A stretch of 32,539 nt of DNA from Bacteroidia bacterium (GTDB lineage: Bacteria; Bacteroidota; Bacteroidia; NS11-12g; UBA9320): assembly GCA_017857855.1 (NCBI GenBank), contig JAFMCI010000020.1, forward strand, positions 1 through 32,539, read 5' to 3'. How positions within the stretch are numbered: position 1 is the stretch's first letter; the number at the start of each line of letters is the position of its first letter. Below, piece by piece: positions 1 through 32,539 of this stretch. The notes below the pieces were generated by a model. The model saw only the letters and a list, made by a program, of their open reading frames with translations, searched no databases and was not told the origin of the DNA. The position numbers and the translations under genes were made by a program.

Positions 1-876
1 AAAACACTTGCACACTTGCTTAAATACGATTCTGTACAAGGTAAGTTTAGCGGCACAGTAGATTATAACGAGGAATTCCTTATCGTGAATGGCATTAAAA
101 TACACGCAACTGCAGAACGTGATCCAGCTAACCTTCCTTGGGCAGCACTTGGCGTTGATGTGGTTCTTGAAAGCACAGGGTTTTTTACTTCTCCTGAGGG
201 AGCAGGTAAACACTTAGAAGCAGGTGCTAAAAAAGTAGTAATCTCTGCTCCAGCAACCGGAGATATCAAAACAGTGGTTTTGGGCGTAAACGATGATACA
301 TTAATAGGTGACGAAACTATCCTTTCTAACGCTAGCTGCACGACTAATTGTCTTGCTCCTATGGTTAAAGTGCTAGATGATTTAATTGGTGTAGAAAGCG
401 GCTTTATGACCACTATACACTCTTATACCAGTGACCAACGCTTATTAGATGCTCCGCACAGAGACTTAAGAAGAGCGCGTGCAGCAGCACTTAATATTAT
501 TCCTACTAGCACGGGTGCTGCTAAAGCTGTTGGGCTAGTATTGCCGCACTTAGCCGGCAAACTAAACGGTAATTCATTGCGTGTACCAACTCCTACAGGC
601 AGTGCTACAGATTTTGTAGTAACCTTAAAAGGGAACACAACCGTAGCAGACGTAAATGCAGCATTCAAAAAAGCTTCTGAAACAAATCTTAAAGGCATTT
701 TAGAGTACAGCGAAGATCCACTCGTTTCTTCTGATATTGTGGGAAATCCTCACTCGTGTATTTTTGATGCAGATACCACTATGGTTCAAGGTAATACAGT
801 TAAAATAATGGGTTGGTATGACAATGAAGCTGGTTACAGCAACAGGGTAGCTGATCTTATTACCAGAATAGGGTAA
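1..876 (+). CDS. gap: Glyceraldehyde-3-phosphate dehydrogenase, 3' part (5' end outside window)
   Basis: This enzyme oxidises glyceraldehyde 3-phosphate to 1,3-bisphosphoglycerate with NAD(P) and phosphate in glycolysis and gluconeogenesis, in the cytoplasm. The reading frame is open from base 1, and the first residues ([18 protein letters not shown]) match an internal part of the family. About 40 N-terminal residues, including most of the Rossmann dinucleotide motif, therefore lie before the window, and the TTG at 16 is not the start. The catalytic cysteine is in SNASCTTNC (codon 337-339). The catalytic histidine follows in [10 protein letters not shown], then the [10 protein letters not shown] phosphate-site segment and the C-terminal [11 protein letters not shown] signature. 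A strong terminator follows 22 bases after the stop. Family assignment is certain; only the 5' end is missing. Confidence 0.97.
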
Positions 877-898
877 TTAGCAACATACACTATTATCT

Positions 899-932
899 AA
901 AAACGGCAGCACTGAAGTGCTGCCGTTTTTTT
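899..932 (+). terminator. Rho-independent terminator of gap
   Basis: A perfect 10-bp inverted repeat (CGGCAGCACT at 904-913, AGTGCTGCCG at 916-925) is flanked by an A run (899-903) and followed by seven T (926-932). It ends gap transcription before the Nramp-family gene. Confidence 0.93.
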
Positions 933-995
933 ATGCTGTGTTGGGATATAATCAGTTAGGATTTGGGTATCCAATCAAATTGCTATTTTGGCTGC

Positions 996-2192
996 ATGGT
1001 TTCTAAACTAAAATCGCTCGGACCTGGGTTACTCTATGCAGGTGCTGCTATTGGCGTTTCGCACTTGGTACAAAGCACAAAGGCTGGCGCTCAATATGGA
1101 TATATTCTCATTATCGCAATAGTATTAGCACACCTCTTTAAATATCCGTTTTTTGTACTCGGACCGCGATATGCCGAACGAGCAGAAGAATCACTCGTGT
1201 CAGGATACGCCAAAATAGGTAAGTGGGCCGTAGTACTTTTACTCATCCTTTCTCTCAGCACTATGTTTACGGTGCAAGCGGCTGTGACATTGGTTACCTC
1301 CGGCCTTATTCAGAATATGGGGGTTCCATTACATCCAGCTTTATTATCATTTGGCTTATTGACGGTTTGTTTAGCAATCCTGAGAATTGGAAAGTTTAGT
1401 ATCTTGGATAACCTCATGAAGGTTATTATGATCGTGCTCAGTATTTCTACACTTGCTGCTTTCCTGCTTTCATTTGGGATGGAGCGTGAGACAATACCTG
1501 CTGCAAAAACGGTATTTAAACTAACCAATAAAAATGATATTACTTTTTTGCTAGCTTTTGTCGGCTGGATGCCAGCGCCGTTAGACTTGGCCATATGGCA
1601 TAGCATCTGGACCCTATCTAGTGGAATAAAAAAATCTAAAGGAGATTTCGATTTTAAGGTAGGATTTTATGGGACAGCCATTTTAGGCGTGTGTTTTTTA
1701 GTACTTGGCGCCAACACCATGTACGGTACAAGAACAGTTCTAGCGGCAAGCTCGAGTGGTTTTGCAGCTCAGTTAATAAATGCGTTTACCAGTTGCTTAG
1801 GTGGCTGGTCGTACGGCTTAATATCGATAGCTGCATTTACTACCATGTTTAGTACTACACTTACCTGTTTTGATGCTATGCCAAGAGTTATGCAGCATAT
1901 AAGCCAAGAGTTGAATTTGGGTAACGTGCTAAAATCAAGTCTGCTTTGGCAAATCATACTCTATTTAGGCACCATGCTTATATTGACCTATGCGGTAAAT
2001 AGTATGAGTCAGATGGTAAACTTTGCTACAATTATGTCGTTTATCACCGCTCCTGCATTAGCTTTGCTTAGTTATCAATTGGTAAAACAAAGTCCATATG
2101 AATTGTGGTCTAAGGGCGAAAAGAGGTTAGCCGTAGGAGGCATTGTTTTTTTAATTCTTTTCTCCATTATTTATTTGTTACACTTTTTATAA
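996..2192 (+). CDS. Divergent Nramp-family membrane transporter
   Basis: A polytopic inner-membrane protein of about 398 residues with roughly 10-11 hydrophobic helices, resembling the Nramp (SLC11) divalent-metal transporters. The N-terminal GPGLLYAGAAIG...STKAGAQYGY aligns with Nramp helix 1. However, the canonical metal-binding DPGN is replaced by G20-V-S-H23, and the helix-6 MPH motif reads MPAPLDLAIWHS. The usual Mn/Fe ligands (Asp, Asn, Met) are thus absent, so a different substrate such as another cation, or no metal at all, is possible. I chose ATG 996 because the consensus GPGLL segment begins nine residues after it; an upstream TTG at 963 adds only a non-conserved extension. It stands alone between a terminator and an 86-bp gap. 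The family call is fairly sure, the substrate unknown. Confidence 0.75.
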   Translation: MVSKLKSLGPGLLYAGAAIGVSHLVQSTKAGAQYGYILIIAIVLAHLFKYPFFVLGPRYAERAEESLVSGYAKIGKWAVVLLLILSLSTMFTVQAAVTLVTSGLIQNMGVPLHPALLSFGLLTVCLAILRIGKFSILDNLMKVIMIVLSISTLAAFLLSFGMERETIPAAKTVFKLTNKNDITFLLAFVGWMPAPLDLAIWHSIWTLSSGIKKSKGDFDFKVGFYGTAILGVCFLVLGANTMYGTRTVLAASSSGFAAQLINAFTSCLGGWSYGLISIAAFTTMFSTTLTCFDAMPRVMQHISQELNLGNVLKSSLLWQIILYLGTMLILTYAVNSMSQMVNFATIMSFITAPALALLSYQLVKQSPYELWSKGEKRLAVGGIVFLILFSIIYLLHFL

Positions 2193-2278
2193 AACAACCT
2201 TAAAGTATTCCCCATTTATTTTTAAAATTTGCTACTGAAAATGAATAGGCTCAAACTAGATTTTAATCAATACCATAT

Positions 2279-2821
2279 ATGAAAGGCAAGGTACTTATTT
2301 CGGAACCATTTTTAGCAGACCCCAATTTCAGTAGATCTGTGATATTAATTACTGAACATAACGCTAAAGGCTCTTTTGGATTCGTGCTGAATCAAAAAAC
2401 AGATTTAATGGCCAATGCAATTCTCGAGGAACTTCATCTCGTAAATCAAGCTGTATATAGCGGAGGTCCGGTGGACCCTCAAAGCTTTCATTGTCTCCAT
2501 ACGTACGGCCATATACAAGATGCTATTTACGTATGCGAAAATGTCTATTGGGGTGGAGACTTCAAGCAAATCTTTGAGCAAATAAAGCAAGGATTGATAG
2601 ATCCCATAAATGTTAAATTTTTTATTGGCTATAGTGGTTGGGGCCCGCAACAGCTGGATGACGAGTTAACAGAAAATGCCTGGCTTTTAGGTGACTTAAA
2701 GTCTCAAGATATTTTTGATTCCAGTATAAATGACCAAGATTTATGGAAACTAGCTATCCGAAATCTTGGGGGTCAAGTTTCTCTCTTGGCTAATTCCCCT
2801 TTAGACCCAAACTTGAATTAA
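2279..2821 (+). CDS. YqgE/AlgH family protein (UPF0301)
   Basis: A 180-residue soluble protein of the YqgE/AlgH family. The diagnostic N-terminus is visible: KGKVLISEPFL.DPNFSRSVILI..H...GS.GFVLN, followed by the V.SGGPVD segment (Y-S-G-G-P-V-D, about residues 59-65) and the FIGYSGWGPQQLDDEL block (about residues 116-131). The length is typical. AlgH is named for an effect on alginate production in Pseudomonas, but no biochemical activity is established for the family, so no function is assigned here. ATG start; no clear promoter in the 86-bp upstream gap. The downstream gene is 33 bp away with its own predicted -7 element. Confidence 0.93.
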   Translation: MKGKVLISEPFLADPNFSRSVILITEHNAKGSFGFVLNQKTDLMANAILEELHLVNQAVYSGGPVDPQSFHCLHTYGHIQDAIYVCENVYWGGDFKQIFEQIKQGLIDPINVKFFIGYSGWGPQQLDDELTENAWLLGDLKSQDIFDSSINDQDLWKLAIRNLGGQVSLLANSPLDPNLN

Positions 2822-2826
2822 AACCC

Positions 2827-2834
2827 TAACTTTG
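2827..2834 (+). promoter_or_regulatory. Bacteroidota -7 element for the four-helix membrane protein gene
   Basis: TAACTTTG matches TAnnTTTG, 20 bases before the ATG at 2855. No TTG was found at the 19-21 base spacing expected for the -33 element. Confidence 0.5.
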
Positions 2835-2854
2835 CAACTTTAAAACGATTAAAA

Positions 2855-3313
2855 ATGGATAATACACTTTTACTTACTGTACATAGCGTACTAAGATGGG
2901 CTGTGTTGCTTTTTGGCCTCTATGCCATTACTAAATCAGCAAGAGGTTTGCTTCATAAGCAAGACTTTACACCTAATCACAATATGGCAGCTACACTGTT
3001 TATTGCGAGTGTGCATTTGCAAGTAGTTATTGGTTTATTGTTATATGTGGCAAGAGGTTGGGCATCTAGCTTTGCTAACATGGCTGAAACAATGGGCAAT
3101 ACAACGCTCAGATTTTGGAGTGTAGAGCATGTATTTGGGATGGTACTAGCAGCTGTTATTATACAAATAGGTCGTACAAAAAGCAAAAAAGCGGTTGAAA
3201 CTACCCGAAAACACAAAATAGCACTGATCTATTTCACAATAGGTCTATTGCTCATATTGGCTATGATACCTTGGCCGTTTAGAGCAGACATAGGTAGAAG
3301 CTTATGGCCTTAA
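2855..3313 (+). CDS. Four-helix membrane protein of the Bacteroidota 'cytochrome B'-labelled family
   Basis: A 152-residue integral membrane protein with four predicted helices (about residues 7-26, 44-65, 90-107, 121-140). It has conserved histidines within or next to helices (H10, H54 in HLQ, H93 in VEHVFG, H120 in RKHK) and the ending MIPWPFRADIGR. Databases often label such Bacteroidota proteins 'cytochrome B'. The paired intramembrane histidines make haem binding conceivable, but there is no classic cytochrome b motif, so this is inference. It sits between a yqgE-like gene and a UPF0158-like gene; the latter starts 19 bp downstream and is probably co-transcribed. Family recognition is good, function unknown. 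Confidence 0.75.
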   Translation: MDNTLLLTVHSVLRWAVLLFGLYAITKSARGLLHKQDFTPNHNMAATLFIASVHLQVVIGLLLYVARGWASSFANMAETMGNTTLRFWSVEHVFGMVLAAVIIQIGRTKSKKAVETTRKHKIALIYFTIGLLLILAMIPWPFRADIGRSLWP

Positions 3314-3332
3314 ACATATTTAATATTTTAAT

Positions 3333-3689
3333 TTGAAGATAGAAACACTAAACGCAGTAGCAGAAATTCTGGGAAATGGTTACAAATGCTATGTAAATGC
3401 AGTAACCGAAGAAGTTTTTTCTGCCGAAAACATTGACGTTGAAACCAGAAAAAATAATGATTACCAAGAGTTTGTGCCGCTAGAAGGTTCAGTAACCTTT
3501 GGTATCATGAAAGATTATGTAAGTTCGGTTGATAATTTTGAGCATCAAAGTGAGCTCATGGAAGCATTAAGCTATGAGCAACCTTTTCTTACTTTCAAAA
3601 GGAAAGTATACGCTTTGCACATAGCAGATAGCTGGATTGCCTATCGCAATCAGCAGATCGTACACATGTTAGAAAATAAGACCAGTTGA
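3333..3689 (+). CDS. UPF0158-like protein of unknown function
   Basis: A small soluble acidic protein of 118 residues. The arrangement (FGIMKDYVSSV, a short helix with L.EAL, then PFLTFKRKV...SWIAYRNQQ) resembles UPF0158, whose members share a PF..FK....W..F/Y pattern. No catalytic motif is visible. The frame has a stop at 3321-3323 and no ATG before residue 59, so the only sensible start is TTG at 3333. It lies 19 bp after the four-helix membrane protein gene. A role is not known for the family. Confidence 0.65.
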   Translation: MKIETLNAVAEILGNGYKCYVNAVTEEVFSAENIDVETRKNNDYQEFVPLEGSVTFGIMKDYVSSVDNFEHQSELMEALSYEQPFLTFKRKVYALHIADSWIAYRNQQIVHMLENKTS

Positions 3690-3752
3690 TAAGGAACCTG
3701 ATCTTTTCCATTATAATTAATGCAAAACTTTTAAATCTCTAAACCTGCTGCT

Positions 3753-3760
3753 TATTTTTG
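3753..3760 (+). promoter_or_regulatory. Bacteroidota -7 element for the PorV/PorQ-like gene
   Basis: TATTTTTG matches TAnnTTTG, 10 bases before the GTG start at 3771. This would give a very short leader; no -33 TTG is evident. Confidence 0.4.
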
Positions 3761-3770
3761 CCATCGTAAA

Positions 3771-4766
3771 GTGCGTTTATCTAACCTCATATTTTTAGTC
3801 GTCTTATCCATAAGTTCATTTGGCCAACTCCTACCTAATTTTGGAGGTCAAAGAGCAGGACTCTCAGCACTTAGCTTCTTAAAGAATGATTTAAATCCCA
3901 CTTCTTTTGGCATGGCTGGAGCAAGTGTCGCCAACAAGGGAAACTTGTATAGCGGTGAAAATAACCCTGCAGCATTGGTGCAAATACCGAATACAGGCAT
4001 AGCGTTGAGTAATTATACCGTTGGGGCGGGTGTTCAACAAAGCTTTATGAGTTTTGGGATAAAACTAGCGTCGGAAGCGGTTTTAGCATTCTCGGTAAAC
4101 TCACTAAATAGCGGAGCGATGGAAGTGCGCACAGAATTTGAACCTAATGGAACTGGACAGCAGTTTTATGTCAACAATACAGCGCTTGGCCTCAATTATT
4201 CGCAGAAATTATCAGAAAGATTCAGTATTGGAGTAGGTTTAAAGTACGTTTACGAAGGTATTTCGACGTATAAAAATCATACAGTATCCGGCGATATTGG
4301 TTTCTTGTATAATACAGATTACAAGGATTTAACATTTGCCGTTGTGGTAAAAAACTTTGGGGGAAACTCACAAATGAGTGGAAGTGACGTAGAAGCGGAG
4401 TATAACCGCACCTTTGTGTCACTGGATAAATATACCACGCCTACGATTTTTAAAATGGGTTTTTCGTTGGTGCCTTATCAAACGGAAACTAAAAAGTTGC
4501 TGGTCGCTGCGGAGTTAAATCACCCTAGCGATAATGCAGAAAATATTCGCTTTGGAACGGAATACGGTTTGCGCGATCTTCTATTTATTCGACTTGGATA
4601 CAAGCTAAGTGTAAAAGGTCAAAATTATCCTACAGCAGGCCTTGGCGTTAAAACGAGAATTGGAGTGCACCCCATGTACATAGATTACGGTATTAATCCT
4701 ACCAACAGTATGGGTGTCCAACATATTTTTGGAATTCACATGCCATTTAATAACGACAAACGCTGA
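3771..4766 (+). CDS. PorV/PorQ-like outer-membrane beta-barrel protein
   Basis: A 331-residue exported protein. The signal peptide (about residues 1-18, ending SSFGQ) is followed by a FadL-like PorV/PorQ N-terminal pattern: GQRAGLSALSFLKNDLNPTSFGMAG..V....NLYSGENNPAAL corresponds to the usual 'LK.G..AR..GMGGA......N....NPAGL'. The rest alternates hydrophobic and polar residues as amphipathic strands and ends in a barrel-like C-terminus. PorV and PorQ belong to the type IX secretion system, but this broad family also has members with no known link to it, and no other T9SS gene is in the window. GTG start at 3771. Its stop overlaps the next start (TGATG at 4764-4768), so the barrel and the lipoprotein are probably made together. 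Confidence 0.78.
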   Translation: MRLSNLIFLVVLSISSFGQLLPNFGGQRAGLSALSFLKNDLNPTSFGMAGASVANKGNLYSGENNPAALVQIPNTGIALSNYTVGAGVQQSFMSFGIKLASEAVLAFSVNSLNSGAMEVRTEFEPNGTGQQFYVNNTALGLNYSQKLSERFSIGVGLKYVYEGISTYKNHTVSGDIGFLYNTDYKDLTFAVVVKNFGGNSQMSGSDVEAEYNRTFVSLDKYTTPTIFKMGFSLVPYQTETKKLLVAAELNHPSDNAENIRFGTEYGLRDLLFIRLGYKLSVKGQNYPTAGLGVKTRIGVHPMYIDYGINPTNSMGVQHIFGIHMPFNNDKR

Positions 4767-5959
4767 TGATAAAACTAACGACATATGCGGGTTTGCTGTG
4801 CAGTATCTTTTTACTAGTTGGCTGTGACGGATTTTTAGGTAAAAAAACGAACACAGATTTTATTGAAATACCAACATACAGCCCGAGAGAAGTTGCGTAT
4901 GTTCCTGTGCAACCTGCTTTAACCGGCTTTGTGTCTCCTGTAGATATTATTGCTGGATTTGATGAGCTAATTTACGTGGTAGATGATGCTACAGAAGAAA
5001 TTATATCCCTAGATGAAAGCGGAAAAATACTAGGCAGAATAGAGGTGCAAGGCGTAAAAGCAATAGCTCAAAACCGTCGCCTGGATCTGCTTGCTATTGG
5101 CAGCGTAGACATTTTAAAAGCAGGCGAAACACTTACTTTTACGTGTATTTATAAAATTGATATGCACGGACCGGGTAATGCCTTTGGTTTGCAATACGCA
5201 CAAGTGGTTGATACTATAATTCATCCTTTTTATTTTAAAAGTACTTACTCGTCTTCAGACAGTAAGGTTCAGTTTAATAAAATAGCGATTCTCGAAGATA
5301 ATCGATTTTATGTAACCCGCACGGGCACAGATAATAATGCTCAAAAATTTGGAGGACCTGATGATGCAGTTCTGCTTTTTGATGCAGATGGCACCTATCT
5401 AACTCCTGTTTCTGTAAACACCCCAAGTGGCTTATTTAGAGATTATTTTAAGAAACCTATGGGGATTTCTAGTTTTGTGCAACCTCCTCAAGTATCTGCA
5501 GGTGGTCCTGATCATTTTGTATTCACCTCAATAGCTGAAAACACTTCTATTAAAGTACAAATTATTGATTTCATAGAAACAGATTTTGGAGCTAACTACG
5601 AACCTAGAATTCTTGTAGAAACAGATACCACCGTGGCAGATGGTAACCTAACTACCCCTGAAAGATTTTCTCAGCCAGTATCTACGCTGGTTACAGGTGA
5701 CGGTTCTAACTATATTTTTGTGGTGGATAAAAGTAAAGATTCACTTTATCAATTTACGGTAACTGGACTGGAAGGCGTAAAACCACCTACAGGTGCAGCA
5801 AGCACCAAATATCAATTATCTAGCTTTGGCGGCAGAGGTGAGGGACTTTCTCAATTCAATTCGCCAAGCGCAGTGGCGTATAAAAATAGAATTATTTGGA
5901 TTTGCGATACCGGTAACGGGCGTATTCTTCGATTCAAATTGACTACAGATTTTCAATAG
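4766..5959 (+). CDS. Lipoprotein with predicted NHL/beta-propeller repeats
   Basis: A 397-residue lipoprotein. The N-terminal hydrophobic segment ends in a lipobox, L-V-G-C with C20 as the lipidated residue. The body has repeated blade-like segments such as 'F.SPVDI..G.DE.IYVVDD' near residue 55, 'PMGISSF' in the middle and 'LSQFNSPSAVAYKNRIIWICDTGNGRILRF' near the end. These resemble NHL or 6-bladed propeller repeats, which usually mediate binding. It overlaps the preceding PorV/PorQ-like gene by one base, which suggests a barrel-plus-lipoprotein pair in the outer membrane. After the lipid Cys comes D-G, with K26-K27 further on; surface or periplasmic location is not decided by the sequence. 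No enzyme activity is evident. Confidence 0.8.
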   Translation: MIKLTTYAGLLCSIFLLVGCDGFLGKKTNTDFIEIPTYSPREVAYVPVQPALTGFVSPVDIIAGFDELIYVVDDATEEIISLDESGKILGRIEVQGVKAIAQNRRLDLLAIGSVDILKAGETLTFTCIYKIDMHGPGNAFGLQYAQVVDTIIHPFYFKSTYSSSDSKVQFNKIAILEDNRFYVTRTGTDNNAQKFGGPDDAVLLFDADGTYLTPVSVNTPSGLFRDYFKKPMGISSFVQPPQVSAGGPDHFVFTSIAENTSIKVQIIDFIETDFGANYEPRILVETDTTVADGNLTTPERFSQPVSTLVTGDGSNYIFVVDKSKDSLYQFTVTGLEGVKPPTGAASTKYQLSSFGGRGEGLSQFNSPSAVAYKNRIIWICDTGNGRILRFKLTTDFQ

Positions 5960-5968
5960 TCAGACACG

Positions 5969-8900
5969 CTAGTTCTTATTAGCAGGCGCATCTTTTTGTC
6001 TTCTTCTTAAGTGAAAATTGTCAAACTGGTATCGGTAGTACAAACCAACACCGGTGGTATTTACGTTGGTAATATTGCCAAGCGTTGGGTCGTTTGCCTG
6101 TTTCTGAAAGCCTCGAACCTTGAGTGATCCGTCTTCGTTTATGTCATATTTAACACTGATGTCATACGGTCTATTTTCTGCCGTAACTGCATCTACCGAA
6201 AAAGATACTTCTAATCGGTCATTCCAAATTTTACGACGGAGAGAGAGTATCAACTCTGCTTGGCTTTTATAAGTGCTTTGATAATCTACTCCAACCTGCC
6301 ATCTGGTATCGAGTTTTCCTAGCCAATTATTTAACTGGCTGCTGGCAAAATCACTTAAACTATTGATCCCAGTATTGGCAGCGCCGGCTTCAACGAGAGC
6401 GCTATTGGAGCTTGCAGAACTAAAGCTTGGAGGGATAAAAGTGCCTAGTACCAGCAATGCAAAAACTTGCCTATCTAACTCTTCTTGATCTAATTTTATG
6501 CGATCTATTACAGTATTTAATGCGCTAGAAGCACTGCCACTTAAACTATTTTGAGTGGGAAAAGTAAGGTCAAAATCAACTATGGGGTTAAACAGAAGTC
6601 CGGTAAGTTTTAAGTTGCAATCTACAGGAATAGCCTGGTTATAGGCATCTAACTCGTCGGCGGAAACAGAGCCTGCCATGAGTGTGCTCGGTACAGGATA
6701 TTCTCTTTTTATCGCATCTAAATTTATTTGGGCGTTATAAGGATTGCCGTCCCAGAGAAGGGTGCCGCCTTGCTTTACCGTAAAGTACTTATTGATTAGG
6801 TCCAGAGCTGTAAATAGGTAACTCCCTCTGTCTATGGTTAAACCTCCATACATGTTAAAATCACCGTAGGTGTTAATTTCCATCCTTAGATTTCCATGAC
6901 CAGCAGCCTCTATTTTATCGCCTAGTAATTCATCAAAAACCATTTTAATATTGGCGTCGTTGGTTATCTCAAAGTTAAAGTCCATCCGCACACCGGCTTG
7001 AGCTTTAATAGTGTTACTTACACCATTATTGTCTGTTTTTAAATTGACAAACTGCACATAGCTCAACTTTCCGCTAGATTCTGATGTTTCAAGGGGAATT
7101 ACTATTTCAGTGCCTTTTCTGCTTTTGGCATTTATGGTAAGTAAGATGTCATCCAAAGGGCCTGTTATTTTCATGTTGCCGTCTACAAAAGCAGTACCGT
7201 AAAAGAGGTCGTTATCTTCTTTTCTGGTATTCATTATCTCAAAATCAAGTAGGTCTTTAAAGTTTAGATTAAAGATGAAATCTTGAAAACTGCTGTGTGT
7301 CACCTCCCCAACTACTTCAGCTTTTTTTCCAAACCTGTCGGTTATTTCGGATTTAATTATGCTAAAAGAACTGTAATCAATGTCAATTATAGCATTCCCG
7401 GTATAGTGAGTTTGCATATAATCCACTACAAAATCAAGGCTGTCTAGCTCCATAGTGCCCCGTAATTGTGGACTTGTGAGCGCGCCAGTTATGCCTATTT
7501 TAGAGGTACTAAAGCCACTTATTTCAGAGGCTAGTCCTGTTAAGTATTTTTCAAATGGTTTTATACTACTGGTTTGAGTGGTTAGTTGTAGGTTCAGGGG
7601 AGATTTTTTGCTATCGAAATTGATATCTCCAGCAATTTCCATATCGTTAAGTAAACCACCTGTTATTTTTCCATCTATGGTTACGGCAAGTAAGTCGTCT
7701 TGGCTCGTACTTTTTAGATTTAAATTACCTAGTGTATCTTGGTCTAATTGCAAGTCTTTGACTATTAAATCAGCTTCAATAATAGGAAATCCATCTCTGT
7801 CAGAAATATCGATGTAGCCATTGGTTGTGCCTTCTATTTTAATATCGTAACCTGCCAAGAAAGGAGTAAGATTACTGAGTTTAAAATTGGATAAATTGGC
7901 ATTGAGTTTATTCGCATTTAGACCTATTGATGCATCCAAAAAGAGAATTTCTGCACCATTTCTAAAATCGAAATACCTAAATTCTGTTATGTTGTTGCTG
8001 TGAATTAAATTTGGAAATACAGTGTTTTTAAGTTCCCAAGACTTATCATAAATATCTACCTTGGTGTTGTCCAGAAATACAATTGCACTATCATTTCTGT
8101 ATAAGAAACGCCCAGCAAGAGCAATATCCAGGACATTGTCTTTTTTAGAAGTGGTTTCAAAAATAACTTCACCATCTTTTACAAATCCATGGGCATTTAA
8201 TACATTAAAGATAGTACTATCATTTTGTATAAGTCCTCCAGTGTTTATGCCAAAGTTAATAGGAGAAAGCTCTCCACCATTCTTGAGCGTAAGGCTGACA
8301 AATGGACTCGAAATGGCATCGTAACGAAGATTGGTAAACTTGTTTTCTCCGTTAATTTGACCAAGAATGTGATTGTAAGTAACGTCCAAACTCGCGCGGT
8401 CAAAGCTCACAGAGCCTAAAAATTCTTTAAATACAGGCTGAAATTGATCAATCGAGACGGTAACTCTTACGTTTTTACTGCTAAGGATTTTGTCAGGTTT
8501 GGTAAATTGTGAAGGGTAGATAATATATTTCACAAAATCAATTAGAGCCTCAGATTCTGAAGGGTAAAAATCTCCTTCTATATTGATTTGGGCTAAGTCA
8601 CTAACTAGCGTATAATTCCTTTTGTTCTCTGATAAATTAGCGGTGAGTAATATGTCTTTTAGCTTGTAGTTTCTGCCCTCTTTTAAAAGATTAAAACTGT
8701 CAAGGGCCACAGTACCACTTAAGTTGTCTAGATTATTGCCTGCAAGGTTGACATCTCCCGTAAACTTCACAAAATTGTCTATGTTATCTAAACCTAACAT
8801 TTTAAGATTAATCCCAAAAACATTCGCCTTAACGGCTATTTCGGGAATCTGCTTGCTGGCGTCTAACGTCCCATTAAAATTGAAGTTGAAATTAGGATCT

Positions 8901-10369
8901 TCAATATCAAATTTTCCATTGAAAAGTGAGTTAGAAACATCGCCATTCACCTGCATATTTTGGTAAGAGTAGCCTCCAAACGTAAATTGTGATATAGTTC
9001 CTTCTACTTTGCTTTTGAGTGTTTCTAGTGTTAAACCACTGCCATTAAGGCTAAGATCAAAAATTGCAGGACCAAGATTAGGGAGTCCTAACAGCATATC
9101 TAAGTCAAGATTAGTACTACTTATTTCTCCTGTATAAGCAGCATTTTGGTTAGGTAAAAGAGTGTAATGTAGGTGAGCTGTAATATTACCTGCGTCTGTC
9201 CCTATTTCAGCATTGGTAATAAAATCGGTTAACAGACCATTAAAAGTGCCCGTATAACTAATGTCACCTAGATTTAATAACTCTTTAGGTGCGGGGTTAA
9301 TTTCGGCAATTCGCGCAAGATCAACAGCATTAGTGGTTAGTCTTTTTGCGTCTATGTCAAAAACAGTTGTTTCTATATCAGGCAGACCTCTAAGATGGGC
9401 TGAACCTACAAAACGGGTATGACTGCCTATATCCAATTTTAAGCGTTTACTGCGCATGTTTGCGATGGTCCCTGACACCTTTCCAGACGCTTTAATTTGT
9501 TCATTATATACAGCGACGTTAGTGCTGAATAAGGCAATATCGTCAGTATGTATTACAGCGTCCTTAAAAGTCGCTTTTAGCGCTACCACATCTATAAAAT
9601 CAGAAAAATCTCCGTAACTGCTATAGTTAAACTCAAGGTAATCTTTGATGTAACTTTTAGGTGTTTTTAGTTCTAAATTTTCAAATCGCATGGTGGTAGA
9701 GCTGATAATGCTCTTAGCGGTAAGGCGATCTATTTGTAGACCCGATTTCTCGGTGCCTGATAAGTTTTCAATAACAAAACTTAATGAATCATTGATGATA
9801 TCAAAATTATGCAGATGCCCTGTTATGCCCTTAAAAAACATGTCATTTTCGTCAAAGGCTCTGCTTACTGGAGCGCTATAGTTTTTGTTATAGTACCTAA
9901 AAATGGTATTTTCTAGTTCTACTTTATCAAAGGTGATAATCTGCTGTTGACGAGGTTTATTAGTAGGTGGTGGTGTAAAGTAATCAATTAAAAATTGTAA
10001 GTTGAGCTCCGGCTCTCCTTTATGAACACCTAAGTATACTTTAGCATTTTTAATGCTAACTTCATCTAGTTTAATAAGCGCATTACTGAAGCTGAATAGA
10101 TCATAATTAACGCCCAATTCAGCAATATAAATCATGGTATCATGCTGTTGGTCTTCTATATATAAATCATGAGCTGTAAGGGCATCAAAATAGTTAAGCT
10201 CTATTTGACCAATGCTTACCGGAACTCCCAATTCCTTGCTTAAAAAGCGGGTTGCTTTATCGGTTGCATAGTTTTTAAACCACTTGGTTTGCGCAAACGC
10301 CAAAAACAGCAATGCAAACATGAGTAATGCTGCAAGTGTTATAAGCGGTATTTTAACTATTTTTGGCAA
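5969..10369 (-). CDS. tamB: TamB-family translocation/assembly protein (DUF490)
   Basis: A 1466-residue AsmA/TamB-like envelope protein. A single N-terminal signal anchor (about residues 5-27) is followed by an AsmA-like start (ATRFLSKELGVPVSIGQIEL) and a very long series of short beta strands. These are predicted to form the lipid-conducting groove typical of TamB/YhdP/VPS13-like bridges between inner and outer membranes. The C-terminal part (about residues 1090-1450) has the DUF490 pattern, including the GGLTIDRGSYLFT segment and the FALLVLGTFIPP block. TamB acts with the Omp85 protein TamA in barrel assembly or in phospholipid transport; no TamA is in this window. Bacteroidota members are often this long. 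The 3' end faces the lipoprotein gene with only 9 bp between. It is divergent from tsaD, with 39 bp between starts and overlapping promoters. Confidence 0.93.
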   Translation of the reverse strand: MPKIVKIPLITLAALLMFALLFLAFAQTKWFKNYATDKATRFLSKELGVPVSIGQIELNYFDALTAHDLYIEDQQHDTMIYIAELGVNYDLFSFSNALIKLDEVSIKNAKVYLGVHKGEPELNLQFLIDYFTPPPTNKPRQQQIITFDKVELENTIFRYYNKNYSAPVSRAFDENDMFFKGITGHLHNFDIINDSLSFVIENLSGTEKSGLQIDRLTAKSIISSTTMRFENLELKTPKSYIKDYLEFNYSSYGDFSDFIDVVALKATFKDAVIHTDDIALFSTNVAVYNEQIKASGKVSGTIANMRSKRLKLDIGSHTRFVGSAHLRGLPDIETTVFDIDAKRLTTNAVDLARIAEINPAPKELLNLGDISYTGTFNGLLTDFITNAEIGTDAGNITAHLHYTLLPNQNAAYTGEISSTNLDLDMLLGLPNLGPAIFDLSLNGSGLTLETLKSKVEGTISQFTFGGYSYQNMQVNGDVSNSLFNGKFDIEDPNFNFNFNGTLDASKQIPEIAVKANVFGINLKMLGLDNIDNFVKFTGDVNLAGNNLDNLSGTVALDSFNLLKEGRNYKLKDILLTANLSENKRNYTLVSDLAQINIEGDFYPSESEALIDFVKYIIYPSQFTKPDKILSSKNVRVTVSIDQFQPVFKEFLGSVSFDRASLDVTYNHILGQINGENKFTNLRYDAISSPFVSLTLKNGGELSPINFGINTGGLIQNDSTIFNVLNAHGFVKDGEVIFETTSKKDNVLDIALAGRFLYRNDSAIVFLDNTKVDIYDKSWELKNTVFPNLIHSNNITEFRYFDFRNGAEILFLDASIGLNANKLNANLSNFKLSNLTPFLAGYDIKIEGTTNGYIDISDRDGFPIIEADLIVKDLQLDQDTLGNLNLKSTSQDDLLAVTIDGKITGGLLNDMEIAGDINFDSKKSPLNLQLTTQTSSIKPFEKYLTGLASEISGFSTSKIGITGALTSPQLRGTMELDSLDFVVDYMQTHYTGNAIIDIDYSSFSIIKSEITDRFGKKAEVVGEVTHSSFQDFIFNLNFKDLLDFEIMNTRKEDNDLFYGTAFVDGNMKITGPLDDILLTINAKSRKGTEIVIPLETSESSGKLSYVQFVNLKTDNNGVSNTIKAQAGVRMDFNFEITNDANIKMVFDELLGDKIEAAGHGNLRMEINTYGDFNMYGGLTIDRGSYLFTALDLINKYFTVKQGGTLLWDGNPYNAQINLDAIKREYPVPSTLMAGSVSADELDAYNQAIPVDCNLKLTGLLFNPIVDFDLTFPTQNSLSGSASSALNTVIDRIKLDQEELDRQVFALLVLGTFIPPSFSSASSNSALVEAGAANTGINSLSDFASSQLNNWLGKLDTRWQVGVDYQSTYKSQAELILSLRRKIWNDRLEVSFSVDAVTAENRPYDISVKYDINEDGSLKVRGFQKQANDPTLGNITNVNTTGVGLYYRYQFDNFHLRRRQKDAPANKN
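10358..10365 (+). promoter_or_regulatory. Possible -7 element for tsaD, inside the 5' end of tamB
   Basis: TATTTTTG matches TAnnTTTG and lies 43 bases upstream of the tsaD start. It overlaps the first codons of tamB on the other strand. No good -33 TTG at the usual spacing. Confidence 0.4.
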
Positions 10370-10398
10370 CGCTTTATGTAGGTAATTCTAAAAGTATA

Positions 10399-10428
10399 CA
10401 AACATACCTTGGAACATACAAATAACAA
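10399..10428 (-). promoter_or_regulatory. tamB promoter (-33/-7)
   Basis: Read on the minus strand: TTG (10428-10426), a 19-base spacer, then TATGTTTG (10406-10399). This is a full match to the Bacteroidota TTG-N19-TAnnTTTG layout. The -7 element is 29 bases before the tamB ATG at 10369. The -33 half lies inside the first codons of tsaD. Confidence 0.65.
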
Positions 10429-11428
10429 TTCACATATCACCATTTTAGGTATAGAATCGTCCTGTGATGATACATCTGCATCCATTTGGAAAAACGGCAA
10501 AATTTGCTCTAATGTAGTATCCTCTCAAAGCGTACATGCCGAATTTGGCGGCGTGGTGCCAGAATGGGCGAGTCGAAAACACCAACTTAATATCGTGCCA
10601 ACGGTACAGACGGCTTTGCAAAACGCTGGTATTCAGCTATCTGAAGTAGATGCTATTGCGTGTACCCAAGGTCCGGGTTTGATGGGTTCACTTTTAGTAG
10701 GCCATTCATTTACCAAAGGGCTTGCCATGTCAGCTAACCTCCCATTCGTAAATGTAGATCATTTGGATGCACATATTTTAGCTCATTTTATTGAAGATAA
10801 ATCTCCTCAATTGCCCTTTTTATGTCTTTTAGTGTCTGGAGGGCATACCCAAATAGTGGTTGTTAAAGAGGATTATGTTATAGATGTGTTGGGTAAGACC
10901 ATAGATGATGCTGCAGGTGAGGCGTTTGATAAAGCCGGTAAAATGTTAAATTTGGGTTATCCTGCGGGACCGATTATAGATAAGCTAGCGACTCAAGGCG
11001 ATGCAACAAAATTCACCTTCAATACACCCAAAGTGGAAGGGCTTAATTTTAGCTTTTCAGGGCTTAAAACGTCCATTCTTTACTTTTTGCAAAAACAGAC
11101 AAGGATAGATCCTGAGTTCGTTCCCCAAAATATTAATGACCTCTGTGCATCTATTCAGCATACTATTGTGTCTTATCTGTTGAGTCAACTTGAAGAAGCA
11201 ATGAAACTCACCGGAATTACCCAAATAGGGATTGCCGGCGGTGTAGCTGCAAACTCAGAATTACGATTTAAATTGCAAGCTTTAGCTACAAATTTCAATG
11301 GAGAAGCATTTATTCCCAAATTTGAATATTGCACCGATAATGCAGCGATGATTGCTTTTGCAGGTGAAATAAAATTAAAACAAAAAAAATATGGCACACT
11401 GGGTGATGTGTGTTTTGTGCGAAAATGA
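10409..11428 (+). CDS. tsaD: tRNA N6-adenosine threonylcarbamoyltransferase TsaD
   Basis: TsaD transfers threonylcarbamoyl from TC-AMP to A37 of ANN-decoding tRNAs, together with TsaB and TsaE. The sequence shows the ASKHA-fold start ILGIESSCDDTSAS (about residues 12-25), GGVVPEWASRKH, the metal-binding VDHLDAH (H118 and H122), LLVSGGHTQIV, GEAFDKAGKMLNLGYPAGP, IAGGVAANSELR and CTDNAAMIA, which carries the metal-binding Asp. The length of 339 is normal. No ATG exists upstream in frame, so TTG 10409 is the best start. Its stop overlaps the next start by four bases (ATGA at 11425-11428), heading a tightly coupled chain of four genes. Assignment is sure. Confidence 0.97.
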   Translation: MEHTNNNSHITILGIESSCDDTSASIWKNGKICSNVVSSQSVHAEFGGVVPEWASRKHQLNIVPTVQTALQNAGIQLSEVDAIACTQGPGLMGSLLVGHSFTKGLAMSANLPFVNVDHLDAHILAHFIEDKSPQLPFLCLLVSGGHTQIVVVKEDYVIDVLGKTIDDAAGEAFDKAGKMLNLGYPAGPIIDKLATQGDATKFTFNTPKVEGLNFSFSGLKTSILYFLQKQTRIDPEFVPQNINDLCASIQHTIVSYLLSQLEEAMKLTGITQIGIAGGVAANSELRFKLQALATNFNGEAFIPKFEYCTDNAAMIAFAGEIKLKQKKYGTLGDVCFVRK

Positions 11429-12243
11429 ATAAAATAATACTGATACTCTTTTCCGTATTAAGCTACGGTATAACGATAGCGCAAGAAAATGACTCTACGT
11501 TATTGCGCATAAACAAGATAGCTGAGGTTAAAAAAAAGCAGTTCATTCATGCCTTTCCCAATAACAAGGATACCTGTCTGCTGGATCATAAAAAATTGGA
11601 TACACAATACCGATTAACTTATCAAAAAGTAGATATGCAATGCAATGGTTGGCCTGGTTATGATGAGACTTTTTTGACTTATAACAACAAAGGGCTGACA
11701 CTGGTAAGCAATAGCCTGGATGGTATAGAAAATAACAACACTAGTTTTTGGTACACTAAGGATGAAGAAAAACCCACAAAAACAGTCCTTTTTTTAAGAG
11801 AAACTATGGATAGTATTGTAACCAATACTCGTTACTTCAGAAATAAAGAAGGCCGATTAGATAGTTTTTTAGCTGTGGTAAAAAATCAAGACGGAAGCAT
11901 AACGAGGACTACCAATATTGCTCGGTATGATGAGAATGGTAATCTAAGCCAACTTTATATTATCGATCAAAAACGTAAACCTTTGCAAATGATGAGTTAT
12001 GAGTTTGATAAAGACAGTAAAATGAAAACAGCTGGGTTTACATCCTATGGCGAAAAACCTACTTTTTCACAAATCTATTTTTCATACAATCAATATGGTC
12101 AGATTGCCAATACTATCAATACGGTAAATCAAAAACAAGAGTATTTTTACCATGAAAATGGCTTGATATCTAATGTGTTATCATACAACCCTAAGGGAGT
12201 ATTAGAGATAGAATTTATATTCGAATATACCCTGCGAGAATGA
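11425..12243 (+). CDS. Secreted protein of unknown function with YD-like beta-hairpin repeats
   Basis: A 272-residue exported protein. The signal peptide (about residues 1-20) ends at TIAQ. The body has successive short segments such as 'YNNKGLTLVSNS', 'ARYDENGNLSQLYIID', 'YNQYGQIANTINTV' and 'FYHENGLISNVLSYNPKG'. These resemble RHS/YD or MORN-like beta-hairpin repeats found in many Bacteroidota secreted proteins. Three cysteines (in DTCLLD and DMQCNGWPGY, plus an isolated one) are not clearly a motif. I place the start at ATG 11425 because it directly precedes the signal peptide; an in-frame TTG at 11410 adds five residues. It overlaps tsaD at one end and crcB (ATGA at 12240) at the other, so it is translated with them. 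I do not recognise a specific family. Confidence 0.8.
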   Translation: MNKIILILFSVLSYGITIAQENDSTLLRINKIAEVKKKQFIHAFPNNKDTCLLDHKKLDTQYRLTYQKVDMQCNGWPGYDETFLTYNNKGLTLVSNSLDGIENNNTSFWYTKDEEKPTKTVLFLRETMDSIVTNTRYFRNKEGRLDSFLAVVKNQDGSITRTTNIARYDENGNLSQLYIIDQKRKPLQMMSYEFDKDSKMKTAGFTSYGEKPTFSQIYFSYNQYGQIANTINTVNQKQEYFYHENGLISNVLSYNPKGVLEIEFIFEYTLRE

Positions 12244-12602
12244 ATATAGTTTGGGTTTTCATTGGTGGAGGTGTAGGTGCGGCATGTCGTTGGGCAGTTA
12301 GTAAGACCTTTGAAGCAGGCGTGCAGTTCCCGTTTGCCACACTTACCGTTAACTTAGTGGGATGTTTCTTAATAGGGTTGGTTTATTTCTTTTCTATAAA
12401 AATTCATAATCCCTGGTATTTAATAGGAGTTGTTGGTTTCTTAGGCGGATTTACGACGTTTTCAAGTTATAGTCTAGAACTTATGAAAATGCTAGAATAT
12501 GGATTTCATAAAAACTTCATTATTTATTTTTTGGCAAGTAATATTCTTGGAGTTTTGCTCGTCTACACCGGATACAAAGCTGGGTCTTACTGGTTATCAT
12601 GA
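12240..12602 (+). CDS. crcB: CrcB/Fluc fluoride channel
   Basis: A 120-residue protein with four transmembrane helices. Dimeric Fluc channels of this family export fluoride from the cytoplasm. Recognisable marks are the start GGGVGAACRWAVS (residues 9-21), N38 in TLTVNLVGCFLIG, and the signature G66-F-L-G-G-F-T-T-F-S-S-Y-S-L-E80, which contains the phenylalanines lining the pore. The length is typical. It overlaps the unknown secreted gene before it and the amidotransferase-like gene after it (ATGA at 12599). No fluoride riboswitch is possible immediately upstream, because the upstream bases are coding. Expression is therefore probably tied to tsaD. Confidence 0.94.
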   Translation: MNIVWVFIGGGVGAACRWAVSKTFEAGVQFPFATLTVNLVGCFLIGLVYFFSIKIHNPWYLIGVVGFLGGFTTFSSYSLELMKMLEYGFHKNFIIYFLASNILGVLLVYTGYKAGSYWLS

Positions 12603-13858
12603 AAAGAGTACTTATCTACATACTATTGCTTTGCATGGGGCAAGATTTACTGGCAGACAAACTGCTTATTCCCATGGATGCCACCCAGAAAAATCACCTG
12701 AAGGCTTATGGCATCGCCTACTGGGTATTAAGTATGGATCAGGAAGTGGAGTGGCTATTAAATTATAAAGGAGGAAGCTTTATGATGGACGATTATGAAA
12801 ATATTGAAAAAGAATGCTTACTGCGTGGCGTTACATTTACTACCCTGAGCGAGGGGAAAGCCAACAGTGTCAAAGACGAAATAGCCAATCCTGCAGTTAA
12901 TGCCGAAACGGTTAAACTTCTCAAAGTTCCGAAAATAGCGGTGTATTCACCTAAGTCTGCACAACCTTGGGATGATGCTGTTACGATGGTACTTAATTAT
13001 GCCGAAATACCTTATGATGTTGTGTTCGACGATGAAGTATTGGATGGTAAACTGCCAACATACGAATGGTTGCATTTACATCATGAAGATTTCACGGGAC
13101 AATACGGTAAATTTTGGTCGAGTTACCGCAATGCATCATGGTACAAGGCACAAGTTGCGGAAGCGGAAGAAATGGCATCGAAACACGGTTTTGCAACGGT
13201 AGCAGAACTGAAATTAGCCGTGACCAAAAAGATTCGAGATTTTACAGTTGGAGGCGGATTTTTATTTGCCATGTGCAGCGCAACAGACAGTTATGATATT
13301 GCCATGGCAGCGGATGGAACAGATATTTGTGAATATATGTTTGATGGAGACCCCATAGATCCAGGAGCTCAAGCTAAATTAGATTTTACCAAAACCTTTG
13401 CATTTAAGGATTTTAACATAGAACAAAATCCTATGGTGTATGAAGTGAGCAGCATAGATGTAGACCCCAGAACGCGCAATGTTACTGAAGATAATGATCT
13501 ATTTGCCCTAAATGAATTCAGTGCGAAGTGGGATGTGATTCCTGCTATTTTAACCCAAAATCATGAACGAATTGTTAAAGGATTTATGGGTCAGACTACA
13601 GCATTTCACAAAGAACAAATAAAAAGTTCGGTGATAATTATGGGTGAGAATAAGAGCTTAGGCGAGGCACGGTATATACACGGCACTATCGGTAAAGGCC
13701 AATTTACGTTTTATGGTGGACACGATCCGGAAGACTATCAGCACATGGTAAATGAACCGCCTACAGACATGGCTTTGCATCCTAATTCTCCTGGATATAG
13801 GTTAATTTTAAACAATATTTTGTTTCCTAGCGTGAAGAAAAAAAAGCAAAAAACCTAA
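12599..13858 (+). CDS. Exported class I amidotransferase-like protein (family mislabelled asparagine synthetase B)
   Basis: A 419-residue exported protein with a signal peptide (about residues 1-19, before DKLLIPMD). It belongs to a Bacteroidota family that is routinely annotated 'asparagine synthetase B' but has none of the AsnB domains: there is no N-terminal catalytic Cys2 and no PP-loop. Conserved-looking blocks are LLIPMDATQKNHLKAYGIAY (22-41), VEWLLNYKGGSF (50-61), PWDDAVTMVLNYAEIPYDVVFDDEVL, HLHHEDFTGQYG (159-170), GGGFLFAMCSATDSYD with C226, and FTFYGGHDPEDYQH near the end. The G-x-x-F-A-M-C-S-A segment resembles the nucleophile elbow of class I glutamine amidotransferase or ThuA-like folds. 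An enzymatic role in the envelope is inference. ATG 12599 overlaps the crcB stop. The C-terminal KKKKQK tail is basic. Confidence 0.75.
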   Translation: MKRVLIYILLLCMGQDLLADKLLIPMDATQKNHLKAYGIAYWVLSMDQEVEWLLNYKGGSFMMDDYENIEKECLLRGVTFTTLSEGKANSVKDEIANPAVNAETVKLLKVPKIAVYSPKSAQPWDDAVTMVLNYAEIPYDVVFDDEVLDGKLPTYEWLHLHHEDFTGQYGKFWSSYRNASWYKAQVAEAEEMASKHGFATVAELKLAVTKKIRDFTVGGGFLFAMCSATDSYDIAMAADGTDICEYMFDGDPIDPGAQAKLDFTKTFAFKDFNIEQNPMVYEVSSIDVDPRTRNVTEDNDLFALNEFSAKWDVIPAILTQNHERIVKGFMGQTTAFHKEQIKSSVIIMGENKSLGEARYIHGTIGKGQFTFYGGHDPEDYQHMVNEPPTDMALHPNSPGYRLILNNILFPSVKKKKQKT

Positions 13859-13888
13859 GATATCAAAAAGCGTAATAATCGTATTATT

Positions 13889-14122
13889 TTGACTCCAAAC
13901 CCAGAAATATTAAAACAAATAGTAACGGTGAAGATGCCTTTTGGCAGATTTAAAGGAAGTTTGCTTTGTGATTTACCCGTAAGTTATCTAGAATGGTTTA
14001 AGCGAAAAGGTGGATTCCCCGCAGGTGCTCTTGGAATGCAATTAGATACGGTTTATGAAATTAAACTCAATGGTTTGGAAGAAATCATTTTTGAACTCAA
14101 AAAAAGATATAAATACACTTAA
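13889..14122 (+). CDS. DUF3820 family small protein
   Basis: A 77-residue protein of the DUF3820 family, sometimes named 'putative quorum-sensing-regulated virulence factor'. The family pattern is clear: VTVKMPFGRFKGSLLCDLP (residues 13-31), YLEWFKRKGGFPAGALGMQL and YEIKLNGLEEI. The conserved 'MPFGK(F/Y)KG' and 'DLP..YL.WF' are present. The frame has no ATG between the preceding stop and residue 16, so TTG 13889 is used. It is 30 bp downstream of the amidotransferase-like gene and may be the last gene of that unit. The name in databases is not evidence for a role here. Confidence 0.82.
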   Translation: MTPNPEILKQIVTVKMPFGRFKGSLLCDLPVSYLEWFKRKGGFPAGALGMQLDTVYEIKLNGLEEIIFELKKRYKYT

Positions 14123-14142
14123 ATAGTTTGCAATAAGCACCA

Positions 14143-14745
14143 ATGAATACGAAAGAACACTGGGAAAATATATATTCCACCAAGACACCTGCTGAAGTAA
14201 GCTGGACACAGGCGTATCCTGAAACATCTCTAGAACTAATAGCACAAACCTTGGTAAGTAAAAATGTGCCAATCATTGATATAGGTGGTGGCGATAGTTT
14301 GGTCGTAGACTTCTTGCTAAAACTGGGGTATACCGATATCACCGTTTTAGATATCTCTGCAGCTGCTATCGAAAGAGCAAAGAAACGACTAGGTGCCGAT
14401 GCTACAAAGGTAGAATGGCTGGTAACTGACATCTTGGATTTTAAACCTACTAAAACATATGAAGTGTGGCATGACCGTGCAGTTTTTCATTTTCTAAGAG
14501 AGCAAGAAGAAGTAAGTGCGTATGTAGACATGGTAAAACAGTATGCAGAAAATGTTATTCTAGCTACTTTCTCGCCTTCTGGCCCACTCAAATGTAGTGG
14601 TCTTGAAATTACACAGTATGATCATAATCAAATGGAGGATACATTTGGAAGTGAGTTTAGTGTAGAAAATTACTTTACTGCCGATCACGTTACGCCATTT
14701 AATACGGTTCAAAATTTTTCGTTCGCTAGGATGAAGAAGAAATAA
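14143..14745 (+). CDS. Class I SAM-dependent methyltransferase
   Basis: A 200-residue cytoplasmic methyltransferase with a Rossmann-like fold. The start HWENIYSTKTPAEVSW is typical of a group that includes thiopurine/TehB-like small methyltransferases. Motif I is I-I-D-I-G-G-G-D-S (about 44-52), the motif II acidic end is TVLDIS (about 66-71), and WLVTDILDF is the motif around the adenine. It is followed by WHDRAVFHFL, characteristic of the group. The substrate cannot be read from the sequence. It starts 20 bp after the DUF3820 gene and is followed by 166 bp without a gene. Weak-acid, tellurite or thiol detoxification is possible by family analogy only. Confidence 0.85.
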   Translation: MNTKEHWENIYSTKTPAEVSWTQAYPETSLELIAQTLVSKNVPIIDIGGGDSLVVDFLLKLGYTDITVLDISAAAIERAKKRLGADATKVEWLVTDILDFKPTKTYEVWHDRAVFHFLREQEEVSAYVDMVKQYAENVILATFSPSGPLKCSGLEITQYDHNQMEDTFGSEFSVENYFTADHVTPFNTVQNFSFARMKKK

Positions 14746-14825
14746 TAAAAGCTTATTTTTGAACGTAATTATCTTATAAACAGGTAGTAAGGTTAAATTT
14801 TATCAAGAATTATAGGTGTCATTCT

Positions 14826-14849
14826 AAATAAGTAGAGTCTTACTTATTT
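14826..14849. promoter_or_regulatory. 9-bp perfect inverted repeat upstream of the porin gene
   Basis: AAATAAGTA (14826-14834), a 6-base spacer, then TACTTATTT (14841-14849). It lies 36 bases upstream of the porin -7 element. It has no GC in the outer stem and no clear T-tail, so an operator is at least as likely as a terminator. Confidence 0.4.
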
Positions 14850-14885
14850 TTAGCATTTCTTATTTTTAATTAATCCAAATAAAAA

Positions 14886-14893
14886 TAGATTTG
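14886..14893 (+). promoter_or_regulatory. Bacteroidota -7 element of the porin operon
   Basis: TAGATTTG matches TAnnTTTG, 18 bases before the ATG at 14912. The expected -33 position has only T-rich sequence without TTG. Confidence 0.5.
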
Positions 14894-14911
14894 TACCACT
14901 AAAAAACCTAT

Positions 14912-16099
14912 ATGAAATTATTTTACACCCTTGTGGCGCTATTAATTGGTCATTTGAGCATGGCGCAAGAAATGGATAGTTTTACCAATTACCATATGAA
15001 TGCGGCTCGTACACTATTGGAGAGCAAAGACGGAAATCTACTTATGGGTGCATATGGCGAAGTGCATTACGAACAACCTTTTGGGAACAACACCCAATAC
15101 AATGGTGATTTAGATGCAGAACGAATGGTGCTACTTTTTGGCTATAAATTCAACAATAAGACATCGTTTATCAGTGAAATAGAAATAGAGCATATTAAAG
15201 AAGTTTACCTGGAGCAAGCTTTTTTAAATTACCAAGCAAAACCTTGGCTAAATGTGCAAGCAGGATTATTACTTATCCCAATGGGACTGATGAACGAGTA
15301 CCACGAGCCTACTATTTTTAATGGGGTTAACAGACCCGTAATATCGAATGCATTGTACCCAAGTACCTGGAGAGAAATAGGAGCGGGGATTGCAGGTAAC
15401 CTGCCAAGTGCGGCACTCAGATACCAACTTTATCTCGTAAATGGCCCTATGAGTTATGATAATGGAGCTAAATTAAAAGGTAGCGAGCCCTTACGTGGAG
15501 CACGTCAAAAAGGAGCACAATCTACCATGACCAGACCTGATCTTTCTGGAAAGATAAATTATTACGGCATAAAGGGATTTGATATAGGTCTTGCAGGATA
15601 TGTAGGTACTACCGAATCTAGTCTTTTCGAAAACATTCATAGAGATAGCATAAGTCAAATGGCAAGAGCAGATAGCTCCATAGTAGGCGTGCAAATGGTT
15701 GGTTTTGATTTTAGATATCAAGCGAAGAAACTGCAAGCAAAAGGGGAATTATTCTTTTCGAATTTTACCAATACCTCTTCATACAATGCGTTTACAGAAA
15801 GGGATCTAGGCTCAAGTATGTTTGGGTATTATGGGGAAGTTGGTTATGATGTTTCGAGCCTGTTGGGAATGCAAAAGAAAATCGTGCCTTTTGTACGATA
15901 CTCACAATACAATACTCATCAATCGGTAGATGAATCTATGATGCCCAATAAGGCGTATGACCGCACAGTGGTAACCGCTGGTTTCTCATTTTTTCTAAAT
16001 GACGCTGTTGTTATTAAAGCTGATTATCAAAATTTTAGCAATGCACTTCAAAGTCAAACGCATCAATTTAACTCGGGTATAGGTTTTTGGTTTAGATAG
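14912..16099 (+). CDS. Outer-membrane porin-like beta barrel
   Basis: A 395-residue exported barrel. The signal peptide (residues 1-18, HLSMA-Q) is followed by alternating strands with aromatic girdles and ends in ...FNSGIGFWFR, with an aromatic residue next to the end (F394), as in outer-membrane proteins. Segments LLFGYKFNNKTSFISEIEIEH, EQAFLNYQ...LNVQAGLLLIPMG and NRPVISNALYPSTWREIGAG are like the phosphate/pyrophosphate-selective OprO/OprP-type porins common in Bacteroidota. The pore substrate cannot be read. It begins a likely operon: the FMN-binding protein gene follows after 8 bp, then the Crp/Fnr gene. In this setting transport of a sulfur oxyanion is an attractive but unproven idea. 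Confidence 0.8.
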   Translation: MKLFYTLVALLIGHLSMAQEMDSFTNYHMNAARTLLESKDGNLLMGAYGEVHYEQPFGNNTQYNGDLDAERMVLLFGYKFNNKTSFISEIEIEHIKEVYLEQAFLNYQAKPWLNVQAGLLLIPMGLMNEYHEPTIFNGVNRPVISNALYPSTWREIGAGIAGNLPSAALRYQLYLVNGPMSYDNGAKLKGSEPLRGARQKGAQSTMTRPDLSGKINYYGIKGFDIGLAGYVGTTESSLFENIHRDSISQMARADSSIVGVQMVGFDFRYQAKKLQAKGELFFSNFTNTSSYNAFTERDLGSSMFGYYGEVGYDVSSLLGMQKKIVPFVRYSQYNTHQSVDESMMPNKAYDRTVVTAGFSFFLNDAVVIKADYQNFSNALQSQTHQFNSGIGFWFR

Positions 16100-16107
16100 T
16101 ATAGTTA

Positions 16108-16641
16108 GTGAAGCATAGATTTTACATAGGTATATTTTTTGTGCTAGGCGGCTTCACCTTAGCTGCTTCTTACAGCTATTTGCCCAGTTATCTCAGTCAT
16201 AAAATGAGCAAGCAGTTAAACAAGTTATTTGATCAAGAAGTGCTTATCCGAGAACTTTCTATGAATGATACGTTAGCACTAAATCATCAGTTATACGAGG
16301 TGTATAGTGCTGATACGCTAGCAGGATATTCTATGATTACGAGAGCATTAGGATGTAAAATAGGTGGTTGTGACAAGCCCTCTGAAGATTCTATTTCGTT
16401 TGAGCAATTTTACTTTTTCACCGCTTTTGATAAGGATAAAAATATCAAAAAAGTAAGGGTACTGGAATACACATCAGACCATGGTTATCAGATTGCCAAC
16501 AAGGGCTGGCTCAAACAATTTGAAAAAGGAAGGTCATTTAGTGTCGGAGAAAATATAGATGCTATCTCTGGTGCTACTATTTCTGTAAAGTCCATTACTG
16601 CCGGAGTTAATGAGCAGTTGCGCATTATTCAAAAAAAGTAA
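16108..16641 (+). CDS. Exported FMN-binding domain protein (flavinylation motif)
   Basis: A 177-residue protein with an N-terminal signal or anchor (about residues 6-21) and an FMN-binding domain like NqrC/RnfG subunits. The diagnostic motif is D151-A-I-S-G-A-T-I-S159, where ApbE links FMN covalently to a Ser/Thr. The upstream part (residues 60-130) has the usual 'Y.....LAGY......D.....F.F...FD.......V.V.....HGY.I' arrangement. A C83-x4-C88 pair (GCKIGGCDK) is present and could be a disulfide or bind a metal. It would carry electrons in the envelope; no apbE or Nqr/Rnf gene is in the window. GTG start at 16108, 8 bp after the porin stop, and 21 bp before the Crp/Fnr gene, so co-transcription is likely. 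Confidence 0.86.
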   Translation: MKHRFYIGIFFVLGGFTLAASYSYLPSYLSHKMSKQLNKLFDQEVLIRELSMNDTLALNHQLYEVYSADTLAGYSMITRALGCKIGGCDKPSEDSISFEQFYFFTAFDKDKNIKKVRVLEYTSDHGYQIANKGWLKQFEKGRSFSVGENIDAISGATISVKSITAGVNEQLRIIQKK

Positions 16642-16662
16642 GAAAAAGTATAAATTCGTAGC

Positions 16663-17322
16663 ATGTCAATAATCCCATTCGATATCACGTGTTATAATCA
16701 CTTGCACAGTCGTTTTCAAAATGTGTTTAACGAAGAACTGATCAATGAGATTTGCTATAATGGTCAATTAAAAGTATTTAATACAGACGAAATCATCATT
16801 AACATAGGGGATAAAATGGAGTATTTCCCCCTTATAGTTTCAGGTACTTTAAAAATATTAACGGAAGATAGTGACGGTAAAGAACTGCTATTATACTACC
16901 TCGAAATGGGGGATACGTGCGCTGTAACACTTAATCTGGCCACTCACGGAAGCAAGAGTAAAATAAGAGCTATTGCAGAAGACCAATGCGAATTGTTATT
17001 CTTACCTATTGTTAAAGTGGATGATTGGATGGTTAAGTACAAAGAATGGCGCCACTTTATCATGGAAACCTACAACTACAGGTTAAATGAAATGCTGGAC
17101 GCTATTGATACGCTTGCGTTTCACAATATGGAAGAAAGACTTATGAAGTACCTGCGAGATAAAGCAATGGTAACAGGCAGTGTCGAAATACAAGGTACTC
17201 ATTTCCAAATTGCCAATGATATGCATTCAAGCCGTGTTGTAATATCGCGTATGCTGGCTAAGCTTGAGAAAGATGGCTTGTTAACACATAGTAGAAATAA
17301 GATTATCTTACACAAACTTTAG
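16663..17322 (+). CDS. Crp/Fnr-family transcriptional regulator
   Basis: A 219-residue regulator. The N-terminal cyclic-nucleotide-like beta-roll domain (about 25-120) is followed by a long dimer helix (about 125-150) and a C-terminal winged helix (about 155-219) with the recognition segment SSRVVISRMLAKLEKDGLL. Four cysteines (C10, C31, C86, C109) are spread over the sensor part. They do not have the spacing of the FNR iron-sulfur cluster, but C86 in G-D-T-C-A-V falls at a spot often Cys in Bacteroidota homologues next to TauE genes, so thiol sensing is possible (inference). It lies between the FMN-binding and TauE genes. The palindrome at 18488-18505 is a plausible binding site. Ligand unknown. 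Confidence 0.92.
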   Translation: MSIIPFDITCYNHLHSRFQNVFNEELINEICYNGQLKVFNTDEIIINIGDKMEYFPLIVSGTLKILTEDSDGKELLLYYLEMGDTCAVTLNLATHGSKSKIRAIAEDQCELLFLPIVKVDDWMVKYKEWRHFIMETYNYRLNEMLDAIDTLAFHNMEERLMKYLRDKAMVTGSVEIQGTHFQIANDMHSSRVVISRMLAKLEKDGLLTHSRNKIILHKL

Positions 17323-17368
17323 ATTAACCGTCTTGTAGTGTAACCTAAGTTCCTTAAGAAACATTAGC

Positions 17369-18187
17369 ATGTCTGCATATTTGCTCCTAAATATGCAATT
17401 AAGTCAACTTTATGGATTTGTTCTAGCCATTCTAATGGGTTTTACATTAGGTCTTTTTGGCGGCGGTGGATCAATTCTAGCAGTGCCTATTTTTGTGTAT
17501 GTATTTCATATTGAACCTCTTCTCGCTACCGCATATTCCCTTTGGGTGGTAGGTTTATCTGCCCTAGTAGGCGCATTTAAAAAACATTTAGACCAACAAA
17601 TAGAGTACAAAGTTGGTCTACTTTTTGTCGTGCCATCGGCGCTTACCGTTTTTTTAACACGTAGATTTTTATTACCACAAATTCCTCTGCAACTGTTCAC
17701 TTTTGGAAATGTAATTCTCACTAAAAACATGGCAATTATGCTTTTTTTTAGTACGGTTATGCTCCTAGCAGCCTATTCAATGATTCGCGGAATTTCTATG
17801 CATCACTCAGGCACTGAGCCTGATAAAATAAAAACGGTTATTTCAGGAGCTGTTGTTGGCCTAGTTACCAGCTTGGTAGGAGCAGGTGGCGGGTTTCTTA
17901 TTGTACCCGCTTTAGTCATCTTATTGGGTTTAAATATGTCACAGGCCGTCGGAACATCTCTCGCCATAATTGCATTGAACAGTATGTCCGGTTTTATGGG
18001 TGATATAATAGGAGGGAGACTTATGGATTGGTCATTTTTACTCACGTTTAGCGTTTTTGCTCTCATAGGAATGATGCTTGGACTTTATAGTTCTAAAAAA
18101 ATAGAAGTAGGTATACTTAAAAAGTACTTTGGATTCTTTGTACTTGCAATGGCTATCCTAATAATAATCAAAGAACTACTATCCTAA
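17369..18187 (+). CDS. TauE/SafE-family sulfur-anion exporter
   Basis: A 272-residue inner-membrane protein with about eight helices in two repeats. Each repeat starts with a glycine-rich motif: GFTLGLFGGGGSILAVPIFVYV (about 24-45) and GLVTSLVGAGGGFLIVPALVIL in the second half. These are the hallmark of TauE/SafE (DUF81) proteins, which export sulfite, thiosulfate or sulfoacetate-type anions. ATG 17369 is used; ATG 17393, eight codons later, would also give a normal protein. It follows the Crp/Fnr gene by 46 bp and precedes the persulfide dioxygenase gene, a pairing also seen in sulfide detoxification operons such as staphylococcal cst. That supports sulfite or thiosulfate as the cargo. Confidence 0.9.
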   Translation: MSAYLLLNMQLSQLYGFVLAILMGFTLGLFGGGGSILAVPIFVYVFHIEPLLATAYSLWVVGLSALVGAFKKHLDQQIEYKVGLLFVVPSALTVFLTRRFLLPQIPLQLFTFGNVILTKNMAIMLFFSTVMLLAAYSMIRGISMHHSGTEPDKIKTVISGAVVGLVTSLVGAGGGFLIVPALVILLGLNMSQAVGTSLAIIALNSMSGFMGDIIGGRLMDWSFLLTFSVFALIGMMLGLYSSKKIEVGILKKYFGFFVLAMAILIIIKELLS

Positions 18188-18487
18188 AAGCAATAGGACT
18201 GTTTATACCTTTAGTAAAGCTGATTTCACACACATAGGTGGTATATTTTTTAGTGCCCACCACTTCTTATGATGTTTGATGTAGTCCTATAAAAATGGTT
18301 GGTTTTAAATTGACTTAAAAAGATATTAAATATACAGATACCCAGATATCAACTTTAATTGCAACGGGCTATGCATTAATTACATTTCGGGTAAGAATAT
18401 TTTATCAATGTCTTATTTAGCAGTCAGGGAATATACTTAACCTACCAAAATCGGGTAAATACCATACCAGAAGCTTGTTTTTATGTT
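18188..18487. other. Gene-free stretch between TauE and the dioxygenase gene
   Basis: No open frame of note on either strand in about 300 bases. Two possible structures are seen: an 8-bp long-range inverted repeat (ATAGGACT at 18193-18200, AGTCCTAT at 18283-18290) enclosing a weaker GGTGG/CCACC pairing (18237-18241 with 18257-18261). There is no T-tail, so it is not an obvious terminator. The rest is featureless AT-rich sequence until the operator at 18488. Confidence 0.5.
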
Positions 18488-18505
18488 TTGTAACTTACGT
18501 GACAA
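18488..18505. promoter_or_regulatory. Crp/Fnr-type operator upstream of the persulfide dioxygenase gene
   Basis: TTGTAACTTACGTGACAA is an 18-base near-palindrome: seven of nine base pairs are symmetric (TTGTnACnTAnGTnACAA). Crp/Fnr proteins bind two such half-sites. Its centre is about 40 bases before the transcription start expected from the -7 element at 18525-18532. That is the usual place of a class II activator site, and the -33 motif is absent. The likely binder is the Crp/Fnr protein encoded at 16663-17322. Confidence 0.6.
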
Positions 18506-18524
18506 TGCAGTGCCAACTTCATCT

Positions 18525-18532
18525 TAACTTTG
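18525..18532 (+). promoter_or_regulatory. -7 element of the persulfide dioxygenase gene
   Basis: TAACTTTG matches TAnnTTTG and is 21 bases before the ATG at 18554. No TTG at the -33 position; the palindrome 19 bases upstream probably substitutes for it. Confidence 0.6.
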
Positions 18533-18553
18533 CAAGCGTTAACGAATACTAAA

Positions 18554-19954
18554 ATGAAAATAGAACAGATTTATACCGGCTGCCTTGCTCAAGGAGCTTA
18601 TTACATTCAAAGCAACGGAGAAGTAGCGATTATTGACCCACTTAGAGAAGTAGACGACTATATCGCTAGGGCTGAAAAAGACGGTGCTAAAATCAAGTAT
18701 ATCTTTGAAACCCATTTTCATGCTGACTTTGTAAGTGGACATATTACACTTGCCGAAAAAACAGGAGCAACTATCGTTTACGGTCCCACGGCTAAGACAG
18801 GATTTGCATCTCACATAGCTACGGACAATGAAGTGTTCAAAGTAGGGGATATTACCATAACCGCTCTACATACACCGGGTCATACCATGGAAAGTACTAC
18901 GTACTTGCTAAAAGATGCTGAGGGAAAAGATCATTGTATTTTTTCAGGTGACACCTTGTTTTTAGGTGATGTAGGTAGACCAGATCTTGCTCAAAAGGCA
19001 GCTACTATGACACAAGAAGAACTAGCCGGAATATTATTTGACAGTCTACGCAATAAAATAATGACGCTAGCGGATGATGTTATTGTGTACCCAGCTCACG
19101 GAGCAGGTAGTGCATGTGGCAAGAATATGATGAAAGAAACAGTAGATTCTCTAGGTAACCAAAAACATATGAATTATGCATTGCGGGCAGACATGACTAA
19201 GGAAGAGTTTGTTGCAGAAGTAACAGACGGATTAGCACCACCTCCAGCATATTTCCCCATGAATGTGGCTATGAATAGAGATGGATATACCAATATTTCT
19301 GAAGTAATTGCACAAGGAAGTAAAGCACTGTCTCCTGCAGAGTTCGAAGCTGCGGCTAACGAAACAGATGCAGTAATACTGGACACCCGAAAAGAAACCG
19401 TTTTTGTCAAAGGATTCATTCCTCAAAGTATTTTTATAGGAATTGATGGAGGTTTTGCCCCATGGGTAGGTTCATTGGTAAAAGATGTTAAACAGCCCAT
19501 ACTCTTAGTTGCAGATGAAGACAGAATTGAGGAAATAATTACGCGTCTTAGTCGCGTAGGATTTGACAACACCATCGGTTATTTAAAAGGTGGTTTTGAA
19601 GCGTGGATTGCAGAGAATAGAGAAATAGATTCTATCCACTCCATTAGCGCTGCAGATTTTGAAAAAGAAGTTACCGAAAACCACTTGCCTGTTTTTGATG
19701 TACGTAAAGAAGGAGAATTTTCAAGTGGTCATTTAGACATAGCAAACCATGTTTGCCTAAGCGGTATTAATGAGCATCTTGCGGAGTTTCCAAAGGATAA
19801 AAACTTCTATGTTCATTGTGCTGGCGGATATCGTTCTGTGATAGCAGCTTCCATTCTTAAAATGAGAGGCTACCACAATTTTACCGATATAGCAGGTGGA
19901 TTTGGGGCCATAAAAACAACCAATTTATCGATAGTAGAGTCTGTTGTAGCATAG
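18554..19954 (+). CDS. Persulfide dioxygenase fused to two rhodanese domains (CstB-like)
   Basis: A 466-residue cytoplasmic enzyme in three parts. Residues 1-245 are a metallo-beta-lactamase-fold persulfide dioxygenase of the ETHE1 type: T53-H-F-H-A-D-F59 with H54, H56 and D58, H110 in TPGH, D133 in SGDT, GDVGRPDL and H182 in YPAHGAGSACG. Residues 262-352 are a rhodanese fold with no catalytic cysteine (LLVADED at the loop). Residues 362-462 are an active-looking rhodanese with C422 in H-C-A-G-G-Y-R-S. This order matches staphylococcal CstB, which turns persulfides into thiosulfate through sulfite. I chose ATG 18554 since it begins the fold; the upstream TTG at 18530 lies inside the -7 element. 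Divergent promoter features and a Crp/Fnr-like operator lie just upstream. Confidence 0.92.
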   Translation: MKIEQIYTGCLAQGAYYIQSNGEVAIIDPLREVDDYIARAEKDGAKIKYIFETHFHADFVSGHITLAEKTGATIVYGPTAKTGFASHIATDNEVFKVGDITITALHTPGHTMESTTYLLKDAEGKDHCIFSGDTLFLGDVGRPDLAQKAATMTQEELAGILFDSLRNKIMTLADDVIVYPAHGAGSACGKNMMKETVDSLGNQKHMNYALRADMTKEEFVAEVTDGLAPPPAYFPMNVAMNRDGYTNISEVIAQGSKALSPAEFEAAANETDAVILDTRKETVFVKGFIPQSIFIGIDGGFAPWVGSLVKDVKQPILLVADEDRIEEIITRLSRVGFDNTIGYLKGGFEAWIAENREIDSIHSISAADFEKEVTENHLPVFDVRKEGEFSSGHLDIANHVCLSGINEHLAEFPKDKNFYVHCAGGYRSVIAASILKMRGYHNFTDIAGGFGAIKTTNLSIVESVVA

Positions 19955-19958
19955 CCTA

Positions 19959-19989
19959 TTGTAGTAAAACACAACTAAACGTATATTTG
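19959..19989 (+). promoter_or_regulatory. Promoter of the MauE-thioredoxin gene (-33/-7)
   Basis: TTG (19959-19961), a 20-base spacer, then TATATTTG (19982-19989), 16 bases before the ATG at 20006. This fits the Bacteroidota layout and suggests the gene can be transcribed apart from the dioxygenase gene. Confidence 0.6.
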
Positions 19990-20005
19990 GGCGTTTGTAC
20001 AACAC

Positions 20006-21196
20006 ATGAATAAAAATACACTCGCACAAATCGGCCGCATCTTATTAAGTTTTCTTTTTGTTTTTGGAGCAGTAAGCAAGCTTGTTTCTATGCCGTTTTT
20101 CGACGGTATGGTTGCTGAATTATTACTAGGTAAAGATTATTTTGATAATCCAGTAGGAATGATTTGGGTGCAATGGCTCACACGCATACTGGTTGCAGTA
20201 GAGTTGGTATTGGGCTTAGCCTTGTTGCAAAACAAATGGTTTAAAAAAATAGTGCTACCCGCTACTTTGGGTATGTTAGTCCTTTTTACCATCCACCTGT
20301 TCTACGAGGGATTTAGACAAGTCAACGGATTTACAGAAGGTAATTGTGGTTGTTTTGGTGATGTATTACCCATGACTAATCTGGAGTCTATCATCAAAAA
20401 CGTGATAGGTATGCTCATAGGGATTTATGTATTGCTTACATTCAAAAAAGAAGATGTTTTTAAGTCTTGGGTTTCTCCGACGTTACTGGGTGTAATCACC
20501 TTATTTACGTTAAGTTTTGGGATTAAAAGCTACGAAGCTGTGGCTCCAAGTGTATTAGACGAATTGGGCACGATACCAGCTATTGAGCTGATGCAAGCAG
20601 ATAGTATTGCACAGGCTGCAATAGCCGAATCAGAAACTATTATTGCTGAAACAGAAATAGATGTTACTGAAAAAATTATAAATAAGCCGTCTGTCGATTC
20701 TGTTAAAACATCTAAAGTAGTTTCAGTAAAAACACCAAGTGACTTAACACTAGAATTATTGTATAAATACGCCCCGTCTATTAAGTCCCAAAATCTAGCT
20801 TCGGGTATCAAAATGGTGTGCCTTTTTAGCATGACGTGCAGCCATTGCCAGGAGGTATACAGAGACCTATCCGCGATGAAGTCGAGTGGTAAGCTACCTA
20901 AACTCTTTTTGGTTAATTATGGTACAGAGTATGAGCAAAACTACTTTTTCTCTCAAGCAGGAGATTCAAAAGATGCACATACTAGAACCGAGGATTTCAC
21001 CCATTTTAAACGAATGTTAGAAGGTAAAACCTATCCACGTATTTTGGTAATAAAAAATGGTAAAATAGAAAAAGAGTGGGATGTAGATACCTATGAAAAA
21101 TCATATGTAATGCGCTATTTCGGTATCGAAAAACTAGAAGAAAAAAAATCAGGTGGGCTCCAACTAGAGTTACAAAGCGGCGGAAGCCCTTGGTAA
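20006..21196 (+). CDS. BT_3928-type membrane protein: MauE/DoxX-like helices plus thioredoxin-like domain
   Basis: A 396-residue inner-membrane protein. The first part (about 1-175) has a four-helix MauE/DoxX-like bundle plus one more helix, with the MauE mark N113-C-G-C-F-G-D119, a paired cysteine at the membrane face. A flexible linker rich in E, S, T and V (about 180-245) leads to a thioredoxin-like domain with C278-S-H-C281 and the cis-proline region TYPRILV. MauE-like proteins work with thiol-disulfide exchange in the envelope, so electron or thiol transfer between membrane and thioredoxin domain is likely. Its own promoter precedes it. Its place after the persulfide dioxygenase suggests handling of thiols or persulfides, though BT_3928-type genes also occur elsewhere. 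Confidence 0.85.
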   Translation: MNKNTLAQIGRILLSFLFVFGAVSKLVSMPFFDGMVAELLLGKDYFDNPVGMIWVQWLTRILVAVELVLGLALLQNKWFKKIVLPATLGMLVLFTIHLFYEGFRQVNGFTEGNCGCFGDVLPMTNLESIIKNVIGMLIGIYVLLTFKKEDVFKSWVSPTLLGVITLFTLSFGIKSYEAVAPSVLDELGTIPAIELMQADSIAQAAIAESETIIAETEIDVTEKIINKPSVDSVKTSKVVSVKTPSDLTLELLYKYAPSIKSQNLASGIKMVCLFSMTCSHCQEVYRDLSAMKSSGKLPKLFLVNYGTEYEQNYFFSQAGDSKDAHTRTEDFTHFKRMLEGKTYPRILVIKNGKIEKEWDVDTYEKSYVMRYFGIEKLEEKKSGGLQLELQSGGSPW

Positions 21197-21233
21197 AATT
21201 GAGGTTGTTCCAGAACTTTAGCGGCAGTAAATC

Positions 21234-21659
21234 ATGAAGCACATTTTCGTATTCCTTCAATTTTTATGCATCACCGTACTGTCTTACTTTGGGGATGTTT
21301 TGGCTTTTGATATTTTGATAGTGGTACAAGTTCTCGCACTTATTTTGGGGATTTGGGCTATCCGAAGTGTGGGGGAGAATAACTGGAGTGTTTATCCTGT
21401 GCCTAATGAGGGGAGTACAATTTCAACATTAGGTGCATACCGTTATGTGCGGCACCCCATGTATTTAGCTTTATTGCTTTTTTTTACGGTCGTGGCATTC
21501 AGGGCGAATGGACCATTTAGTTGGACTGTTTATGGCGTTTTATGGATTACGCTGGTTACTAAAATTTTAGTTGAAGAGCACAAAATTGTACAGAAACATA
21601 CGGAATACACTCCGTATAAAAGGGTGACAAAAAAGAGATTAATACCCTTCGTGTGGTAA
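21234..21659 (+). CDS. ICMT/NnrU-like isoprenylcysteine methyltransferase-family membrane protein
   Basis: A 141-residue membrane protein with about four helices. The core motif is STLGAYRYVRHPMYLALLLFF (about residues 61-82), followed by WITLVTKILVEEHKIVQKHTEYTPYKRVTKKRLIP. These are the RHPxY and EE....Y..Y..R marks of the isoprenylcysteine carboxyl methyltransferase (ICMT)/PEMT superfamily, which methylates using SAM at the membrane. The bacterial substrate is not known. It lies 37 bp after the MauE-thioredoxin gene and converges with galE, with only 10 bp between the ends. Confidence 0.85.
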   Translation: MKHIFVFLQFLCITVLSYFGDVLAFDILIVVQVLALILGIWAIRSVGENNWSVYPVPNEGSTISTLGAYRYVRHPMYLALLLFFTVVAFRANGPFSWTVYGVLWITLVTKILVEEHKIVQKHTEYTPYKRVTKKRLIPFVW

Positions 21660-21669
21660 GAAAATGATT

Positions 21670-22680
21670 TTATGGCTTGGTTAACCCTTGTTGCCATGCC
21701 CATGCATGTTTCATCATATCTTCTACTCCGTATTGTGGCTTCCAGCCTAGTGCTTCGGAAACTTTCGTTGTGTCCGCCCATATTTGTTCTATGTCACCTG
21801 GGCGTCGTTGTCCTATTTTGTAGTTTAGTTTGATCCCGTTTATGTTTTCAAAGGCACGTATCACTTCTAGTACGGTAGTGCCGTTTCCAGTTCCTACATT
21901 AAATACATCAACTGATTTATTCATTTCATCCGCATAGTTTAATGCTTTTACATGCGCTTTTGCAAGATCTACCACATGTATGTAATCGCGTATGCAGGTG
22001 CCATCTATGGTAGCGTAATCGTCTCCATACACGGTAAGCTGCGCTCTAATGCCTGCAGCTGTTTGGGTAACAAACGGAATTAAATTACTTGGAACACCTA
22101 GTGGAAGTTCACCTATGTGCGCAGTGGGATGTGCTCCTACAGGATTAAAGTAACGCAACAGGATAGATTTAAATGCTTTGTGTTTTGCAAAATCTTGAAT
22201 AATCTCTTCGCCTAAAATTTTAGTGGTTCCGTAAGGGCTTTCTGCTTTTTGAATTAAGGTGTCTTCAGTAACTGGTAAATCGGTGGCCGCTCCGTAAACC
22301 GTGCAACTAGAAGAGAAAATGAGGTTAGAAACCTTAAATGTATTCATTGCCTCCAGCACAGAAATTAATCCAGAAACGTTGTTTTGATAATACATGATTG
22401 GATTTTCTACCGACTCGCCTACAGCCTTATACGCCGCAAAGTGAATAACCCCGTCAAAAGAATGTTTGTTGAAAAGGCTCTGTAAAGCAACCGTATCGTT
22501 TACGTCTCCCACAAGCAGCTCAAATGGTTTGCCGGTAATACTCTCAATACGTGCTTTCACTTGCTCGCTAGAGTTGTTCAGGTTGTCAATTACCACTACA
22601 TCGTAGCCATCATTTTGTAGTTCTACAACAGTATGACTTCCTATATAGCCTAATCCTCCGGTTACTAATATTTTCTTCAT
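21670..22680 (-). CDS. galE: UDP-glucose 4-epimerase
   Basis: GalE interconverts UDP-glucose and UDP-galactose using bound NAD in the Leloir pathway and in surface-polysaccharide supply. The 336 residues are a full-length short-chain dehydrogenase fold. The NAD-binding motif is G8-G-L-G-Y-I-G14, and the catalytic pair is Y150 and K154 in S-P-Y-G-T-T-K, with S124/T127 in FSSSCTVYG. The substrate-binding R-Y-F-N-P-V-G-A-H and the C-terminal WKPQYGVEDMMKHAW complete the GalE pattern. It has a -7 element on the minus strand and converges with the ICMT-like gene. Assignment is sure. Confidence 0.97.
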   Translation of the reverse strand: MKKILVTGGLGYIGSHTVVELQNDGYDVVVIDNLNNSSEQVKARIESITGKPFELLVGDVNDTVALQSLFNKHSFDGVIHFAAYKAVGESVENPIMYYQNNVSGLISVLEAMNTFKVSNLIFSSSCTVYGAATDLPVTEDTLIQKAESPYGTTKILGEEIIQDFAKHKAFKSILLRYFNPVGAHPTAHIGELPLGVPSNLIPFVTQTAAGIRAQLTVYGDDYATIDGTCIRDYIHVVDLAKAHVKALNYADEMNKSVDVFNVGTGNGTTVLEVIRAFENINGIKLNYKIGQRRPGDIEQIWADTTKVSEALGWKPQYGVEDMMKHAWAWQQGLTKP

Positions 22681-22690
22681 AAGGGTGTGG

Positions 22691-22698
22691 CAAATTTA
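22691..22698 (-). promoter_or_regulatory. -7 element of galE
   Basis: TAAATTTG on the minus strand (CAAATTTA on plus) matches TAnnTTTG, 10 bases before the galE ATG at 22680. No clear -33. Confidence 0.45.
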
Positions 22699-22777
22699 GG
22701 CTTTATACACTAATAGGTAATCTCTTTTACCCGACTTTGCATCTTATTTAACTTGGGATGTGGCGAGAATTCAATTA

Positions 22778-23209
22778 TTATTTTGGTCGCCAAATCATTT
22801 TGTAGTGACGTATACTAGCTTCTTCAAATAGTTTGCCTGATCGTACAAAACCATGTTGAGCATAAAATTGCTCTACTTGCACTTGAGCATGTAAGTATAT
22901 AATATTTTTTTTATCTGCTAGGTGCAGACAATGCGTTAATAAAGCAGACCCGATGCCAAGTTGTCGATAAGGTTGCAATACGGCAAAACGTTCGAGCTTA
23001 ATTCCGCTTTCTGTTTTTCTAAAACGACACGTTCCTGCCGGTTGGTTATTGTACAAGGCCATTAAGTGTGTGCTTGTAGTCTCATATTCATCGTGCTCTG
23101 CGGTCTCATCCACACCTTGCTCGTCCACAAATACTTTGTTTCGAATAGCAAATAAATCATACAAATTTTCTTTGCCACGGGCTATTTCTACAGAAATTGA
23201 ATTAACCAT
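22778..23209 (-). CDS. GNAT-family N-acetyltransferase (YjcF/ElaA-like)
   Basis: A 143-residue acetyltransferase. The start AIRNKVFVDEQGV......HDE.....H is the YjcF/ElaA-type opening of the GNAT fold. The acetyl-CoA pyrophosphate-binding loop is Q-P-Y-R-Q-L-G-I-G-S-A-L-L, near residues 79-91, corresponding to R/Q-x-x-G-x-G/A. It is followed by HAQVQVEQFYAQHGFVRSG. The substrate is unknown. It is separated from galE by 97 bp and has its own -7 element, facing the accD promoter. Confidence 0.88.
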   Translation of the reverse strand: MVNSISVEIARGKENLYDLFAIRNKVFVDEQGVDETAEHDEYETTSTHLMALYNNQPAGTCRFRKTESGIKLERFAVLQPYRQLGIGSALLTHCLHLADKKNIIYLHAQVQVEQFYAQHGFVRSGKLFEEASIRHYKMIWRPK

Positions 23210-23216
23210 TTAAACA

Positions 23217-23224
23217 CAAAGGTA
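23217..23224 (-). promoter_or_regulatory. -7 element of the GNAT gene
   Basis: TACCTTTG on the minus strand (CAAAGGTA on plus) matches TAnnTTTG, 7 bases before the GNAT ATG at 23209, giving a near-leaderless transcript. Confidence 0.4.
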
Positions 23225-23240
23225 AAAATTAAAAAAAATG

Positions 23241-23248
23241 TACTTTTG
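23241..23248 (+). promoter_or_regulatory. -7 element for accD
   Basis: TACTTTTG matches TAnnTTTG. It would start accD transcription near 23254 and leave a leader of about 130 bases before the ATG at 23384. Confidence 0.45.
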
Positions 23249-23253
23249 TCCCC

Positions 23254-23383
23254 TAATTTAAAACAACTAAAAAAGGTTTTTTTAGTAACGGCGGTGAATT
23301 AACAACTTAAAGTGTAAAATCTGAATTAAGTTGAAATAAGCACGGGTTTAACACTAAAATTACACTTTTGATATAGAATTATT
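23254..23383 (+). promoter_or_regulatory. accD leader with overlapping inverted repeats
   Basis: Three inverted repeats lie in this leader. ACTAAAAAA (23266-23274) pairs with TTTTTTAGT (23278-23286). CAACTTAA (23303-23310) pairs with TTAAGTTG (23326-23333). AAAGTGTAA (23309-23317) pairs with TTACACTTT (23360-23368). The last two share bases 23309-23310, so they cannot form fully together. Whether this matters for accD expression is unknown; the helices are AT-rich and weak. Confidence 0.35.
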
Positions 23384-24244
23384 ATGAGCTGGTTTAAGCG
23401 AGTAAAACACGGTATACTTACCAAAACACAAGATAAAAAACCTACCCCAGATGGCTTGTGGCACAAGTGTCCTGAGTGTAAGGAACCTACTAGTACCAAA
23501 GAGTTTGAGGCTAATCTTTGGGTTTGTCCATCGTGCAATCATCACGATAGAATAGGCTCTCGAGAATATTTTAATATCCTTTTTGATGAGGGTAAGTTCA
23601 AAGAATTAGATGAGAATTTGATTTCAGGAGATCCTCTACATTTTGAAGATACCAAGCCTTACTTACAGCGCTTGGAATCATCTATCAAGAAAAGTGGACT
23701 GAACGATGCTGTGAGAACAGCCACTGGCAAAATACATGGTATAAAAGTATCGATGGCGGTTATGGACTTTGCCTTCATAGGTGGATCCATGGGAAGCGTG
23801 GTAGGCGAAAAGATAAGCAGAGCCATTGATGTAGCGTTAGAGCAGAACTTGCCAATGATTGTTATATCAAAAAGTGGGGGTGCTCGGATGATGGAAGCTG
23901 CATTCTCGCTCATGCAAATGGCTAAAACATCAGCCAAACTGGCCTTGTTAGACGAAGCTAAGTTACCTTATATAAGCGTTTTGACTGACCCTACTACAGG
24001 GGGTATCACGGCATCCTTTGCCATGCTTGGCGATATTAATATAGCAGAACCCAAAGCCTTAATAGGTTTTGCGGGTCCTAGGGTTATTAAAGAAACTATC
24101 GGGAAAGATTTACCAGCAGGATTTCAGCGTTCTGAGTTTTTGCAGGAAAAAGGCTTTTTAGATTTTATAGTAGAGCGTAAAGATCTCAAACAAAAACTAC
24201 ATGATGTGCTACACATATTTAATGTCAAAAAAAAATCAGCGTAA
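23384..24244 (+). CDS. accD: Acetyl-CoA carboxylase carboxyltransferase subunit beta
   Basis: AccD forms with AccA the carboxyltransferase that moves CO2 from biotin to acetyl-CoA, giving malonyl-CoA for fatty acid synthesis. The zinc ribbon is visible at C29-P-E-C32 and C48-P-S-C51. The crotonase-like core follows: [63 protein letters not shown] and [23 protein letters not shown]. The length of 286 is typical. It is followed after 24 bp by gcvH. Assignment is sure. Confidence 0.97.
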
Positions 24245-24268
24245 TTAATTAAAATAAAAAATATACAA

Positions 24269-24649
24269 ATGAACTTTCCAGAAAATTTAAAATACACCAA
24301 AGAGCACGAATGGATAGCTATTGAAGGTGACATCGCTACTGTTGGAGTTACAGAATTCGCTCAAAGCGAGTTAGGAGACATCGTATTTATAGAAATAGAA
24401 ACGGTAGGAGATACCTTGTCTAAAGATGAGGTATTTGGTACGATTGAAGCCGTAAAAACAGTTTCAGATTTGTTTATGCCTCTAAGTGGCGAGATTACCG
24501 AAATGAATGACGGACTTGAGGGCGAGCCAGAAAGTGTAAATAGTGATCCTTACCAAGCTGGCTGGATGATTAAAATAAAATTATCTGACGCCAGTGAAGT
24601 AGATGGTCTACTTTCTGCAGCAGATTACAAAGCGCTTATAGGCCACTAA
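24269..24649 (+). CDS. gcvH: Glycine cleavage system H protein
   Basis: GcvH carries the aminomethyl group on a lipoyl arm between the P, T and L proteins of glycine cleavage. The 126 residues include the start [26 protein letters not shown], the lipoylated lysine K63 in E60-A-V-K-T-V-S-D, and the end [10 protein letters not shown]. Length and motif are complete. It sits between accD and a VanZ-like gene (3 bp downstream), and neither P nor T protein is nearby. Confidence 0.97.
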
Positions 24650-24652
24650 AAG

Positions 24653-25060
24653 GTGACCCGAGGTAAAATAGCTTTAGTATTAGCGGTACTTTGGACACTT
24701 CTCATTTCTACCTCATGCTTATTGCCTGCTTCTAGTTTTAAAGCATTTTCGTTTGACACTATAATTTCAATTGATAAGCTGGTGCACTTTACATTGTACT
24801 CGGTCTTTTTTGTATTGTGGTCTTTGGCATTGGGTCTTAAGAAAAAGAGACAGTTGTTCATACTTATGGCAGTCACCATCACCTTTGGAGTGCTGATAGA
24901 AATACTACAAGCTACAATGTCTCTGGGGCGCAGTTATGAGTTGGATGATATTATAGCTAATACAATTGGCAGTGTTTTGGGGTTAGTTATGTTGCCTTTT
25001 ATTAGGCGAATGATGCCATTACTCAAAAAGTATTTACCTTTTCTTAACAAAGTGTATTAA
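24653..25060 (+). CDS. VanZ-like membrane protein
   Basis: A 135-residue membrane protein with about four helices. It has the VanZ-like pattern: SIDKLVHFTLYSVFFVLWSLAL (about 39-60), GVLIEILQATMSLGRSYELDDIIANTIGSVLG (about 80-111). The KLxHF...Y and E..Q......R..E..D...N..G.......G marks are present. VanZ lowers teicoplanin susceptibility in enterococci, but most relatives have no known role. GTG start, 3 bp after gcvH, so probably in one unit with it. tonB follows 39 bp later with its own -7 element. Confidence 0.85.
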   Translation: MTRGKIALVLAVLWTLLISTSCLLPASSFKAFSFDTIISIDKLVHFTLYSVFFVLWSLALGLKKKRQLFILMAVTITFGVLIEILQATMSLGRSYELDDIIANTIGSVLGLVMLPFIRRMMPLLKKYLPFLNKVY

Positions 25061-25077
25061 TAGAATAAATAATCAGT

Positions 25078-25085
25078 TAATTTTG
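25078..25085 (+). promoter_or_regulatory. -7 element of tonB
   Basis: TAATTTTG matches TAnnTTTG, 14 bases before the tonB ATG at 25100. Confidence 0.45.
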
Positions 25086-25099
25086 AAATAATAAATTTT

Positions 25100-25774
25100 A
25101 TGGAAGTAAAAAAGTATTCAAAACCAGAAGTTGGCAACAAGCGTGTTGACTTCTTTCTTGTCGGACTTGCTTTTTCTATATTGCTAGTATTCGGAGCTTT
25201 TACTTACAAGGTGTATGACAGAAAAGTTGAAAAACTTGGGTCACTTGTAATTGACGAAGACTTGGTGGTAATGGAAAATACCGTGCAACAACGCACCCCA
25301 CCACCACCGCCACCACCGCCTACCATCGAGGTTGTGGAAGATGACGCTGAAATTGAGGAACAGCCTGAGATCATGGAAACAGAAGTTGACCAAGAAACAG
25401 AAATGGAAGAGTATGAAGCAAAAGAGGAAGAACTAGAGGAAACAGACGAAATTCTTGAAATTTTTGATGTATCCGAAAAAGCAGAATTCCCTGGAGGTGA
25501 AGAAGGTCTTCAAAAGTTTATTGCTGAAAATATTAGCTATCCTGCTATGGCGTTAGAAAACGACCAACAAGGAACTGTAAACGTAATGTTTGTAATCGAT
25601 AAGGCTGGACTTGTTAAGGATATCGCTATTCTTGGAAGCAAAAAAGGCTTTGGCTTAGAGGAAGAAGCAATGCGCGTTATCAAGCTTACTTCAGGTAAAT
25701 GGAGATCAGCAAAACAAAGAGACAAACCGGTATCTATGAGATTTAGAATCCCGGTTAAATTCCAAATATTCTAA
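25100..25774 (+). CDS. tonB: TonB-family energy transducer
   Basis: TonB couples the proton motive force through ExbB-ExbD to TonB-dependent receptors at the outer membrane. The 224 residues contain a cytoplasmic N-terminus, one membrane helix (about 17-37), an eight-proline run (P67-P74), a strongly acidic spacer (about 80-120, rich in E and D) and the C-terminal TonB domain (about 138-223) with the Bacteroidota mark F-P-G-G-E-E-G-L-Q-K-F-I...N-I-S-Y-P. The C-terminal segment FRIPVKFQIF completes the fold. No exbB/exbD is adjacent. It ends at the bidirectional terminator at 25799-25835. Which receptors it serves cannot be told. Confidence 0.93.
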   Translation: MEVKKYSKPEVGNKRVDFFLVGLAFSILLVFGAFTYKVYDRKVEKLGSLVIDEDLVVMENTVQQRTPPPPPPPPTIEVVEDDAEIEEQPEIMETEVDQETEMEEYEAKEEELEETDEILEIFDVSEKAEFPGGEEGLQKFIAENISYPAMALENDQQGTVNVMFVIDKAGLVKDIAILGSKKGFGLEEEAMRVIKLTSGKWRSAKQRDKPVSMRFRIPVKFQIF

Positions 25775-25798
25775 GTCTAACCAAGGTTATTCTAACAC

Positions 25799-25835
25799 AA
25801 AAAAAGCCACTCTGTAATTCGAAGTGGCTTTTTTT
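25799..25835. terminator. Bidirectional terminator between tonB and the aldehyde dehydrogenase gene
   Basis: GCCACT (25806-25811) pairs with AGTGGC (25823-25828) across an 11-base loop. The stem is preceded by seven A (25799-25805) and followed by seven T (25829-25835), so it works for both converging genes. Confidence 0.9.
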
Positions 25836-25866
25836 ATGGTTTAAATTTCTGTTTTGGTTTTATAAC

Positions 25867-27252
25867 CTAGCTCATCTTTAAAATACGACGAATCCAGTTT
25901 AGTTTACCGGGTGTATGCGGATAATATTTCAAATTGAGCTCTATTAAAGTCGATTTTTGTAAAATACTTTTTGCATGTGAGAAGCAATCAAATCCTGCTT
26001 TGCCACGATAAGCGCCTATACCGCTGTTGCCGATGCCCCCAAATGGTAAAGCGCTATTTGAGATGTGCATAATGGCATCATTTACAGCACCACCGCCAAA
26101 CGATACCTTAGTCAAAAAATAATCTTGTGTGGTTGCTTTGCTTGTAAAAATATAGGCAGCTAATGGTTTAGGTGCTTCATTAATTTGGTCTACGACCGTT
26201 TCTAGCTGGTCATAAACGATTACAGGGAGAATGGGCCCAAATATTTCTTCTTGCATCGCCTTTGATTGAAATGACGATGGATATAGCACTGTTGGTTCAA
26301 TGACTCTTGCCTTTTCATCTATACTTCCTCCAATAGCTGCATGTTCGTTTTCTAAAAGACGAGAAAGCCTAGTTAGATTATGATTATTTATGATTTGAAC
26401 GTAGTTTCCATTTTCTATACTAAATGACTCTTTCTTAATTTCCTTTCTCATCGCGTTTATAAAATCTTCTGCGATGTTTTGGTGAACCATGACATAATCA
26501 GGAGCAATACAGGTTTGTCCAGCATTTAAATACTTGGCCCAGACCAATCGTTTTACCGTCATATTTAGGTTACAGTCCTCTGTAATTACAGCAGGGCTTT
26601 TACCGCCTAATTCTAAGGTGACTGGCACTAAATTTTTAGCCGCCGCTTCATATACTATTCTTCCCACACGGACACTTCCTGTAAAAAATATTTTATTCCA
26701 TGGTAGTGTTAGAAGTTCTGTGGTTTCTGAGATTCCACCTTCTATAACACGTAATAACCCAGGATCAAAATGTTGGTTTATGAGTTCGGCCATAAGTGCG
26801 CTAGATGCAGAGGCTTGCTCACTAGGCTTGAGCACTGCGCTACAGCCAGCTGAAATAGCCGCAATAGCAGGAGCTAGTAATAGCTGATAGGGATAATTCC
26901 AAGCACCTATGATTAATGAGACTCCAAGCGGCTCTTTCATAACGAAACTCTTTGCTGGAAAATTCACCCAGTTAGTAGATACTTTTTGCGTCTTAGCCCA
27001 GCTAGAAAGATGTGATATAGCCTCATCTATTTCTTGGTACAGGATAGCAATCTCGGTGGTATAGGTGTCAAATTTAGATTTACAAAAGTCTGCATAAACA
27101 GCTTCGTATAATCGCTCTTCGTTGGCTTGTAGTAATTCTTTAAGTTTTTTTAACTGTGTTTTTCTGACAGTTAATGCCAACGTTTTGCCACTGGCAAAGA
27201 AATTTTTTTGGCCCTCAAATGTAGCTGCTATGGTTAAATCTTGGTTTGGCAT
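25867..27252 (-). CDS. Aldehyde dehydrogenase (class 3-like)
   Basis: A 461-residue NAD(P)-dependent aldehyde dehydrogenase of the ALDH3 type. Visible are W118-N-Y-P (about 118-121) for cofactor binding, K142 in KPSE, the dinucleotide loop F-T-G-S-V-R-V-G (190-197), the general base E214 in LELGGKSP, and the catalytic C248 in N243-A-G-Q-T-C. The C-terminus has IFGPILPV, PFGGIGNSGIG and an ALDH3-like tail, HSYTPGKLNW-type (here PHTPGKLNW). ALDH3 enzymes oxidise medium- and long-chain fatty or aromatic aldehydes; the substrate here is not known. It converges with tonB and shares its terminator. No -7 element was found upstream. Confidence 0.94.
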   Translation of the reverse strand: MPNQDLTIAATFEGQKNFFASGKTLALTVRKTQLKKLKELLQANEERLYEAVYADFCKSKFDTYTTEIAILYQEIDEAISHLSSWAKTQKVSTNWVNFPAKSFVMKEPLGVSLIIGAWNYPYQLLLAPAIAAISAGCSAVLKPSEQASASSALMAELINQHFDPGLLRVIEGGISETTELLTLPWNKIFFTGSVRVGRIVYEAAAKNLVPVTLELGGKSPAVITEDCNLNMTVKRLVWAKYLNAGQTCIAPDYVMVHQNIAEDFINAMRKEIKKESFSIENGNYVQIINNHNLTRLSRLLENEHAAIGGSIDEKARVIEPTVLYPSSFQSKAMQEEIFGPILPVIVYDQLETVVDQINEAPKPLAAYIFTSKATTQDYFLTKVSFGGGAVNDAIMHISNSALPFGGIGNSGIGAYRGKAGFDCFSHAKSILQKSTLIELNLKYYPHTPGKLNWIRRILKMS

Positions 27253-27498
27253 AAATGATAATGGTGGTTTACTAAAAGCTTTCTGTAATAAAAGAAAATA
27301 ACGCTGCGTATCTCAGACATTCAAATACGAAAATAATCTAAATTATCCGGCTATCGTATCAAAAAAACGACCTTGTGACGCTGTATGAAATTAAGTTTAC
27401 CATGTACTTGCACTGTTATGGATAGTGATTGATTATCCTATTCTCATGTGGCGCGACTGTAAATGATAGATTGTGAAAATTTGTATTTACTTTGAATT
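27253..27498. other. Intergenic region between divergent aldehyde dehydrogenase and serine hydrolase genes
   Basis: No gene or convincing hairpin was seen in these 246 bases. A near-match to the -7 motif (TTTACTTTG, 27486-27494) is too close to the ATG at 27499 to be trusted. Confidence 0.4.
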
Positions 27499-29058
27499 AT
27501 GAATAAGGCAAGGTATACAGGTTTGGCATTAGTGTTGGGCGCATTTTTTTTCTCGTTTAACACAAGTGCACAAGTATCAAGTACGCAAATTGATAGCCTG
27601 GTTTCATTGGCAATGAAAAAATTTAATGTAGCTGGTGTAGCGGTAGGCGTTGTGCAGGATGGTCAAATCATACATAGCAAAGGATATGGGTATTCAAATT
27701 TTGATAAAAAAACGGTGGCTACGGAGCATACTAATTTTGCGATAGCAAGTAATAGTAAAGCATTCACAGCTACGGCCATGGCTATTTTGGTAGAAGATGG
27801 GAAGCTAAAATGGGATGATAAAGTAAAGTCAATACTCCCTGAATTTGAAATGTATAATGACTATGTTACCCAAAACTTTACTGTAGAGGATTTACTATGT
27901 CACAGGAGCGGAATGGGATTAGGTCAAGGTGATTTGATGTGGTTTCCCGATGGAAGTGATTTTAAAATAGAGGATATGCTTACCGCCTACAGACAAACCA
28001 TACCGGAGTCTGCGGTTAGAACTAAAATGGAGTACAATAACATCCTGTTTTTTATTGCAGGAGAGGTGATTGCCCGCACTTCAGGTATGTCTTGGGAGGA
28101 TTTTATCGCAAAGAGAATATTTGAACCTGCAGGCATGGAAAGTAGCGTAACCAGTATTAGCAGAATAGGAAATTTACCTTTAGCAAAGGCCCATGCAAAT
28201 ACGGATGGTAAATTAAGGGTTTTAGCTGATTACGAGCCACAAGTAAACGGTGGTGCCGCCGGTATTTATGCCAATGTGAATGATTTATGTAATTGGATGA
28301 TGCTTAACTTAAACCATGGTAGTTTAGGTGAAAAGAAAGTTTTTACTGCCAAAATACAAAAAGAGCATCTATGGAAAATACAGACGGTAACGGCCCCTAA
28401 CGGGAATCCTAAATACAACGCTCATTTTGGCGGGTATGGTTTAGGTTGGTTTTTAGGAGATATGAATGGCAACTTGGTGGTAAGTCATAGTGGTGGTATG
28501 CCAGGTATGCTGTCTAAAACCACTTTAATAGCAGATAAAAATGTGGGCATTGTAATACTTACCAATACCAGTGACGACGGCGCTATGGTGTTTAGTGCAC
28601 TTACCAATACACTTGTAGACGCTTTTGTAGATGTTGAACCAACGAATTGGATTGATCGTTACGAAGCTTATAATAAAAAGAATACAGCTTTTGCGGATTC
28701 AGTTCTAAAAGCAGCATGGAGCAAGGTGGGATCAGGCAAAGCGGGATTGTATGATAAAAAGATCATCGGCACATATAATGATTACTGGCTTGGAGACGTC
28801 ACCATAGAGAATAAAGGCGACAAGTTAATATTGGCGTGTACACGCTCTCCAAAACTGACGGGGCAACTGTTTTACTATCAAGATGCTACGTACTTAGTAA
28901 AGTGGGATTATCAAGACATGAATGCAGATGCATTTGTCAAATTTGAGTTAGATGAAAAAAATAATACTCTTGGATTTTCATTGGAAGGGATATCCCCAAA
29001 TATTGATTTTAGCTTTGATTTTGATGATTTACATATACAGCGTATTAAATCAAAATAA
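27499..29058 (+). CDS. Exported beta-lactamase-family serine hydrolase
   Basis: A 519-residue exported protein of the class C beta-lactamase/PBP fold. Signal peptide about 1-24. The serine nucleophile and lysine are S84-N-S-K87, followed by Y179-N-N181 (Y-x-N) and H330-S-G-G333. A C-terminal lipocalin-like domain (about 400-519, DUF3471 type) follows. Members include D-aminopeptidases, esterases and PBP4-like enzymes, so the substrate is open. A cluster of three other residues would be needed to call it a true lactamase. It is isolated, with 246 bp before it and 162 bp after it. A near-miss to the -7 consensus (TA, one base, TTTG) sits just before the ATG. Confidence 0.9.
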   Translation: MNKARYTGLALVLGAFFFSFNTSAQVSSTQIDSLVSLAMKKFNVAGVAVGVVQDGQIIHSKGYGYSNFDKKTVATEHTNFAIASNSKAFTATAMAILVEDGKLKWDDKVKSILPEFEMYNDYVTQNFTVEDLLCHRSGMGLGQGDLMWFPDGSDFKIEDMLTAYRQTIPESAVRTKMEYNNILFFIAGEVIARTSGMSWEDFIAKRIFEPAGMESSVTSISRIGNLPLAKAHANTDGKLRVLADYEPQVNGGAAGIYANVNDLCNWMMLNLNHGSLGEKKVFTAKIQKEHLWKIQTVTAPNGNPKYNAHFGGYGLGWFLGDMNGNLVVSHSGGMPGMLSKTTLIADKNVGIVILTNTSDDGAMVFSALTNTLVDAFVDVEPTNWIDRYEAYNKKNTAFADSVLKAAWSKVGSGKAGLYDKKIIGTYNDYWLGDVTIENKGDKLILACTRSPKLTGQLFYYQDATYLVKWDYQDMNADAFVKFELDEKNNTLGFSLEGISPNIDFSFDFDDLHIQRIKSK

Positions 29059-29220
29059 CAATTTTGATAATAGACGATGATTCAAAATGCATGGGCAGAT
29101 AAAATATTTATGTGTTGTTACAAGTAGCCTTCACCTCGGTTTTTAATTTTAAACGGATTTATTACCCATCTACTGTAAAATGGAAGTGGTTATCTACTGT
29201 TCCATCATAGATTCGCGATC

Positions 29221-29676
29221 TTGTTAAAATTGTATATTTTCACTTTTTTGTGGAGTATTTCTCCTCTTGGTGAAGCAAAGGTGGGAATACCTTTTGGTCT
29301 CTTAAAAGACCTAAATCCTTATATGGTTCTTATCGTGGCAATTGCAGCCAATATTATGGTTTATCCATTGATGATTTTCTTTTTGAATTCGATGAATGGG
29401 TTTCTAGCAAAAGTACTTTGGTACAAGAAAAGTGCTATATGGGTGGCCAAAAGAGCCAAGAAAGGATCTAAGGAAAATCTAAGAAAGTATGGGTATTTTG
29501 GGTTGGCACTTTTTGTCATGGTTCCTTTGCCTGGAACAGGAGTATACGCCGGAACTATTGCAGCATACTTATTTAAAATGGACTACAAAAAAGCATTCTT
29601 AGCCAATGCTATTGGGATAACCTTATCATCGCTTATTGTGTGGAGCATCACACTATTTGGACAAGGGTTAATGTAG
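29221..29676 (+). CDS. COG2426 / Sm_multidrug_ex family small membrane protein
   Basis: A 151-residue membrane protein with about four helices. The start LWSISPLGEAKVGIPFGLL (about 9-28) and the GYFGLALFVMVPLPGTGVYAGTIAAYLF segment (about 92-119) match the COG2426 'putative small multi-drug export protein' family: E-x-x-x-G-I-P and P-x-P-G-T-G-x-Y/W-x-G. Transport is suggested by name only. The frame has no ATG between its upstream stop at 29176 and this TTG, so TTG 29221 is the likely start. Its end is 27 bp from the converging secreted coiled-coil gene. Confidence 0.82.
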   Translation: MLKLYIFTFLWSISPLGEAKVGIPFGLLKDLNPYMVLIVAIAANIMVYPLMIFFLNSMNGFLAKVLWYKKSAIWVAKRAKKGSKENLRKYGYFGLALFVMVPLPGTGVYAGTIAAYLFKMDYKKAFLANAIGITLSSLIVWSITLFGQGLM

Positions 29677-29703
29677 CAATTGCTGCCTTTAAAGAATCTA
29701 ATT

Positions 29704-30759
29704 TTATGGGTTATAGGGTGGTTTTGGGAAGACATCCAGTACACGCACCACAGAGTACCAATTGGCGTTGGGAACACCACTTTTGATATAAATATCATTT
29801 ACTTCATCAAAACGACTGTTTAGCTCGTCTACTACAAACGTGATTATCTCTTCGGACTTTATTTTTTTGGTTAATTCTAGATTTTTAGAAAAGATAACGT
29901 TCCCATCTTCTACTATTTCCAGGTGGTAAAGAATCTTGGTATAATCATAGGGCGTATTATTCTTAACGGTGAGCTGAAGCCCGGTTAAGTACTTAATTTT
30001 TTTAGGATTCCAAAAATGTACTGCGTCGCCGATCCAAATCCCAGTTGGTACAAGAGGTGTTTTTAAATATTCTTGAAAGGCCTTTTCACGGGCTTCCTCA
30101 GCTGATTTTTTGAGATCCTGGGCAATAACTTCATCTTTAGCACAATCGATTATGGAGTCAAAATAAAATCCTTTCCATCTATTGTTCTCGGTAAAAGTAT
30201 AACCGTTGGCAAGCGACATTGAAAATTCTTTCCCTTTAAAAGTGAAAAATAACTGGCCAGTTAGTGTAAATGCATTGAATTCAGGGCTTGGTTTCTGTAT
30301 CACAAAATCAAATTTCTTAAAAACTGCTTTTGACCAATTAATGCCCATATTAACGCCATCAAAATAGGTTTTATCCGTATTCTTGGTAATATCACTTTCT
30401 AGCAATTCCGTAAACTCGCAAAGGAAAGGGTTGTTGGCTAAATAGGGAGTATCTGAAAGTTGAATCTGGAGTTCAGGATGATCATTTAACTTTCGATAGC
30501 GAAATAAATTAAAAATGGTTTGGGCAAATTCTTCAGGAGTTTCTATGTGTATAGTACTTATCACCTTTTCAAAGCTGTCCACAGTAGCTTCTAAGGAAAC
30601 TATTTTGGTTTTAAGCTGCAGGTTTTCGGTATTTAAATCAAGAATAGTATCTTTAAGATGTTGATTCTCGTTACTTATGTTTAGTATGATTTCTTTTTTA
30701 GATTGGGCAAACGAACTTCCAAAAAAGAGCAGGAGTGAAAGACTAATAAATATTCTCAT
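29704..30759 (-). CDS. Secreted protein of unknown function with N-terminal coiled coil
   Basis: A 351-residue exported protein. Signal peptide about 1-18 (SSFA-Q), then a heptad-like coiled coil (about 22-68: I, L and V every third or fourth position) and a mixed alpha/beta region. A second short helix rich in K, E and A (about 221-240) precedes a C-terminal beta domain (about 250-345) with 'LTGLQLTVKNNTPYDYTKILYHLEI', resembling an Ig-like or FxLYD-type fold in which secreted proteins bind others. I do not recognise the family. It has its own -7 element and converges with the COG2426 gene. Confidence 0.75.
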   Translation of the reverse strand: MRIFISLSLLLFFGSSFAQSKKEIILNISNENQHLKDTILDLNTENLQLKTKIVSLEATVDSFEKVISTIHIETPEEFAQTIFNLFRYRKLNDHPELQIQLSDTPYLANNPFLCEFTELLESDITKNTDKTYFDGVNMGINWSKAVFKKFDFVIQKPSPEFNAFTLTGQLFFTFKGKEFSMSLANGYTFTENNRWKGFYFDSIIDCAKDEVIAQDLKKSAEEAREKAFQEYLKTPLVPTGIWIGDAVHFWNPKKIKYLTGLQLTVKNNTPYDYTKILYHLEIVEDGNVIFSKNLELTKKIKSEEIITFVVDELNSRFDEVNDIYIKSGVPNANWYSVVRVLDVFPKPPYNP

Positions 30760-30773
30760 TAAGCGTATGTGGT

Positions 30774-30781
30774 CAAAGATA
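30774..30781 (-). promoter_or_regulatory. -7 element of the coiled-coil secreted protein gene
   Basis: TATCTTTG on the minus strand (CAAAGATA on plus) matches TAnnTTTG, 14 bases before the ATG at 30759. Confidence 0.45.
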
Positions 30782-30925
30782 AAATATTAGAATAAGATAA
30801 ATGGGTTATTATCTCTGTTGACGAGAACTTGTTAATGTTTAATAAAAAGAAGGAGATTCGAAGTATAGTAAAAACAGTGAATAAAGGCTTGAGTACTTGC
30901 CATTAAGCTCTGTAGGTAGTTTGTT

Positions 30926-31969
30926 TTACTCAGTCTTTTTGTCAACACTTTTGATGAATTCAACAAGGCCTTTAAAATAAGTGTCAGCATCGTCGTACAT
31001 AGCTAAATGACTGCCATTAGGGCAATGTAAATATTGTCCGTTTTGAACTTCTGAAGCTATCCATTCCATATGTTTAGGGTCCATAGTGTCATATGTACCA
31101 CCGATGGTTAAGGTAGGAGTGGAAATATTGGAAAGTTTCCCTTTAATATCCCAGTTTTTCAATTTTGCATCACCAACTACTCCAAATTCGCTAGGACCTT
31201 GCATGGTTACATACAAGTCTGGGTTTATGTGGGCGAATGCACGATTTACAGGGTCTGGCCATTCTTTTAGGGGCATTCTCAAAACGTGTTCAGGGTAATA
31301 ATTAGCAAAAATCAACTCTGAATATCTTGGGTTACTATAATCTCCTTTTGCTTCCAAGGCTCTAATCTCCTTCAGTACATCTGAAGGTAATTGAGGGCCT
31401 AAAACGTCATTGGCATACGTAATGTAATCAGGAATAGAAGCCATCATATTGGATACAATAAGCCCTTTAAGGTTTTGCTGATATTTTAAAGCATACTCCA
31501 TGCATAAAATACCTCCCCATGAACTGCCCAATAAGTAAAAATTGTCTGAGTTTAATCCAAGTGCTATTCTCACCTGTTCAACTTCATCAACATATCTATC
31601 GACGCTCCACAGACTACTGTCATTTGGCTGGTCACTATACGCAGATTCTAACTGGTCATAGTAATAATATTCAATTTCAGCATTGGGAAAGTAGGAATCA
31701 AAAGCTTCGAAGTATTCATGAGTTGCACCTGGTCCGCCATGCAGTAACAATACTTTCATTGTAGGGTTATTTCCTACTCTTTTAGTCCAAACCTTAAATT
31801 CTCCAGCAGATGTTTGGATAGGTATCATTTTTACACCACCACTTAATTTGTCATCACGATTAGAATAATCTAAATAGCTTGTTTCTTCGATTTTGGCATT
31901 CTGTGTTTGCTCATTATAGCATCCTTGGAAGATCAAGAGGGTAAGCGGAATGAATATTAATTGTTTCAT
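30926..31969 (-). CDS. Proline iminopeptidase-like alpha/beta-hydrolase lipoprotein (S33)
   Basis: A 347-residue lipoprotein of the peptidase S33 family. The lipobox F-Q-G-C has the lipidated C17. The hydrolase fold shows the oxyanion stretch LLLHGGPGATHEYFE (about 73-87), YYDQLESAYSD, the nucleophile elbow G-S-S-W-G-G (serine about 149), GTYDTMDPKHM and the catalytic His in NGSHLAMYDD. Proline iminopeptidases remove N-terminal proline from peptides; the membrane-tethered form probably acts on small peptides or amides outside the cytoplasm. The HGGPG and GxSWGG motifs are the family marks. ATG 31969. Downstream is a 166-bp gap. Confidence 0.92.
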   Translation of the reverse strand: MKQLIFIPLTLLIFQGCYNEQTQNAKIEETSYLDYSNRDDKLSGGVKMIPIQTSAGEFKVWTKRVGNNPTMKVLLLHGGPGATHEYFEAFDSYFPNAEIEYYYYDQLESAYSDQPNDSSLWSVDRYVDEVEQVRIALGLNSDNFYLLGSSWGGILCMEYALKYQQNLKGLIVSNMMASIPDYITYANDVLGPQLPSDVLKEIRALEAKGDYSNPRYSELIFANYYPEHVLRMPLKEWPDPVNRAFAHINPDLYVTMQGPSEFGVVGDAKLKNWDIKGKLSNISTPTLTIGGTYDTMDPKHMEWIASEVQNGQYLHCPNGSHLAMYDDADTYFKGLVEFIKSVDKKTE

Positions 31970-32270
31970 GTTTTTGAGTTAGTTTTTGCGTGATATAGGT
32001 TAAAATGAACTGCGTTTTACTTCATATAGACGTTGTTGTTTTAGGAAATCGAAGTTAATTTAATTTTATTAAGTATTCCCTTTTTTTAGGACAGAATTAA
32101 ACATAAGGATAGTTAACTTTAGTTGGTTTATTTCCTGCTCAAAATAGATCATTTGGTATACCATCTCTTAAGCTGGTATGCCTTCTTTCAGAGTGGTAAA
32201 AGTGTATTTACACTTTGATTATTTGATAGAGTTCCAAGCCTGCGTTAAGAGGATTTAGATATATATCCTC
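31970..32270. other. Gene-free region with several palindromes
   Basis: No convincing gene in about 300 bases. Three palindromes are present: GGTATACCA (32155-32163) with TGGTATGCC (32174-32182), one mismatch and 10-base loop; AAAGTGTA-TT-TACACTTT (32199-32216), perfect; and the 11-bp inverted repeat 32244-32275, which overlaps the next feature. Confidence 0.5.
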
Positions 32271-32275
32271 TTAAC
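32244..32275. repeat. 11-bp perfect inverted repeat at the end of the IS3-type remnant
   Basis: GTTAAGAGGAT (32244-32254) and ATCCTCTTAAC (32265-32275) pair perfectly across a 10-base loop. It contains the stop codon of the remnant below and forms the point where similarity to the transposase N-terminus ends. Confidence 0.7.
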
Positions 32276-32342
32276 TTTTACCATCATCAAACTCCTTTAA
32301 AATCCTCGCAAACTGATGCGGTGTAAACTTACTCTTTCTCAT
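32271..32342 (-). pseudogene. Truncated IS3-type transposase OrfA N-terminus
   Basis: On the minus strand the ATG at 32342 opens a 23-residue frame, MRKSKFTPHQFARILKEFDD plus GKS, then TAA. This is the usual start of the helix-turn-helix OrfA of Bacteroidota IS3-family elements, which normally continues 'V-E-(E/D)-I-S...'. After the stop the frame reads E-D-I before similarity is lost, so a stop codon replaces one codon and the rest is gone. No OrfB is present nearby. The stub is too short to be functional. Confidence 0.65.
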
Positions 32343-32372
32343 TTTTGTGCTGTTAAATTTAATTACTTTTTC

Positions 32373-32387
32373 TACTTCTTAGAAGTA
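32373..32387. repeat. 15-base near-palindrome upstream of the OrfA remnant
   Basis: TACTTCT, one central base, AGAAGTA. It lies where the end of the original IS3 element would be, but no standard IS3 terminal sequence is recognised. Confidence 0.4.
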
Positions 32388-32415
32388 CAAGTATGGGAAG
32401 CTTACAAGAATGGAT

Positions 32416-32539
32416 AAACCGATGAAACTGACCATGTCAGGCCGATTTATATTGACCACCCCAAACCGAAGCAAACTGACCAGTACAAACCGGACGAAAT
32501 TGACCAGGGTAAACCGGAGCAAACTGACCACCCTGTAAA
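32416..32539. mobile_element. Array of 24-bp repeats, probable IS21-family multiple terminal repeats (element continues outside)
   Basis: Five tandem units occur: 32416-32438 (23 bases), 32439-32462, 32463-32486, 32487-32510, 32511-32534. Consensus is AAACCG, eight bases, TGACCA, four variable bases. The TGACCA core is exact in all five; AAACCG is exact in four (AGGCCG in unit 2). Such arrays of GGTCA-type repeats are found at the ends of Bacteroidota IS21-family (istA/istB) elements as multiple terminal repeats bound by the transposase. The transposase genes would lie beyond the right edge. Plasmid-type iterons are an alternative. Confidence 0.6.

Follow-up and report, generated by a model that had tools for sequence, protein, structure and literature searches.

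The question raised by this locus is which protein controls a gene that encodes a metallo-beta-lactamase-fold and rhodanese protein, and in answer to what signal. In the window (the whole stretch of 32,539 nucleotides that was analyzed), a preliminary description had placed a Crp/Fnr-type operator at a class II position before this gene, and its reading of the DNA is exact: the 18-mer is symmetric at seven of nine pairs, 19 bases separate it from a promoter element, and a Crp/Fnr gene lies two genes upstream, with a TauE gene between. The relevant features are the following.

16663 to 17322, + strand: Crp/Fnr regulator of 219 aa, with recognition helix SSRVVISR and Cys86
17340 to 17353, + strand: second candidate operator, GTAACCTAAGTTCC, with the top matrix score of the window (16.7), before TauE
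17369 to 18187, + strand: TauE/SafE-family permease (domain match), likely start at 17393
17376 to 17383, + strand: CATATTTG, a -7-like element 22 nt after the second operator
18488 to 18505, + strand: candidate Crp/Fnr-type operator, TTGTAACTTACGTGACAA, with conserved core GTAAC-TTAC-GTGAC at 18490 to 18503, in a TGTnA-N6-TnACA frame centered at 18496.5
18525 to 18532, + strand: TAACTTTG, a -7 element (TAnnTTTG), 21 nt after the operator core, placed at -12 to -5 by the mapped starts of Flavobacterium psychrophilum
18537, + strand: predicted transcription start (+1), from the spacing, which puts the operator center at -40.5
18554 to 19954, + strand: protein of 466 aa with Lactamase_B and Rhodanese domains, a probable persulfide dioxygenase/sulfurtransferase

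The symmetry of the palindrome is not evidence for an operator, and was rejected as such, because 18-mers with at least seven of nine symmetric pairs occur 67 times in the window against a mean of 65.2 after shuffling. This frequency is what a chance palindrome without function would have in its favor. The combination with the promoter element is rarer. The window has a single 7/9 palindrome with TAnnTTTG 17 to 23 nt downstream (shuffled mean, 0.35) and a single GTnAC-N4-GTnAC core with TAnnTTTG at 20 to 23 nt (shuffled mean, 0.0 in 20 shuffles), and in the 2.2-Mb genome the only occurrence of GTAAC-N4-GnnAC-N(20-23)-TAnnTTTG is the window site itself, with 0 for the reversed control. The bare motif shows no genome-wide excess (23 matches versus 38 in the control and 88 versus 114 in a second count), so a global regulon was rejected and the regulon in the source genome must be small. 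The matrix score of the window operator, from a matrix whose training set shares some loci with those later scored, is 14.1, below the 10% quantile of the training sites (15.5), because the right arm, GTGAC, departs from the consensus. The site is one mismatch from the HcpR2 operator, GTAACnnnnGTTAC. Elsewhere in the window, GTGACATTGGTTAC at 1284 to 1297 scores 15.3 inside ORF 996-2192 and was set aside as probably a chance match; in the source genome, the exact motif matches at C9:329 and C65:512 lie within ORFs and were likewise set aside.

Footprinting of orthologous upstream regions, the check that the preliminary description itself had named, bears out the palindrome. A search detected the regulator in 11 of 19 sampled genomes of the genus, and the palindrome before the dioxygenase gene is kept in 8 of the 10 that have both the regulator and a readable 5' region (G000, G001, G002, G003, G006, G007, G010, and G017; weak in G006, with a score of 7.3). 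It is absent in G004 and G015, both of which have the regulator. Among the genomes without the regulator, it was found in none of four (G009, G013, G014, and the main copy of G016), the best candidate being a site with a score of 3.0 in G016. G001 has a regulator that is 97% identical and no TauE between regulator and target, and the operator is still there. This co-occurrence with the regulator (8/10 versus 0/4), together with the conservation and the spacing described below, makes a chance origin scarcely credible, and the operator at 18488 to 18505 is almost certainly real.

A de novo scan was made of 80 loci, the best of 254 named ones that surround relatives of the regulator; a peptide pattern whose end lies just ahead of Cys86 had a part in the choice of these relatives. 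Exact inverted repeats with 5-base arms and spacers of 2 to 10 bases were counted across intergenic DNA (111 kb) and coding DNA (766 kb). GTAAC-N4-GTTAC ranks first, with 45 intergenic and 0 coding occurrences, and allowing one mismatch adds 34 intergenic and 16 coding occurrences in the same 80 loci. TAnnTTTG follows 21 to 23 nt downstream at 41 of the 79 intergenic sites (32 at 22 nt, 6 at 21 nt, and 3 at 23 nt), compared with 2.3% of 20,000 random intergenic positions at the wider distance of 18 to 25 nt. A second test started from the target, for which an orthologue of the dioxygenase-rhodanese gene was found at an E value of ≤1e-110 in 227 of 296 genomes of the class; 140 such stretches, together with 15 loci from the genus and the 80 named loci, gave 186 gene starts and 175 distinct upstream regions. 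GTnA-N6-TnAC occurs within 200 nt upstream of the gene in 91 of the 175 regions (shuffled mean, 7.8; maximum, 14; 50 shuffles), and 56 of the 175 also have TAnnTTT at 20 to 24 nt (shuffled mean, 0.15; maximum, 1; 100 shuffles). The pattern is missing in the other 84, including 13 with a linked related Crp gene, so the arrangement is common and not universal. At the family level, the composite search for motif and promoter gave 17 matches versus 8 in the control, and single matches there are thus not proof. In Robiginitalea (L121 and L124), two dioxygenase-rhodanese genes lie in tandem, and each has an operator of its own.

The layout of the promoter bears on how a bound regulator would act. 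As the preliminary description held, a -33 motif is absent, there being no TTG where the element would sit, and TAACTTTG ends 21 bases before the target ATG at 18554. Mapped starts in F. psychrophilum place TAnnTTTG at -12 to -5 (PMC9723704), and with the modal spacing of 22 nt seen in the relatives this puts the operator center at -41.5, which is the center of the Escherichia coli Crp class II operator (PMC5957442). In the window, the spacing from core to -7 element is 21 nt and not the modal 22, and the computed center is -40.5, where the preliminary description had put it close to -40. The predicted class II placement is therefore supported more firmly than had been claimed, and the regulator at such a promoter would probably act as an activator. 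The operator also abuts the promoter, and a repressor whose binding overlaps the promoter could block RNA polymerase until sulfide arrives, in the manner of the persulfide regulators CstR and SqrR, which are repressors (PMC9774590). A repressor would tolerate other positions, however, while the tight 22-nt spacing and the -41.5 center are the signature of a class II activator (PMC5957442) and a -33 element is not visible, so that repression appears decidedly improbable.

The account of the palindrome before the dioxygenase gene stands, but a second site before TauE had been missed. The element CATATTTG lies inside the annotated start of TauE, so the gene may begin at the in-frame ATG at 17393, a shift that leaves its domain match unaffected. 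The same layout of operator and promoter precedes TauE in L046 and L048, with variants in L053 and L056; it is lacking in six other TauE genes of the set, including that of L068, which lies directly behind the regulator. In G000 and G017, TauE separates the regulator from the dioxygenase gene, and in G018 it follows the regulator; G001, with its 97% identical regulator, has no TauE there, which points to a recent gain or loss. Upstream of these genes, a methyltransferase, a 395-aa protein without a Pfam match, an FMN_bind protein, and the Crp/Fnr regulator (14143 to 17322) form a row that is conserved in most same-genus loci. A gap of 21 bases separates the FMN_bind gene from the start of the Crp gene, so the two are probably cotranscribed, and no operator of its own was seen before the Crp/Fnr gene in the window.

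The regulator belongs to the CRP/FNR family by its PF00027 (cNMP_binding) and PF13545 (HTH_Crp_2) matches, both above cut-off, and by its fold, which Foldseek matched to CRP/FNR chains with a best E value of 7.2e-14. Its helix, SSRVVISR, retains the equivalents of CRP Arg180 and Arg185, and Val (V192) replaces CRP Glu181, as it does in all 80 of the best 80 of 254 relatives; of 26 further Crp/Fnr proteins from the order, 19 were readable at the equivalent position, and all 19 have Glu. The protein does not match a cAMP-dependent CRP, since T127/S128 correspond to M144 and L145 and Glu181 to V192 (equivalences by alignment reading), nor an FNR-type Fe-S protein, since the N-terminal Cys cluster is absent, with only C10 and C31 ahead of C86. 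The preliminary description had not seen that the site has CRP spacing with the specificity TGTAAC-N4-GTTACA, which goes with a regulator that lacks Glu181. Mutants of E. coli CRP at Glu181, Val included, have reportedly been found by Ebright and co-workers to no longer require G at position 7. Here, 29 of the 52 Val-type half-sites carry A and 16 carry G at position 7, and among the 10 Glu-type half-sites 8 carry G (Fisher P = 0.0097 for G with Glu versus Val), in a sample with five Glu-type sites, spacing relaxed for the Glu type alone, half-sites that are not independent, one hand-picked match (L244), and one dropped as spurious (L347). A looser count gives G in 8 of 12 with Glu versus 16 of 62 with Val, and the covariation of residue 181 with position 7 is only suggestive. 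The Glu-type sites include one from a G016 locus with the helix TSRETVTR and the operator TGTGATTAAGGTCACA. In L036 (G016:C3:60192-64106), a second dioxygenase-like gene, with stops in its matches, lies behind a Crp/Fnr gene of the Glu181 type that lacks Cys86, and this locus carries the canonical CRP site TGTGATTAAGGTCACA.

Cys86 aligns, by alignment reading, to CRP Gly74. It is present in all 80 of the best 80 of 254 relatives, a set picked partly by a peptide ending just before it; in stretches around the dioxygenase gene it is present in 46 of 47 Val-type and 10 of 11 Glu-type Crp proteins (56 of 58 together), and it occurs in 1 of the 26 other Crp/Fnr proteins of the order. Cysteines are also found at positions 92 and 93 in 68 and 66 of the 80 relatives, respectively, where the window protein has L92 and A93. 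The structure model of the regulator has a mean pLDDT of 82.6, and because its pTM is 0.62 and its pLDDT falls below 50 at residues 90 to 94, close to Cys86, no claim is made about the geometry of the pocket.

Two HTH_Crp_2 proteins were found in the source genome, and both carry the helix SSRVVISR. The second, on contig C18 (G000:C18:933-1547), adjoins genes that by eye resemble moaA and mog of molybdenum cofactor synthesis. Very probably one of this pair, the neighbor or its same-helix paralogue, binds the operator. That the paralogue (42% identical) should be the main binder in place of the neighbor would fit the shared helix and the fact that the two are the only HTH_Crp_2 matches in the genome. 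Within the genus, however, only G000 and G003 yielded the paralogue, while G001, G002, G006, G007, G010, and G017 have the site and gave the neighbor alone in the search for relatives, with a longer, Glu-type or unread CRP-like protein in G006 and G017. The neighbor thus probably suffices in these six genomes, and a leading role for the paralogue is unlikely.

The product of the target gene has its metallo-beta-lactamase domain first and rhodanese domains after it. Although similar to persulfide dioxygenase-rhodanese fusions, it falls short of the cut-off for the Blh bifunctional sulfur transferase/dioxygenase (NCBIfam NF040641), with 59 bits versus 625; it was not assigned to Blh, and we infer its dioxygenase activity from its domains. 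A gene for a MauE/BT_3928-family membrane protein (20006 to 21196) directly follows, and a shorter MauE gene is preceded by operator and promoter in G019, G028, and G002 (L153, L165, and L156). Among 44 genes behind promoter-linked sites in the relatives, 18 were dioxygenase-rhodanese genes, 20 others were scanned for domains, and 6 were left unscanned. The 20 scanned genes include those for YeeE/YedE (Sulf_transp, PF04143), three SulP permeases that carry STAS, two rhodaneses, a membrane protein resembling YgaP, and a possible sulfide:quinone oxidoreductase (SQR) of the Pyr_redox_2 type, as well as those for cytochrome c, a Tll0287-like protein, AhpC/TSA, DUF983, and an efflux outer-membrane protein; the regulator itself appears in two loci, and one protein has no match. 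The family-level composite matches add MauE/DoxX-like, rhodanese, YgaP-TM, and HMA proteins. In the source genome, the sole other exact intergenic motif (C18:21226, on the contig of the paralogue) is flanked on one side by the gene for a membrane protein of 231 aa and on the other by that for a sulfite-oxidase-like molybdoenzyme (PF00174 and PF03404). Sulfite is a known product of persulfide dioxygenases, which makes the gene set coherent. Judged by gene context and operator, the best reading is a class II-activated set of sulfide and sulfane-sulfur genes in Bacteroidota, so that the dioxygenase gene of the preliminary description would belong to a wider sulfur oxidation regulon that it had not recognized.

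The same operator and regulator could also answer a nonsulfur input, such as oxygen, NO, heme, or another ligand, as HcpR2 presumably does with this motif, and the sulfur genes would then be under redox control. The motif equals the consensus of HcpR2 (PMC1274295), genes for cytochrome c, AhpC/TSA, and HMA proteins are found behind some sites, and the window protein lacks the Cys pair at 92 and 93. On the other hand, hcp (PF03063) had no match in any of the 19 genomes of the genus, sulfur genes make up most of the targets, and Cys86 is retained even where the recognition helix has changed. A nonsulfur input is accordingly the less probable reading, though a serious one, and the evidence leans modestly toward sulfur as the signal.

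The explanation that we consider likely as a whole is that of a class II operator, bound by the neighbor or its paralogue, in a regulon for the detoxification of sulfide and sulfane sulfur. A Crp/Fnr dimer would bind TGTAAC-N4-GTTACA-like DNA about 41 bases before the start; its class II contact would compensate for the missing -33 element of the TAnnTTTG promoter and switch on the dioxygenase-rhodanese gene, and TauE would probably be switched on through the second site at 17340. Reactive sulfur species may well be the input, read through thiols, and the prime candidate for the sensor is Cys86, which lies in what used to be the cyclic-nucleotide pocket. The conserved operator, the fixed distance to the promoter, the gene context, and the conserved helix and cysteine are observed directly; binding, activation in place of repression, and the signal are deduced from them. 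More tentatively, and with a little less than even confidence, we suggest that in a Bacteroidota clade of CRP/FNR proteins the nucleotide pocket has become a Cys86-based persulfide or polysulfide sensor, that its members are class II activators of a sulfide oxidation regulon (SQR-like protein, persulfide dioxygenase, rhodaneses, sulfur and sulfite transport, and sulfite oxidation), and that they read an HcpR2-like operator through the replacement of Glu181 by Val.

If true, this would put a name to the regulator, operator, and promoter layout of sulfide detoxification in Bacteroidota, for which no described sulfide regulator was found in the open-licence literature, and it would provide a motif-plus-spacing rule for target prediction. 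It would also offer a natural set of CRP/FNR proteins for comparing one specificity residue and one operator base across genomes. The regulator fold would be new to the account of sulfane-sulfur sensing in the available part of a review, which names CstR, SqrR/BigR, PigS, FisR, OxyR, LasR, and OhrR and not CRP/FNR (PMC9774590). A Crp/Fnr regulon for sulfide or persulfide in Bacteroidota was likewise not found in the open-licence literature, and the available text of a 2025 study on the evolution of CRP/FNR DNA binding contains no word beginning with "bacteroid" (PMC12531629). The motif itself is already published for HcpR2; the sulfur regulon looks undescribed.

Among known systems, the HcpR2 branch comes close in its operator, GTAACnnnnGTTAC, which was tied to the loss of Glu181, with Pro there (Rodionov et al. 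2005, PMC1274295), and in its small local regulon and occurrence in Bacteroides. In HcpR2, residue 181 is mostly Pro and the target is hcp, whereas Val (80/80 in the best 80 of 254 relatives), sulfur genes, and the Cys86 clade are found here and hcp was not found in 19 genomes of the genus, so membership in HcpR2 was rejected. The E. coli CRP class II system shares the TGTnA-N6-TnACA frame, the equivalents of R180 and R185, and the center at -41.5, but here Glu181 is replaced by Val, position 7 is mixed (A over G), the cAMP contacts are lost, and the promoter has the Bacteroidota -7 element. The target product has the metallo-beta-lactamase fold and rhodanese in common with the Blh and ETHE1 persulfide dioxygenases, differing from Blh in its score and in its domain order. 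SqrR/BigR, CstR, and FisR have targets of the same persulfide dioxygenase/rhodanese type and sense through thiols, as is proposed here, but they are ArsR-, CsoR-, and Fis-family proteins, whereas the regulator of this locus has a CRP/FNR fold and the layout of a class II activator.
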